A program made the position numbers and the translations under genes. Positions 1 through 64,000 of a stretch of 64,000 nt of DNA are shown here, in pieces (the first letter of the stretch is position 1; each line of letters opens with the position of its first letter). The notes under the pieces were generated by a model, which saw only the letters and a list, made by a program, of their open reading frames with translations, ran no database searches and had not been told where the DNA came from. Source of the stretch: Rhizobium sp. G21 (GTDB taxonomy: Bacteria; Pseudomonadota; Alphaproteobacteria; Rhizobiales; Rhizobiaceae); NCBI RefSeq assembly GCF_014158035.1, contig NZ_JACFXW010000001.1, forward strand, positions 744,001 through 808,000. The letters are read 5' to 3'.

Positions 1-91
1 CCGGGTTTTCCGGCCCGTAACTTTTTCAGCTTTCGCGCATTGCTGTTCCGGCGTTTTCTTGCGCCTTCCTGCATATTTCCGAGGTTACGAA

Positions 92-1345
92 ATGCATGAC
101 GTCATCATGCCCGAGGCGGCCACCGGGCCCGGCCACAGGCTCAAACTGGGCATGGCGGAATTCATCGCGCTCGCCGCGTCGCTCGCCGCGGTGGCGGCCA
201 TGTCGATCGATATCCTGTTGCCCGCCCTACCTGCGATCGGCGAGACATTCGGCGTGGCCGACCCCAACAGCCGCCAACTCGTCATTCTCGTCTATGTCGT
301 CACGTTTTCGGTGTCGCAGTTGTTTTTCGGCCTGTTGACCGATCGCTACGGTCGTCGGCCTTTCCTGATCTTCGGCCTGGCGCTCTATCTCGCCGGCAGC
401 GTGGCGGCGATATTCTCCAACAGCTTCGAAACTCTTCTGGCCATGCGTGTGGTCCAGGGCGTCGGCACAGCGGCGCTTCAGGTCGTGGTGATGGCAGTGA
501 TCCGCGACTGTTTTTCGGGTCAATCGATGGGGCGGGTGCTGACCTTCGTGTTCACCACCTTCATGATCGTGCCGATCGTCGCGCCCAGCATCGGCCAGGC
601 GATCCAGTATGTCAGCGGTTGGCGCGGCGTGTTCGTGTTCAATGCGATCGCCGGCAGCGCTCTGTTCGCCTGGGCCTATCTTCGGCTGGAGGAAACGCTT
701 TCGCACGGCGCCAGACGCGCGATTTCGTTCGAGAATGTCTTCGACGCGCTGAAACAGATCGCCACCAACCGCATCACCGCCGGCTATGCGATCGCGAGCA
801 TGGCGACGTTCGTCGGCCTGTTCGCCTATGTCGTCTCGGTCCAGCAGGTCTATGGCGAGGCCTACGGGCTGGGCGAACTCTTCGCCTTGGCTTTCGGGGC
901 ATCATCGATCGGCGTGGCGGCGGCGGCGTTGTGCAGCGCCCGGCTGGTGCGCATGTTCGGCATCCGCCAGGTCGCCCATGGCGCATTGTTGCTGTTCACC
1001 GCCTCGGGCCTGACGCTGTCGGCGCTGTCGCTCGCGGCCGTGCCGCCCTTCTGGGTCTGCTTCCTGTTCCTGTCCATCTGCATGATGGCCTTCGGCGTGC
1101 TGCAGGGCAATTTCAACGCCATGGCGCTGGAACCCCAGGGCCATATCGCCGGCGTCGCCTCCTCGCTCTACGGCGTCGTCACCATGACCGTCGGCTCGAT
1201 CGGCGGCGGGCTGGTGGGGCAGGCCTATGACGGCACGCCGACGCCTCTGGCGCTGGCCTTCGGACTGGGCGGCGCCATCGCCAGCCTGGTCATCCTCTGG
1301 ACGCGCAAGGGGCGCCTGTTCCGAGCCATCCGTCCGACCGCCTGA
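92..1345 (+). CDS. MFS drug-resistance transporter, Bcr/CflA type (copy 1)
   Basis: Predicted inner-membrane proton-driven exporter of 417 residues with about 12 hydrophobic segments. The first segment holds the family pattern SIDILLPALPAIG, and loop 2-3 holds motif A as FFGLLTDRYGRRP. Both are typical of the Bcr/CflA drug:H+ antiporter branch, which exports bicyclomycin, sulfonamides or chloramphenicol in better-known members. The ATG at 92 is preferred over a TTG at 59 because GAGG lies about 8 bases upstream. The next gene is a paralogue 18 bases downstream, so the two are probably co-transcribed. The substrate cannot be told from sequence. Confidence 0.85.
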   Translation: MHDVIMPEAATGPGHRLKLGMAEFIALAASLAAVAAMSIDILLPALPAIGETFGVADPNSRQLVILVYVVTFSVSQLFFGLLTDRYGRRPFLIFGLALYLAGSVAAIFSNSFETLLAMRVVQGVGTAALQVVVMAVIRDCFSGQSMGRVLTFVFTTFMIVPIVAPSIGQAIQYVSGWRGVFVFNAIAGSALFAWAYLRLEETLSHGARRAISFENVFDALKQIATNRITAGYAIASMATFVGLFAYVVSVQQVYGEAYGLGELFALAFGASSIGVAAAALCSARLVRMFGIRQVAHGALLLFTASGLTLSALSLAAVPPFWVCFLFLSICMMAFGVLQGNFNAMALEPQGHIAGVASSLYGVVTMTVGSIGGGLVGQAYDGTPTPLALAFGLGGAIASLVILWTRKGRLFRAIRPTA

Positions 1346-1363
1346 CATGACAAGAGACTTTTC

Positions 1364-2590
1364 ATGACGTCGAAAACCAAGATATCGAAAGCCGAATTCA
1401 TCGCCATGATGGCCGCGCTAATGGCGCTGAACGCCTTGGCGATCGACATCATGCTGCCGGCGCTGCCGGCGATGGCGGATGCGCTCAACATCGTCGAAGA
1501 CAATCACCGCCAATTCGTGCTGACGTCCTATCTGATCGGCTTCGGCTCGGCGCAGTTGTTCTTCGGGCCGCTGTCGGACCGGTTCGGCCGGCGCGCGCCG
1601 CTGATCTACGGCCTCGTGGTCTACGTCGTCGCCGCGGCGCTCGCGGTGGTCGCCCCGAGTTTCGAGGTTCTGCTCGCGCTACGCTTCATTCAGGGGCTCG
1701 GCGCCGCCGGAACGCGCGTCGTCGCGCAATCGGTGGTGCGCGACTGTTTCGAAGGACGGCAGATGGCGGAAGTGTCGTCGCTGATCTTCATGGTGTTCAT
1801 GGTCATCCCGGTCTTCGCGCCGTCGGTCGGCCAGGTGCTGCTGTTCAGCGGCCATTGGGAGCTGATCTTCCTGTTCATGTCCGGCCTCGCGGCCGTGATC
1901 GGGCTCTGGGCCTATTTCCGGATGGACGAGACGCTGGCGGCGGACAATCGCCGGCCGCTGAAGCCGGCCGTCATCCTCGAAGGCTTCCGGCTGGTGATTT
2001 CCAACCGCTCCGCCTTCTTCTACGGCATCGCCTCGACCTTCGTTCTGGGCGGGTTGTTCGGCTTCATCAACACCGCGCAGCCCATCTATGTCGACATCTA
2101 CGGCCTGGGCGACAAGTTCCCCCTCGCCTTCGGCTTCGTGGCGATGATGATGGCTGTGTCGTCCTTCACCAATTCGCGCATCGTCGGCGCGCTCGGCATG
2201 CGTCGCGTCGCCCATTCGGCGCTGCTGTTCTTCATGGGCATGAGCGGCGTCTGGCTGGCGCTGAGCTATAGCGGCCACCTGCCCTTCTTCGCCTTTCTCG
2301 GCGTGTTCACCGTCATCATGTTCACCTTCGGCCTGCTCGGCTCCAACATGAACACGCTGTCCATGGAGCCGCTGGGCGCAGTGGCCGGCACCGCCTCCTC
2401 CGTGTTCGGCTTCATGCAGACGGTCGGCGGGGCTGCGCTCGGCGCCGTTATCGGCACGCTTTACGACGGAACGGTCGTGCCGGTGGCGGCCGGCTTCTTC
2501 GGCCTCAGCCTGTTCGCCATCGCCGCCGTGCTGGTGGCGGAGAAAGGCCGCCTGTTCGGCGTCGGCAAGAAATACGGCGGAGCGGGTTGA
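1364..2590 (+). CDS. MFS drug-resistance transporter, Bcr/CflA type (copy 2)
   Basis: Second Bcr/CflA-type major facilitator of 408 residues with about 12 membrane segments. It shares the first-helix pattern AIDIMLPALPAM and the loop 2-3 motif FFGPLSDRFGRRAP with the gene just upstream, and the two align over their length, including a shared EKGRLF or RKGRLF near the C terminus. This is a tandem duplication that has diverged. The stop codon lies in the loop of an inverted repeat (2576-2600). Export of a small toxic compound is the family role; the substrate is unknown. Confidence 0.85.
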   Translation: MTSKTKISKAEFIAMMAALMALNALAIDIMLPALPAMADALNIVEDNHRQFVLTSYLIGFGSAQLFFGPLSDRFGRRAPLIYGLVVYVVAAALAVVAPSFEVLLALRFIQGLGAAGTRVVAQSVVRDCFEGRQMAEVSSLIFMVFMVIPVFAPSVGQVLLFSGHWELIFLFMSGLAAVIGLWAYFRMDETLAADNRRPLKPAVILEGFRLVISNRSAFFYGIASTFVLGGLFGFINTAQPIYVDIYGLGDKFPLAFGFVAMMMAVSSFTNSRIVGALGMRRVAHSALLFFMGMSGVWLALSYSGHLPFFAFLGVFTVIMFTFGLLGSNMNTLSMEPLGAVAGTASSVFGFMQTVGGAALGAVIGTLYDGTVVPVAAGFFGLSLFAIAAVLVAEKGRLFGVGKKYGGAG

Positions 2591-2600
2591 CCGCTCCGCC
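2576..2600. terminator. inverted repeat at the end of the MFS pair, possible bidirectional terminator
   Basis: GGCGGAGCGG (2576-2585) pairs perfectly with CCGCTCCGCC (2591-2600) around a five-base loop that contains the stop codon of the upstream gene. It lies between convergent genes. There is no T run on the plus strand, so rho-independent termination is uncertain. Confidence 0.4.
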
Positions 2601-2622
2601 TATGTAACGTGGTATATCCGGA

Positions 2623-3444
2623 TCAGATGTCGAAGATTTCGCGCTTCAGTTCGTCCCAGGTGTCCCTGTCGGTGGTTAACACCAGACCGCCTTCGGTGTG
2701 GCTGGGCAGATAAGGCGAACCGTCGAGCCGGGCCGCATAGGCGCCCGCCTCCTGCGAGATCAGCGTGCCGGCGAGATGGTCCCAGGGCATCAGTTTGTTA
2801 TACATCAGATAATGCACATGGCCGCCGGCGAAGGCGCGATATTCGTGGCCGGCGCAACGGTAGTTCATCAGGAAGCGGACCTTGGCGAAGTTGGCCAGCA
2901 ACTGAGCGCGCTTCTCGGGGCCGACAAAGCCGGTAGACGCCATTCCGAACATTTCAGCGAGCGGAGCCGGCTCGCGCACCTTCAGCTTCGTGCGGACGCC
3001 CTCGGGCGTGATCTGAAAGGCGCCCGCGCCCTTCTCCGCCAGAATCCAGTCGTCGCCCATCGGGTCGTAGATCACGCCGGCGACCGTCTCGCCCTTGGAG
3101 ACCACCGAGGCCATGACGGCGAAGAGCGGAATGCCCGAGGCGAAATTGAAGGTGCCGTCGATCGGATCGATCACCAGCGCCAGATCGGCGTCGGCGAGCT
3201 TCGGCAGCAGTTCGGGTTCGGCGGCGACGCCCTCTTCGCCCACGAACAAGGCACCCGGCAGCACGCTGTCCAATCTGGCCTTGATGAAGCGTTCCGCGGC
3301 TTCGTCGCCTTCCGTCACCAGGTCCGAGGCCTCGGTCTTGATGCGGATGTCTCCCGAACCGAGTTTGCGGAAACGGGGCATGATTTCGGCTTTGGCGGCT
3401 TCCCGGAGCAGATGAGCGAGAGCTTCGATATCGACGACAGACAT
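2623..3444 (-). CDS. inositol monophosphatase family protein (copy A)
   Basis: Cytosolic Mg2+-dependent sugar or nucleotide phosphatase of the IMPase/FBPase superfamily, 273 residues, normal length. The metal-binding motifs are visible: GEE near residues 69-71, DPIDGT at about 93-98 and MPWDHLAG in the C-terminal half, which carries the third-site aspartate. It is a paralogue of the next gene on the same strand (3539-4372), with similar motif order and spacing. Substrate could be inositol phosphate, histidinol phosphate, PAP or another small phosphate ester; the sequence does not decide this. Confidence 0.85.
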   Translation of the reverse strand: MSVVDIEALAHLLREAAKAEIMPRFRKLGSGDIRIKTEASDLVTEGDEAAERFIKARLDSVLPGALFVGEEGVAAEPELLPKLADADLALVIDPIDGTFNFASGIPLFAVMASVVSKGETVAGVIYDPMGDDWILAEKGAGAFQITPEGVRTKLKVREPAPLAEMFGMASTGFVGPEKRAQLLANFAKVRFLMNYRCAGHEYRAFAGGHVHYLMYNKLMPWDHLAGTLISQEAGAYAARLDGSPYLPSHTEGGLVLTTDRDTWDELKREIFDI

Positions 3445-3538
3445 GAAATGCGATTCCTTTCAGAGACTTGGGAGGAAAGCTTGAGAGACTGAATCTGCGA
3501 CTTGAGATCCCGATTCAACGCCTGCGCCAGAAACTGGT

Positions 3539-4372
3539 TCAGCCGGCATGCAGGATCTCCCGGGCGATCATCTCCCAGCTGTCGCGATCGGGCGCGGAGA
3601 GGATGCCGCCGCCCAACTGTCCGACGCGGTAGGGAGAGCCGTCGTGATGGGCGCTATAGCCGCCCGCCTCATTATGGATGAGAACGCCGGCGAGATGATC
3701 CCACGGCATCAGCTTGAAATGGCCGATGAAATCGACCTTGCCGGTGGCGGCCAGCCAATATTCATAGGCCGAGCAGTTATAGCCGAAGGCCATCTTGGTC
3801 TTGGCGAGACTGCCGGCGATGCGACGGCGGGTATCACGGTCGATATCGTTGATGGACACCGTGCCGACCATGCTGTCGAGCGGGCGCGGCGCGATCACCC
3901 TCGCGGCCAGCCTGTAGTCGCCCTTGCCATGCACGGCGGCGCCGGCGCCGCGGGCGGCGATCAGCGTGTCGCCATGGACCGGATCATGGATGAGGCCGGC
4001 GACCGTCTCGCCCTTTTCGACCACCGCGAGAATGGTGCCGAAAACCGGCAGTCCGGCGGAGAAGTTGAACGTGCCGTCGACGGGATCGATGACGAAAGCG
4101 AGATCAGCGTCGACGAGACGGTCCATCAGGCGAGAATTTTGCTCGCAGGCTTCCTCGCCGACGACGAGCGCGTCGGGATAGATCTGCAGCAGAGCCTCGG
4201 TGACCCGCTTTTCAGTCAGCAGATCGGCGTCGGTGACGAGATCGATCGAGGATTTCTTTTCGGTGACGTCGCCCTCGCCCAAGGCGCGGAAGCGCGGCAT
4301 GATCTCCGCCTCGCCCGCTTCGATGAGAATGTTGCGGATGAGGTCGAGATCATGGTCGCGAAAGGATGTCAT
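3539..4372 (-). CDS. inositol monophosphatase family protein (copy B)
   Basis: Paralogue of the gene at 2623-3444, 277 residues. Visible motifs are VGEEA (about 71-75), DPVDGTFNF (about 97-105) and MPWDHLAG near the C terminus, so the catalytic metal sites are intact. Its ATG overlaps the stop codon of ttcA by four bases (ATGA at 4369-4372 on the minus strand), which indicates translational coupling in a ttcA-impB-impA operon. The physiological substrate is not evident. Confidence 0.87.
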
Positions 4373-5232
4373 CGGGTCAGGCCTGCAAAATCGAACAGCT
4401 TGGGGTCCATCAGATGCGACGGGTTCACATGTCCGAGCGCGCGGAGCATCGTGTCCTTGCGGCCGGGCATGCGCGTTTCGATGTCGGCGAGCATCGCCTT
4501 CATCGCATTGCGCTGCAGCCCGTCCTGGGAGCCGCAGAGGTCGCAGGGGATGATCGGAAACTGCATGGCGGCGGCGAAGCGGGCGAGTTCGTCCTCGGCG
4601 CAGAATGCCAGAGGACGCATCAGCATCAGGTCGCCCTCGTCATTCATCAGCTTCGGCGGCATGGCGGCGAGGCGCCCGCCATGGAAGAAATTCATGAAGA
4701 AGGTTTCGAGGATATCCTCGCGGTGATGGCCAAGGATGACGGCGTCGCAGCCTTCTTCGCGGGCGATGCGGTAGAGATTGCCGCGGCGAAGACGCGAACA
4801 GAGCGAGCAATAGGTCGCGCCTTCAGGCACCTTCTCCTTCACGATCGAATAGGTGTCGCGATATTCGATCCGGTGCGGCACGCCGAGGCCTGCGAGATAA
4901 TCCGGCAGGATATGCTTGGGGAAATTCGGCTGGCCCTGGTCGAGATTGCAGACCATCAGTTCGACCGGCAGCAGCCCCCGCCAGCGCAGTTCCAGCAAGA
5001 GCGCCAGCAGGCCATAGGAATCCTTGCCGCCCGAAAGGCAGACGAGCCAGCGTTTCTGGCCGTTCAGCATGCCGAAATCGTCGATCGCCTGGCGGACATT
5101 GCGCAAAAGGCGCTTGCGGAGCTTATTGAAGTTCCCCGATTGCGGCGCATGCCGATAGAGCGCCTCCATTGTGGCGTCGCCGGCGAAAGCGCCGTCGTCT
5201 TCGTCTCGCGCATCGGGATTGGTGGTGAGCAT
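4369..5232 (-). CDS. ttcA: tRNA 2-thiocytidine(32) synthetase TtcA
   Basis: ATP-dependent enzyme that thiolates cytidine 32 in certain tRNAs, using an iron-sulfur cluster. The 287-residue protein shows the PP-loop CLSGGKDS (about residues 65-72), the CSLC pair and the later CDLC pair expected to hold the cluster, and the family signature around [12 protein letters not shown]. Length is normal for alphaproteobacterial TtcA. It is the first gene of an operon with two IMPase genes, the first of which overlaps it by four bases. Confidence 0.93.
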
Positions 5233-5305
5233 GGATCGTGTCCCGCCTCGAATTCGTTCTCCGAGGCAATAGCGGATTGCGCCGGAGGGTCAAGCCAAAG
5301 CTTGC

Positions 5306-5452
5306 TTATTGCGCCGCGTTGGACGGCTGGGTCTGCCGGGCCGGCGCCGGCTCCGCCTTCTGCGCGCCGAGCAGGCGGATGCTGGTGAACAGGCTGAGCG
5401 CGGCGGCGATGACCACCGCCGCAAGAGCGAGACCGAACAACAGTTTTCTCAT
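5306..5452 (-). CDS. small single-span membrane protein (48 aa)
   Basis: Short open frame between ttcA and rpsD: ATG at 5452, TAA at 5306-5308. It encodes 48 residues starting MRKLLFGLALAAVVIAAALS, a positively charged start followed by one hydrophobic stretch of about 17-20 residues, then an Ala/Pro/Gln-rich tail. This is the layout of a small anchored membrane or secreted protein. GGAGA precedes the start by about 6 bases. I do not recognise a family, and no function is proposed. Confidence 0.5.
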   Translation of the reverse strand: MRKLLFGLALAAVVIAAALSLFTSIRLLGAQKAEPAPARQTQPSNAAQ

Positions 5453-5483
5453 GGCGATGTCTCCAAAAGACGCTGAAAACAGA

Positions 5484-5507
5484 AAAGCCGCCCTTGCGAG
5501 CGGCTTT
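5484..5507 (-). terminator. rho-independent terminator of rpsD
   Basis: Eight-base perfect stem (AAAGCCGC 5484-5491 with GCGGCTTT 5500-5507) and an eight-base loop. On the minus strand it is followed by a T-rich tail, TTTTCTGTTTTC. It starts 25 bases beyond the rpsD stop. Confidence 0.8.
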
Positions 5508-5531
5508 CCAAAATTCCGATCCAGCCAGAAA

Positions 5532-6149
5532 TTAGCGGGAGTAGAATTCGATGACCAGATGCGGTTCCATGATGACCGGATACGGCACGTCGGCGAGACC
5601 CGGAACGCGGCCGAAGGTGGCCTTCATCTTGGAGTGATCGGCTTCGATGTAATCCGGAACGTCACGCTCGGCGAGCGACACGGCTTCGAGAACGATGGCG
5701 AGCTGCTTGGAGCGCTCACGCACTTCGATCACGTCGCCGGCCTTGCAGCGGTAGGAACCGATGTTGACGCGGACGCCGTTCACGGTCACGTGGCCGTGGT
5801 TGACGAACTGACGGGCCGCAAAGATGGTCGGCACGAACTTGGCGCGGTAGACGATGGCGTCCAGACGCGATTCCAGCAGACCGATGAGGTTTTCCGGGGT
5901 GTCGCCCTTGCGGCGGGCAGCTTCGTCATAGATGGCGCGGAACTGCTTTTCAGAAATGTCGCCGTAGTAGCCCTTGAGCTTCTGCTTGGCCTTCAGCTGA
6001 ACGCCGAAGTCCGAGAGCTTGCCCTTGCGGCGCTGGCCGTGCTGGCCGGGGCCGTATTCGCGACGGTTCACCGGGGACTTCGGACGGCCCCAGATGTTTT
6101 CGCCCATGCGGCGGTCGATTTTGTACTTAGACGATGCGCGCTTGCTCAT
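5532..6149 (-). CDS. rpsD: 30S ribosomal protein S4
   Basis: Primary 16S rRNA-binding protein of the small subunit, 205 residues, the usual length. It begins [20 protein letters not shown] and carries the S4 RNA-binding domain around residues 95-155, with the pattern [14 protein letters not shown]. The open frame extends upstream to 6302, but the ATG at 6149 gives the canonical N terminus and has AAGGAAA just upstream. In many bacteria rpsD sits in the S13-S11-RpoA operon; here it stands alone with its own terminator, as is common in Rhizobiales. Confidence 0.97.
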
Positions 6150-6454
6150 CGCATTTCCTTTCTTGTTATCCGGCGGAGAGAACCCGCCTTTATGGTTAAG
6201 GAAACACGCCCTCCTCTGAAAACCGCCATTTGCGACGGCCTCCGACAGGCTTCTCACGCCGCGAGACGGAGAAACCACGGGACATGCTCTCATTTTCGCC
6301 ACCGTTTAAAGTCAGCAAAAACGAAACACCGGACGTTTCCGCCCGGAGTTGAGCGGCTTCTAGACGGGGATTCCGGAAAAGTCAATCAAAGGGACTTGAA
6401 AACTTTGTGAACTTGCCCCATTTGCAAAACGCAATTGGGAGCCGGGCCCCTCTG

Positions 6455-6476
6455 ACGCGCTTTCCGGACAGCGCGT
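6455..6476 (+). other. stem-loop in the leader of the TerC gene
   Basis: ACGCGC (6455-6460) and GCGCGT (6471-6476) form a perfect six-base stem with a ten-base loop, 46 bases before the terC-like start. TerC/Alx genes elsewhere are often under a manganese riboswitch (yybP-ykoY), but I do not find its conserved core here, so no riboswitch is claimed. Confidence 0.3.
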
Positions 6477-6521
6477 GATGTCGGATCCTCCTAGCCAACC
6501 GCGTCCGGCTCAGGTTGACTT

Positions 6522-7505
6522 ATGGACCTTCTTCTCGTCGACTTTCTCGGCAAGCCCGTATGGATGTGGGCTGTCTTCATCATTCTCGTGCTCGGGCTTC
6601 TTATTCTCGACCTGGGCGTTCTGCACAAGGGCTCTCGTGAGATCGGCATCCGCGAGAGCCTTCTGATGTCCGCCTTCTACATCACGATCGGCGTCGCCTT
6701 CGGCGGCTGGATCTGGTTTCAGTCGGGCCAGCAGCCGGCTCTCGAATATCTGACCGGCTTCGTGGTCGAAAAATCGCTGGCGATGGACAACATCTTCATC
6801 ATCGCGATGATCTTCTCCTATTTCGCCATTCCGCGGGAATATCAGCACAGGGTTCTGCTCTGGGGCATTCTCGGCGTGATCGTGCTGCGCGGCATCATGA
6901 TTGCGGCGGGCGCGGCGATCGTCGAGAACTTCCACTGGGTGCTCTATCTCTTCGCGGCCTTCCTGGTCATCACCGGCATCAGAATGCTGTTCTCGTCCGG
7001 TCATGACGAGAACGATATCGGCAACAATCCGGCGCTGAAATTCCTGCGCAAACATTTGCCGGTGTCCGACAAGCTGCATGGCGAAAGCTTCATCGTCCGT
7101 GAAACCGACCCCAAGACCGGCAAGCTGAAAACGCTGATCACGCCGCTCTTCCTGGCGCTGATCATGGTGGAGCTGGCCGACCTCGTCTTCGCCGTCGACT
7201 CGATCCCGGCAATCTTCGCGATCACCACCGACCCCTATATCGTCTACACCTCGAACATCTTCGCGATCCTCGGTCTGCGCGCCCTCTACTTCGCGCTCGC
7301 CGCGCTCATCCACCGCTTCGCCTATCTGAAATACGCTCTGGCTGCGGTGCTGGTGTTCGTGGGCTCCAAGATCTTCATCGCCGACATGTTCGGCCTCGCC
7401 AAGATCCCGCCCGCCGTCTCGCTCAGCGTCACCATCGCCATCCTGGCGGCCGGCATCCTCGGCTCGCTCTGGGCGACGCGAAACGAAGTGACGCATAAGG
7501 CGTAA
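6522..7505 (+). CDS. TerC family integral membrane protein (Alx-like)
   Basis: Polytopic inner-membrane protein of 327 residues with about 9 hydrophobic segments. It matches the TerC/Alx family: VVEKSLAMDN near residue 85 and MVELADLVFAVDSIPAIFAI near residues 225-244 carry the conserved intramembrane acidic residues. Members are linked to tellurite resistance, manganese export and metal loading of exported proteins. A strong terminator follows (7532-7566). No neighbouring ter genes are present, so a manganese or general metal role is more likely than tellurite resistance; that is inference. Confidence 0.9.
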   Translation: MDLLLVDFLGKPVWMWAVFIILVLGLLILDLGVLHKGSREIGIRESLLMSAFYITIGVAFGGWIWFQSGQQPALEYLTGFVVEKSLAMDNIFIIAMIFSYFAIPREYQHRVLLWGILGVIVLRGIMIAAGAAIVENFHWVLYLFAAFLVITGIRMLFSSGHDENDIGNNPALKFLRKHLPVSDKLHGESFIVRETDPKTGKLKTLITPLFLALIMVELADLVFAVDSIPAIFAITTDPYIVYTSNIFAILGLRALYFALAALIHRFAYLKYALAAVLVFVGSKIFIADMFGLAKIPPAVSLSVTIAILAAGILGSLWATRNEVTHKA

Positions 7506-7531
7506 CGGTTACGGACGCATTTGTATCGAAA

Positions 7532-7566
7532 GGCTGTCGCTGCAAAGCGGCGGCCTTTTGCGTTTT
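7532..7566 (+). terminator. rho-independent terminator of the TerC gene
   Basis: Ten-base stem (7532-7541 with 7546-7555, two G-U pairs) closed by a GCAA tetraloop, followed by TTTTGCGTTTT. It starts 26 bases after the stop codon. Confidence 0.85.
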
Positions 7567-7835
7567 AGAGCGTGTCTCAGCTTTTCAGCCTCATTCTGTT
7601 GGTCCAAACCGGGGTGATCCGCTAGGAGAAGCGCGCAGGTCGTAGCTGATGCTACGGCCAAGCCCTCCGACGACGCGGGCGCCCGGTTTCGACCAACCCT
7701 TCGGGCCGGATGAATTTCGGCCACTATCTTCGGCTTTTGGCTCCGCCGTACATCTGGGTATGCCCTCGCCAAAAGCCTTGATCCTGACCGAAATTGATCC
7801 GGCAAATGAGTCTGAAAAGCTGAGACACGCTCTAA
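7565..7835. repeat. 271-bp palindromic MITE/RIME-like element
   Basis: Bounded by inverted repeats of 31 bases that match at 30 positions (7565-7595 and 7805-7835). Inside, a first hairpin arm pairs 7599-7613 with 7682-7696 (14 of 15) and contains a small stem at 7641-7646/7651-7656. A second arm pairs 7705-7720 with 7788-7803 (15 of 16), with an inner 10-base stem at 7732-7741/7768-7777. No transposase is present; the open frames across it are by-products. TA occurs at both ends, compatible with a TA target duplication. The right end supplies the stop codon of the mazF-like gene. Copy number in the genome is unknown from one window. Confidence 0.75.
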
Positions 7836-8158
7836 TCGCCGAATCCGAAAAACAGAGCGAGGCAGCGCTCCACGTCAATCATCGTTTTTCTGTCTGCCTT
7901 ACCGATAGGCTGGCCGACTTTCTCACGGCGCGTCGTCATCGCTTTGTCGATCATCACTTGTGACATGGTCCTCAAGCCGGTTTGCGGCCCTGGCTCCAAC
8001 GTGACGCGGAGAAACGATGCAGGGGTCAGCGTGCTCGTGATGAGCAGAACAGTGACCGTCTCAGTGTTTCTGAGGTTGTCCGACTGGATGACCAATGCCG
8101 GACGTGGTTTTCCAAAGTCACCATTGATCGCAACAGTAACGATATCCCCACGGTTCAT
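7832..8158 (-). CDS. MazF/PemK-type toxin (endoribonuclease)
   Basis: Toxin half of a type II toxin-antitoxin pair, 108 residues. The start MNRGDIVTVAI and the stretch GKPRPALVIQSD are hallmarks of the PemK/MazF fold, which cleaves single-stranded RNA. The central VLLITSTLTP matches the conserved core strand. Its ATG overlaps the antitoxin stop by four bases, the usual coupling. The TAG stop (7832-7834) lies inside the terminal repeat of the palindromic element downstream, so the last residues may differ from the ancestral protein. It is tailored to an antitoxin resembling the DUF3018 MazE-like family. Confidence 0.88.
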   Translation of the reverse strand: MNRGDIVTVAINGDFGKPRPALVIQSDNLRNTETVTVLLITSTLTPASFLRVTLEPGPQTGLRTMSQVMIDKAMTTRREKVGQPIGKADRKTMIDVERCLALFFGFGD

Positions 8159-8376
8159 CTGTCGTCATCAACCAGATCTGCTGCAGCCGCGTCGAGAAAA
8201 TCGAGCAGGTCTGCATCCTGGCTATCAGCCTGATTAACAAGTTTTACCTGTCTATCACACTCCTCGAGGAAGCCCGGAGCTCGGCTGTCGGCAATCCAAA
8301 TCTGGATCGGCTTGAAACCTGACGCCCTCAGGTTTTCCCGCCGCTTTCTGACGCGCTCATTCACGGAAATGCCCAT
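8155..8376 (-). CDS. MazE-like antitoxin (DUF3018 type)
   Basis: Short protein of 73 residues directly upstream of, and overlapping by four bases, the MazF-like toxin. The N-terminal NERVRKRRENLRASGFKPIQ and the following IWIADSRAPGF resemble the DUF3018 antitoxin family. The C terminus is acidic (DLLDFLDAAAADLVDDD), as expected for the toxin-wrapping tail. TAGGAG lies about 6 bases before the ATG at 8376. A nested dyad immediately upstream (8383-8418) is a likely site for autorepression. Confidence 0.8.
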   Translation of the reverse strand: MGISVNERVRKRRENLRASGFKPIQIWIADSRAPGFLEECDRQVKLVNQADSQDADLLDFLDAAAADLVDDDR

Positions 8377-8382
8377 GACGTG

Positions 8383-8418
8383 CTCCTACCCTACGTTACA
8401 TGTAACTTAAGATAGGAG
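8383..8418. promoter_or_regulatory. nested dyad, probable operator of the toxin-antitoxin pair
   Basis: A perfect 12-base palindrome GTTACATGTAAC (8395-8406) is framed by a second inverted pair CTCCTA (8383-8388) and TAGGAG (8413-8418). It sits 7 bases upstream of the antitoxin start, where MazE/MazF-type complexes usually bind to repress their own promoter. The inner copy of TAGGAG also serves as the ribosome-binding site. Confidence 0.55.
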
Positions 8419-8437
8419 TCCGCGATCGTCAATCCAG

Positions 8438-9949
8438 TCACTCCGCCGCCGACCGTGTCTCCGTTTCCGGCTGATCGGGATTGCCCGGCGCCGTTTCCGC
8501 ATCGAGATCCGGAAAGGCGGCGATGCGGGCGCCGAGGCGGTCCTGATGCAGCACGATCAGTCCCTGTTCCTCGAAATAGGAGAGTAGACGCCGGGCGCGG
8601 CGGGCGGAATGGGTGCCGTAGGCGCGCGCGATGGCCTGATCGGACGGACAGGGTTGGCTGGTGATGGCGGCGTTGGCGATCAGCAGGAACACGGCCTTCA
8701 GATCGTCGGTCACGCTGCGGGAGAGATCGAGCGCCTTTGCCCAGGTCTCGGTGGCGCGGGTCTCCTCGTCGGCGCCGGAGCGGATCACCGCGAGCCGTTG
8801 GCGAAATTCGGGCAGCGCCACAGTCGCCCCGGTCAGCCGGCGAATGCGGCAGCGGACGAGGAATTCCTGAAACAGTTCGGCGTCGGGACGGAAGGCGGAG
8901 TCACCCTGGCTCAGCACGTCTTCAAGCGCCGCCTGCACAAGTTGCTCACGCTCTTCCTCTGTCAGTTCGGCGCGCTTGGGCCTCGCCTCGCGCATCTCGA
9001 CCGGCTCGATGTCGCGCGCCTTGGAGAGTTCGGCGAGGATATCGGTGGAGGGACGCGGCGCCGGCTGCACATAGCGCGGGATCGACCGGGTCAGTTCCTG
9101 CGGATCGGGCGTCAGGATCAGATCGGCGGCGTCGATATTCGCTTCGGGCAGCGGCATCAGCTTGGGGCTGGAGGAGCGCGCCGAGGTCTCGACCTTGCCG
9201 ATCTCCACTTTCAGCGGCTTGCGACTGAGCGCGGGGCCGAGCGCGACGAAATTGCCGCGCGGCAGGTCGCGGAACATTTCCGCCTGCCGTCGCTCCAGCC
9301 CGAGCAGATCGGAGGCGCGCGCCATGTCGATGTCGAGGAAGGTGCGGCCCATCAAAAAGTTCGAGGCTTCTGCGGCGACGTTCTTGGCGAGCTTGGCCAG
9401 GCGCTGGGTGGCGATGACGCCGGCCAGTCCGCGCTTGCGGCCACGGCACATCAGATTGGTCATGGCGCCGAGCGAGAGACGGCGCACCTCGTCATTGACT
9501 TCGCCAGCGGCGGCGGGCGCGAACAGCTGAGCTTCGTCGACCACGACCAGCACCGGATACCAGAAATCACGGTCGGCGTCGAACATGCCGTTGAGGAAGA
9601 TAGCGGCGTTGCGCATCTGGTCTTCGGCGTCGAGGCCTTCGAGAGACAGGACGCAGGAGACGCGATGCTGGCGCACGCGGGCGGCAATGCCGAGCAGTTC
9701 GGCCTCGGTGCGGTCGCCCTCGATGGCGACATGGCCGTAACGATCGCCCAAAGTGACGAAATCGCCTTCGGGATCGATGATCACCTGCTGGACCCAGCCG
9801 GCGGATTGTTCGAGCAGTCTGCGCAACAGATGCGATTTTCCCGAACCGGAATTGCCCTGAACCAGAAGGCGGGTCGCCAGCAATTCCTCAAGGTCGAGCG
9901 TCGCGCGCGTGCCGCCCGCGCCGGTTCCCATGTCGATGCCTGCCGTCAT
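8438..9949 (-). CDS. HerA-like ATPase (DUF87) with C-terminal winged-helix-like region
   Basis: Predicted P-loop ATPase of the HerA/FtsK superfamily, 503 residues. Walker A is GNSGSGKS at residues 32-39 and Walker B is VLVVVDEAQLF near residue 140; GVIATQRLAKLAKN that follows matches the sensor region of the family. Residues beyond about 300 form a variable linker, and the last 100 or so residues look like a small helix-turn-helix region (AIARAYGTHSARRARRLLSYFEEQGL). HerA proteins often work with a NurA nuclease or in defence systems, but no nuclease gene is adjacent. Similar stand-alone genes are annotated simply as ATP-binding proteins in rhizobia. Confidence 0.8.
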   Translation of the reverse strand: MTAGIDMGTGAGGTRATLDLEELLATRLLVQGNSGSGKSHLLRRLLEQSAGWVQQVIIDPEGDFVTLGDRYGHVAIEGDRTEAELLGIAARVRQHRVSCVLSLEGLDAEDQMRNAAIFLNGMFDADRDFWYPVLVVVDEAQLFAPAAAGEVNDEVRRLSLGAMTNLMCRGRKRGLAGVIATQRLAKLAKNVAAEASNFLMGRTFLDIDMARASDLLGLERRQAEMFRDLPRGNFVALGPALSRKPLKVEIGKVETSARSSSPKLMPLPEANIDAADLILTPDPQELTRSIPRYVQPAPRPSTDILAELSKARDIEPVEMREARPKRAELTEEEREQLVQAALEDVLSQGDSAFRPDAELFQEFLVRCRIRRLTGATVALPEFRQRLAVIRSGADEETRATETWAKALDLSRSVTDDLKAVFLLIANAAITSQPCPSDQAIARAYGTHSARRARRLLSYFEEQGLIVLHQDRLGARIAAFPDLDAETAPGNPDQPETETRSAAE

Positions 9950-10111
9950 GCCAATCCTCGTCGTCCGCCAATCCCTCTCCTAGCAACGATTCTCACCAGG
10001 GGGCAATCAATTCGATCTTCCCCACAGATTTTGCGCGGCGCTTTCCTCCGGCAAGGATACCCATGGGCGTCGACAGGCTGCTATGACTGGCGGAGCAACC
10101 GGAGGCCCGCC

Positions 10112-10570
10112 ATGACAAAACCCCTCGTCCTCCACGACCGCCCCGGCCTGCTGATCGTCTGGCTTCTGCTGCTCGCGGGCGGCTTTGTCGTGACTGGCGC
10201 CTATAGTCTGCAAGCCCTGCAGCGTGGGATGACGCCGATCCCGGCGATCGTCTTTTCGATCTTCACACTCGTGGGCTGCTGGTTTGTTCTCAGCCGCCTT
10301 CTGAACCGGAAGAAGCCGGCGCTGATCGCGGACGCCGCTGGCCTGTCCTATCGCGGCGGCGAGCGACTCGCCTGGGGCGACGTGAGCGAACTCGCCGCGC
10401 GCAGGGAAATGAGGATCACCTATCTGCGCCTGCGCTACCGTCCGGCGAAGGAGCCTGGCGCCATGCGCAGTCTCGATATCTGTCTGTCGGGACTGAGCCT
10501 GCCGCCCCGAGACATCATCGCCGCCCTTCTGACGCTGAAAGAAAGCGCTACGGAGACCACAGTGGCTTGA
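10112..10570 (+). CDS. two-span membrane protein, unknown function
   Basis: Encodes 152 residues from the ATG at 10112; GGAGG lies about 6 bases upstream (10101-10105). Two hydrophobic segments at roughly residues 13-33 and 42-62 are followed by a soluble domain with alternating strands (ALIADAAGLSYRGG, LAWGDVSEL). That layout resembles bacterial PH-like or STM3941-type membrane proteins; this is only a resemblance. The open frame runs much further upstream, but that part is antisense to the HerA-like gene and is not coding. Confidence 0.6.
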   Translation: MTKPLVLHDRPGLLIVWLLLLAGGFVVTGAYSLQALQRGMTPIPAIVFSIFTLVGCWFVLSRLLNRKKPALIADAAGLSYRGGERLAWGDVSELAARREMRITYLRLRYRPAKEPGAMRSLDICLSGLSLPPRDIIAALLTLKESATETTVA

Positions 10571-10629
10571 TCCTGCACAAGGCGGGCGCAGCCGCATGCG
10601 CGCACTCTGCCTGAAAAGGAGGACGCGCC

Positions 10630-11157
10630 ATGAAACTCATGATCATCTACGCCTCGATCGAGGGGCAGACTCGCAAGATCGCCGAACATATCGCCGCTCA
10701 TGTCGAGGACAAGGGCCATGCCGCAGCGCTGATGAATGTCGGGGCCGCGCAGGAATTCGGGCTCGAAAAGCCCGACGCCGTCATCCTCGCCGCGCCCATT
10801 CATGCGGGGCGCTATCCGACGGCCTTCGTCGATTTCGTCCATCGCGAGAAGGACTGGCTCAACGCCCTGCCCTCGGCCTTGGTCTCGGTGACCTTGTCCA
10901 TCCACAGCGAGCATGACGACGAGCGCGCCGCGGCGGCGAATTTCCCGGAAGCCCTGAAGGCGGAGACGGGCTGGAGACCGCAGGCGATCCACAATGCCGC
11001 GGGGGCGCTGCGATTTACCGAATATGATTTCTTCAAGCGCTGGATGATGCGCCGGATCGCGGAGGCAGAAGGCGCGTCGACCGGACCCGGGGACGTGGAA
11101 TTCACCGACTGGCGTCTGCTCGACGACTTCGCCGACGCCTTTCTCGACCTCGCCTGA
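10630..11157 (+). CDS. flavodoxin-domain protein, HemG-like
   Basis: Predicted FMN-binding protein of 175 residues. The N terminus MKLMIIYASIEGQTRKIAEH carries the flavodoxin phosphate-binding loop (S-x-E-G-Q-T-x-K), and AAPIHAGRYP matches the second FMN loop. The C-terminal DFFKRWMMRRIAEAEG resembles menaquinone-dependent protoporphyrinogen IX dehydrogenase (HemG). Related stand-alone proteins in alphaproteobacteria are annotated the same way without proof of activity. AAGGAGG stands upstream of the ATG. Confidence 0.8.
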   Translation: MKLMIIYASIEGQTRKIAEHIAAHVEDKGHAAALMNVGAAQEFGLEKPDAVILAAPIHAGRYPTAFVDFVHREKDWLNALPSALVSVTLSIHSEHDDERAAAANFPEALKAETGWRPQAIHNAAGALRFTEYDFFKRWMMRRIAEAEGASTGPGDVEFTDWRLLDDFADAFLDLA

Positions 11158-11331
11158 CGGGTCGCGCGGCGGCGCGGGCATTGGTGCGATCGCGCCTGTA
11201 AACCCGACGTTAAGCATAGGCGTTTACGGTTGGTTTGCCATAGTTCTTCACGAGTTCATGACGAGTTCGAGTGTGTTCGAGGAACGTGGCCAGGCATTTG
11301 TATCGTCCATGTATTGAGTTCGGAAGTTGCC

Positions 11332-12286
11332 GTGACAAGTATCAACACCAACGCCAGCGCGATTGCGGCTGTCGATATCCTGCGTGCGCAGGGCGCCAAG
11401 GTGCTCAATGCGCAACAGGAGGTCGCGACGGGCTATCGCGTCAAGACTGCGAGCGACAACGCCGCATACTGGTCCATCGCGACCCAGATGAAGTCCGACA
11501 ACAAGGCGTTGTCGGCCGCCGAAGACTCGCTCGCTTTCGGGGCCGCAGCCGTGGACGTCGCCTATACCGGCTTCAACCAGGCGATCGACGTCATCAGGGA
11601 CATCCGCAATAAATTGCTCACCGCGCTCGGCGCGGGCGCCGAAATCGACAAGATCAACGCCGAAATCCAGGAGTTGCGCGATCAATTGCGCACCGTGGCC
11701 GACGAGACCTCGTTCAACGGGGAGAATTGGCTGGTGCGACGATGCGAGCGACGACAAGGACCGCGAGCTCGTCGGCTCCTTCCGCCGCGCCTCCGACGGC
11801 TCGGTGGAGGTCAAGATCCTGCGCTACTCCATGACCAATGCGCTCGGCACCAATCACCTGATCGACGAGAACAGTCAGGTCGGCATTCTCACCAATCCCG
11901 CTTATGCGGCGGCGATCGGAGCCGGCACGGACTGGGTGATGCTGAACGGGCGCAATGACCCCACCGCCCATACGGAGTTCGCCGTCAGCCAATCGACGAC
12001 CGATGTCGACATCACCGAGATGATGGAGGTGTCCGACAATATGCTCGAAGCCATGATCGAGGCGTCGTCCAATCTCGGCGCGCTCAACAAACGCATCGAG
12101 ATGCAGAATGATTTCGTCAAGGATCTGCAGGACACCCAGGATCGCGGGGTGGGCAGAATGGTCGACAGCAATCTCGACATCGCCTCCTCGCGGCTGAGAG
12201 CCGTGGAGGCGCAACGCAGCCTGACGATCTCGGCCCTGTCGATCGCCAATTCACAGCCGCTGACGATGTTGAGTCTGCTGCAATAG
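11332..12286 (+). CDS. flagellin, reading frame broken once
   Basis: Flagellar filament subunit, about 317 residues when repaired. The N-terminal flagellin domain starts TSINTNASAIAAVDILRAQG and includes VATGYRVKTASDNAAYWSIA. The C-terminal helix pair (NLGALNKRIEMQNDFVKDLQ onward) is in another frame. The break is near 11737: NGENWLV continues as DDASDDKDRELVGSF if one base is dropped, so a one-base insertion is the simplest cause. The GTG at 11332 gives the usual flagellin start. No other flagellar structural gene is adjacent. The short central region gives a compact, rhizobial-type flagellin. Confidence 0.85.
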
Positions 12287-12302
12287 AGCCGATGAAGGAC
12301 GT

Positions 12303-12743
12303 TCAGCTCGCCGGCGGCAAGGCGTCACGCCAGGCGCCGGCGGTTCGGCCGGCCATGCGCCAATAGATCACGCCCCATACCAGGCCGCTCAAGGCGTAAA
12401 TCAATGCGACGACGCCGAGCAGATCTTCCCCGCTCGCCTTGCCATATTCGATGCCGCCGAGCGAAGAAACCAGTCCCAAGACCAGCCCCGAGACGAGATA
12501 ATATCTCAGGCCGCGCAGAGAGCGCCATTCGGCCAGCAGAACGATCAGGCAGACCGGGATGAACTCGACGCCGGCGAGCAGCAAGCTCCCGAGCAGCACC
12601 ATCGGGCCAACGGCGATCGCGAGCGCCTCGGGCTCCGCCGCTCCCTTGAGCACATCCAATCCGACCAGCAGAAAGACGCCCGAGGCCAACGCTCCCAGAC
12701 AGGCCAGGCAATGCGCAAACAGGATCATCATCACGCGCGCCAT
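12303..12743 (-). CDS. four-span membrane protein, unknown function
   Basis: About 146 residues if translated from the ATG at 12743 (an in-frame ATG also exists at 12770, nearer the icd terminator). Four hydrophobic segments are visible: around FAHCLACLGALASGVFLLVG, VGPMVLLGSLLLAGV, YYLVSGLVLGLVSSL and VVALIYALSGLVWGVIYW. The pattern matches small uncharacterised rhizobial membrane proteins. It lies convergent to the flagellin gene with a 16-base gap. No function can be proposed. Confidence 0.6.
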   Translation of the reverse strand: MARVMMILFAHCLACLGALASGVFLLVGLDVLKGAAEPEALAIAVGPMVLLGSLLLAGVEFIPVCLIVLLAEWRSLRGLRYYLVSGLVLGLVSSLGGIEYGKASGEDLLGVVALIYALSGLVWGVIYWRMAGRTAGAWRDALPPAS

Positions 12744-12773
12744 GCTGCGGGTCCGTCCATTCTCGATCAAGGA

Positions 12774-12800
12774 AAAGGCCCGGCGTCGATAACGCCGGGC
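12774..12800 (-). terminator. rho-independent terminator of icd
   Basis: Nine-base perfect stem (GCCCGGCGT 12778-12786 with ACGCCGGGC 12792-12800) and a five-base loop, followed on the minus strand by TTTTCC. It lies 28 bases after the icd stop. Confidence 0.8.
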
Positions 12801-12827
12801 CCGCTCATATCAACAATGGCGGTCGCC

Positions 12828-14042
12828 TCAGGCGGCCATGGCCTTCTGCAGGTTCTCGTCGATCTTGTCGAGGAAACCGGTGGTCGACAGCCAGGGCTGA
12901 TCCGGGCCGATCAGCAGCGCCAGATCCTTGGTCATGAAGCCGGATTCGACGGTGGCGACGCAGACCTTTTCGAGCGTGTCGCAGAACTTGGCGAGGTCTG
13001 CGTTGTCGTCGAGCTTGGCGCGATGGGCGAGACCACGCGTCCAGGCGAAGATCGAGGCGATCGAGTTGGTCGAGGTTTCCTGACCCTTCTGATGCTGGCG
13101 GTAATGACGGGTGACCGTGCCGTGGGCGGCTTCGGCTTCCACCGTCTTGCCATCCGGCGTCAAGAGAACCGAGGTCATCAGGCCGAGCGAACCGAAGCCC
13201 TGGGCCACGGTGTCGGACTGCACGTCGCCGTCATAGTTCTTGCAGGCCCAGACATAGCCGCCGGACCACTTGAGCGCGGAGGCGACCATGTCGTCGATCA
13301 GGCGGTGTTCGTAGGTGATGCCGGCTTCCTTGAACTGATCGAGGAATTCAGCCTGGTAGACTTCCTCGAAAATGTCCTTGAAGCGGCCGTCATAGGCCTT
13401 GAGGATGGTGTTCTTGGTCGACAGGTAAACCGGCCATTTGCGCATCAGGCCGTACATCATCGAGGCGCGGGCGAATTCGCGGATCGATTCGTCGAGATTG
13501 TACATCGCCATGGCGACGCCAGCGCCCGGCGCGTCGAACACTTCGCGCTCGATCACCTGGCCGTCTTCGCCGACGAACTTGATGGTCAGCTTGCCCTTGC
13601 CGGGGAACTTGAAATCGGTGGCGCGATACTGGTCGCCGAAGGCGTGACGGCCGACGACGATCGGCTGGGTCCAGCCTGGAACCAGACGCGGCACGTTCTT
13701 GCAGATGATCGGCTCGCGGAAGATCACGCCGCCGAGAATGTTGCGGATCGTGCCGTTCGGGCTCTTCCACATCTGCTTGAGGTTGAATTCCTTGACGCGG
13801 GCTTCGTCCGGCGTGATGGTCGCGCATTTGATGCCGACGCCGTATTTCTTGATGGCGTTGGCGGCGTCGATGGTGACCTGGTCGCCCGTGGCGTCGCGGT
13901 TTTCGACGGAGAGGTCGAAATAGTCGATGTCGAGGTCAAGGTAAGGATGGATCAGCTTGTCCTTGATGAGCTGCCAGATGATGCGGGTCATCTCATCGCC
14001 GTCGAGATCGGCGACTGGATTGGCTACCTTGATCTTCTTCAT
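12828..14042 (-). CDS. icd: isocitrate dehydrogenase (NADP+)
   Basis: TCA-cycle enzyme converting isocitrate to 2-oxoglutarate and CO2 with NADPH formation; cytosolic homodimer of the eukaryotic-like class found in alphaproteobacteria. The 404-residue protein starts [20 protein letters not shown] and contains the substrate-binding stretch around [13 protein letters not shown] and the signature [20 protein letters not shown]. The open frame extends to 14186, but the ATG at 14042 gives the standard N terminus and has AAGAGGAC upstream. Length and motifs are normal. Confidence 0.96.
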
Positions 14043-14293
14043 TTTTCGTCCTCTTGATGACGCCGCCGGTTGGGAGCCGACGACCTTCGACTGTGAATGC
14101 ACTTGCCTATAACACCCGCCGCGCGCGAGGCAAACAGGAAGCGCCGGATTCGACGAAATTCCTAGGTCGATCGCGGCGTCCGGCAAGGGCGGGAGCTGCG
14201 TTCCGTGAACTATGGATTCATTCTCGCCCGGTTACCCGCGATCCTCGCTCTGCTTCGGATCTGGCGAATTCTTCGCTTCATGATGGGGACGCC

Positions 14294-15301
14294 ATGTTAA
14301 AAGCCATTCTCGCCGCCTTGCTTCTGGGCGCCGCCCTGCCCGCTCACGCAGCCGATGCCACGGGGCCCGCCCGCGAATTGATGAAGGCCGCGACCGCCAA
14401 TTGGTCGGAAGCCGGCGGCGACGAGGACTACACCAGCGAAGACCGGATGGGCAGACTTTATGGTCCCGATTTCGCCGCAGTCATCGAGGAAGCCGTCGGC
14501 CATGCCAGCCGGCTCAACAAGGACACGGTGCTCGGCTACGACATGATCACCGGCGCCGAGGACGGCTGCCCGTTGAAGGATCTCAAGATCACGCAGCAGA
14601 AGCCGGAAACCGATTTCATCCCCGTCATCGCCCAGTTCAAGCCGTTCACCTGCCTCAAGGGCGACGCGCGGCGGAACATGGAAGTGAAGGCGCTGTTCAT
14701 GATGGGCAAGTATGACGGGGTCTACAAGATCGACGAGATCTTCCGCACCGTGCGCGACAACGAAGTCATCGCCGTCAGCGACGAATTCAACGCCGTGACC
14801 ACGGCGGCCGTCTTCACGCCGAAGAAAGCCTCCGCTGGGCCGAAGGAACTGATGGAGGCCGCCGCCGGCTCGTCCGACGATATGGCCGCGGCCAGAAAAA
14901 CCGATGAGGAAGCGTCCAACTACTTCAGCGAAAGACGCCTCGGCAAGCTTTATACCCAGAGCTTCGTCAACCTCTACCGCGCCGCCTGGAAAAAGCAGGA
15001 AGCCGATGAGAATGGCGGCTATCTTCTCGGCGCAGATCCCGTCATCGGCGGTCAGGACAATTGCCCGCTCAAGGACCTCTCGATCGAGACGAAGGATCCG
15101 GATTTCATTTATGTCGACGTCATCGCCCGCTTCCGGGCGGTCTATTGCTTCGGCAATCCCGGCGACGACAAGCGGGTGACCACCGTCAAATTCGTGACGA
15201 TCCTCGAAGGCGGCGCATTCAAGATCGACGACATCCAGCATATGGACGGCGAGAAGGTCGTGTCGTCGTTGAAAGCGGATCTGGAAGCACTCGGGAAGTG
15301 A
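14294..15301 (+). CDS. secreted protein with two copies of a two-cysteine domain
   Basis: 335 residues with a clear signal peptide (about 1-19, ending AHAA). The mature part consists of two similar units. Each has a start resembling RELMKAA, then RMGRLYGPDF or RLGKLYTQSF, then a CPLKD motif (Cys92 and Cys257), and then a second cysteine exactly 28 residues later (Cys120 and Cys285). Each ends in a beta-rich stretch with YKIDEI or FKIDDI. The conserved pairs suggest one disulfide per unit in the periplasm. The downstream gene at 15544 encodes a single unit of the same family. The layout faintly recalls DUF3828 proteins; function is unknown. Confidence 0.75.
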   Translation: MLKAILAALLLGAALPAHAADATGPARELMKAATANWSEAGGDEDYTSEDRMGRLYGPDFAAVIEEAVGHASRLNKDTVLGYDMITGAEDGCPLKDLKITQQKPETDFIPVIAQFKPFTCLKGDARRNMEVKALFMMGKYDGVYKIDEIFRTVRDNEVIAVSDEFNAVTTAAVFTPKKASAGPKELMEAAAGSSDDMAAARKTDEEASNYFSERRLGKLYTQSFVNLYRAAWKKQEADENGGYLLGADPVIGGQDNCPLKDLSIETKDPDFIYVDVIARFRAVYCFGNPGDDKRVTTVKFVTILEGGAFKIDDIQHMDGEKVVSSLKADLEALGK

Positions 15302-15543
15302 TCCGGTCGTCTGATCTGCGCCGCCTCACGAGCCGGCGCGAAGATTTCGGTCGCGCCGGTCTCGCGCCGTCGACCGCGATGGGGCGATCCGGCGCTGAAC
15401 AGGTCCCAAATAGGCCGCAGTCTCCCGCCAGAATCAGGGTAGAAGCGTGGTCGATCTGTCGCGGCTCATGATCCGGCCGTAAAATGAGACGACCCAAACG
15501 GCGATGCGCCTCGCCTTTGCCGCCAACCTACGGGATTACCGCC

Positions 15544-16173
15544 ATGTCCGTCCGAAACCTCGCCTGCGCCTTGCTCCTGCTGCTTCCCGCGGCGACGTCC
15601 GCCCTCGCCCAGGCCGCCGCCGATCCGGTCAAGAACGTGATGACTCTCGCCGAAGGGCTGTGGAGCGACGATCCCAAGGTCGAGGGGCAGGACTATTTCG
15701 ACAAGGACCGGCTCGATGCGCTCTACAGCAAGCGCTTCGCCGAGGCCTATCGCGCGGCGGCGAAATTTCCGATCTATGACGACGCCAGCGGACCCTTCGG
15801 CTATGACGTGATCACCAACGGCCAGGACGGCTGTCCGCTCAAGGATGTGTCGATCACCCCCGGCGCCGAGGCGAATGGCGTGACCGACGTCACGGTCACG
15901 TTCAAGCTCTGGACCTGCGTTGACGACGGCTCGGTCGACAAGGACAGCGTCAACGAAGTGCATTTCTCGGTTATCACCGAAAGCGGCAAGCCGGTCATCG
16001 ACGACATCAGGCGCAAGGACGACGAGGGCAAGCTCGATTCGCTGATGACGGAGATGCAGGACATCGTCAAAAGCGGCCAGGATGTCGGCCCGGATGCGCC
16101 GCAACCCGACGAAAGCCAGGCGACGCCGCCCGCCGGCGACAAACCCGAGATCATTCTCAGCCAGCCGGAATGA
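15544..16173 (+). CDS. secreted protein with one two-cysteine domain, relative of 14294-15301
   Basis: 209 residues from the ATG at 15544, with a signal peptide ending near residue 23 (ALAQA). It carries one unit of the family seen twice in the gene upstream: YFDKDRLDALYSKRFAEAYR, then GQDGCPLKDVSI (Cys97), then a second cysteine 28 residues on (Cys125), then PVIDDIRR. The C-terminal tail of about 50 residues is Pro/Asp-rich and probably disordered. The gene order suggests local duplication. No enzyme motif is visible and the role is unknown. Confidence 0.72.
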   Translation: MSVRNLACALLLLLPAATSALAQAAADPVKNVMTLAEGLWSDDPKVEGQDYFDKDRLDALYSKRFAEAYRAAAKFPIYDDASGPFGYDVITNGQDGCPLKDVSITPGAEANGVTDVTVTFKLWTCVDDGSVDKDSVNEVHFSVITESGKPVIDDIRRKDDEGKLDSLMTEMQDIVKSGQDVGPDAPQPDESQATPPAGDKPEIILSQPE

Positions 16174-16247
16174 GCAGCGGTTGGGAAAGCGCATGACTTG
16201 GCTGCGGAAACGCGCTATTCGCCTGAGAAATTTCCCAGGTACCAGGC

Positions 16248-17051
16248 ATGTCCGGCACAAATTCTGAACTCGAACTCCTCACGGGCGGCCCGGTGGTCGT
16301 GCTCGTCGAACCGCAACTCGGCGAAAACATCGGCATGGTCGCCCGCGCCATGGCCAATTTCGGCTTATCGGAATTGCGGCTGGTCAATCCGCGCGACGGC
16401 TGGCCGAGTGACAAGGCGCGCGCCGCCGCCTCCAAGGCCGATCACGTCATCGACGCCGTCCAGGTTTTCGAGACGCTGGAAGCGGCCATCGCCGACCTCA
16501 ACTTCGTCTACGCCACCACCGCCCGCATGCGCGACGGCTTCAAGCCGGTCCGCTCGCCGATCGTGGCGTCGAAGACGCTGAGAGCGAAATACGACGCGGG
16601 CGAAAAGGTCGGCATACTCTATGGGCGCGAAAAATCGGGGCTGTCCAACGAAGAAGTGGCGCTGGCCGACGAGATCGTCACCTTCCCCGTCAATCCCGCC
16701 TTCGCCTCGCTGAACATCGCCCAGGCCGTGCTGCTGATGTCCTATGAATGGATGAAGACGCGGATGGAGAGCGAAGACGAAACATTGTTTACCGCGGTGG
16801 CGCAGACGCCGGCCACCAAGGAAGAACTGTTCGGCTTCTATGATCACATCGAGGAGGCGCTGGATGCCCGCGGATATTTCCGCCCCGCCGCCAAAAAGCC
16901 GAGAATGGTGGAGAATCTTCGCGCCGTGTGGTCCCGCCGCGCTTTGACCTCCGAAGAGATCAAGGTGTTCCGGGGCGTGGTTTCCTCCCTAGACCGGTTC
17001 AGCCGCAAGAATCCGCGTGGCGCCGGCAATCCGGATGATGGCGATGACTGA
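16248..17051 (+). CDS. trmJ: tRNA (cytidine/uridine-2'-O-)-methyltransferase, TrmJ type
   Basis: SPOUT-class S-adenosylmethionine-dependent enzyme expected to methylate the ribose of residue 32 in tRNAs. 267 residues. Motifs: [21 protein letters not shown] (motif 1 region, residues about 17-37), [20 protein letters not shown] (motif 2) and [21 protein letters not shown] (motif 3, AdoMet knot). The C-terminal helical extension fits TrmJ more than the short TrmL group. Its stop overlaps the murI start by eight bases (ATGACTGA), so the two are coupled. Confidence 0.87.
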
Positions 17052-17834
17052 ACTCCACAGGCCGATCCTCGTATTCGATTCGGGCATCGGCGGACTGACG
17101 GTGCTGCGGGAGTTGCGGGTGCTGATGCCCGAACGCAATTTCGTCTATGTCGCCGACGACGCCGGATTTCCTTATGGCGGCTGGGGCGAGCCGGAATTGA
17201 AGGCGCGCCTCCTGGACCTGTTCAAAGGCATCCTGAAGAACACAGACCGGAAATATCGGTGATCGCCTGCAACACGGCGTTCACGCTGGCCGGCGCCGAT
17301 CTGCGCGCCGCCTTCCCGGAGCATACATTCGTCGGCACGGTTCCCGCCATCAAGCCGGCGGCCGAGCGCACGCGGTCGGGCCTCGTCTCGGTGCTCGCCA
17401 CCCCAGGCACGGTCAAGCGCGCCTATACCCGCGATCTCATCCAGTCTTTCGCCAGCCAGTGCGATGTCCGCCTGGTCGGCTCCGAGCATCTCGCGCGGAT
17501 GGCGGAGGCCTATATCCGCGGCGAGGCGCTCGATCCCGAGGCGGTCACGGCGGAAATCAGCCAGTGCTTCCAGGAAAAGGACGGCCGGAAGACCGACATC
17601 GTCGTGCTCGCCTGCACGCATTACCCGTTCATGGCCAATCTGTTCCGTAAGCTCGCGCCCTGGCCGGTGGACTGGCTCGACCCGGCGGAGGCGATCGCGC
17701 GGCAGGCGCGGCGCCTGGTTCCGGTTCTGCATCACCTGCATCCCGACACCCATCACGATCGCGCCGTCTTCACCTCGGGAAAACCAGATTTTTCCACGCG
17801 CCGGCTACTGCAGGGCTTCGGTCTCACCATCTGA
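17044..17834 (+). CDS. murI: glutamate racemase, reading frame broken once
   Basis: Makes D-glutamate for peptidoglycan. About 263 residues when repaired. The first part starts [20 protein letters not shown], with the first-half aspartate/serine motif. The second part, in another frame, has VIACNTAF and LACTHYPF, the two catalytic cysteines. The break is near 17240: [13 protein letters not shown] is restored by adding one base after GAAC, so this is most simply a one-base deletion error. The start overlaps trmJ by eight bases. An essential gene is unlikely to be truly broken. Confidence 0.9.
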
Positions 17835-17956
17835 CGATCTGTGGCGTCCAAGCAACAGAGCCGTTCCTTCAGCGCAATTTTCGATTGCGCCCGCTTGCCA
17901 GAACCGAAAAGCCATGCGACAGTTTGCGCAGGTCAACACCAGCGCAGGAGGGCGTA

Positions 17957-18049
17957 ATGGATTCATTTAATGTCGTACCCAACGCTTTCGCTGGTTTCGT
18001 GCGCTTCGGCATGAAGAACAAACGACCGACGACGTTCTGCTCGCTCTGA
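17957..18049 (+). CDS. possible 30-residue small protein
   Basis: Very short open frame with an unusually good ribosome-binding site: AGGAGG lies six bases before the ATG at 17957. It would encode 30 residues, MDSFNVVPNAFAGFVRFGMK followed by a basic tail ending CSL. It is the only coding candidate in the 358-base gap between murI and the DUF1127-like gene. No family is recognised; the call rests on the strong initiation signal only. Confidence 0.3.
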   Translation: MDSFNVVPNAFAGFVRFGMKNKRPTTFCSL

Positions 18050-18192
18050 GCTCAGATTCCAGCTTTTTCCTAACCTAAACCCATTCCGGCGCATCGCTAC
18101 GCCGCGTCTCGGCTCTTCCGCCGTCATGCGACATATGCGGTCTGCGCCCCCAATTGCGAGGACCCGCGCGTCGAGCGTCGGGCTGAAAACTG

Positions 18193-18447
18193 ATGATTGC
18201 AAGACAACCTCTGGACGAACACGGCATCGACAGGATCGCTGCTGCGCTGATCGAACGCCACCACCCTCTGCGTGTCATCCTTGCCGTCTGGTTGGCGGCG
18301 CGCGACCGCAGGCGGCAAAAACGCCTCCAGGCGGCCGATATCGGGCTCTTGAACCTGAGCAACCGGATGCGGCGCGACATGGGCTTGCCGGAAACGAGAG
18401 ACGATCCTCGCGGCATGCCGTTCGACGTCTTCAAAATCGACACGTGA
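18193..18447 (+). CDS. DUF1127-like small protein
   Basis: 84 residues. The second half, NLSNRMRRDMGLPETRDDPR, resembles the DUF1127 motif (L-S-D-R-x-L-R-D-I-G-L), which in alphaproteobacteria marks small basic proteins tied to RNA, phosphate or stress responses. The N-terminal half is arginine-rich. A strong hairpin follows the stop (18457-18487), supporting a real transcription unit. Confidence 0.55.
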   Translation: MIARQPLDEHGIDRIAAALIERHHPLRVILAVWLAARDRRRQKRLQAADIGLLNLSNRMRRDMGLPETRDDPRGMPFDVFKIDT

Positions 18448-18456
18448 TCGGCGATC

Positions 18457-18493
18457 ACGGCGCGCCCCCGCGACTCGGGCGCGCCGTATTTCT
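18457..18493 (+). terminator. terminator after the DUF1127-like gene
   Basis: Eleven-base perfect stem (ACGGCGCGCCC 18457-18467 with GGGCGCGCCGT 18477-18487) followed by ATTTCTT. It begins 10 bases after the stop codon. Confidence 0.7.
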
Positions 18494-18588
18494 TGTCCGA
18501 GACGGAACATTAACGGCGCTCGTGCTTTGATGCGTCTGCGCCAAAGCGACGGCGTCGTCGTGTGGGAGCGCCGGTCTCGGGGACAAGA

Positions 18589-19356
18589 ATGAACGATATG
18601 ACACACTGCGCCGCCTGCGCCAGCGGGGCCAAATTTCCGATCGCCATCACCATGGCCTTCCAACCGATCGTAGACACCGACACGGGCCGCGTCTTCGCTC
18701 ACGAAGCATTGGTGCGCGGCCAGAACGGCGAAGGCGCGGGCGTCGTCGTCCTGTCCAGCCTCAACGACGACAATCGATACGCGTTCGACCAGCTCTGCCG
18801 CGTCAAGGCGATCGATCTCGCCGCCGGCCTGAGCCTGGCGGAAACCGGCGCCATGCTGTCGATCAACTTCCTGCCGAACGCCGTCTACGAGCCATCGGCC
18901 TGCATCCGCCAGACGCTGGCCGCGGCAAAACGTGCGCATTTCCCGATCGAGAACATCATTTTCGAGTTCACCGAGGGCGAACGCGTCGACACGGCCCATC
19001 TCCTCAAGATCCTGCACGCCTATCGCGCCATGGGCTTCAAGACGGCGATCGACGATTTCGGCGCGGGTTTTGCAGGCCTCGGCCTTCTCGCAGAGTTCCA
19101 GCCTGACATCGTCAAACTCGACATGGACCTGATCCGCGGCATCGACAAGGACGGACCGCGGCGCAAGATCGTGTCGCATACGCTCGCCATGCTGCGCGAT
19201 CTCGGCGTCACCCCGGTGTGCGAGGGCGTGGAAACGATCGAGGAATATCGGGCGCTCGCCGATCTCGGCGTCACGCTGATGCAGGGATACCTGTTTTCCA
19301 AGCCTTCGCTCGCCGCCCTCTCCGCACCCGACCTGCCGCGCCGGCCTATGAACTGA
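18589..19356 (+). CDS. EAL-domain protein, probable c-di-GMP phosphodiesterase
   Basis: 255 residues from the ATG at 18589 (an upstream GTG at 18562 is possible). A single EAL domain fills the protein. All the usual catalytic and metal positions are visible: HEALVRG (Glu39), SINFLPN, FEFTEGE, AIDDFGAGFAGL, IVKLDMDL, CEGVET and LMQGYLF. It should therefore be able to hydrolyse c-di-GMP. There is no membrane segment. The N terminus carries an unusual HCAAC pair (Cys7, Cys10) that could bind metal or sense redox state; this is inference. A GGDEF-type cyclase gene lies about 2 kb downstream. Confidence 0.87.
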   Translation: MNDMTHCAACASGAKFPIAITMAFQPIVDTDTGRVFAHEALVRGQNGEGAGVVVLSSLNDDNRYAFDQLCRVKAIDLAAGLSLAETGAMLSINFLPNAVYEPSACIRQTLAAAKRAHFPIENIIFEFTEGERVDTAHLLKILHAYRAMGFKTAIDDFGAGFAGLGLLAEFQPDIVKLDMDLIRGIDKDGPRRKIVSHTLAMLRDLGVTPVCEGVETIEEYRALADLGVTLMQGYLFSKPSLAALSAPDLPRRPMN

Positions 19357-19454
19357 CGCGAGTTTCCCGCGCCGAATTGATCTTCGTCCTTGCCGCGGCC
19401 GGGTCGACCGAGGCACATTCCTCACAGGCGCTCGAACGCCTGGGGGTGGACAGC

Positions 19455-21115
19455 ATGCGGCCGGATGACGAGGTTTTCGCGCCCAAACTGTGGAGCGTGT
19501 ATCAGGAAGGCTACGGCTTCGATCGCCTTCGCGCCGACCTGATCGCGGGGCTGACGGTGGCGATCGTGGCCCTGCCGTTGTCGATGGCGATCGCCATCGC
19601 CTCGGGCGTCACGCCGGCGATGGGACTTTACACGGCGGTGGCCGGCGGCTTCCTCGTTTCCGCTTTCTCCGGCAGCCGCCACCAGATCGGCGGGCCGGCC
19701 GGCGCCTTCATCGTGCTCGTCGCCGCGACGTCCGCCCGCCACGGCGTCGACGGTCTCGTTCTCGCCACGGCGCTGTCCGGCCTCATGCTGATTGCCGCCG
19801 GATGGCTGAGGCTCGGCGGCTTCGTCAAATATATTCCTTATCCCGTCACCGTGGGCTTCACCGCCGGCATCGCGGTCATCATCTTCGCAAGTCAATTGAA
19901 GGACCTGTTCGGCCTGACGCTGGCCGGCGTCGAACCCGGCGGCGTCCTGGAGAAACTCGCGGCGCTGTACGGCGCGGCGGACAGCGTCAACATCGCCGCG
20001 GTGACGATTTCCCTCGGCGTGATCGTCGCGATCCTTCTGCTCAAGCGTCTGGCGCCGCGAGCCCCAACCTGTTGATCGCCGTAGCGCTGGCGACGCTCGC
20101 CGCCTACGGCCTCGATCTTCCCGTAGCCACCATCGGTTCGCGCTTCGGCGGCATTCCCGGCGGCCTGCCTGCGCCGGCCATTCCGCTCCTTTCGCTCGAG
20201 AAGCTGGTCGCCGTCCTGCCGGACGCCGCGTCGTTTGCGCTTCTCGGCGCGATCGAATCGCTGTTGTCCGCCGTGGTCGCCGACGGCATGACGGGACGGC
20301 GGCACCGATCCAATATCGAACTCGTCGGCCAGGGCGTGGCCAATGTCGGCTCGGCCCTGTTCGGCGGCTTCTGCGTCACCGGCACGATCGCCCGCACCGC
20401 GACCAATGTTCGCGCCGGCGCGAAAAGCCCCGTGGCGGGCATGGCGCATGCGCTCTTCCTTCTCGCCTTCATGGCCTTGCTGGCGCCGGTCGCCGCCTAT
20501 ATCCCGCTCGCGGCGCTGGCCGGCGTGCTGACGTCCGTGGCCTGGAACATGATCGAGAAGCCGGCCGTTGCCGCCCTTCTACGATCTTCGCGCGGCGATG
20601 CGCTGGTGTTGTCGGCGACATTCCTCATCGTGGTGTTTCGCGACCTCACCGAAGGCATATTGGCGGGCTTCCTCATCGGCTCGGTTCTGTTCATAGACCG
20701 GATGAGCAAGGAGGTGCGTGTGAGGGCCGCCGCGCCGGAACCTGCAACGCCGTCCGAGCTCGACGACGCCGTCATGCCCGACGATCCCGATATCGTCGTC
20801 TATCGGCTGGAAGGCGCATTCTTCTTCGGCGCCGCCGCATCCATGGGCGCGGTCCTCGACCGGATCTCCGACAGCGCCCAGATCTTCATTCTCGACGTCA
20901 GCCGCGCCGCATATATCGACTCCACCGCCGCCAATGTCGTGGAAGGCATGGCGCGCAAGGCGCGCCAACGCGGCGTGACGGTGATCATCGCGGGAGCATC
21001 GCCCGACATGGACGCCATCTTGCGCGTCCACCATGCGGGACCGCCGCTGACGGTGTTCGCGCCGTCGATCGAACGCGCACTCGAACAGGCGGCGGCGCTC
21101 AGAAGCGCGCGCTGA
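19455..21115 (+). CDS. SulP family anion transporter with STAS domain, reading frame broken once
   Basis: Inner-membrane SLC26/SulP transporter of about 553 residues when repaired. The N-terminal part has the family stretch ADLIAGLTVAIVALPLSMAI and many membrane segments. The C-terminal STAS domain spans roughly VVYRLEGAFFFGAAASM to TVIIAGASPDMD. The frame breaks in a C run at 20062-20065: one more C restores APNLLIAVALATL across the junction. The ATG at 19455 is preceded by GGGGGTGG. Substrates of the family include sulfate, bicarbonate and dicarboxylates; none can be chosen here. Confidence 0.85.
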
Positions 21116-21121
21116 CTGAGG

Positions 21122-22386
21122 TCAGGCGCGGTCGCGCGCCATTTTTGTGCGGACCGACACACGGCTCACCCGCTTGGTGCGGAGGCTGACGCGCGTTTCG
21201 CCGCCGTCTTTCTCCAGCACGGTGCGCAATTGCATCGCCTGCGAAAACACCGACACTTTGTTGCGGCCCTGTTCCTTGCTGACATAGAGCGCGTGGTCCG
21301 CGCCCGCGAGCAGGTGGTCGAACAGGCGCCCGGCCACGTCGATGGAGGCCATGCCGATGCTGGTGGTCACTTTAAGGCCATTGCCGTTGAAATGCGTGGT
21401 GGCCTGTTCCACCGACATGCGCAGGCTTTCGAGAAAAGCTTCGGCCCGCTCCTCGTCCACATCAGGCATCAACAGCGCGAATTCCTCGCCGCCCATGCGG
21501 CCCAACAACATGCCGTCCTCCAGCCGCTTGCCGACATGGCTGCCGAAGGCGCGCAGCACCGCATCGCCGGCGAGATGACCATAGGTGTCGTTGACCTTCT
21601 TGAAATAATCGAGATCCAGCACCGCCAGCGCGGCGTGCTTCGGTTTTGCGGCCAGGATGGCGGTCGAACGTTCGACGAAATGCCGGCGGGTGGCGGCGCC
21701 GGTAAGGCCATCGATCTCGGCCGCCAGGCGATACCGGCGTTCGATCGCTCGCGCACCAGCAGCACGAAGATGAAGGTGCTGAACGCAGCCTGCACGAAGG
21801 ATTCGAGCATCATCAACGAGAACCAGGTGCCGACGGACGGGTTTATCGCGCCCTCGACCGGGTAGATGGAGCACAACACCACACGCGCCATGAAGGTGCA
21901 GAAATGCGCGGTGTAGATGAGATAGGTGAAGCGCGCCGACGGCAGCCGCTCGGACTGGTAGATCCGATAGGCGAAGCGGGCGCTGAGCGCGGCGTAGACG
22001 GCGCCGATCAGCGACAGGAAAATGGCTCGGGAATTGAAGTCGCGGCGGAATTCCTCGGACATCGCGCATGTGACGATCCATATGGCTGCGCCGAGCGGAA
22101 CGAGCAAAGGTGGAATGCGCGTGCCGAGAAAGGTGCCGAAACCCAGCCAGACGAAGCCATAACCGAGCAGGATGGCGGCATTGCCGAACACGATGGAGAT
22201 CCAGAACGTGTTTTCCTCGGCGCGAAACATCAACAGGAGGCAGCCGATGCAGACGCACCACATGGCGACGCACCACCATCGGAGCGCCGTCTCGCGCTTC
22301 TCGTAATAAAGCGCATAGCTGAGGATGATCGATACGGACATGGTCATCAGACCCGTGCACAGCATCATGGTGGGCAGGTTAAACAA
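21122..22386 (-). CDS. membrane diguanylate cyclase (GGDEF), reading frame broken once
   Basis: About 421 residues when repaired. The N-terminal half (from MFNLPTMMLCTGLMTMSVSI) has 6-7 membrane segments. The C-terminal half is a GGDEF domain with LDLDYFKKVNDTYGHLAGD and the active-site loop GRMGGEEFALL. A canonical RxxD inhibitory site is not at the expected spacing before GGEEF. The frame breaks near 21750: VRERAIERRYRLAAEIDGLTG is restored by adding one base. It is convergent with the SulP gene (gap of 6 bases). It should synthesise c-di-GMP and complements the EAL gene nearby. Confidence 0.85.
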
Positions 22387-22473
22387 GGCGAAGCCTCTTC
22401 GGGTGTTGGCTGCCTCCAGCTAGATCCAAAAGCCTTAAAAATCGGGGAATTTTCCGCTGCGCCGCAAAAGCAA

Positions 22474-22500
22474 TGGGGCCGATGGATCACATCGGCCCCA
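22474..22500 (-). terminator. terminator of alaS
   Basis: Stem of TGGGGCCGATG (22474-22484) with the matching arm ending at 22500 and a short loop, followed on the minus strand by TTGCTTTTG. It begins 26 bases past the alaS stop. Confidence 0.65.
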
Positions 22501-22525
22501 CAAAACAAGCGTGATGGTTAATCAA

Positions 22526-25180
<2,655 letters not shown>

Positions 25181-25260
25181 TTTATGCCCTTTGCGCTTGT
25201 ATGCCCGGTGTTGCCGGCCGTTTTTTGGTCATCGGCTTTTATCGCCCGCTCCTGCTCATG

Positions 25261-25303
25261 TCCAGAAAAACAAACCGGCGCCGGGAGATGTCCCGGCGCC
25301 GGT
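25261..25303 (-). terminator. rho-independent terminator of recA
   Basis: Thirteen-base perfect stem (25274-25286 with 25291-25303) around a GATG loop, followed on the minus strand by TTGTTTTTCTGG. It starts 25 bases past the recA stop. Confidence 0.85.
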
Positions 25304-25327
25304 CGAAGAATTGAAATTCCTGAAAGA

Positions 25328-26415
25328 TCAGGCTTCCAGCGCGTCGTCGCTCTCGCCCGGCTCCGGCCCGCCATTCTCGAGGAAGCGGTCGGCGATCAGG
25401 CCGGCGTTCTGGCGCAGCGACAGTTCGATCTCGCGGGCGAGATCCGGATTGTCGCGCAGGAACGACTTGGCGTTTTCACGGCCCTGGCCGAGACGCTGGC
25501 TGTTGTAGGAGAACCAGGCGCCCGACTTTTCGACGATGCCGGCCTTGACGCCGAGATCGACCAGTTCGCCGGTCTTGGAGACGCCTTCGCCATACATGAT
25601 GTCGAACTCGACCTGCTTGAAAGGCGGCGCCATCTTGTTCTTGACCACCTTGACGCGGGTCTGGTTGCCGACCACTTCGTCGCGCTCCTTGACCGAGCCG
25701 ATGCGGCGGATGTCGAGACGAACCGAGGCGTAGAATTTCAGCGCATTGCCGCCGGTGGTGGTTTCGGGCGAACCGAACATGACGCCGATCTTCATGCGGA
25801 TCTGGTTGATGAAGATGACCATGCAGTTGGAGCGCGAGATCGAGGCGGTCAGCTTGCGCAGCGCCTGGCTCATCAAGCGGGCTTGAGACCCGGCAGGCTG
25901 TCGCCCATTTCACCTTCGATTTCGGCGCGCGGCGTCAGCGCCGCGACGGAGTCGACCACGAGCACGTCGATCGCGCCGGAGCGCACCAGCGTGTCGGTGA
26001 TTTCCAACGCCTGCTCGCCGGTGTCGGGCTGCGAGATCAAGAGGTTTTCGAGATCGACGCCGAGCTTGCGGGCATAGACGGGATCGAGCGCGTGTTCGGC
26101 GTCGACGAAGGCGCAGATGCCGCCCTTCTTCTGCGCTTCGGCGATGGTCTGCAGCGCCAGCGTCGTCTTACCGGAGCTTTCCGGGCCGTAGATTTCGACG
26201 ATGCGGCCCTTGGGCAGACCACCGATGCCGAGCGCGATATCGAGGCTCAAGGAGCCGGTCGAAACGGTTTCGATCTCGACGACATTCTCGTTCGAGCCCA
26301 GGCGCATGATCGAACCCTTGCCGAAGGACCGTTCGATCTGGGACAGGGCCGCGTCCAGTGCCTTGCTTTTATCCACTGATTTTTCCTCTACGAGTCGCAA
26401 TGTGTTCTGGGCCAT
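25328..26415 (-). CDS. recA: recombinase RecA, reading frame broken once
   Basis: DNA-strand exchange ATPase and SOS co-protease, about 362 residues when repaired. The N-terminal part starts [20 protein letters not shown] and has Walker A GPESSGKT at residues 77-84. The C-terminal part has [34 protein letters not shown] and the acidic tail. The break is near 25888: adding one base after GGTCT restores [17 protein letters not shown], the conserved sequence. The ATG at 26415 is chosen for the standard N terminus. Possible SOS-box-like sites lie upstream. A real loss of RecA is unlikely. Confidence 0.93.
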
Positions 26416-26530
26416 GTCATCCACCTTTAGGTTATCCGGGCTGGCGAAGCAATGCAGTCTATGTACTTGCTTTGTTCTCTTGTTGCAAGATAACGCCAAT
26501 CAATTGAAGCGAAATAGTTTTCTCCGCCAT

Positions 26531-26545
26531 GTTCCTTTTTTGTTT
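26531..26545. promoter_or_regulatory. candidate LexA (SOS) site upstream of recA
   Basis: GTTC-N7-GTTT (26531-26545) matches the alphaproteobacterial SOS consensus GTTC-N7-GTTC at seven of eight fixed positions. It lies 116 bases before the recA start, in the divergent recA-psuK region. A second, weaker half-site is GTTC in TTGTTCTCTTGTTGC near 26473. Confidence 0.35.
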
Positions 26546-26638
26546 TCGCGGGTGTTTTCAAGAGGTTCCGTCTCAGGCCGCGCTTGCGGCGGACCGCGCC
26601 TCCCGGCTAAGATGATTCGAAAATCGGGGTACTCTGGA

Positions 26639-27580
26639 ATGACCGCAATTCTGGCGCTGGGCGGTGCCCATATCGATCGACGGGGCCGCATTTCCGGCGA
26701 GACGGCGCCCGGCGCCTCCAATCCCGGCTCGTGGCGGCAGGAGGCCGGCGGCGGCGTGTTCAACGCGGCGCGCAACCTGTCGCGGCTCGGCCATCACGTG
26801 ACGCTGATCTCGCCGCGCGGCGGCGACGCCGAGGGCGAAGCCGTGGCGATCGCGGCGGAGGCGGCCGGCGTCGTCGACCGGCCCTTCACCTTCCTCGATC
26901 GCCGAACGCCCAGCTACACCGCCATTCTGGAGCGCGACGGCAATCTGGTGATCGCGCTCGCGGACATGGAGCTCTACAGGCTGTTTCCGCCTCGCCGGCT
27001 GTCGGTGCGCGCGGTGCGCGACGCGTTCGACGCCACCGACGCCGTCCTCACCGACGCCAACCTGCCGGAAGATACGCTTGCGGTGATCGCCGCCATGGGT
27101 CGACGGCTCGGCAAGACGGTGGCGGCGATCGGCATTTCGCCCGCCAAGATCGTTCGCTTCGGCGAGGCGCTGACCAACCTCGATTTCCTGTTCATGAACG
27201 AGGCGGAAGCCAAAGCGCTGTCCGGCCGGGAGATCGATGATTTCAGGCGCTGGCCCGATGTGATGACCGGGCTCGGCCTCCGGGGCGGCGCCATCACCCG
27301 CGGCGGCCGCGAAGCCGTGGCCTGGATGGGCGGGGAAAGCGCTTGCCTCGCTCCGCCGGCGCTGGCCTCGATCGGCGACGTCACCGGCGCAGGCGACGGC
27401 TTCGCCGCCGGATTTCTCGACGCGGCGCTCTCCGGCGCATCGCTGGACGCCTGCCTGAAATCGGCCACCGCCACGGCGCGCATCGCGCTCGAAAGCGAGA
27501 TGGCGGCGTCGGAGGCGCTCAGCCGTTCGCTGCTCGCCTCCACCCTCGCCCTTGTGCCGGAAGCGGAAATATTGTTGTAA
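26639..27580 (+). CDS. psuK: pseudouridine kinase (PfkB family)
   Basis: Predicted carbohydrate kinase of 313 residues that phosphorylates pseudouridine, the first step in its breakdown. The N-terminal glycine motif is GGGVFNAARNLSRLGHHV, and the C-terminal PfkB signature is DVTGAGDGFAAGF with the catalytic aspartate. The assignment to pseudouridine, not ribose or adenosine, rests on the psuG gene 30 bases downstream. An ATG at 26612 is an alternative start. It is divergent from recA. Confidence 0.85.
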   Translation: MTAILALGGAHIDRRGRISGETAPGASNPGSWRQEAGGGVFNAARNLSRLGHHVTLISPRGGDAEGEAVAIAAEAAGVVDRPFTFLDRRTPSYTAILERDGNLVIALADMELYRLFPPRRLSVRAVRDAFDATDAVLTDANLPEDTLAVIAAMGRRLGKTVAAIGISPAKIVRFGEALTNLDFLFMNEAEAKALSGREIDDFRRWPDVMTGLGLRGGAITRGGREAVAWMGGESACLAPPALASIGDVTGAGDGFAAGFLDAALSGASLDACLKSATATARIALESEMAASEALSRSLLASTLALVPEAEILL

Positions 27581-27610
27581 GCCTCTTTTAGAAACCAGTC
27601 AGGAACGCCC

Positions 27611-28530
<920 letters not shown>

Positions 28531-28682
28531 TCGGCGCGTCCCGTATAGCAGCCGCGTCGATCACGCGGCTGCGCATCGCCCGCCAACCGCTCATCGACCA
28601 ATCAGAAAAATTGAAGCTTTGTTGACGGTTCGCTGAAGTTTATGTACGGATAAAGAACATTCAGCGAACAAGTGGAGCTCGC

Positions 28683-29114
28683 ATGTCTCTCGACCGCCGA
28701 ATATCCCTGATCACCCTGGGCGTCGAAGACGTGGCGCGCTCCACCGCTTTTTATGAGAGGCTCGGCTGGAGCAAATCCGGCGCCAGCCAGGACGCCATCA
28801 CCTTCATCCAGCTCAAGGGCGTGACCCTGGCGCTTTTTTCGCGGCAGTCGCTGGCCGAAGACGCCCATGTCGACAATACGGCGCGTGGATTTTCGGGCGT
28901 CACCCTCGCGCACAACGTCACCAGCGAGCGCGGCGTCGACGCCGTCTACAAATTCGCTTTATCCTGCGGCGCGACTGCGGTGAAAGAGCCCGAGAAAGTG
29001 TTCTGGGGCGGCTATTCCGGTTATTTCGCCGATCCCGACGGGCATCTCTGGGAAGTTGCCTACAATCCCTTCGTCACGATGGACGCCGAGGGACACCTGA
29101 TCCTCGACGCCTGA
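28683..29114 (+). CDS. VOC (glyoxalase/bleomycin-resistance fold) family protein
   Basis: 143 residues with the vicinal-oxygen-chelate pattern: ISLITLGVEDVARSTAFYER at the N terminus, a beta-alpha-beta repeat, and GYFADPDGHLWEVAYNPF near the end, which carries the typical C-terminal metal-ligand region. Substrate is unknown; relatives include glyoxalases, dioxygenases and antibiotic-binding proteins. It stands alone between psuG and a convergent small gene. Confidence 0.85.
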   Translation: MSLDRRISLITLGVEDVARSTAFYERLGWSKSGASQDAITFIQLKGVTLALFSRQSLAEDAHVDNTARGFSGVTLAHNVTSERGVDAVYKFALSCGATAVKEPEKVFWGGYSGYFADPDGHLWEVAYNPFVTMDAEGHLILDA

Positions 29115-29124
29115 GCTTTCTCCG

Positions 29125-29442
29125 TCAGAAGCAGAAGGGTTCGCCCGGGTCACAATCGGACGGCACGCAGTGGCGCATGCGGCAGCTGTCGGTGTCCGCC
29201 GCCGGGATGCTCATGGTCTCGACCATCTGGCGGTTGCCGCAAGACGAAACGGAGCTGATATAGCGGTCGTAGAGCGTGAGGCCGGGCTTGTTTCGCGAGG
29301 GATAGCGAATGATCGCCACGCCGTTGTCCTCGACGATCCGACGCAGACTTTCACAGCTGTGCTTCAGGGCGTTGACCCGCACCGGATCGGCGAGCGTCGC
29401 AGTCGGCAAAAGCAGGAGAGCGGCGAGAATTGTTGCGCGCAT
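29125..29442 (-). CDS. small secreted cysteine-rich protein
   Basis: 105 residues from the ATG at 29442. The signal peptide MRATILAALLLLPTATLA is followed by a mature part of about 87 residues with several cysteines, three of which cluster near the end (CRMRHCVPSDCDPGEPFC). This suggests disulfides in the periplasm. GGAGAAAAG precedes the start. The family is not recognised; it resembles short rhizobial secreted proteins of unknown role. Confidence 0.6.
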   Translation of the reverse strand: MRATILAALLLLPTATLADPVRVNALKHSCESLRRIVEDNGVAIIRYPSRNKPGLTLYDRYISSVSSCGNRQMVETMSIPAADTDSCRMRHCVPSDCDPGEPFCF

Positions 29443-29506
29443 GGTCTTTTCTCCTTCAGCCACGGTTCCTATGTCCTGATGACGTGATGCTTCAGGAGGA
29501 ACGCGC

Positions 29507-29935
29507 ATGAACCATGATTCTTACGATCCGAAAACCATCCGGGATCTGCTTGGTTCCGTGAAGACCATCGCGGTGGTCGGCGCTTCGGCCAATCCCGCGC
29601 GGCCGAGCTTCGGCGTCATGCGGTTTCTCATCGACAAGGGCTACAAGGTCATACCGGTCAATCCCGGCCACGCGGGCGGAGAGATTCTCGGGCAGACGGT
29701 CTACGCCCGGCTCTCCGAGATACCGAACGCGATCGATATGGTCGACGTGTTCCGCGCCGCCGACCAACTGTCGGGCGTGATCGACGAGGCGCTCGCGCTC
29801 GCCCCCAGGCCCAAGGCCATTTGGGGCCAGTTGTCCGTGCGCGACGACAAGGCGGCGGAAAAGGCGGAGGCCGCAGGCGTCACGGTGATCATGGACCGGT
29901 GCCCCGCGATCGAGTATCCGCGTCTCTTCGGCTGA
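29507..29935 (+). CDS. CoA-binding domain protein (YccU type)
   Basis: 142 residues with a Rossmann-like CoA-binding fold: TIAVVGASANPARPSFGVMR (about 19-38), GYKVIPVNPGHAG and ANAGVTVIMDRCPAIE-like end (here AAGVTVIMDRCPAIEY). Small stand-alone members like E. coli YccU bind CoA, but their role is not established. AGGAGGAACGCGC lies before the ATG. It is divergent from the secreted-protein gene. Confidence 0.88.
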   Translation: MNHDSYDPKTIRDLLGSVKTIAVVGASANPARPSFGVMRFLIDKGYKVIPVNPGHAGGEILGQTVYARLSEIPNAIDMVDVFRAADQLSGVIDEALALAPRPKAIWGQLSVRDDKAAEKAEAAGVTVIMDRCPAIEYPRLFG

Positions 29936-29962
29936 CGGCGGCCGCTTCTCGTTTCTCTCGGG

Positions 29963-30385
29963 TTATTCCGACAACATCATCGGCTGCGCCCGAAGCGCAT
30001 TCATCACGTCGGCGTTTTCGCAATAGTCGCGATAATGTTCGGAGATGGAACCGTCGGAGAGATGCGACCGGCAATCGCCCTTGACGCTGCACCGGGCGCA
30101 GGCCACCTGCATGTCGCGAAAATTGCGCGGGTTGAATTCCCTGACGGCGTCCGGATCGATATTCAGCGCCTTCATCAGCGCCAGCATTTCGTCCGAACCA
30201 TGCGGCCCGGCCTTGATGACGTCGACCAGTTGCAGCGTGGTCATGCCGCAGTCGCTGGCGACGTCTTCGAGATCCTGGTAGCTCAGCCGCGCGATCTCGT
30301 CGAGTTCGGCCGAGATCTGCATGCGGTCGCGCCACCAGGTCGAGACCGTGTCGATAACCGAATGCGCGGCGAGTGGCATGTTCAT
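29963..30385 (-). CDS. DUF6455-like cysteine protein
   Basis: 140 residues from the ATG at 30385; GGGGGAC lies about 4 bases before it. The C-terminal half holds a cysteine cluster, VACARCSVKGDCRSHL, and then DYCENADVMNAL, arranged as in DUF6455 proteins of alphaproteobacteria. The N-terminal half has MQISAELDEIARLSYQDLED, typical of the same group and reminiscent of DUF1127 segments. A metal or Fe-S site is possible but unproved. Confidence 0.6.
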   Translation of the reverse strand: MNMPLAAHSVIDTVSTWWRDRMQISAELDEIARLSYQDLEDVASDCGMTTLQLVDVIKAGPHGSDEMLALMKALNIDPDAVREFNPRNFRDMQVACARCSVKGDCRSHLSDGSISEHYRDYCENADVMNALRAQPMMLSE

Positions 30386-30474
30386 GGCGTCCCCCAAAGA
30401 CAAGAATGCAATGGGGGACATTCTCCATCCGATTGCGGGACGGCGCATTGACATCGGTCAAGCCGCCGGACGCC

Positions 30475-31472
30475 TCAGCTTCGCTGGTAGAGTTCCTGCA
30501 TGATGATGCGCTGGCTGATCGCCGCATCCTGCCGCGCAATCGCCTCGGCCAGGCCGGCATGCGTGCTCAGGCGCTCGGCGATATCGAACATCATATTGGC
30601 GGCGAGAATATTGGTCCGGCATTCCTCGACGGGATCGAGCCCGCCGTGATCGGGGAACGTGTCGAAATAGATGGCCTTGTCATAACCGCTGCGCGACAGT
30701 TCGACCAGAAGTTCGATCGTCTGCACCGGATGCACTGTGCCCGATCATCAGGCCGTCGTCGCGCTTGCCGTAACCATCGTTCAAATGCACGCCGAGGATA
30801 CGCGAGTGTCGAGCCGCGAGGCTCGCCGCATGCGCCGGCATTTCGTCTGCGAACAGCACATGGGCGAAATCCAGCGTGACGCCGAGATTGGCCGCGCCGG
30901 CTTCGCGGATCGCAAGCAGGGTCGTGCCGATATCGGGCATCAGCGCATAGGAGCGCGGCTCGTTTGGTTTATATTCGATGGCGATGTCGCACGCCGCGTC
31001 ATGGCCGCAGACCTCGTCGAGCGCCGCGATCGTGTCGTCCCACATCCGCCTGTAGTCGCCCTGGAAGGAATAGTCGAAGCCGTCCTGGCCCATCCACAGC
31101 GTCATCAGGCCGCCGCCCATTTCGCGCACCGCGTCGATGCCGCGTTTGGTGAGGTCGATGGCGGCGCGGCGAATGGTTTCATCCGGATGGGTGAAGGCGC
31201 CGAGCTTGAAGCCGGGATCGGTATAATACCGCATGGCGCCGCCGTTCAGGGCCATGCCGAGATCGTCCATGCGCGCCTTGAGTTCGGAGGCCGGGACATC
31301 GACGAAGTGATCGGGATAGTTGAGATCGGCGGCGTTCAGCCCGTCGACGGTGGCGGCGCGCTTCGATGAGGTCGAGCGTTGTGATGCGGTTCTTCCCCGG
31401 CCAATAGCGCGCAGCGTCCATCTTGAAGGCGTTGAGCCGCGCGGCGTAATGTCTGGTTTTCGTGTCGGGCAT
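30475..31472 (-). CDS. TIM-barrel sugar isomerase/epimerase-like protein, reading frame broken twice
   Basis: About 331 residues when repaired, a xylose-isomerase-like TIM barrel. In order: MPDTKTRHYAARLNAFKMDA, then GGGLMTLWMGQDGFDY, DIAIEYKPNEPRSYAL, GVTLDFAHVLFADEMPAH, GVHLNDGYGKRDDGLMIG and finally VQTIELLVELSRSGYDKAIY. The metal ligands (Glu, Asp, His, Glu/Asp) fit the family. Two one-base insertions, near 31365 (LIE to RAATVDGLN) and near 30745 (LMIG to TVHPVQ), explain the three frames. Related proteins act as L-rhamnose isomerases or inositol-pathway enzymes; the substrate is uncertain. Confidence 0.8.
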
Positions 31473-31513
31473 GTCCCCTCCCCGGGCGCCGCCGCCGTCG
31501 ATGCGTAACGCTG

Positions 31514-32633
31514 TCAGGCGGGATCGGTCTTGTTGACGTTGATTTCCCCGAGCCGGCGGTTCACCGCCTGTTCGGCGCTGCCGGCGCCGGGTTGACCGGC
31601 GGGTGCGCCGGGCGTTCGCGCGCCGTTGGCCAGCACGCCCCCGGCTTCGAGTTCGGCTTCGAGAAAGCTCGCGAAATCGGAAGCCAGCCTGTCCGGATTG
31701 GACGCCGGCGTCGGAGGCGGCAGGCTCGCCTGCGGGCGCTGGGCCGGCTGTGCTGGACGCGGCGGCGAAGATTGCGCCTGGCGCGCCGCTTCGAGCCGCG
31801 CAGCGGCTTCGGCGCGCATCGCCTCAAGCTTCGCATCGCTGGCGGCCGTATCGACCCGTGGAGGCTCCGTGTGCGTGGCGGCGGCGCTCGACCGCGCCGG
31901 CCTGCGGCAGGACACGGCTGCGCGCCTGTTCCAAGATAGCGTCGGCCTGGCTCGCGGTCGCGGAGGCCGGCGACGCCTTCGGCGTCTGCGCGACGCTTGT
32001 CGGCGGTTGGGATCCGGCGAAAGGCTCGCGGCCCTCGTCGTACAGCATCGCGCCCATATTCGAAATGCGCGGCTCGACCGGTTTGCTCGGCTGTTCGGCT
32101 TGGGTCGGACGCGGCGGGGATGCGGGCTGGACGGGCGGCGCGACTGCGGGCGCCGGCCTGGCCGCTTCGCGCGGACGCTCCGCCTGGACCACGGGCTGCG
32201 CGACGCGCGGCTCCGGCGGGCGCGGCGGCTCCACGCGGCGCTGCGGTTGCGGCGGCTGAACCTGCGGCTGCGGCTTCGGCTCTGTAGCGATCGCCACCGG
32301 CGCCTGCGCCTGCACCTGCGCGATATCGCCCGACAACGGACGGTTCGGATTGATGCCGGTTTCGATGACGATGTCGGTGGGGCCGCCGATCATGATGAGA
32401 TGTTCGGTGTCGTCGCGACGGATCAGCACGAGCCTGCGCTTGGCGTCCACGGCGGCGGCGTCGAGGACATGCAGTCGGTGCTCGCGGGCGCGACCGCCCT
32501 TGATGAACAAAGGAGAGTTCCGCTTCTTGAGGATCATCAGAACGACGATGAAGGCGACGAGTGCGAGAACGACGCCGCCAATGGCGATTACCAGTCGCGG
32601 CGCGAGATCAGGCGCCAATCCATCCAGCATCAT
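31514..32633 (-). CDS. FliO-like membrane protein with a long Pro-rich tail, reading frame broken once
   Basis: About 372 residues when repaired. One membrane segment (about 14-36, VIAIGGVVLALVAFIVVLMI) is followed by a FliO-like beta domain, HRLHVLDAAAVDAKRRLVLI and EHLIMIGGPTDIVIET. A long Pro/Ala/Gln-rich tail follows, then a short ordered C terminus. The frame breaks near 31915, and dropping one base joins SRVL to RPARSSAAATHTEPPRVD. It is divergent from cckA; a FliO-like gene next to cckA is known in other rhizobia. True flagellar export or another envelope role cannot be told apart. Confidence 0.7.
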
Positions 32634-32897
32634 GCTTTCCTTTTTCGTCCGATATACGTCGACAAGAGCATATCAGTAAGGGTCATTGAAGGCATTTTTC
32701 CGGCTTGGCAAGACAAATCCCATCTTATCCATCGCCGCGGCGGGCCAGTTTGCCCGCTCACGTCAATCAACCGATGCAATTGAGTGGTGAATTAGTCCTG
32801 TGCGCGCTTTGTGGAACTGTTTCAACTTGATAAACATGAGTCGGCGCAATGCGCAATCACGCTCGGCCGGTCCGCCGGGGCGCATATCGAGGACTGG

Positions 32898-35495
32898 ATG
32901 ACAAAAGCGAACGGGACGGCCGACCCTTACAGGCCGGTGGTGGTGAACGGACAGCGACCGGGAACGGCGCTTCGCCTCTTTCTGCTCGCGCTCGCGCTGG
33001 TCGCGGCGGCGGCGGCTTTCGTCTGGTTTCGAGACCAGCTGGAAAACGAAATGGTGCTCGGCATCCTCGGCGTCCTGGCAATGGCGGGCATCTTCTTTCT
33101 GGTGTCGAGCATAGTCGGCTTCGTGGAGGTGATGCCGCAGAACCGCACCGACACTGTCTCGCGCGCCGTGCTGGACACGATGCCCGAAGGCGTGCTGATC
33201 ACCGATCGCAAGGGCCGCGCCGTCTACGCCAACGCCGCTTACGGCCGCCTGACCGGCGCCGACCCGGCGGCGGGGCCCGTCACGATCGAGCATCTCCTCT
33301 CGCGCAGCCGCGAATCCACCGAAGCGGTCTATCGCCTCACCAATGGTCTGGTCGAAGGCAAGTCCGGTTATGAAGAGTTCCGACTGGCGCGACCGCTCGG
33401 CCAGACCGTGTCGGACAACGAGCCCGCCTGGTGGTACCGGCTGAAGGCGAGGCCGGTCGAGATCGAGGACGAACCGGGCGGCCCCTTCTTCCTCTGGGAA
33501 ATCGCCGATACGACGGGCGAACGCGGCGAGCAGGAAAAATATTTTCGCGAATTGCAGAACGCCATCGACTATCTCGACCATGCGCCGGCCGGCTTCTTCT
33601 CGGCGGGGCGGAAGGGCGAGATCCTCTATCTCAACGCCACTTTGGCCGACTGGCTCGATATCGACCTCACCCGGTTCCGTCCCGGCTCGCTGTCGATCCG
33701 CGACATCTGCGCCGGCGAAGGCCTGACCAGGCTCGAGACGATCCATCCCGAACCCGGCCAGAACCGCACCGAAACGCTCGATCTCGATTTCCGAAAGCTG
33801 GACGGCCGCTCGGCGCCGGTGCGGATCATCCATCGCGTCTCGGCCGCCAAGGACGGCGCACCGGGCGAAAGCCGCACCATCGTGCTGAAGCGGGTCCAGG
33901 ACGAGGCGGCGTCGGAGGATTCCTCGGCGGCCCAGCGCTTCAACCGATTCTTCAACAACACGCCGATGGCCATCGCCTCGGTCGACGGCGACGGCCGGAT
34001 TCTCCGCACCAACACCCAGTTCATGAAGCTGTTCGCGAGCCTGAAGACTCCGGAAGGCGCCGATGGCCAGGACCTGTTTTCCGTGGTGGCGGAGACCGAA
34101 CGCGACAAGCTCGCCGCCGCGCTGCATGCCGCCAAGGATTTCAAGGCCGATATCGAGCCGGTCGACGCACGCCATCCGGCGGACGAAAGCCGGTATTTTC
34201 GCTTCTACATCAACGCGGTGATCGACCAGTCCGACCAAGCGCCCGAGGAAGCGGCCATCGTCTACGCCGTGGAGACGACGCAGCAGAAGGCGCTGGAAAC
34301 CCAGATGGCGCAGACGCAGAAGATGAACGCGGTGGGCACCCTGGCGGGCGGCATCGCGCACGACTTCAACAATGTGCTGACCGCCATCCTTCTGTCGTCG
34401 GACCATCTTCTGCTGCAGGCGCGGCAATCGGATTCCTCTTTCGCCGATCTCATGGAAATCAAGCGCAACGCCAACCGGGCCGCGGTGCTGGTGCGCCAGC
34501 TTCTCGCCTTCTCGCGCAAGCAGACGCTGAGGCCGGCGGTCATCAATCTCACCGACGCGATCGGCGATCTCCGCATGCTGGTGACCCGCATGCTCTCGGG
34601 CACGAATGTGAAGCTCGAGATCGATTACGGCCGCGATCTCTGGCCCGTGAAAACGGATCTTTCGCAATTCGAGCAGGTGATGGTCAACCTGTCGGTCAAC
34701 GCCCGCGACGCCATGCCCGGCGGCGGCACGCTGACGATCCGCACGCGCAACCTGCCGGCCTCCGAGGCCGCCGTTGCGCCGTTCAGGGGCCTGCCGGTCG
34801 AAGACTATGTGGTGATCGACGTGGTCGACACAGGCACGGGCATCGCGCCCGATATCATGGACAAGATCTTCGAACCCTTCTTCACCACCAAGGATGTGGG
34901 CAAGGGCACGGGCCTCGGCCTGTCGATGGTCTATGGCATCATCAAACAGTCGGGCGGTTATGTGTTTCCGGAGTCGGAAGTCGGCAAAGGCACGGTCTTC
35001 CACATCTTCCTGCCGCGGCATATTCCGCAAGAGGTTCCGGCCGGCGACGTCGCGGCGAATTCAAATGTCGCCGCAGTTCCCGCCGCTGCGCCGCAGCCTC
35101 CGCAGGAGGAGCCCGATCTCACCGGAAATTCCGCCGTCGTGCTGCTGGTCGAAGACGAAGAAGCGGTCCGCCGCGGCGGCAAGCGCATGCTGGAGACGCG
35201 CGGCTATACCGTGCACGAGGCCGGCTCCGGCGTCGAAGCGCTCGAAATCCTCGACGAGCTCGACGGTCAGGTCGACGTCGTCGTCTCGGATGTGGTGATG
35301 CCCGAGATGGACGGCCCGACGCTGCTCAAGGAAATCCGCCAGCGCTGGCCGGACATGAAGTTCGTCTTCGTCTCCGGCTTCGCCGAAGACGCCTTCGCGC
35401 GGAACCTGCCGGAAGGCTCCAAGTTCGGCTTCCTGCCGAAACCCTTTTCGCTCAAGCAGCTCGCCACCACCGTGCGCGAAATGCTCGACAGCTGA
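32898..35495 (+). CDS. cckA: cell-cycle hybrid histidine kinase CckA
   Basis: 865 residues. Two membrane segments (about 25-40 and 50-70) are followed by PAS-like regions, a HisKA domain with His488 in [15 protein letters not shown], a catalytic ATPase domain ([46 protein letters not shown]) and a receiver domain with phospho-acceptor Asp798 in [11 protein letters not shown]. This order is that of CckA, which feeds phosphate through ChpT to CtrA and controls the cell cycle, motility and development. The ATG at 32898 is chosen; a GTG at 32811 would add a non-conserved stretch. Confidence 0.92.
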
Positions 35496-35503
35496 GAGAC
35501 GAT

Positions 35504-36051
35504 ATGACGGAAGACGCCCGCATCGACGATCTCCTCGCCTTCTGGTTCGCGGGGGCATGGAAGAGAAATGGTTCAACGGCGGCGCGGCGTTCGACGAAGA
35601 GCTGGAAAGCCGGTTCGCCGCGTTGCATGACCAGGCCTGCACGGGCAGGCTGGACGCCTGGACGCAGTCGCCGAAAGGCGCACTGGCGATGATCATCCTG
35701 CTCGATCAGTTGTCGCGCAATCTGCATCGCGGCACGCCGCGCGCCTTCGCCGAGGATCGCAAGGCGCTGTCGCTGGCGCTCGAGGCGCTCGAGAAGGGTT
35801 GGGACCACGAATTTCCGGACCGGGAACGACAGTTCTTCTATCTGCCCCTGATGCACAGCGAAGACCCGGACCATCAGCAGACCTGCGTCGCGCTCTACGA
35901 GGCGATCGACAACGAGAACGCGCTGAAATTCGCCCGGGAGCATCTGGATATCATCGAGCGCTTCGGTCGCTTTCCACATCGCAACGACGTGTTGGGGCGC
36001 GAGAGCACCGACGAGGAGGAAGAGTTCCTCAAGCAGCACAAGGGGTTTTGA
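35504..36051 (+). CDS. DUF924 family protein, reading frame broken once
   Basis: About 182 residues when repaired. It starts MTEDARIDDLLAFWFAGG and continues MEEKWFNGGAAFDEELESRF, with ILLDQLSRNLHRGTPRAFAED, FFYLPLMHSEDPDHQ and FGRFPHRNDVLGRES. These are the signature stretches of DUF924. The frame breaks in a run of five G at 35551-35555, and one more G repairs it. It begins eight bases after the cckA stop, so it is probably co-transcribed. Function is unknown. Confidence 0.88.
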
Positions 36052-36164
36052 ACGGCAGACGGGACTCTGGCGTCGAATTATTTGCGCCGGCCTCGCTTTA
36101 TCCGCATCGCTCCCGGGGATAGTGTCGCAAAACCTTCACACGATTCACCGGATCCTTCCCCATC

Positions 36165-37007
36165 ATGCCTTTGGATGTCGTCTTTCTCGTTCTGGTGGGC
36201 GCGGCCTTTCACGCGACCTGGAACGCCCTGGTCAAATCGGGGTCCGACAAGCAACTCGATTCCAGCATGATCGCGCTGGGCGCCTCGGTCGCTTCACTTT
36301 GCGCCCTGCCCTTCCTGCCGATGACGCTGCCGCATCCCGAAGCCTGGCCCTATATCCTGGCGTCGATCTGCATCCACTTCACCTATTATCAGCTGGTCGG
36401 CGCGGCCTACCGCTTCGGCGATATCGGACTGGTCTACCCGCTGATGCGCGGCGTCGCGCCGCTGATCGTGGCCACGACGAGCGGAACGGTTCTGGCGGAA
36501 ACATTGTCTCCGATGATGTATGCCGGCGTAATCGCCATCTCGGCCGGCGTGCTGACGCTGGCGGCGGAAGCGCGCAGCGGCAATATGAAGGCGGCCGGCG
36601 TCGCCATTCTCAACGCCTTCGTCATCGCCGCCTACACCTATGTCGACGGGCTCGGCGCGCGCGCGGCCGGCGACCCGATCACCTATACGATCTGGATCTG
36701 CATTCTGCCGCCGCTCCTGCTGTTTTCCTTCGCCTTTTTCATGCGCGGCGTCAGGCCGGTCCTGGCTCACGTCCGCCGCACCTGGCGGCGCGGCCTGTTC
36801 GGGGGCGCCGGATCCGTGGCGTCCTATGGTCTTGCGCTTTACGCCATGACGAAGGCGCCGATCGCAGCGGTCGCGGCGCTGCGCGAAACCTCCATTCTGT
36901 TCGCCCTGGTGATTTCAGTTGTGTTTCTCAAGGAAAAGGCCAGCGTCTGGCGTTACATCGCCGGCGGCGTGATCGCGCTGGGCGCGCTGATCATGAAATT
37001 GGGATAG
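36165..37007 (+). CDS. EamA family permease
   Basis: 280 residues with about ten membrane segments arranged as two EamA repeats (DMT superfamily). The second-repeat end, ALRETSILFALVISVVFLKE, is characteristic. It starts MPLDVVFLVLVGAAFHATWN, close to the common pattern near the first helix. Members export metabolites or amino acids; the substrate is unknown. Confidence 0.85.
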   Translation: MPLDVVFLVLVGAAFHATWNALVKSGSDKQLDSSMIALGASVASLCALPFLPMTLPHPEAWPYILASICIHFTYYQLVGAAYRFGDIGLVYPLMRGVAPLIVATTSGTVLAETLSPMMYAGVIAISAGVLTLAAEARSGNMKAAGVAILNAFVIAAYTYVDGLGARAAGDPITYTIWICILPPLLLFSFAFFMRGVRPVLAHVRRTWRRGLFGGAGSVASYGLALYAMTKAPIAAVAALRETSILFALVISVVFLKEKASVWRYIAGGVIALGALIMKLG

Positions 37008-37036
37008 GCGGCGCCCCGCCTATCCGATGACCATGC

Positions 37037-39214
37037 TCACCAGCTGTATTTCAGCGAGCCGAGCACCGTGCGGCCCTGAGCGAAATAGCAATAGCCGTCG
37101 GTGCAGACCTCGTCGCGCTTGTCGAAGACGTTCTTGACGCTGATGGAAGCCTTCAGGCCATCGGCGCGCCTGAACTGCTTGCCGATGTCGAAATTGAGCG
37201 CCGCGTCGAGATAGATCCTGTCTTCGTTTTCTGTGGTGTTGGTGGTGTCCTTGAAGGACTTGCCGGCATAACGCAGGCCCAGACCGCCGCTCAGCCCATC
37301 CATGAAGCCGCCTTCCTGGACCGTGTAATTGCCCCATAACGAGGCGCTGTGCAGCGGCGTGGTCGAGGGCCGGTTGCCGACTTCGGCAGGATTTGTGGAT
37401 TCGGTGATTTCTGCGGCGTTGTAATTGTAGCCCGCGATCAGATCGAAGCCATTGCTGAAGGCCTTGCGGGCCTCGATCTCAACGCCGTTGGACGTCACCT
37501 CGCCCAGAGCGCGGTAGTAGTAGCCGACCGTATCGTTGGAGCCGGCATAGGTGGCGGCATCGGACTGGACCATGTGATAATAAGCAAGATTGACGGCGTA
37601 ATCGGCGCCGTCCGGCCGGAATTTGACGCCGGCTTCGAATTGTTCGCCGGTCATCGGCGTCAGAAGCGCGCCGCCTTCGTCCCGATAGGATTGCGGCACG
37701 AAGGACGTCGCATAGCTGACATAGGGGGCGAGGCCGCTGTCGAAGCGATAGAGAAGACCGGCCTGATACGATAGAGCGCTGTCGCTGCCCTCGCCCGTCT
37801 CGACGCCCGCCGCGTCATCCCATGTCGTCTGCTTGATCCAGTCGTTGCGTAGTCCGAGCACGGCTGTCCAGCCGCCGAAGGTGATCTGGTCCTGTGCATA
37901 GACGCCGATCTGGCGCTGGTCGCTACCGGTCAACGAGGTCAGTTCCGGCGTGGGCCCGGACACGCCGGTCGACGGCTTGTCGAGATCGAGGTCGAAATCT
38001 GGGCTCACGACGCCGTAACCGAGGCCGAAACTGGAATTGATCCAGGTTGCGTCGAGGCCCGCGGTGAGCTTGTGTTCGAGAGGTCCGGTGTCGACAGCGC
38101 CCGAAAGGCGGTTGTCCGCCTGATAGACATTCATGTGATCGGAGACGCCGACCGGATAGCGGCTCATGACGCCGGTCGCTTCGTCCGTAGCACTGACTTC
38201 GAGATAGCGGCTGTCGAGGTCCATGACGCTGTAGCGCACATGCTGGCTGAACTTCACGCCATTGTCGAATTCATGCTCGAACATGTAGCCGGTCTGCAGT
38301 TGCGAGACCTTCTGATAATCGTAGTCCGGATCACTATAGCGCAGGATTTCGCCGCCATAGTCGAAGCCCTGGACATTGGTGTCGGTCTCGTCCTTCTGGC
38401 CGATCGCGTAGACTGTCAAGGACGTCGCGTCGTCCGGCGCCCATTGGAAGGACGGCGCCAGCATGAGCCTGTTGTCGGCGATGTCATAGCTCGTGTCGCC
38501 GCGCCGGGCGACGCCGACCACCCGCCAGGAAAAGGCGTCGTTGGATTGCGAGACGTCGCCGTAATCCAGCGCAAGCTGCGCGCGTCCATAGCTGCCCCAT
38601 TGAGTCTCGACCTCGCCATGCTGCAAACCGTCGGCCATTTTCGAGACGCGGTTGACGATGCCGGCGACGCTGGAGCCGCCATAGAGCACGGAGACCGGAC
38701 CCTTGATCACTTCGACCCGCTCCAATCCGTAGACGTCGGTGCGGAACGTGCCGTAATTCATATAGGGCTGGCGAAGCCCGTCGCGGAAATCGCCCGTGGT
38801 GACGGTGGCGTAACCGCGAATGCTGATCTGATCGAAACGCGGATCGAAGCCGTATTGGCCGGTCTGGACGCCGGCCGCATAGTTGACCGCGTCGATCATG
38901 TCGTTGACGGCGCGCTCGTCCAGTTCCTTGCGGGTGATCACGGCCACGCTGCGCGGCGTGCGCGACAGCGGCGCGCTGTCTTTCAAGACGGAGTCCGACG
39001 TTTCCGGCGCGATCGTGTCATTGTCCCTCGCGCGGCCCTCCGCAGCCGCCCGCGGGCCCTTGCCGGCGCTCGAGACGACGATCTTCTCCAGAACGGTCGG
39101 CGTTTCCGCATCCTGCGCCTGCGCAGCCGATGCGGCCAGCGCCGCCGTCAGCGCCAGAAGCGATGCGCGGCCCGCGAGCCGAAGCCCGAATCGGGCTGAT
39201 TTTTCTCTAGACAT
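37037..39214 (-). CDS. TonB-dependent siderophore receptor
   Basis: Outer-membrane receptor of 725 residues from the ATG at 39214. Order: signal peptide ending AASAAQAQ, a plug domain with PRSVAVITRKELDERAVNDM and FDQISIRGY, then a beta barrel ending in the aromatic C terminus LGSLKYSW. This matches the FhuA/FoxA-like hydroxamate-siderophore group. No ABC transporter or regulator gene is adjacent. Expression is likely iron-controlled, but I could not identify a clear Fur, RirA or Irr site in the upstream region. Ligand is unknown. Confidence 0.87.
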   Translation of the reverse strand: MSREKSARFGLRLAGRASLLALTAALAASAAQAQDAETPTVLEKIVVSSAGKGPRAAAEGRARDNDTIAPETSDSVLKDSAPLSRTPRSVAVITRKELDERAVNDMIDAVNYAAGVQTGQYGFDPRFDQISIRGYATVTTGDFRDGLRQPYMNYGTFRTDVYGLERVEVIKGPVSVLYGGSSVAGIVNRVSKMADGLQHGEVETQWGSYGRAQLALDYGDVSQSNDAFSWRVVGVARRGDTSYDIADNRLMLAPSFQWAPDDATSLTVYAIGQKDETDTNVQGFDYGGEILRYSDPDYDYQKVSQLQTGYMFEHEFDNGVKFSQHVRYSVMDLDSRYLEVSATDEATGVMSRYPVGVSDHMNVYQADNRLSGAVDTGPLEHKLTAGLDATWINSSFGLGYGVVSPDFDLDLDKPSTGVSGPTPELTSLTGSDQRQIGVYAQDQITFGGWTAVLGLRNDWIKQTTWDDAAGVETGEGSDSALSYQAGLLYRFDSGLAPYVSYATSFVPQSYRDEGGALLTPMTGEQFEAGVKFRPDGADYAVNLAYYHMVQSDAATYAGSNDTVGYYYRALGEVTSNGVEIEARKAFSNGFDLIAGYNYNAAEITESTNPAEVGNRPSTTPLHSASLWGNYTVQEGGFMDGLSGGLGLRYAGKSFKDTTNTTENEDRIYLDAALNFDIGKQFRRADGLKASISVKNVFDKRDEVCTDGYCYFAQGRTVLGSLKYSW

Positions 39215-39640
39215 GGCGTCCCTTCTTCTTTTTTGCACGCCTCTCCCGTGAGAGAGGCTGAAGACAGAGGACGGTTCGGGCAATCGGCATGGGTCTTCTA
39301 GGAAAGCTATCGGGACATCGCATCCCAGATAGAAGCGCTCCATAACAGGAGTCAATATATCAACTTATAAAGCCTGATTTCGGCCTTTATCGAGCCCAAC
39401 GAACGAAAATCGATGCGGTTTCATGTTACCACACATCTAATCATCTGATTTTACTAAGTAATATTTTGAGCGCCGGAGTTCTCCGATCTTGATATCGGGG
39501 AAACTCTGCCGTATAAGCCCGGCAACGTCGCTCCTCACTAGGCGACGTCAATTTTTGCAGGGCTCCGGCGCTGCAAAGCAAGCAACAAAAAACGCCCCTT
39601 GCCTTCGGGCATTGGGGATCCAACACGAAAGAACAGACAT
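39215..39640. other. divergent intergenic region, siderophore receptor and rplM
   Basis: 426 bases without a gene. The middle (about 39340-39480) is clearly more AT-rich than its surroundings, which suits promoters in both directions. Two stem-loops stand near rplM (listed separately). No recognisable iron-response operator was found by eye. Confidence 0.5.
39555..39617 (+). promoter_or_regulatory. tandem stem-loops in the rplM leader
   Basis: First hairpin: TTGCAG (39555-39560) with CTGCAA (39571-39576). Second: CCCC-T-TGCC, a TTCG tetraloop, GGCA-TT-GGGG (39595-39617), an extra-stable loop. It ends 23 bases before the rplM start. L13 and S9 operons are autoregulated in other bacteria, so this may be a ribosomal-protein leader; it could also be a transcript boundary. 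Confidence 0.4.
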
Positions 39641-40105
39641 ATGTCCACCTTCGTTCAGAAGCCGGCAGAAGTCGAGAAGAAGTGGGTCCTGATCGACGCC
39701 GAAGGCCTCGTCGTCGGCCGTCTCGCTTCCATCATCGCCAATCGTCTCCGCGGCAAGCACAAGCCGACCTTCACCCCGCATGTCGACGACGGCGACAACG
39801 TCATCGTCATCAATGCCGACAAGGTCGTCTTCACCGGCAAGAAGTACACCGACAAGAAGTTCTACTGGCACACCGGCTATCCCGGCGGCATCAAGGAGCG
39901 CACCATGCGCCAGACCCTTGAAGGTCGTTTTCCGGAGCGCGTGCTCGAAAAGGCCGTGGAACGCATGGTTCCGCGTGGCCCGCTCGGCCGTCGCCAGATG
40001 AAGAACCTCAAGGTTTACGCCAGCGCCACCCATCCGCATGAAGCTCAGCAGCCGGTCGTTCTTGACGTCGCCAAGCTGAACGACAAGAACACGAAAAGAG
40101 GCTGA
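39641..40105 (+). CDS. rplM: 50S ribosomal protein L13
   Basis: Early-assembling large-subunit protein, 154 residues. It starts [20 protein letters not shown] and contains [19 protein letters not shown] and the signature [21 protein letters not shown]. The ATG at 39641 fits the family start. It is followed by rpsI after two bases, the conserved rplM-rpsI pair. Confidence 0.97.
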
Positions 40106-40107
40106 TC

Positions 40108-40575
40108 ATGGCTGACCTTTCCGCCCTCAAGGATATCGCCACCACGACCGAAGCCGCTGCTCCGGTTCACGTTCGCAAGGTCGACTCGCTCGGCCGCGCT
40201 TACGCCACCGGCAAGCGCAAGGATGCGGTCGCACGCGTCTGGGTCAAGGCCGGCTCCGGCAAGATCGTCGTCAACGGCAAGGACTACACGGCGTACTTCG
40301 CCCGTCCGGTGCTGCAGATGATCCTGCGTCAGCCGATCTTCGCAGCTGCCCGCGACGGCCAGTTTGACATCATCGCCACCGTCGCCGGCGGCGGTCTGTC
40401 CGGCCAGGCCGGCGCTGTGCGCCACGGCCTCTCCAAGGCCATGACCTACTTCGAGCCGGGTCTGCGCCCGGTCCTGAAGAAGGCCGGCTTCCTGACTCGC
40501 GACAGCCGCGTGGTCGAGCGCAAGAAGTATGGCCGCGCCAAGGCCCGTCGTTCGTTCCAGTTCTCGAAGCGTTGA
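40108..40575 (+). CDS. rpsI: 30S ribosomal protein S9
   Basis: Small-subunit protein whose C-terminal tail reaches the P site, 155 residues. It has the alphaproteobacterial N-terminal extension, then [40 protein letters not shown] and the basic end [17 protein letters not shown]. It forms an operon with rplM and is closed by a strong terminator. Confidence 0.97.
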
Positions 40576-40600
40576 TCGCTTCGCCGCTGGCGGAAATTGC

Positions 40601-40626
40601 AAAGGCCGGGCTTTCGCCCGGCCTTT
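40601..40626 (+). terminator. rho-independent terminator of rplM-rpsI
   Basis: Eleven-base perfect stem (AAAGGCCGGGC 40601-40611 with GCCCGGCCTTT 40616-40626), four-base loop. The poly-T is short, so efficiency is uncertain. Confidence 0.75.
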
Positions 40627-40651
40627 GTCGTTATCCATCTCGGAGACGGTG

Positions 40652-40954
40652 TCAGGCGGCGCGAGCGGATGCGCCGTTGACGTTTGCGGGAGCGCGCAGA
40701 ACGGGCGCATGGCAGACCAGCGCCGCTTCGATGCAGGACGCGATGAAGGCTTCTCGCGCCACCTCGACGGGCGCGGCGCGGCAGAGCGCGGCGCGGCACT
40801 GGGTGATCGCATTCTCGTAGTGACGGCCCTTGCGGACGGGCCATTCGTTTTCGAGAAAATCGAGCGCGTCATAGGCGCCGGCAAAATGCCTGAAAGCCCC
40901 GTTCTGCAACTGGACGGTGATCGTTTGACGCCAAGGAATATCGTTGATCTGCAT
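40652..40954 (-). CDS. DUF982 family protein
   Basis: 100 residues from the ATG at 40954. The pattern is that of DUF982, a small family found mainly in Rhizobiales: W-x-QTITVQLQNGAF, then AYDALDFLENEWPVRKGRHY, then a cysteine (ITQCRAAL) and AREAFIASCIEA. Function is not known. GGGAGAACT lies before the start. Confidence 0.82.
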   Translation of the reverse strand: MQINDIPWRQTITVQLQNGAFRHFAGAYDALDFLENEWPVRKGRHYENAITQCRAALCRAAPVEVAREAFIASCIEAALVCHAPVLRAPANVNGASARAA

Positions 40955-41123
40955 GATAGTTCTCCCAAACAGGACGCTTTCAGCGCGCCGCTGCATTCGT
41001 CTTTTTTCGCTCATCGAACATCCTCGGATGACGCCTCGTGTTCGTGTGCGAGCGGACCATTAACCCGCTTGGCCGCTGCCCGGTTCCCTGCAATATGAAG
41101 AAAATCCTAGCCGAGGTCCGACC

Positions 41124-41477
41124 ATGGCCGAAACGTCCTCTCCCTTCGCAGCCCTGCCCGAGCCGCCTTATTTCGTGGTGATCTTTTCGTCGCTTCGCCG
41201 CCACGGCGACGACGGCTATGGCGCCATGGCCGAACATATGGTCGAGCTCGCCGCGCGCCAGCCGGGCTATCTCGGCGTGGAAAGCGTGCGAGGCGCGGAC
41301 GGCTTCGGCGTGACCAACTCCTTTTGGAAAGACGAAGACAGCATCCGCGCCTGGAAGCGCGACGTCGATCACCTGCATGCGCAGAGCCAGGGGCGGCAGC
41401 GCTGGTACACGCGCTACGCCGTGCGGGTCGCCCGGGTGGAGCGCGCCTATTCCTTCACAGCTGACACGGATGGTTGA
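41124..41477 (+). CDS. antibiotic biosynthesis monooxygenase (ABM) domain protein
   Basis: 117 residues with the dimeric ferredoxin-like ABM fold: YFVVIFSSLRRHGDDGYGAM at the start, then PGYLGVESVRGADGFGVTNS and FWKDEDSIRAWKRDVDHLHA. Related enzymes are small quinol monooxygenases or haem-degrading proteins; many are uncharacterised. It lies 59 bases upstream of the agmatinase gene in the same direction. Confidence 0.82.
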   Translation: MAETSSPFAALPEPPYFVVIFSSLRRHGDDGYGAMAEHMVELAARQPGYLGVESVRGADGFGVTNSFWKDEDSIRAWKRDVDHLHAQSQGRQRWYTRYAVRVARVERAYSFTADTDG

Positions 41478-41536
41478 CCGGTTCCGCTGGCTTTTTTACC
41501 CTCGTCGCACATTTTAAGGAAGTCGGAGCAGCATCC

Positions 41537-42484
41537 GTGAAGAAGAGCATAGACAACGCCTTTACCGCCAAATCCCTCAAGAGCGCCGCCACGGACCCGA
41601 CTTACGCCGGCGCGCTGTCCTTCATGCGTCGCAAATATACCAAGAGCCTGACCGGCGTAGATGCGGTCGTCTGGGGAATCCCGTTCGACGCCGCGGTCTC
41701 GCATCGGCCTGGCGCGCGTTTCGGGCCTCGCGCCATCCGTGAGGCGTCGTCCATCTTCGACAACGATCCGCAATATCCGTTTCATCGCGATCTGTTCGAG
41801 GCCATGGCGGTGATCGATTACGGCGATTGCCTGTTCGACTACGGCGACCACCAGAAGACGCCTCCGACGATCGAGAAGGAAGCCGCTAAGATCCTGAAAT
41901 CGAGCGCCTTCCTGCTGTCGCTCGGCGGCGATCATTATGTGACCTGGCCCGTTCTGAAGGCGCACGCCGCCAAACACGGACCGCTCGCTCTGGTGCAGTT
42001 CGACGCCCATCAGGATACCTGGTTCGACGAGGACAGGCGCATCGATCACGGGTCCTTCGTGGCGCGGGCGGCGCGCGACGGCGTCATCGATACAGACCAC
42101 TCCATTCAGATCGGCATCCGCACGCATGCGCCGGAGGATTGCGGCATCAGGATCGTCTATGGCCATGAGGTCGAAGAGATGTCGGCGACCGAGATCGCCG
42201 AGGCGATCATCGCCCGGGTCGGGGATCGCCCCTGCTACGTGACGTTCGACATCGATTGCCTCGATCCCGCCTATGCGCCTGGCACGGGCACGCCGGTGGC
42301 CGGCGGCCCGTCAAGCGCCAAAATGCTGTCGGTGCTGCGCAAGCTCGGCGCGCTCGACATCAAAGGCGGGGATGTGGTGGAAGTGTCGCCGCCCTATGAC
42401 CACGGGCTCGTCACGGCCATCGCCGGCGCGAGCGTCGCCATGTATCTGCTCGGTCTCCGCGCGGAGAAGCTGGCGGCCGGCTGA
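41537..42484 (+). CDS. speB: agmatinase / ureohydrolase family enzyme
   Basis: 315 residues. The Mn-binding motifs of arginase-like enzymes are intact: SLGGDHYVTWP, QFDAHQDTW and FDIDCLDPAYAPGTGTP. The overall pattern fits agmatinase, which converts agmatine to putrescine and urea; guanidinobutyrase or another ureohydrolase is possible. The GTG at 41537 is chosen because AAGGAAGTCGGAG lies upstream, and the TTG at 41474 is not. Confidence 0.85.
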   Translation: MKKSIDNAFTAKSLKSAATDPTYAGALSFMRRKYTKSLTGVDAVVWGIPFDAAVSHRPGARFGPRAIREASSIFDNDPQYPFHRDLFEAMAVIDYGDCLFDYGDHQKTPPTIEKEAAKILKSSAFLLSLGGDHYVTWPVLKAHAAKHGPLALVQFDAHQDTWFDEDRRIDHGSFVARAARDGVIDTDHSIQIGIRTHAPEDCGIRIVYGHEVEEMSATEIAEAIIARVGDRPCYVTFDIDCLDPAYAPGTGTPVAGGPSSAKMLSVLRKLGALDIKGGDVVEVSPPYDHGLVTAIAGASVAMYLLGLRAEKLAAG

Positions 42485-42487
42485 GGC

Positions 42488-44194
42488 TCAGTCGACCACC
42501 AGCAAGCCAGCCTGATTTCTGGCGGCGAGATGCCGATCCACGGCGCCCCGCTCCACGCAGAGATGCATGCGTCCGTCGCAACGCCGGCTCAGGGCGGCGA
42601 GATCGTCGAAGACGGCGGATTTCGGCAGGGTCGTCGCCGCCAGGATCCGCGCCGGCAGATAGGCCGCATCGATCCGCTCGCCGAGTTTGGCGTAATCGAC
42701 TGTCGCGCCAAATCCGTGCAAGGCGAAGAACGTCTCGTACATCTTGGCGCGGAAATCGGTGGTTTCGCGGCCGAGATTGTCGGGATCTACGAAGCGCTTG
42801 GTGGCCGTGGCCTGATGGTCGCCGAACTCCGCGACGACAGCGCCGCGAGGGCCGGGATCCGTGCGCCTCTGCTCCAGAAACGCCGCCATGTCGCGACGAC
42901 TGACCACCACGCGCCGGGCATATTCGTCCAACTCTGCATCATCAGACACGGATGGGAGGCCGACGGAGTCGGCTGCCGGCAAGTGGGTCGTGAACGGCCC
43001 ATGCGTAAACATGGTCTGCATGGAGATGAACAGCGGCCGGCCATCGGTCTTGCGATGCTCGGCCACCAGTTTCCGGACGAAGTCGAAGTAATCCCGGTCG
43101 CGCGTGCCGAACGAACCGAGCTTCATCGCATCCGCGTCATAGACATTCTCGAAGCCGAGCGATTTCAGGAACGGACCTTCGTTCACCGAGCGATAGCGCA
43201 ACGTCATCAGGGCGATGGTGCGATAGCCGCAATCGGCGAGAAGACGCGGGAGCGAATGGCGCACGCGCCCTTCCATGACGGCGTTGACATAGGGCGCCTG
43301 CCAGCCGAAATCGGCGGTGGAGAGACCGGTCAGCACCGAAAAATTGGTCATCCAGGTGCCGGCGCCGAACGTCTCCACATTCATCGCCCGCACCTGCCCA
43401 TCGCCGGAACGGAAGGATGCGCGGACATCCTCAGGCAGCGCGAGATCGGGGCCGAGCGCCGCCGGAGCCTGGCTTTCGGACAAGACGAGGAAGAAATCCG
43501 CCTTGTCCTCGGCGCGACCGCAGATGGGCGCCGCAGAAAGATCGACCGTCGGCTTGGCCGCGAGGAAATGTTCCCGGATCGGCGCGGGCCCGGTCAGGTG
43601 TCGGATATGGCCGAAAGAAAAATAGAGCGCGGAGGCGTTGTAGCCGGCGGTGAAAGGCAGGTAGTCGGAATCGAAGGTCTGGGCGCGTGGATAGGTCGCC
43701 ACGCTGAGCGCGATCGCCAGCGGAAGGAGAGACAGACGCGGCGGAAGCATCACGAAGACCGGGCGCTCCATCCTGAACACCACGATCAAGAGGACCGCGA
43801 CCACGACGACGGCGGCGAGCGCCGCCAAGCCGAGCATCGGATAATATTCGACAAGGAACGAGAACAGATCCCCATCCCTGGCTGTGAACAGGAGGTCGTA
43901 GATGTGCAGAGCCATTCCGTTGAGCGCATGCTTCACAAAGGACGCCAGCCCCTGGAGCACAGTCAGGGAAACCGCCGTCATGGTCGAGAAGACCGGTCTG
44001 CGACTGACGATGAACACCGCCGCCGCAATGATGCCGGTCACCGCAAAGACATAGGGGATATAGGCCCATCGCGAGTCCATGTAGCGGACAAAGGCGAAGA
44101 GGCCGATGCAACTCGCGCCTATCGCGAAGATTTGCGTGGCGGTGGGCAGTCCGAGCAGTCTCGCATGCGACATGGTAAGCATGGCGTTCCTCAA
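42488..44194 (-). CDS. membrane sulfatase-fold transferase (LTA synthase/OpgB-like)
   Basis: 568 residues with about five N-terminal membrane segments and a periplasmic alkaline-phosphatase/sulfatase-fold domain. FFLVLSESQAPAALGPD gives the first metal site, FGAGTWMTNFSVLTGLSTAD the likely threonine nucleophile region, FGDHQATATK the last metal site. This matches the LtaS/OpgB/EptA superfamily, which transfers phosphoglycerol or phosphoethanolamine to envelope glycans or lipids. The exact substrate is not evident. It is convergent with speB, 3 bases apart. Confidence 0.8.
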   Translation of the reverse strand: MRNAMLTMSHARLLGLPTATQIFAIGASCIGLFAFVRYMDSRWAYIPYVFAVTGIIAAAVFIVSRRPVFSTMTAVSLTVLQGLASFVKHALNGMALHIYDLLFTARDGDLFSFLVEYYPMLGLAALAAVVVVAVLLIVVFRMERPVFVMLPPRLSLLPLAIALSVATYPRAQTFDSDYLPFTAGYNASALYFSFGHIRHLTGPAPIREHFLAAKPTVDLSAAPICGRAEDKADFFLVLSESQAPAALGPDLALPEDVRASFRSGDGQVRAMNVETFGAGTWMTNFSVLTGLSTADFGWQAPYVNAVMEGRVRHSLPRLLADCGYRTIALMTLRYRSVNEGPFLKSLGFENVYDADAMKLGSFGTRDRDYFDFVRKLVAEHRKTDGRPLFISMQTMFTHGPFTTHLPAADSVGLPSVSDDAELDEYARRVVVSRRDMAAFLEQRRTDPGPRGAVVAEFGDHQATATKRFVDPDNLGRETTDFRAKMYETFFALHGFGATVDYAKLGERIDAAYLPARILAATTLPKSAVFDDLAALSRRCDGRMHLCVERGAVDRHLAARNQAGLLVVD

Positions 44195-44363
44195 CTCAAA
44201 GGCGCTGTCATAAATTTGTCATGCCCGTGAAACGCCAATTTTGCAAACCTGGGGTCCTATGGCGTTGAGTCACGGTTAATCCGCCGGTATATGCGGTTGC
44301 GAAAACCAGTTTCGTCGGTCGCTGCATGGCGCCGATGCATCAAAATGAAACAGGACGGATTCG

Positions 44364-45295
44364 ATGAGCGCGAAAATCTTCATAGACGGCGAACATGGCA
44401 CAACCGGATTGCAGATCCGCGCGCGCATGGCCGAGCGCCGCGATGTCGAGCTTCTGTCGATTCCCGAAACGGAACGCCGCAACGCCGCGATGCGCGAGGA
44501 TCTGCTCAACAGCGCCGATATCGCGATTCTCTGCCTTCCGGACGATGCGTCGAAAGAAGCGGTGGCGATGACGGCGGCCAACCCGAAAGTCCGGATCATC
44601 GACACCTCCACCGCCTTCCGTGTGCATCCCGACTGGGCCTATGGCTTTGCGGAAATGGATCCGGCGCAGGCGGACAAGATCCGTGCGGCGCGCTATGTCG
44701 CCAATCCCGGCTGCTATCCGACCGGCGCGATCGGCCTGATCCGCCCGTTGCGCATGGCGGGCTTGCTTCCGGCCTCTCATCCCCTCACCGTCAACGCCGT
44801 CTCCGGCTATACCGGCGGCGGCAAGCAGCTGATCGCGCAGATGGAGGACGAGGGCCACGCGGACCACATCGCCTCGCCGCACTTCCTCTATGGCCTGCCG
44901 CTCACGCACAAGCATGTGCCTGAAATGCGAGAACATGGACTACTCGACCGTTCGCCGCTGTTCTCGCCCTCGGTCGGCCGCTTCCCCAGGGCATGATCGT
45001 GCAGGTTCCGTTGTTCCGCGATCAGCTGGCCGCCGGCGCGAGCGTCGAAAGCGTGCATGCGGCGCTGACGGCCCACTACGCCGGTCAGTCGATCGTCGAG
45101 GTCGTGGCGCTCGACGTCTCGGCGAAGATGGCGCGCGTCGACGCGGTCGAACTCGCCGGCAAGGACACGATGAAGCTGTTCGTTTTCGGTCAACCCGATG
45201 GCGAACACATCAATCTCGTGGCGTTGCTCGACAATCTCGGCAAGGGCGCATCCGGCGCGGCCGTTCAGAACATGGACCTCATGCTCGCCGCATGA
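44364..45295 (+). CDS. argC: N-acetyl-gamma-glutamyl-phosphate reductase, reading frame broken once
   Basis: Third step of arginine biosynthesis, NADPH-dependent. About 310 residues when repaired. Motifs: [18 protein letters not shown] (NADP loop), [17 protein letters not shown] with the catalytic cysteine, [15 protein letters not shown] and, after the break, [11 protein letters not shown]. The frame breaks in a CCCC run at 44985-44988; one more C gives [14 protein letters not shown]. The short N terminus marks the type 2 ArgC found in alphaproteobacteria. Confidence 0.93.
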
Positions 45296-45320
45296 GCTGA
45301 ACGGCGCTCGCTAAAATATA

Positions 45321-45352
45321 GGTAGTGCGAATTGTTGCAATTCCGCACCACC
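45321..45352. promoter_or_regulatory. inverted repeat between argC and luxR
   Basis: GGTAGTGCGAATTG (45321-45334) faces CAATTCCGCACCACC (45338-45352), an imperfect dyad with one bulged base and one substitution. It could be a lux-box-like operator for the LuxR protein or the terminator of argC. It starts 26 bases after the argC stop and ends 48 bases before luxR. Confidence 0.4.
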
Positions 45353-45399
45353 TGTTTACATGTTACGCAGCGTGATCTGAATTGCGCCGCCGAGGGCTT

Positions 45400-46134
45400 A
45401 TGCGCTCCATCATCGCGAACATGATGTTCGACGTCATCGACCGGCTGGACAAAATGTCCAGCGAGGAACAGGCCTTCGCGGAACTGCGCAAGGTCGCGGA
45501 TTTCTTCGGCCTCAACGCGTTCGCCATTTCCGGCATACCCGAGCCGCACGAGAAGATGGACCCGTACGTGCTTCTGAACGGCTGGCCGTCTGAATGGGCG
45601 GCGCGCTATCTCGAGCGGCAATATTTCCGAATCGACCCGGTGATCCAGCGCACGCTGCTGTCGGACAACGCCTTCGTCTGGTCCGACGCTCTCGATCCCG
45701 CCAGCGTGGACAAGCGGTCGCTCGATTTCATGGGCGAGGCGCGCGACTTCAAATTCATCGACGGTTTCTCGGTGCCGATCCATTCGATCATGGGTTTCCG
45801 CGCCATCGTCACCTATGCGGCCGAGAAGGTCGACATGCCGCAGGAAGGCCGCAGCGCCCTGCACATGATATCCATCTACGCGCACAACAAGATCAAGGAA
45901 CTCAAGAGCGGCAACAAGCCGCAACTGATCAAGCGCAGCATTCAGCTGACGCCGCGGGAGCGGGAATGCATTTCCTGGTGTTCGGAGGGCAAGACGGCCT
46001 GGGAAATCTCAACGATCCTCGGGATTTCCGAGCGCACCGTGTCGCATATCCTTGAAAATGCGCAGCGCAAGATGAACACAACCAATCGCGTCCAACTGGT
46101 TGCCGAGGCGCTGCGCGCCGGGTTAATCAAGTGA
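45400..46134 (+). CDS. LuxR-family quorum-sensing regulator
   Basis: 244 residues from the ATG at 45400. The N-terminal autoinducer-binding domain has all six invariant residues, offset by exactly nine from TraR numbering: Trp66, Tyr70, Asp79, Pro80, Trp94 and Gly122. The C-terminal LuxR-type helix-turn-helix is LTPRERECISWCSEGKTAWE and ISERTVSHILENAQRKM. It should bind an acyl-homoserine lactone and control transcription. The luxI-type gene follows 96 bases downstream, so this is a cognate pair. Confidence 0.93.
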   Translation: MRSIIANMMFDVIDRLDKMSSEEQAFAELRKVADFFGLNAFAISGIPEPHEKMDPYVLLNGWPSEWAARYLERQYFRIDPVIQRTLLSDNAFVWSDALDPASVDKRSLDFMGEARDFKFIDGFSVPIHSIMGFRAIVTYAAEKVDMPQEGRSALHMISIYAHNKIKELKSGNKPQLIKRSIQLTPRERECISWCSEGKTAWEISTILGISERTVSHILENAQRKMNTTNRVQLVAEALRAGLIK

Positions 46135-46180
46135 TTAAAGGCTAGATCGGCGCTGTCAACTAGGTAAAACACCCCATAGC

Positions 46181-46229
46181 CGGGTTTCGTAAACCCGCAG
46201 AGACTCTCTCCTATTCAACGGGAGTCTCT
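46181..46229 (+). promoter_or_regulatory. two hairpins between luxR and luxI, second covering the ribosome-binding site
   Basis: First stem: CGGGTTT (46181-46187) with AAACCCG (46191-46197), loop CGT. Second: AGAGACTC (46199-46206) with GAGTCTCT (46222-46229), whose right arm overlaps GGGAG, the only plausible ribosome-binding site, and ends two bases before the luxI ATG at 46231. The first may be the luxR terminator; the second may reduce translation of luxI. Confidence 0.45.
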
Positions 46230-46230
46230 A

Positions 46231-46974
46231 ATGCTCAAGATTATTACTTCACAAAACATCGATGAAAACGCAACGCTCATGGAAAATGTTTGGCGTTTCC
46301 GCCACACGCAATTCGTGGAGCGATTGGGATGGCGCGAGCTCAATTCGGAAGACGGCCGCGAGCGCGACCGCTTCGACGATGACGACGCCATCCATCTAGT
46401 GGCGGCGCGCGGCGAAACGGTCGTCGGTTATACGCGCCTGTTGCGCACTTCGGGTCCGCATCTGCTGCGCGACGTCTATCCCGACCTCATGCAGGGCAGA
46501 TCCTGGCCACAGGAGGCCGACATCTACGAATGGACGCGCTGCATCTCCGACCAAAACGCCGGCCAGTTCGGGGAGGTGCAGGCGTCGCATCTCTTGATCA
46601 CCGGCGTGCTCGAATTCAGCCTGTCGGCCGGCATTCGCGGACTGGTGGTCGAGACCCATCCCAAGCTGGTCACCTGGATGCTCGAAACCGGCTACGAAGT
46701 CGAAACGCTGGCGCCGCCGCGCGACATCAACGGCGTGCCTGTCGTCGCCGTCCATATCGGCATGACGGAGAAGGCGCTGAAGCGGCATCGCACGATGTTC
46801 GGCATTCGCGGCAGCGTGCTCGATATCGACGAGGATCTCATCAATCCCGTCACCCGCGTGGGCCTCGTCCGTCCTTATGGTCAGCGCATCGACACGAACG
46901 AGTTGGAAGTCGCCTTCCGCGCCGACGTCGATTTCACAGCCATGCGGGAAAGCTCCGGCTCGCGCTCCAACTGA
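46231..46974 (+). CDS. acyl-homoserine-lactone synthase (LuxI family)
   Basis: 247 residues. The conserved LuxI positions are visible: Arg24, Phe28 and Trp34 in [15 protein letters not shown], an acidic pair in [10 protein letters not shown], Arg69 in VGYTRLLRT, and Glu100 and Arg103 in IYEWTRCI. The enzyme makes an acyl-homoserine lactone from S-adenosylmethionine and acyl-ACP; the acyl chain is not predictable here. The protein is longer than the usual 190-220 residues because of a C-terminal extension (about residues 200-247). It is convergent with ctaA. Confidence 0.93.
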
Positions 46975-46978
46975 GCCG

Positions 46979-48077
46979 TCAGGCGCGAGCAACGCCTGCA
47001 CTGCGCGGATATTCGCCGAAATATCCGCGCAGATTGGCGACCGCAAATCCGAGGATGACGACCGCAAAACCCTGGTGGGCCAGCGCCAGGCCAATATCGA
47101 CATGCGTCAGAAGCGTGGCCACGCCGAGGCCAGCCTGCAGAAACACCATGCCGAACAGGATCACCGAACGATTGGCGTGCGTCGTTCCCGGCAGGCTCCG
47201 CAGGAGCCAGACCATGTTGGCGAGGGCTAGAACGAACATCAGATAGGCGTTCATCCGGTGCACGAACTGCACCGTCTTGATATTCTCGAACAGATTGTGC
47301 CAGAGCGGCTTCATCACGCCGAGCCCTTCCGGAATGAAAGCGCCGTCGATCAGCGGCCAGGTGTTGAAAGCGAGGCCCGCGTCCAGCCCCGCCACCAGCG
47401 CGCCGAGATAGATCTGCAGGAGCACCAGAAACAGCAAGCCGCCCGCCGCTTTCGCCTGCGGGCTCTGCGGCAGCGCGCGGCCGTGATGCGGCGCGAGTCC
47501 GCGCCACACCCAGGCGATGGAAGCGAAAATCAGGCAGGCCACCGTCAGATGAACCGCCAATCGGTATTGGCTGACATCGACGCGTTTGGCGAGGCCGGAG
47601 GACACCATCCACCAGCCGATCGCGCCCTGCAGCCCGCCGAGCGCGAGAATGCCGACCAGCGGCCAGCGCAGCGATTTCTCGCCGCCCGGTCACCCAGAAA
47701 AACACCAGCGGCGCGCCGAAGATGATCCCGATCGATCGGGCGATCAGCCGGTGCGCCCACTCCCACCAGAAGATGGTCTTGAACTCGTCCAGCGTCATGC
47801 CCTTGTTGATCTGGCTGTATTCCGGGATCTGCTTGTAAAGGGCGAACTCCTCTTCCCATTCGGCGACGCTCAGCGGCGGGATCGCGCCGTGAATGGGCTT
47901 CCATTCGGTGATGGACAGACCCGAATCGGTGAGGCGGGTCGCACCGCCCACCAGCACCAACGCAAGGATTGCTAGAAGCACGAAGCCGAGCCATGCGCGG
48001 ACGGCGCGGCGATTGGCCTCGCCGCGGTCAGAACGCTTGTCCGCGCCCTCATGGGCGGTTATGGCTGTATCGATCAT
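46979..48077 (-). CDS. ctaA: haem A synthase (CtaA/COX15), reading frame broken once
   Basis: Converts haem O to haem A for aa3-type cytochrome oxidase; inner membrane, about 365 residues with eight membrane segments when repaired. Visible are [57 protein letters not shown] and [13 protein letters not shown], which carry the conserved histidines. The break near 47686 is a one-base insertion: dropping one G gives [20 protein letters not shown]. The type 2 COX15-like form is typical of alphaproteobacteria. Confidence 0.93.
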
Positions 48078-48156
48078 GACGGGTCATCCTTTTGCGTCAA
48101 GCTCTGCTATAACATGTACGAGCCTGGCAAGACCCATAAGCGGGATGTGAGACAAA

Positions 48157-48372
48157 ATGCCCAAGACGCTTCGCAAACTGATCGGTGTGGTGCTGATCAT
48201 CGCCTTGGTGCTGATCTATGCGCTCGTCGCCACCACGGTGGCCGCGGCCACGCTCGGCGCCGCGCATTGGAGCATCCACCTGCTCTATTTCCTCGTCACG
48301 GGCCTTCTCTGGATCTTGCCGGCCATGGCCATCATCAAATGGATGGAGCGGCCCGATCGCCCCAAGGCTTGA
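48157..48372 (+). CDS. DUF2842 family membrane protein
   Basis: 71 residues with two membrane segments and the end WILPAMAIIKWMERPDRPKA, the pattern of DUF2842, a family nearly limited to alphaproteobacteria. It is often near ctaA. Function is unknown. It is divergent from ctaA. Confidence 0.85.
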   Translation: MPKTLRKLIGVVLIIALVLIYALVATTVAAATLGAAHWSIHLLYFLVTGLLWILPAMAIIKWMERPDRPKA

Positions 48373-48534
48373 CCGAGGCTGTGCAAGATAACCCAGCGTT
48401 AACCGCGCTTTTTCAAAAAGGCGCAGATTCACCCGAAGATTCAGTCTTTGTTGGCCAAACCAGGCCTATAACGCCTCAAATTCTCGTGATGGGAGTGTTG
48501 GGCCGTGTTGGCGGGACAGTCGAGGGCTAGTTAC

Positions 48535-49745
48535 GTGGACATCACCGAAGGGGAGATGCCGCAGATCGCGAAGGAAACGCCGAAAGGCGCCTCCGGCGTT
48601 TCCCTGAGCGTTCATACGGACATGGAGCCGTTCGAGGCGGAATGGCGCGCGCTCGAAGCCGAAGCCCACAATTCCCCGCATCAGGCTTACGACTATTGCC
48701 GCGCGTGGCGCGACAATTTCGAGCGACCGTTGCGGATCGTCGTCGGCCGAATGGACGGCCGCCTCGCCTTCCTGCTTCCGCTGGAAATCACACGCGGCCG
48801 GCTCTTCACGCGCGCCCAGTTCGTCGGCGCCGAACATTCCAACATCAACACCGGCCTTTTCTCGTCCGAATTCCTGACGCGCGCCAGTCGCTCGACCATG
48901 GACGCCATCGCTGCGGATATGCGCGATGCGCTAGCCGGGGTCGACTGCATCGTGTTGACGAACATGCCGGGCCTGTGGCGCGATACGGTGATGCCCTTTA
49001 CGCTGTTGCCGCATATCGCCAATCAGAATCACGCTTTCCAGCTTCGGATGAAGGCGAATTTCGTCGAGACTCTCGCCCAACTCAACGCCAAGCGCCGTCG
49101 CAAGAAATATAGCGTCGGCCATCGCCGTCTCGAAACACTGGGCGGATACGACCATATCGTGGCGACGACGTCCGAAGAAAAGCACGCCCTGCTCGATATG
49201 TTCTTCGAGCAGAAGGCAGCGCGGCTCGCCGAATTCGGTCTGCCGAACGTCTTCGCCTGCCCCAAGACGCGCGCCTTCCTGCATGGGACTCTCGATGCGC
49301 CGCAGGACGACGCGAATTTCCCGCTGCGCATGCATGCGCTGCGCATGACGGGGGAGACTTCGCGGGCGAAACGCCGGCGATTGCAGGACTGACGCGCAAG
49401 GGCGACCATGTGATCGTGCAGTTCTGCTCGATCGGTTCGGGCCCGACGACGGATGCGAGCCCCGGCGAACTCCTGTTTCACCTGATGATCGAGCAGTACA
49501 ACAAGGACGGCGCCGGTCTCTTCGATTTCGGCATCGGCGACATGCCGTTCAAGCGCTCCTGGTGCACCGACGAGACGGTTCAGATCAATGTGGCGATTCC
49601 GGTGACGCCCGTCGGCAGGCTGGCGGCGCTGAAGGAAGAAACCGCCACGCGGCTCAAAACCATGATCAAGCAGAACCCGGCGCTCTACCAGCTCCTGCAA
49701 CGAATCCGCTCACGCTCGCACACGGCGCCCGTCGTCGAGGAATAA
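48535..49745 (+). CDS. CelD/BcsL-like acyltransferase (GNAT fold), reading frame broken once
   Basis: About 403 residues when repaired. It belongs to the FemAB/CelD group of GNAT-fold proteins linked to exopolysaccharide and cellulose synthesis in rhizobia: AEWRALEAEAHNSPHQAYDY, AKRRRKKYSVGHRRLETLGG and, in the second frame, GAGLFDFGIGDMPFKRSW. The frame breaks in a run of five G at 49350-49354; one more G gives MTGGDFAGETPAIAGL. The GTG at 48535 (GAGGG upstream) is chosen; the ATG at 48556 is an alternative. It may acylate the polysaccharide made by the genes downstream. Confidence 0.75.
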
Positions 49746-49770
49746 CGGCGGGCCAAGTCCGTTGCGCCGA

Positions 49771-51978
49771 TCAGGCGGCGCGGCGGCGCTTTTCCGCGCC
49801 GACAGGATGGGACGACGACAGCATCAGCATGACGTCTTCGAAACCGGCGTCGAGGAAGGCGGTCGCCGTCTCCTCGATTTCGGCAGGCTCGACATCGACG
49901 CCCGACAGGATGATGTCGATGTCGCCTGCCCTGGCGATACGGCTGACGGCGCGCGGATCGGCGGCGCCGCAATCCACGATCACGCAATCATAGGCGCGGG
50001 CGAGACCGCCGAGCACCAGCGCGATGCGCTCGACGCCGCGCATGGCCTGGCGGGGATCGGCGTCGCCCTGCGGCACGATATGGGCGTCGCTGTCGACATC
50101 GGCATGGATGATCTCGCTGTAAGCGGCCTCTCCGACCAGCAGATTGGTGACGCCTGGCAAAGAGCGCTGTTCGGCCATCAACTGGGTCGAGATGGCGGAG
50201 CCGGTCATGTCAACCACCACCACGCGCGCGCCGCTCACGGCCATCAGGCGCGCCAGCCCCACCACGGCGGCCGAACCTTCGTCGCCGGATAGCGACACCG
50301 ACGCGACCAAGGGAATGCGGGCCTTGATCAGATGGTCCGCAACGGCCTCGCGCGAAAATTCGTCATCGACCGGAGATGCAGCATCCGCGCTCGGCGCGAG
50401 TTCCTCGTCCTCCTGATCCTCGTCGTCTTCGATGGTCAGCAGGCTCTTGGACGCGGCCGGCTTGGCGACCGCGGCGACAGGGGTCGCGACAGGCTCGGCG
50501 CGAAGAGCGGGCTTCACGAATTCGGCCTGCGGCGCGGGCGTCCGCTCCTCGTCCTCCTCGATATCCGCCTCGTAGCGGACGGGTCGGATGGCGCGGCCGG
50601 AGAACAGTTCCGTCAGCAGAATGAAGACCGAGCTCAACACGAAACCGGCCAGCGCGGTGACGATGGTGATCGGCAGCGTCTTGGGGAAATAGGGCTCGGT
50701 CGGCATCGGCGCGCGCGAAATGATGCGGGCGTCGGCCGGCGTGGCGTTCATATCCTTTTCGCTCATCGCCTCGCGATAGCGGGAGAGATAGGTTTCGAGC
50801 AGCTGGCGCTGGGCGGCCGCTTCGCGCTCCAGCGCATTCAGCCCGACCCGCTTTTCCTGAGAGGTCGCGGTGTCCGCCTTAACCTCGCCGAGCTGCTTCA
50901 GCAATTGCTGCTCGCGCAATTTCGCGACCCTGGCCTCGCTTTCGAGGCTGGCGAGGATCTTGCGGGTCTCAGACTTGATCTGCTCGCGAATGCCGACCAG
51001 CTGGGAACGGAGACCCTTGATGCGCGGATGCCCGTCGAGCAGTTGGGTCGACAGATCGGCGATCTGGCCCTCGATGCCGGATTGCGTTTCCTTGAGGCGC
51101 TGGATCATCTGCGAGCCGACGACTTCGCCGAGCGAATCCGCGCCTCGACCCGATGTCAGCGCGTTGCGCACCGTCTCCGCGCGCGCCTCGGCCGTGGCCC
51201 GGTCGCCGCGGACGCGGGCGAGCTCCTGGGAGATGTCGTTGAGTTGCTGTTCCGAGAAGGTCGATTGCTGGCCCGTCTGGAACAGGTCGGACTGGGACCG
51301 GTATTCGGCCACCTTCGCCTCGGCCTCGCGCACCTTTTCGCGCAGGTTGGCGATCTCGGGCTCCAGCCATTTCGCGGTCTCGTTGGTGGTGTCGAGTTTC
51401 GCGCCGGCCTGCAGCGACAGATAGACATCCGCGATCGCGTTGGGAATGGCGTTGGCGAGCGCTGGATCCTTGGAGGAAAACTGGATCGCGATGACACGCG
51501 ATTTATCGACCTGATACACCTGCAGCTTCTTGGCGAACTCGCCGAGCACGCGCTCGTCGGGCGGCGCGTCCAGCGGGTTCTTCATCAGGCCGAGCATGAC
51601 GAAGAATCGGGTCGCGATCGACGGATCGGCGCTCGGATCGAATTCCGGACGCTCATGGAGCTTGAAGTCGCGGGCGATCTTCTTGATCAGATCGGTGGAT
51701 TGCAGAAGCGCCACCTGGGAGGCCACGCCCGCTTCGTCGAGTAGGCTGCCCGCAGCGGCGGCGTCGGTCGGGCGGCGGGCGAGTTCCGGCGAACGCTCCT
51801 CGATCAGCACCCGCGCTTCGCTCTGATATTTGGGAGACACGACGCTCGCGCCGGCGAAGCCGAGCGCGCCGAGGCAGACGGTGGAGGCGAGCACGAGCAT
51901 GCGCCGACGCCAGATCGCGCCGAACAGACCCGCGAGATCGATATCCGCGTCTTCACCATTTTTCCAAGCGCCGGACAT
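49771..51978 (-). CDS. exopolysaccharide transport protein, GumC/Wzc-like with degenerate kinase domain
   Basis: Inner-membrane polysaccharide co-polymerase of 735 residues: Wzz-type N terminus with a membrane segment (about 27-47), long coiled coil with GNVR-like end (about 190-420), second membrane segment (about 430-450), acidic linker and a C-terminal Rossmann domain (about 550-735). In the last, the Walker A position reads SLSGDEGSAA, lacking the GK(T/S), while VVVVDMTG and VIVDCGAAD are kept. No tyrosine cluster ends the protein. It should guide chain length and export with Wza, but kinase activity is doubtful. Confidence 0.88.
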   Translation of the reverse strand: MSGAWKNGEDADIDLAGLFGAIWRRRMLVLASTVCLGALGFAGASVVSPKYQSEARVLIEERSPELARRPTDAAAAGSLLDEAGVASQVALLQSTDLIKKIARDFKLHERPEFDPSADPSIATRFFVMLGLMKNPLDAPPDERVLGEFAKKLQVYQVDKSRVIAIQFSSKDPALANAIPNAIADVYLSLQAGAKLDTTNETAKWLEPEIANLREKVREAEAKVAEYRSQSDLFQTGQQSTFSEQQLNDISQELARVRGDRATAEARAETVRNALTSGRGADSLGEVVGSQMIQRLKETQSGIEGQIADLSTQLLDGHPRIKGLRSQLVGIREQIKSETRKILASLESEARVAKLREQQLLKQLGEVKADTATSQEKRVGLNALEREAAAQRQLLETYLSRYREAMSEKDMNATPADARIISRAPMPTEPYFPKTLPITIVTALAGFVLSSVFILLTELFSGRAIRPVRYEADIEEDEERTPAPQAEFVKPALRAEPVATPVAAVAKPAASKSLLTIEDDEDQEDEELAPSADAASPVDDEFSREAVADHLIKARIPLVASVSLSGDEGSAAVVGLARLMAVSGARVVVVDMTGSAISTQLMAEQRSLPGVTNLLVGEAAYSEIIHADVDSDAHIVPQGDADPRQAMRGVERIALVLGGLARAYDCVIVDCGAADPRAVSRIARAGDIDIILSGVDVEPAEIEETATAFLDAGFEDVMLMLSSSHPVGAEKRRRAA

Positions 51979-52211
51979 AGGTCACTCCACAAACACATCC
52001 TGCGCGAAATCTAAACAAACGCGGTAAGCAAAGCCTTAACGGCGCGGCCCCGGATGCCCGACTTCAAAAAAACGTGAGAACAACCAGCAGCTTTACCATT
52101 CATTAACCCTACCAGAGAGATAACGAAGCTCACGGCGAGGAAGACCATGGTCTCCCGCCCCGCGCATTCAACCCGCCGGCCCAGCCGGCGTCACATCGGA
52201 GCCCGTCGACC

Positions 52212-52790
52212 ATGCCTGCCGTCCTTTCCTGGCGCAGACTGCCGATCGCCATGCTGCTGGCCGCCGCCGCTTTCGCGACGTCGTGCACGTCCTACAGACC
52301 GGCGCCGAAATCCTTCAACGAGGCGACGATCCAACCCTATCGCATCGATAGCGGCGACCGGTTGCGCATCACCGTGTTCGACCAGCGCGACCTGACCAAC
52401 ACCTATTCGGTGGACCAGGCCGGCTATATCTCCTTCCCGCTGGTCGGCTCGGTGCCGGCGCGCGGACGGACGCTTCAGGAACTCGAGGGCCAGCTGGCCG
52501 CCAAGCTCCGTCAGGGCTTCCTGCGCAATCCCGACGTGTCCATCGAGGTCGATCGCTACAGATCGATCTTCGTCATGGGCGAAGTCGGGCAGCCGGGCCA
52601 GTTTTCCTATGTCCCGGGCATGACCGTGCAGAACGCCATCGCAGTCGCCGGCGGCTTCTCGCCGCGCGCCAACCAGAGCAATGCCGACATCACCCGCAAG
52701 ATCAACGGCGAAGTCCATACCGGCCGCGTGTCCATCTCGGACCCGGTGATGGCTGGAGATACGATTTACGTCCGCGAACGTCTGTTCTAG
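52212..52790 (+). CDS. polysaccharide export lipoprotein, Wza family
   Basis: 192 residues. A lipoprotein signal peptide ends at FATSCTSYR (Cys25 acylation). The Poly_export domain starts YRIDSGDRLRITVFDQ and is followed by one SLBB-like region, IFVMGEVGQPGQFSYVPGMT. It is shorter than E. coli Wza, as in rhizobial ExoF-like and similar proteins. It forms the outer-membrane pore or its periplasmic part and is divergent from the GumC-like gene. Confidence 0.9.
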   Translation: MPAVLSWRRLPIAMLLAAAAFATSCTSYRPAPKSFNEATIQPYRIDSGDRLRITVFDQRDLTNTYSVDQAGYISFPLVGSVPARGRTLQELEGQLAAKLRQGFLRNPDVSIEVDRYRSIFVMGEVGQPGQFSYVPGMTVQNAIAVAGGFSPRANQSNADITRKINGEVHTGRVSISDPVMAGDTIYVRERLF

Positions 52791-52801
52791 GCTCGCGGCC
52801 G

Positions 52802-53956
52802 ATGGAGGACCGACCGCTCAGGATCTTGCACTGCTTCCGCTCGCCCATCGGCGGGATCTTCCGGCATGTGCGCGACCTCGCCAAGGAACAGGCCGCCGCC
52901 GGCTGCGAAGTCGGCGTCATCTGCGACAGCTCGACGGGCGGCGAGCACGAGGAGAAGCTGTTTCAATCCATCATGCCCTATCTCGCGCTCGGGCTGACCC
53001 GAATGCCGATCGACCGTTCGGTCTCGCCGCGCGACATTCCGGCATTCTGGAGAAGTTACAAACAGATCAGGAGCTTGCGGCCGGACATATTGCATGGACA
53101 CGGCGCCAAGGGCGGCGCGATGGCCAGGCTTGCCGGCACAGCCTTGCGGGTGAACAGGTATCGCGTATCCCGCCTTTATTCGCCGCATGGCGGCAGCATG
53201 CATTTCGACCCGACGCGCCTGTCCGGCTGGCTGGTGTTTCGCCTGGAGCGAATTCAGGAATGGGCCACCGACGCGATCGTATTCGTCTGCGAATTCGAAC
53301 GCGACGCCTATGCTTCCAAAGTCGGCGCGCCGACCGTCAGGAGCGAAGTCATCTACAACGGCGTCGGCGAGAGTGATTTCGAGCCGAGCCTGCCCAATCC
53401 CGACGCCGCCGATTTCCTCTATGTCGGCATGCTCCGCGATCTCAAAGGTCCCGATGTGTTCATCGACGCTTTCGCGCGCGCCGAACGCATTCTGCGCCGA
53501 CCGCTCAGCGCCATGATGATCGGCGATGGACCGCAGCGCGACGACTACCTGACCATGATGACGGTGCGTGGTCTCGGCCAGCGCATCAGGATGGCTCCGG
53601 CGATGAACATCCGCGAGGCGTTCAAACTCGGCAAGACCGTGGTCGTGCCGTCACGCGCCGAGGCGATGCCCTATATCGTTCTCGAAACGCTCGCGGCCCG
53701 CAAGCCGCTGATCGCCAGCGACGTCGGCGGAATCGCCGAAGTTCTGGGCCGGGGAAGCAAGGCGATGGCGGCCCCGGGGAACGCGCCGGCCCTGGCCGAA
53801 ATCATGGCCGAGAGCATATCCGATCCGGAATGGGCCAAGCGCAACATGCCGCAGCCCGAACATTTTCACGAGGTGTTCTCCTCGCAAACCATGGCGGCTC
53901 GAATCACCAACCTCTACAAGGAGTTGGCAGATTTCGCTCGTGTCGAGAGTCGTTAA
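52802..53956 (+). CDS. glycosyltransferase family 4 (first copy)
   Basis: 384 residues, GT-B fold. N-terminal acceptor domain from ILHCFRSPIGGIFRHVRDLA; C-terminal donor domain with FLYVGMLRDLKGPDVFIDAF and the nucleotide-sugar motif VVPSRAEAMPYIVLETLAAR (E-x7-E). It likely adds a sugar to the lipid-linked repeat unit in the cytosol. It starts 11 bases after the wza-like gene, so it is in the same operon. Confidence 0.88.
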   Translation: MEDRPLRILHCFRSPIGGIFRHVRDLAKEQAAAGCEVGVICDSSTGGEHEEKLFQSIMPYLALGLTRMPIDRSVSPRDIPAFWRSYKQIRSLRPDILHGHGAKGGAMARLAGTALRVNRYRVSRLYSPHGGSMHFDPTRLSGWLVFRLERIQEWATDAIVFVCEFERDAYASKVGAPTVRSEVIYNGVGESDFEPSLPNPDAADFLYVGMLRDLKGPDVFIDAFARAERILRRPLSAMMIGDGPQRDDYLTMMTVRGLGQRIRMAPAMNIREAFKLGKTVVVPSRAEAMPYIVLETLAARKPLIASDVGGIAEVLGRGSKAMAAPGNAPALAEIMAESISDPEWAKRNMPQPEHFHEVFSSQTMAARITNLYKELADFARVESR

Positions 53957-54055
53957 CCACGTCCCGATGCGACACGCTCGGCCCCCGCTGCGTAAGCGTT
54001 TCTTAGTGGCTTGTCCCTATGCTCGGACGAACCCGAAGCATGACCGAGACACGCC

Positions 54056-55597
54056 ATGACCCAACCCGACAAGCAATCGGAAATCGATATCGAGGCCTTG
54101 AGACGACAGGTCTCGGAAGGCTCGATCGACGCTGCGGCCGCCGGTGACGCCCGGGCGGAACTCAACGACTTCGCAAAACGCGTGGCCGCTCAATATCGCG
54201 ACGACAAATATTCGCCGTCGATCATGCGCGGCATGTTTCGGCTGCTGGACTTCCTGATGCTGGCGCTCGCCGGCGGCATCGCCAATTTCGGTCTCCGGGA
54301 CGGAGGCGCGGCGCTGGCGCAATCGGGCATGACATCTCTGGCCGCAGGCTTCGCCGTTCTGTCGATGCAGGCCCTCGACGCTTACGTCATTCAAAATCTC
54401 CGTACGCCGGGCCGGATGGCGTGGCGCAACGCCGCCGGCTGGCTGATCGGTTTCACCGCGACGCTCGGCATCGATGAACTCGTGCTGGGCGATCTCGGCC
54501 TGGGCGCGATCGTGCTCTGGTTCGGACTGGGCCTCGCCTATCTCGCCGCCGCGCGCATCTCGCTCGCCATGCTGCTGCGCCACTGGTTGCGCAACGGCAT
54601 TCTCGAGCGCCGCGCCGTCGTCGTCTGCGGCGGCAAACCGGCTCAGGATCTGATCCGCTCGCTGGAAAGCCAGGCCGACAACGACATCCGCATTCTCGGC
54701 ATTTTCGACGACCGTCTCGACCATCGCTCGCCCGAGCTGATTGCCGGTTACCCCAAGCTCGGCACGGTGGCGGAGCTGGTGGAATTCACCCGGCTCGCTC
54801 GCGTGGACATGCTGATCATCTCGCTGCCGCTCACCGCCGAGCAGCGCATTCTGCAATTGCTGCGCAAGCTCTGGATCCTGCCGGTCGACATCCGCATCGC
54901 CGCTCATTCCAGCAAGCTGCGGTTCCGTCCGCGCGCCTATTCGCATATCGGCCGCATGGCGATGCTCGACGTGTTCGACAAGCCGATCCGCGATTGGGAC
55001 TCGGTCGCCAAGCGCGCTTTCGACCTGACCTTCGCCACATTGGCCATCGCATGTCTCTGGCCTGTGATGATCGGCGCAGCGATCGCGGTGAAGGCGACCT
55101 CGAAAGGACCGGTGTTCTTCAAGCAGAAGCGCCATGGCTTCAACAACGAGGTCATCGACGTCTTCAAGTTTCGCTCGATGTACACCGACCTGGGCGACCA
55201 GACCGCGACCAAAGCCGTGACCAAGGGCGACCCCCGCGTGACCCCGGTTGGCCGCTTCCTGCGCAAATCCTCGATCGACGAGTTGCCGCAGCTGTTCAAC
55301 GTGCTCAAGGGCGATCTGTCGCTTGTCGGTCCGCGTCCGCATGCGGTCGCCGCCCGCACCCATGACCGCATCTACAACCAGATCGTCGAAGGCTATTTCG
55401 GCCGCCATCGCGTCAAGCCCGGCGTCACCGGCTGGGCGCAGATCAACGGCTGGCGCGGCGAGATCGACAGCGACGAAAAGATCAAGTTCCGCACCGCCTA
55501 CGATCTCTACTATATCGAGAACTGGTCGCTGCTTCTCGACCTGAAGATCTTGTTCCTCACGCCCTTCCGGCTGCTCAACACGGAAAACGCCTATTGA
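54056..55597 (+). CDS. polyprenyl-phosphate sugar phosphotransferase (ExoY/WcaJ type)
   Basis: 513 residues. About four N-terminal membrane segments, a CoA/NAD-binding-like region, and a C-terminal bacterial sugar transferase domain: KRAFDLTFATLAIACLWPVM, GPVFFKQKRHGFNNEVIDVF, SSIDELPQLFNVLKGDLSLV, GPRPHAV and VKPGVTGWAQINGWRGE. It starts repeat-unit synthesis by moving a hexose-1-phosphate (often glucose or galactose) to undecaprenyl phosphate at the inner membrane. Confidence 0.93.
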   Translation: MTQPDKQSEIDIEALRRQVSEGSIDAAAAGDARAELNDFAKRVAAQYRDDKYSPSIMRGMFRLLDFLMLALAGGIANFGLRDGGAALAQSGMTSLAAGFAVLSMQALDAYVIQNLRTPGRMAWRNAAGWLIGFTATLGIDELVLGDLGLGAIVLWFGLGLAYLAAARISLAMLLRHWLRNGILERRAVVVCGGKPAQDLIRSLESQADNDIRILGIFDDRLDHRSPELIAGYPKLGTVAELVEFTRLARVDMLIISLPLTAEQRILQLLRKLWILPVDIRIAAHSSKLRFRPRAYSHIGRMAMLDVFDKPIRDWDSVAKRAFDLTFATLAIACLWPVMIGAAIAVKATSKGPVFFKQKRHGFNNEVIDVFKFRSMYTDLGDQTATKAVTKGDPRVTPVGRFLRKSSIDELPQLFNVLKGDLSLVGPRPHAVAARTHDRIYNQIVEGYFGRHRVKPGVTGWAQINGWRGEIDSDEKIKFRTAYDLYYIENWSLLLDLKILFLTPFRLLNTENAY

Positions 55598-56844
55598 CCG
55601 CCCTCGCCGCCCATCCCGACGCATTTCGCCCCGGCCGCGCCACTGCGCGGCTGGTCGGCTCGGGCTTGGTCGCGGTGGGCGTCTTCCTCTCCGGCTTCGT
55701 CATCAACGAGCCTGCGCCGTATGAAGTGTTCATGGCGGGTCTCATCGGCCTCTGGTTCATCCTCGGGCTGAAGATCTCGCGCACCACCGGCGTGCTGTTG
55801 ATCTTCATGCTGCTCTATATGGTCGGCGGCATGCTGTCGCTGACGCAGATGTCCAAGGGCGTTTTGGACGGCGCGATCTATCTCGCCGTGACTTTCTTCC
55901 TCGCGCTGAGCTCGGTGTTCTTCTGCGCCATCATCGAGGATGACCATCGCCGGTTGACGCTGATCTTCGACGCCTGGACGGCGGCGGCGGTGATCACCGC
56001 GCTGCTCGGCATACTCGGCTATTTCAACGCCTTTCCCGGCTCGCATGTGTTCACGCTGTATGACCGCGCCAAAGGCGCGTTTCAGGATCCGAACGTGTTC
56101 GGACCCTACCTGGTCTGCCCGGCGCTCTACCTGATCCACGGCATCCTGACGGGCAAGCTCAAGCATCTGCCGCTGCGGGGCGGTTGTCTGGCTATCCTCA
56201 CCTTCGGCGTGTTCCTGTCCTTCTCCCGCGCCGCCTGGGCCATGTTCATGTTCTCGGCCATGATGATGGTGGCGATCATGTTCATCAAGGAACGCTCCGG
56301 CGCCTTCAGGTTGAAGGTGCTGATCATCGTGCTGGCCGGCGCAGCCCTCGGCGTGGTCGCCATCATCGTGGCGCTGCAGATCCCGCAGATTTCGGACCTG
56401 CTGACCCAGCGCACCAAGCTGGTGCAGGATTACGACGGCGAACGGCTCGGACGCTTCGCCCGCCACCAGCTCGGTTTCCTCTCGGCCATGAGCCAGCCGC
56501 TCGGCATCGGCCCGATGGTGTTCTCCACCATCTATCCCGAAGACGAGCATAACATCTGGCTGAAATCGCTGACCACCTATGGCTGGCTCGGACTGCTGAC
56601 CTATCTCGGACTCGTCTGGTCGTCGATCTGGTTCGGCTTCAAATACATGTTCCGCAACAGACCGTGGCAGCCCTTCCTGGTCGCCGCCTGGATCGTGCTC
56701 TGCGCCCATGAACTGATCGGCAACGTCATCGACACCGATCATTGGCGACATCACTTCATGCTGTTCGGCATCGTCTGGGGCTGCGCGGCGCTCGAGCATC
56801 GGCATCAGAAACAATTGGCGCGCGGCGCCGTCGGGCGGGCGTGA
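55594..56844 (+). CDS. Wzy/O-antigen ligase-like polymerase
   Basis: 416 residues, about 11 membrane segments, with the large periplasmic loop before the last segments (from QISDLLTQRTKLVQDYDGER) and HNIWLKSLTTYGWLGLLTYL, which is typical of the Wzy_C/RfaL family. The TTG at 55594 overlaps the stop of the sugar transferase by three bases, so it is coupled. It should polymerise or ligate the polysaccharide repeat unit in the periplasm. Confidence 0.87.
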   Translation: MTALAAHPDAFRPGRATARLVGSGLVAVGVFLSGFVINEPAPYEVFMAGLIGLWFILGLKISRTTGVLLIFMLLYMVGGMLSLTQMSKGVLDGAIYLAVTFFLALSSVFFCAIIEDDHRRLTLIFDAWTAAAVITALLGILGYFNAFPGSHVFTLYDRAKGAFQDPNVFGPYLVCPALYLIHGILTGKLKHLPLRGGCLAILTFGVFLSFSRAAWAMFMFSAMMMVAIMFIKERSGAFRLKVLIIVLAGAALGVVAIIVALQIPQISDLLTQRTKLVQDYDGERLGRFARHQLGFLSAMSQPLGIGPMVFSTIYPEDEHNIWLKSLTTYGWLGLLTYLGLVWSSIWFGFKYMFRNRPWQPFLVAAWIVLCAHELIGNVIDTDHWRHHFMLFGIVWGCAALEHRHQKQLARGAVGRA

Positions 56845-57989
56845 TGTCGAGCCAACAGTCTCTGCGTATTCTCCAGGTGCTGGAACCCAGCGGCGGCGGC
56901 TCGGGCCGGCACTTCAACGATCTCTGCGGCGCATTGTCGAGGCGCGGCCATGAAGTGACGGCGATCTATTCGCCGATGCGCGCAGAGGAACGCTTCGTCG
57001 ACGAGCTGACGAGTCTCGGCCTCGCCGGCGTCCATGCGGTCCCGATGACGCGCAGCCCCTCGCCTTCCGATGTCGGCGCATGGATCAAGATCCGCAACAT
57101 CGTCGCTGCGCATGGCCCGTTCGACATCATTCACGGCCATTCGTCCAAAGCGGGCGCTCTCACCCGCCTCCGAGCGCCGGGGGCCCATGCGCCGCGGGTC
57201 TATACCCCACACGCTTTCCGCACGATGGACCCGACCCTCGGCGCCAGGGGACGGCAGATCTTCGGCGGCATCGAGAGCCTGTTCGGACGCTATTTCACCG
57301 ATGCGCTGATCTGCGTCTCGGAAGACGAATTGGTCCACGCCTATCACGATCTCGGCATTCCCCGGGACATCCTGCGCCTGGTCGTGAATGGGGCCGATGC
57401 GCCCCCGAGCGGTCGGCGCGCGGAAATCCGGGCGCGCTGCGGCCTGCGTGACGATGCCCTCGTCATAGGCTTCGTCGGGCGGCTCTGCGAGCAGAAGGCC
57501 CCGGAACGGCTGATCCGCGCCTTAGGCCGGCTCGCCAAATCCACGCCTGACGCGCATCTGCTGATGATCGGCTCCGGCCCGCTGGAGGACATGGTCAGGA
57601 CGGAGATCGCCCGGAGCGGCGCGGCCGACCGGATCCGGCTCGTCTCGGACATTGCAGGGCCGGAAGCGATGCAGGCCTTCGATCTCATGGCGATGCCGAG
57701 CCGCTATGAAGCGATGTCCTATGTGATGCTCGAAGCCGAAGCCGCCGGTCTGCCGATGGTCCTTACCCGTGTCGGCGGTTCGAGCACCGTCGTCGACGAC
57801 GGCGACAACGGGCTCCTTGTCGCCAATGAAGACGACCCCTCCGCATTGGCGGCCACACTCGAGGCCGCCCTGGCGCCAGACAGGCTGGACCGCCTGCGGC
57901 GCGCCGCCGCAGACAGGCGCGGACGCCATTCCCTCGCTCACATGGCCACGGAGACGGAAGCCGTCTATCGGAGCCTTGTGCGGCGCTGA
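56844..57989 (+). CDS. glycosyltransferase family 4 (second copy)
   Basis: 381 residues from the ATG at 56844, which overlaps the stop of the Wzy-like gene by one base. GT-B fold: ILQVLEPSGGGSGRHFNDLC at the start and, in the donor domain, VIGFVGRLCEQKAPERLIRA and AMPSRYEAMSYVMLEAEAAG. It is related to the gene at 52802. It completes the set needed to build the repeat unit. Confidence 0.88.
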   Translation: MSSQQSLRILQVLEPSGGGSGRHFNDLCGALSRRGHEVTAIYSPMRAEERFVDELTSLGLAGVHAVPMTRSPSPSDVGAWIKIRNIVAAHGPFDIIHGHSSKAGALTRLRAPGAHAPRVYTPHAFRTMDPTLGARGRQIFGGIESLFGRYFTDALICVSEDELVHAYHDLGIPRDILRLVVNGADAPPSGRRAEIRARCGLRDDALVIGFVGRLCEQKAPERLIRALGRLAKSTPDAHLLMIGSGPLEDMVRTEIARSGAADRIRLVSDIAGPEAMQAFDLMAMPSRYEAMSYVMLEAEAAGLPMVLTRVGGSSTVVDDGDNGLLVANEDDPSALAATLEAALAPDRLDRLRRAAADRRGRHSLAHMATETEAVYRSLVRR

Positions 57990-58207
57990 GCGCGCGGCCC
58001 TGCCTATACGCTTCTGTCGAGACGCCGGGCGTCGCGAAGACTTCACCACGTCGTCCGGATCATGGTCATAGGGCGGAAAAGTCGACGAACGCGTTTCCAC
58101 GATCCATCACGCTTCTGGATAAAAATACGCAAGGACAAGCGATCGAAGAGCGGCGGCTACTATCCGTGAAAACCATCGGAGACGCCGGTCATCCGAGAAG
58201 AAAACGT

Positions 58208-58281
<74 letters not shown>

Positions 58282-58612
58282 TACGACGTTTTCGAACTGC
58301 CAGAGAGACAGTTTCCAGACCTTTCGCAACACATTTTCCCGGCTATGCCGGGACCGCGCTTGCGGCGCCGCGTTGCGTTCAGACCTCGCCCTAAGGCTTG
58401 GGTTCGTTAGACTTTCCCCGCGGCAGAAGCAAGCATAAAATGTTCGCTGCGCGCGCTTTTCCGTCGACACGCTCCCTCCCGCGGCAGTTTTCCACGACGC
58501 GGTCCGCACAGGCGAGAGACCGCGGCAGGCGCGTTGCAAACTGACAAAACATCTTTAAGGTGCCGCCGAACGGTTTTACGCCAATGGCAGGGCGTGCGGG
58601 GACGGACACGCG
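58282..58612. other. intergenic region between tRNA-Pro and the histidine kinase
   Basis: 331 bases without a supported gene. It must hold the tRNA-Pro promoter on the minus strand and the promoter for the kinase gene. I see no clear operator, riboswitch or repeat. Confidence 0.4.
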
Positions 58613-60190
58613 ATGACGGACGGTTCAAAATGGCGGACGCTGCCTGCATCGCTCGCGGCGCTGCGGTGGAGCAGTTTGCTGTTGCCGATTCTGATCGGCG
58701 CCCTCTGGGCTCTGTTCAGCTATCAGGCGATCGAACGTCAAGCGATCGCCAACGCCCGGTCCAAGGCCGATCTCATCCACCAATTCGTGGACCGGCTGGC
58801 GCTCACGCACACGTTGGTTCACCAGGCAACCCGGCAGCGCGCCCATGGCGAGAACCCCAACTTCCTGCATTCGGAAGCATTCCATCTCTTTCTCCAAGGC
58901 ATGGAAAAGTCGCAGAAGAGCAGCTTGGGTCTGTTGATCGTCGGCTTTGACGGCGTGGTCATGGCCTCCAGCCGTTCCTATCCGGTGAAAGCCAGGCTCG
59001 GACAGCGCGACTATATCGACGCGATCCGGCGGGGCGAGCGGATTTTCGTGGACCGCATCATGCTCAAGCCGGGAAAGAGCGATGCGATGGTGTTCGCGCA
59101 GCCCTTTTCGGTCGACGGGTTTTCAGGCGTGATCGTCTCGGCGGTCGCCGTCGATGCGCTTCGCAGCTATCTCCAGGCTATTGTGGAAAACAACGGCAAC
59201 GCCGCGTCGCTGATGCGTCTGGACGGAAAACTGCTGGTCCGCAACTTTGTCAGCCCGCCCTCGATGCTGCCCGCCGACTCCGGCGCCATGGTGGCGCTGA
59301 GGGAGGGCGCAGACGTCATCCGCACCGTCGCGAAGATAGACAATATCGAACGTATTTACGCCATGTCGATGCTCTCCGATCTGTCTCTCATGGTCAATTA
59401 CGGCGTCACGACGCGCTCCATATTCATCGAATGGGCCACACAGATCGCTCCGATTCTCGGGACGCTGCTCGCCTCGGGCGCGATCGGGTTTGTTCTGGTT
59501 GGCAAGGTCAGGAGCGATCTTGCCGCCCAGAGCTCCCGCCGCGAAGCGGAGGAATCGCAAAGGCGGCGCCAGGATGCGGAAAAACTCGCTGCCGAGCGCC
59601 AACGGTTGATGCAGGAACTCAATCACCGGGTAAAGAACAACCTGGCGCTGGTGGAAGCGATGATCGGAATGCAGATGCGACGTGAAAGCGCCATCAACGG
59701 CGCGGAACTCCGCGCGCGTGTTCATGCAATCTCGAGGAGGTTCGACCTCCTCTATCGCGCCGGCGGAGATTCCCAGGTCAACCTCGTCTGTCTGATTGAC
59801 CAGATCAGTCATAGCCCGGCGATCATCCCGCTGGAGAACGACATCGTCCTGAAATTCGAGCACAACGGCCCCATTCTGCTCAGGGCCGACCAGGCGACGC
59901 CGCTGGCGCTCATCGTCACCGAGCTTCTCACCAATGCAGTGAAACACGCCTTCAGCAGTGATTCGGATCGCAAGATCGACATCGAACTTCGAAGAGCTGG
60001 GCCGGAAATCACACTGTCGGTGCGAGACAACGGCGTCGGCTTGCCGGAGCACACCAAACGGAGTTCGGGGCTGGCGATGGTGCGGGCCTTCTCTCAACAG
60101 ATCGGCGGCTCCATCGATATTATGCGCGAGCCAGGCAGAGGCGCGCATTTCATCATTCGCTTCTCGAGCGACGAACCGTCGCCTCAGTAA
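58613..60190 (+). CDS. membrane sensor histidine kinase, HisKA_2/HWE type
   Basis: 525 residues. N-terminal membrane segment (about 20-40), a periplasmic dCache-like sensor (about 45-275), a second membrane segment near 285-305, a coiled coil, and a HisKA_2 domain with His338 in LMQELNHRVKNNLALVEAMI. The ATPase domain has LIVTELLTNAVKHAF, VRDNGVGLPE and GLAMVRAFSQQIGGSIDI. This class often feeds the general stress response or light and osmotic pathways in alphaproteobacteria. No response regulator gene lies alongside. Confidence 0.87.
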   Translation: MTDGSKWRTLPASLAALRWSSLLLPILIGALWALFSYQAIERQAIANARSKADLIHQFVDRLALTHTLVHQATRQRAHGENPNFLHSEAFHLFLQGMEKSQKSSLGLLIVGFDGVVMASSRSYPVKARLGQRDYIDAIRRGERIFVDRIMLKPGKSDAMVFAQPFSVDGFSGVIVSAVAVDALRSYLQAIVENNGNAASLMRLDGKLLVRNFVSPPSMLPADSGAMVALREGADVIRTVAKIDNIERIYAMSMLSDLSLMVNYGVTTRSIFIEWATQIAPILGTLLASGAIGFVLVGKVRSDLAAQSSRREAEESQRRRQDAEKLAAERQRLMQELNHRVKNNLALVEAMIGMQMRRESAINGAELRARVHAISRRFDLLYRAGGDSQVNLVCLIDQISHSPAIIPLENDIVLKFEHNGPILLRADQATPLALIVTELLTNAVKHAFSSDSDRKIDIELRRAGPEITLSVRDNGVGLPEHTKRSSGLAMVRAFSQQIGGSIDIMREPGRGAHFIIRFSSDEPSPQ

Positions 60191-60375
60191 TAGATCGGCG
60201 AGACCGGCGTTTCGTCATCTTTTTCCGGAGCCGAAAGGCGGTCCAGAAACCTCAGCCAGAGGGTTCGGTCGCCAGCGCGACGCGCCGTCGCCTGGGGCAA
60301 GGCGTAGACCGGTCCAGTGGACGGCCACGAGTCGCGTTCGCGAAGCGGCGAGCGGATGGAAGCGCTGAGTTGCAT
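60184..60375 (-). CDS. small hypothetical protein (63 aa)
   Basis: 63 residues starting MQLSASIRSPLRERDSWPST. It overlaps the kinase gene end-to-end by seven bases. The strong ribosome-binding site AAAGGAGG lies six bases before the ATG at 60375, which is the main reason to accept it. No family is recognised; the sequence is basic in the middle with an acidic, aromatic end (SPIYY). Confidence 0.5.
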   Translation of the reverse strand: MQLSASIRSPLRERDSWPSTGPVYALPQATARRAGDRTLWLRFLDRLSAPEKDDETPVSPIYY

Positions 60376-60440
60376 GGAAACCTCCTTTGCTACGCAGCAT
60401 CAACGCCGCGGTCGAAGTGAGGTTCCTTTTCGTTAACGAA

Positions 60441-61030
60441 TTAGCGCACCTGATCGAGCAGACGCTTGCATTCGAGCAGGTCGAACAGCGCCTCCTGAAG
60501 CAGCGCCCGGTCTTCCTTGCCCATCGCGCCGCCGCCGCCGAACGCCGGCTCGTCGTCGCCGCCGCCGATGAGTCCGAAAAAGCGCCTGTTGGCGGGCGGC
60601 TTGGGGCGGCCGACCAACTGGTCGTCGTCAGAAAGGATGCCCTTGGGCAACGCATGGGAAACAACTGATGGCGAAATGGACATCGGCGGCGGAGGCGGCG
60701 CGTCATCCGGCTCGTCCCGGCTCTGTGCGGCGAGCGCCTCCATCGTGGCGAGATCGCCGGACGCGGCCGCCGCGACGAACTTGTTGCCATTCGTCTTCAG
60801 GAGTTTCTGCACGCCCTTGATCGTATAGCCGTGATCGTAGAGCAGATGGCGGATTCCTTCAGCAGCTCGACGTCGTCGGGGCGATAATAGCGGCGGCCGC
60901 CGCCGCGCTTGAGCGGCTTGATCTGCGGAAAGCGCGTTTCCCAAAAACGCAGCACATGCTGCGGCAGGTCTAGGTCTTCGGCGACTTCGCTGATGGTGCG
61001 AAACGCGTCCGGACTTTTTCCATGTTTCAA
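60441..61030 (-). CDS. MerR family regulator, reading frame broken once
   Basis: About 196 residues when repaired. The N terminus has the MerR helix-turn-helix, [20 protein letters not shown] and [20 protein letters not shown]. The second half, in another frame, begins [20 protein letters not shown] and has a Pro-rich, then acidic tail. The break near 60857 is repaired by one [19 protein letters not shown]. Its place beside ihfA is conserved in Rhizobiales; this regulator is a short helical type without metal cysteines and its targets are unknown. Confidence 0.85.
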
Positions 61031-61084
61031 AAAACTCCGCTGTCGCCGACGGCTTCTCGCTTCTCGAAGCGCGATAGGCCTGCG

Positions 61085-61438
61085 TCAGGCCTTCTGTTCG
61101 GCCGCCTTGGCCTCGGCGGGCTTGGCCTTGGCCTTGCGCGCCAGATGGCTCTTGAGAATGCGGTTCTTCAGCACGTTGGAGGCCTTGAAGGTCATCACGC
61201 GACGCGGCGAGATCGGCACTTCCTCACCCGTCTTGGGATTGCGGCCGATGCGCTCGTTCTTGCTGCGCACCTGGAAGGTGGCGAAGGAGGAAAGCTTGAC
61301 GCTCTCGCCGCGCACGATGGCGTTGCAGATCTCGTCGATCACCGTCTCGACCAGTTGCGCGGACTCCGTCCTCGACAACCCAACCTTGCGAAAGACCGAT
61401 TCCGCCAGATCCGCTCTCGTCACAGTCTTGCCGCTCAT
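61085..61438 (-). CDS. ihfA: integration host factor alpha subunit
   Basis: DNA-bending protein, 117 residues. It starts [20 protein letters not shown] and contains [40 protein letters not shown] and a Lys/Ala-rich C-terminal tail of about 20 residues beyond the usual end. It acts as a heterodimer with IhfB. It follows fabH by 108 bases and precedes merR. Confidence 0.95.
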
Positions 61439-61546
61439 GGTCCCCCGCTTGATCTATCAACTAAGTGAAAATCATAGCGGAGACTATTGTTGTTGTCGGG
61501 CGGGGTCAAGCGCCCGACCGGGCATCAAAGCGGGATTTTCCTTGCT

Positions 61547-62516
61547 TTACCAGCGCAGTAGCACCGAGCCCCAGGTAAATCCGCCGCCCATGGCTTCCAG
61601 AAGCACGAGATCGCCCTTCTTGATGCGGCCGTCGCCTGCCGCAGCGGCAAGCGCGAGCGGAATCGACGCCGCCGAGGTGTTGCCGTGCTGGTCGACGGTC
61701 ACGACCACTTTTTCCATCGGAATCCCGAGTTTTTCGCCGAGCCTTCGATGATGCGGACATTGGCCTGATGCGGCACCAGCCAGTCGATCGATTCGAGGGG
61801 CAGTTGCACGGCTTTGAACGCATCGACGATCACGTCGGTGATCATGCCCACCGCATGCTTGAAGACTTCGCGGCCCTCCATGCGCAGATGACCGACGGTG
61901 CCCGTCGAGGACGGGCCGCCGTCGACATAGAGCTTGTCCTTGTGGGAACCGTCCGAGCGCAGATGCGCCGTCAGCACGCCGCGGTCGTTGCTCGCGCCCT
62001 CGCCTTCGCCGGCTTCCAGCACCAGCGCGCCGGCGCCGTCGCCGAACAGCACACAGGTGGTCCGGTCGTTCCAGTCGAGGATGCGAGAAAAGGTTTCGGC
62101 GCCGATCACCAGCACGCGCCTCGCCAGGCCGCCGCGGATATAGGCGTCGGCGGTGGTGACGGCATAGACGAAGCCGGTGCAGACCGCCTGCATGTCGAAG
62201 GCGGCGCCATGCTTCATGCCGAGGCGGTTCTGAATGTTGACCGCAGTAGCGGGGAAGGTATTGTCGGGCGTCGACGTCGCCACGATGATCAGGTCTATGT
62301 CGTCGGGCGTCAGTCCGGCATTGTCGAGCGCCGCCCGCGCCGCGGCTCCCCGAGCGACGCGGAGGTCTCGCCCTCGCCGGCGATGTAGCGCTGTCGGATG
62401 CCGGTTCGCTGCACGATCCATTCGTCGGTGGTGTCCACCATGGATTCCATTTCGCGATTGGTGACGACGCGTTTCGGCAGAGCGGAGCCGAACCCGCGCA
62501 CAATCGATCGGATCAT
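61547..62516 (-). CDS. fabH: beta-ketoacyl-ACP synthase III, reading frame broken twice
   Basis: Starts fatty-acid synthesis by condensing acetyl-CoA with malonyl-ACP. About 323 residues when repaired. First frame: [20 protein letters not shown]. Second frame: [20 protein letters not shown] with the catalytic cysteine, and [15 protein letters not shown] with the histidine. Third frame: [20 protein letters not shown] with the asparagine. Each junction is repaired by one base: a G run near 62352 and CC near 61743 ([13 protein letters not shown]). It follows plsX by two bases. Confidence 0.93.
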
Positions 62517-62518
62517 TT

Positions 62519-63582
62519 TTACAGCATCCCGTTGGCGTTTTCGTCCTGAGGGTCCGAGGGCGGGACCCGTAAGGTATGGTATTTCCTCAAGTCTGCGTCG
62601 ATTTTCTGCAGCAGACCGTTGCGGACCATGTCATATCCGACCTTGATGGCAGCCGCATAGCCCTCGCCATCGGTTCCGCCATGACTTTTTATGACAATGC
62701 CGTTCAATCCGAGAAAGACGCCGCCATTGACTTTTCGCGGGTCCATCTTCTCGCGCAGCACGTCGAAGGCGCTCTTGGCGAGGAGATAGCCGATCTTGGC
62801 CATCAGGCTGCGCTTGATGGCGGCTTTCAGAAAATCGGAAATCTGCCGCGCCGTGCCCTCGGCGGCCTTGAGCGCGATATTGCCGGTGAAGCCTTCCGTC
62901 ACCACGACGTCGACGGTGCCGCGGCCGATGTCGTCGCCTTCGACGAAGCCATGATAGTCGATCGTATCGAGATTGACCTCGCGAAGCAGGCGTCCGGCTT
63001 CCTTGACTTCTTCCTGGCCCTTGATTTCTTCCACGCCGACATTGAGAAGGCCGACGGTGGGCCTGCGCACTTCGAACAGCGCACGCGCCATGGCGCCGCC
63101 CATCAGCGAGAAATCGAGCAGTTGCTGGCTGTCGGCCCCGATCGTCGCGCCGATGTCGAGCACGATGCTCTCGCCGCGCGTCGTGGGCCAGATGCCGGCG
63201 ATGGCCGGACGCTCGACATTCGCCATGGTGCGCAGGCAGAATTTCGACATCGCCATCAGCGCGCCGGTATTGCCCGCAGACACCGCGACATCGGCTTCGC
63301 CGAGCTTCACCGCCTCGATCGCCCGCCACATCGACGACGCGTACCGGCCGCGACGCAGGGCCTGGCTCGGCTTTTCGTCCATGCGGATCGCCACATCGCA
63401 ATGGTGGAAGACGGAGCGATCCCTGAGCTTCGGGTATTTCGCCATGATCGGCTGGCAGACATCCTCTTGACCATAGATGATGAACTGGATGTCCGGCTGC
63501 CGCAGAAGAGCGATGGATGCACCTTCGAGGCAGACTTCAGGGCCGAAATCGCCCCCATGGCGTCGATGGAAATTCTGATCAC
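62519..63582 (-). CDS. plsX: phosphate acyltransferase PlsX, reading frame broken once
   Basis: Converts acyl-ACP to acyl phosphate for phospholipid synthesis. About 354 residues when repaired. The true start is the ATG at 63582, [10 protein letters not shown]. The frame breaks in a run of five G at 63552-63556; one more G gives [19 protein letters not shown]. Other family stretches are [40 protein letters not shown] and [20 protein letters not shown]. It leads the plsX-fabH-ihfA-merR gene order typical of the group. Confidence 0.93.
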
Positions 63583-63720
63583 GTCGTTTCTGATCCCTAT
63601 TAGCCCAAGGCCTGGGCCTCGGCCATTGCGGCCAAAATAATGCTTTCGGCCCCACTTACAACCCCCATGACGATCCCTTCGGATCTCGTCGCAACCGGGA
63701 TCGCCGCGTGGCCTCGCCGC

Positions 63721-64000
63721 TTATTTGTCGAGCTTCATGGATTTGAGCACCGCGAACGGAGAAGGTTTCTTGTCCTCTGCGGCGGTGGATTCGATCCGGT
63801 CGGAAAAAGCCGCTCCCGGCTTGCGCGGATAGGGGTCGAGTCCCATCGCGGCGAGTTCGGCCACAAGCGCGCCGATGTCGATCGCATCGCCGGAAAAGGT
63901 TTCCGGTAGATCCGGACCGTCGGGATCGACGATCAGTTCGCCTTCGTCATTGGCGGGCATGCGCGCGAGCGCGGAGCCTTCCGGAACGAAAATCTGGTCG
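63721..64000 (-). CDS. DUF177 (YceD) protein, C-terminal part, runs off the window
   Basis: At least 92 residues; the 5' end lies beyond base 64000. The visible sequence DQIFVPEGSALARMPANDEG, then ELIVDPDGPDLPETF and the end KPSPFAVLKSMKLDK, is the C-terminal half of YceD/DUF177, a protein tied to 23S rRNA processing. In alphaproteobacteria it commonly stands just upstream of plsX, as here. Confidence 0.85.
   Translation of the reverse strand, partial: DQIFVPEGSALARMPANDEGELIVDPDGPDLPETFSGDAIDIGALVAELAAMGLDPYPRKPGAAFSDRIESTAAEDKKPSPFAVLKSMKLDK

Follow-up and report, generated by a model that had tools for sequence, protein, structure and literature searches.

A probable MITE family of the Rhizobiaceae with IS630-like ends, a covarying palindromic core and a tendency to enter stop codons

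MITEs are usually viewed as deletion derivatives of one transposon that are expected to die with it. Among small bacterial repeats, the Correia or NEMIS elements of Neisseria resemble the family described here in being small and palindromic and in having a TA duplication; by description, host, size and core set them apart. In rhizobia, the RIMEs are said, in a 1995 abstract, to be intergenic and to consist of two large palindromes. Our family is likewise a rhizobial, intergenic repeat with two large palindromes; RIME1 and RIME2, however, measure 108–109 bp, and a RIME1-like repeat of pSymB has no match to our family. RIMEs are also mentioned in the accessible part of PMC2573895. The accessible text of PMC3049150 describes RUP of Streptococcus pneumoniae as a small, tightly folded repeat of 107 bp with ends like those of the resident IS630-Spn1, and proposes that it moves in trans. 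RUP and our family are alike in being small and tightly folded, in having ends that resemble a resident IS630 element's and in their proposed movement in trans, but ours is 270–276 bp long, occurs in 41 of 109 genera sampled rather than in pneumococcus, and has a conserved double-palindrome core on which several kinds of arm are found. MITEPye1 of Paracoccus yeei, also an alphaproteobacterial MITE, is preferentially intergenic, as our family mostly is, and has long stem-loops and IS-family-like ends; these ends are of the IS1182 family, however, there are 1–3 copies per chromosome, and end exchange goes unmentioned in the accessible parts of that paper (PMC11578231). A literature search on rhizobial repeats, MITEs and IS630, which covered titles and abstract beginnings and had subscription papers mostly and ISfinder wholly outside its scope, yielded no description of the family; in term searches, neither RIME nor palindrome occurs in the R. 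leguminosarum genome paper (PMC1557990), and no rhizobial term occurs in a MITE review (PMC10969869).

The window, a 64,000-nucleotide stretch of Rhizobium sp. G21 (genome G000; L and G numbers are our handles for loci and genomes), contains one complete copy (Table 1). We consider this element very probably a MITE, non-autonomous and, as its ends suggest, dependent for movement on Rhizobiaceae transposases of the IS630/Tc1-mariner family that act in trans. The architecture that the original prediction had described was confirmed: the 31-nt inverted repeat is 97% complementary, with one mismatch and 209 nt between its halves; TA stands at both edges, which we read as a target duplication by analogy with copies for which empty sites exist; no reading frame between the ends is of transposase size; and the predicted fold, which contains the two proposed inner pairs of long arms, is branched and almost wholly paired. 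Its energy of -155.4 kcal/mol for 271 nt (z = -13.6) was reached by none of 200 dinucleotide shuffles (-89.7 ± 4.8 kcal/mol).

Table 1. Features of the element and its neighbours, in window coordinates
Feature	Position	Strand	Basis or remark
Whole element with flanking TA duplication	7566–7834	none	limits set by comparison with four other copies that have empty sites
Element body, GAGC...GCTC	7568–7832		limits set likewise
Left TA, presumed target duplication	7566–7567	none	by analogy with other copies' empty sites
Right TA, presumed target duplication	7833–7834	none	by analogy with other copies' empty sites
Left terminal inverted repeat, IS630-family-like	7565–7595	+	23/30 to an IS end in the same genome
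Right terminal inverted repeat	7805–7835	-	22/30 to the same own-genome IS end
Left core palindrome with inner stem	about 7598–7697	+	fold and alignment
Right core palindrome with inner stem	about 7705–7803	+	fold and alignment; inside model R1
TerC-family gene, upstream neighbour, convergent with the PemK/MazF-like gene	6522–7505	+	
PemK/MazF-like toxin gene, neighbour	7832–8158	-	PF02452, E 4.7e-21, profile positions 2–109 of 109
TAG stop of the PemK/MazF-like gene, TA duplication plus the element's outermost base	7832–7834	-	

Shortness, terminal inverted repeats and the lack of a transposase agree with a MITE. A single copy conserved at one place was the pattern that the original prediction had set against itself. 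Its proposed search of the genome and of relatives instead found dispersed copies in the own genome, in relatives and on plasmids. Besides the full copy, the five contigs of the own genome hold two partial ones, of 214 and 119 bp, and one solo 31-bp end, and 7 of 41 genomes, the own included, have matches: five full or near-full copies are listed for G002 and four for G004, at 91–96% identity, and 18 matching places in G003 at 69–74%. With an R. leguminosarum copy as the query, 176 of 72,556 plasmid records matched, at 340 places (Rhizobium 165 records, Sinorhizobium 9, Agrobacterium 1, Martelella 1). R1, a covariance model that represents the core's right half and was built from window positions 7692–7806 and their relatives, matched in 55 of 247 genomes of the Rhizobiaceae, representing 41 of 109 genera, where copy numbers are lower bounds because at most 14 candidates were scored per genome. 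A scan of 30 loci that required TA ends gave 21 rows, from which L202 and L203, mis-registered inside the element, were removed; the remaining 19 loci have elements of 270–276 bp in which 21–26 of 26 arm positions match. The matched part of the core is intergenic in all of the first eight annotated plasmid loci inspected (a ninth record is unannotated), and none of the rhizobial plasmid records examined annotates the repeat as a feature in its own right.

Decayed or partial copies (L002, L003, L013, L017, L018) and rearranged ones also occur. For example, Rhizobium sp. FKL33 has a 126-bp derivative (L025:3677–3802) that keeps window-type arms but only a portion of the core and looks internally deleted; L104 (G003:C1:1201292–1201549) lacks the interior of its left palindrome and has additional hairpin-like sequence separating its two core palindromes; and in L011 (G003:C1:1427972 and 1429323), two members that differ in arms and cores stand about 1 kb apart. 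Short hairpins with the same arms and no core were not seen among the 50 G003 arm sites listed, of which the closest facing pair spans 184 bp.

What, then, does the element do to its target? The empty sites in relatives that the original prediction had suggested looking for exist at four other filled loci, L070 (empty in L107, L108), L067 (L111–L113), L073 (L234, L235) and L074 (L236); for the window copy no clean one was found. At L070, the filled sequence is cttcatc-TA-[element]-TA-gagagg, and the empty ones are cttcatt-TA-gagaga (L108) and cttcaat-TA-gagagg (L107); at L067, ccaaac-TA-[element]-TA-gagcgg faces ccaaacc-TA-aagcgg in L111, and L112 and L113 have a single TA with diverged left flanks. 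Two records stand apart: L106, a third relative of L070, lacks eight bases beside the site, and L233, a relative of L074, has TGA there, hence no TA. Otherwise, empty relatives have one TA at the site and filled sites two. The flanks of one G002 copy, for which an empty site was also sought, were not found in G000 or G004. Scored in 28 of 39 copies, the position just outside the TA is occupied on the left by C (19) or T (9), and on the right by G (16), A (10), C (1) or T (1). By this comparison, insertion is shown to take place at a TA, which is duplicated to give TA-[GAGC...GCTC]-TA, mostly in a YTAR (CTAG-like) context. IS630 duplicates TA according to the accessible part of PMC2170065, and a title in its reference list gives a CTAG preference; both properties of an IS630/Tc1-mariner element are seen here.

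The TA chosen is often that of a stop codon. Among 71 element sides with sufficient flank, 23 are reached by an open frame of 100 codons or more, and in 18 of these 23 the element's terminal TAG is in frame (3 and 2 in the other frames); against an expectation of one third, the binomial value of 1.3e-5 is indicative only, since some frames are not annotated genes (e.g. left of L070) and the copies share descent. Two loci with empty relatives display this directly. A LacI-family gene has the same length, 1,080 bp, whether it ends ctcc-TAG, as in the empty L234 and L235, or ctcc-TA-[GAGCC...], as in the filled L073. The gene of an alpha/beta hydrolase measures 912 bp in all three records, with the stop TGA in L233, TAA in L236 and TAG in L074. 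The PemK/MazF-like gene in the window likewise ends at the element's TAG, an example with no empty relative. The comparison shows the element to be situated often at a stop codon's TA, which the element's outermost base, G, completes to TAG, so that the length of the gene product is unchanged. Right after the LacI stop (L234, L235, locus about 593–636), the empty site in L234 starts TAGAGCATGATG..., a short palindrome-like stretch, and TA-G ends of this kind may also serve other short palindromes of rhizobia.

Candidate partners are widespread: at E <= 0.001, 131 of the 247 Rhizobiaceae genomes have a transposase with the DDE_3 domain (PF13358), and the two DDE_3 proteins tested were assigned to the IS630 family by NCBIfam. 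TA-bounded, partly complementary ends were found 1,027–1,074 bp apart in 47 of 72 transposase loci, leaving 88 IS ends after removal of three duplicate loci. Eighty of the 88 start TAGAGC, TAAAGC or TACAGC, a uniformity that is partly built in because the scan looked for particular TA-starts; in an earlier scan requiring only TA, the top pair included a TANAGC end at 23 of 42 loci. Outside the TA, 62 of the IS ends have C, 25 have T and 1 has A. One such IS lies in the own genome (G000:C2, 377 kb); its transposase is in two overlapping frames and may or may not be active. One of its ends, TAAAACGTGTCGCATCTATTCTGCCTCATA, equals the window arm TAGAGCGTGTCTCAGCTTTTCAGCCTCATT at 23 of 30 positions, and at 14 of 18 for positions 13–30, a level not reached in 200 shuffled sets. 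Over these same positions, 55 distinct arms have a mean best match of 11.98 to the 88 IS ends, where shuffled ends reach 9.46; arms of the window type, 11 in number, score 12–14 of 18, and 36 of the 55 pass the 5% shuffle level whereas 19 miss it, with the caveat that the arms of related copies are not independent. The IS630-family IS of Rhizobiaceae resemble the elements in their TANAGC ends, in their TA flanks, in having C or T ahead of the TA and in the sequence of their 30-bp ends, but the IS carry a transposase within their 1,027–1,074 bp and have imperfect repeats at their two ends, whereas the elements lack one and have nearly perfect arms. Of the transposase with the same ends that the original prediction had suggested looking for, a counterpart with similar ends lies in the own genome, and one with identical ends did not appear: with 55 arms set against 88 IS ends, no transposase-bearing element had exactly these arms, and the best matches were 13–23 of 30. 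Ends of the IS630 kind appear common to the family and these IS, which suggests mobilisation in trans. A transposon-sized pair of window-type ends was also sought; extra end-like sites occur in G000, G002, G003 and G004, with no convincing pair, and L064 has one inward-facing pair 1.8 kb apart, with 2 and 4 mismatches of 16.

Between the arms, the core has been kept. Our alignment A1 holds 36 of the 39 full copies found by the scan, leaving out L020, where an end is deleted, L022, with one end decayed, and L026, which has an insertion inside it, as well as 8 partial or decayed and 4 contig-edge matches; 34 of its rows are 270–276 bp long, the window row is 269 and L075 is 253. The consensus has 87 pairs and 97.4% of cells pair, a measure that favours structure as the consensus was derived from A1 itself. 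Pairs changed on both sides number 45, against 28.1 ± 1.9 in column shuffles and 11–17 with partners slid. The outer stem is hypervariable, with 23 of 31 pairs changed on both sides, and is still 96.7% paired. The right-palindrome model also matches the left palindrome on the opposite strand (e.g. 50 bits in L195), and the window element aligns with its own reverse complement at about 63%, for which reasons the core is probably an old inverted duplication. The comparison shows the core, about 210 bp, to be a conserved and, by its alignment, covarying pair of palindromes that appears to last while the ends turn over. Such a core is unusual for a MITE and counts against that reading.

Arms and core do not always travel together. 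Over 630 copy pairs, core and arm identity correlate at 0.65, and the exceptions can be found inside one genome: within G003, L041 and L034 are 98.1% identical in core but 53% in arms, the corresponding values for L032 and L011:1499 are 97.1% and 60%, and, conversely, L035, L036 and L038 agree with L011:2826 at 100% of variable arm columns with a core identity of 77%. Comparison of the copies thereby shows that arms and cores are reassorted, even inside one genome. Arms differ strongly between copies, yet they are self-complementary within a copy; because a copy's two arms nearly always match, either both would be replaced jointly or one would be copied from the other. The route may be copying templated by the hairpin, or selection through a transposase that requires its two ends to be similar.

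How might such a family persist? We envisage that an IS630 transposase would bind the matched arms, that the element would be excised at GAGC/GCTC and inserted at a TA, and that it could outlive the turnover of insertion sequences by gaining arms suited to a new transposase. The core might be kept because its fold aids movement, because it keeps the arms paired and matched, or because it renders the insert harmless. In its broadest form, the proposal would be of a mobile parasite whose heritable unit is the structured core, with arms re-copied from whichever IS630-family transposon is active, so that it outlives transposases across a bacterial family, and with a TA-G end that allows seamless insertion into stop codons as harmless sites. 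This broader picture is tentative, and we put it at somewhat below an even chance.

Could the core instead have been selected as RNA, a regulator, terminator or mRNA-protecting stem that is merely dispersed? The very strong covariation of paired positions is what such an RNA would display, and copies do sit at the 3' ends of genes. A strand preference seemed to point the same way, in that 46 of 54 copies have a core that folds better as its reverse complement, and on that strand the consensus fold comes to -123.3 against -100.2, a comparison with no shuffle control. Measured against dinucleotide shuffles, however, the reverse strand exceeded expectation in stability in only 13 of 25 cores; the excess averaged 1.9 kcal/mol and was above 13 kcal/mol in two copies (L197 and L200), and we rejected an RNA function read from strand-specific wobble pairs. 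Rfam, searched with window positions 7000–8500 at E up to 1, gave a sole, chance-level match at 7053–7142, outside the element, and no match over the element at four other loci. The sole match at those loci is to the rhizobial sRNA Atu_C9 (L200:1874–2028, 68.1 bits, gathering 40), about 230 bp from the family copy. Insertion that duplicates TA is a signature of transposition, and a structured RNA is in our judgement improbable.

Two other kinds of mobile repeat have to be weighed. The original prediction had offered a MITE or a RIME-type mosaic; the MITE half stands on the dispersed copies, TA-duplication empty sites, missing transposase and IS630-like ends, whereas the RIME half is unsupported in a comparison that used a RIME1-like pSymB repeat rather than an authentic RIME. 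That the family belongs to, or derives from, the RIME or ABC mosaic elements of rhizobia would suit its two large palindromes, intergenic position and Rhizobiaceae host, all as described for RIME, and a 118-bp, two-palindrome repeat of pSymB likewise starts TAGAGC. Against this, the family is 270–276 bp long rather than 108–109 bp, and 54 copies compared with 200 kb of S. meliloti pSymB at 1e-3 gave one weak match (71% over 76 columns, L229:24152–24225), off the most-repeated repeats; no similarity was found to the repeats with most self-hits in those 200 kb, one of them RIME1-like. We regard a RIME origin as decidedly improbable. The pSymB repeat itself (S. meliloti 1021, L229:30046–30163), with its TAGAGC start and GATCTAA end, is possibly IS630-related too. 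A palindromic, intergenic, hairpin-rich element also invites comparison with REP/BIME-like repeats moved as single-stranded hairpins by a RAYT (tyrosine, IS200/IS605-like) transposase. RAYT/IS605-type movement is not known to leave a target duplication; the TA duplication present here and the long IS630-like terminal inverted repeats fit a DDE element, and we give the RAYT reading very little credence indeed.

At the window locus, the surroundings vary as well. G002 and G004 match the window's left flank collinearly as far as base 7565 and then run on into sequence unrelated to the window's right flank; in G007 and G008, TerC is followed within about 65–80 bp by a homologue of the window gene at 8438–9949, a spacing that implies the joint absence of the element and the PemK/MazF-like gene there. 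In none of these four genomes was a clean empty site for the window copy found. From these differences, the interval downstream of TerC is a variable site with the element at one edge, and the element may have arrived either alone or together with the toxin gene. The corresponding interval after TerC is about 0.56 and 1.4 kb in G001 and G005, and, more generally, the stretch between TerC and the 8438–9949 gene (window 7505–8475; L186–L193) varies among genomes of the same genus.

Three features make the family unusual: the reassortment of arms and core, a covarying core that lasts, and entry into stop codons. The ends that face the transposase turn over and the core lasts, both inside one genome and across genera, which makes several questions testable; how does a non-autonomous element change hosts, what holds arms 200 bp apart complementary, and does the fold aid transposition? 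The family also accounts for a repeat that lacks its own annotation in the rhizobial plasmid records examined, and its stop-codon rule would be a simple explanation for how such elements can build up harmlessly beside genes.
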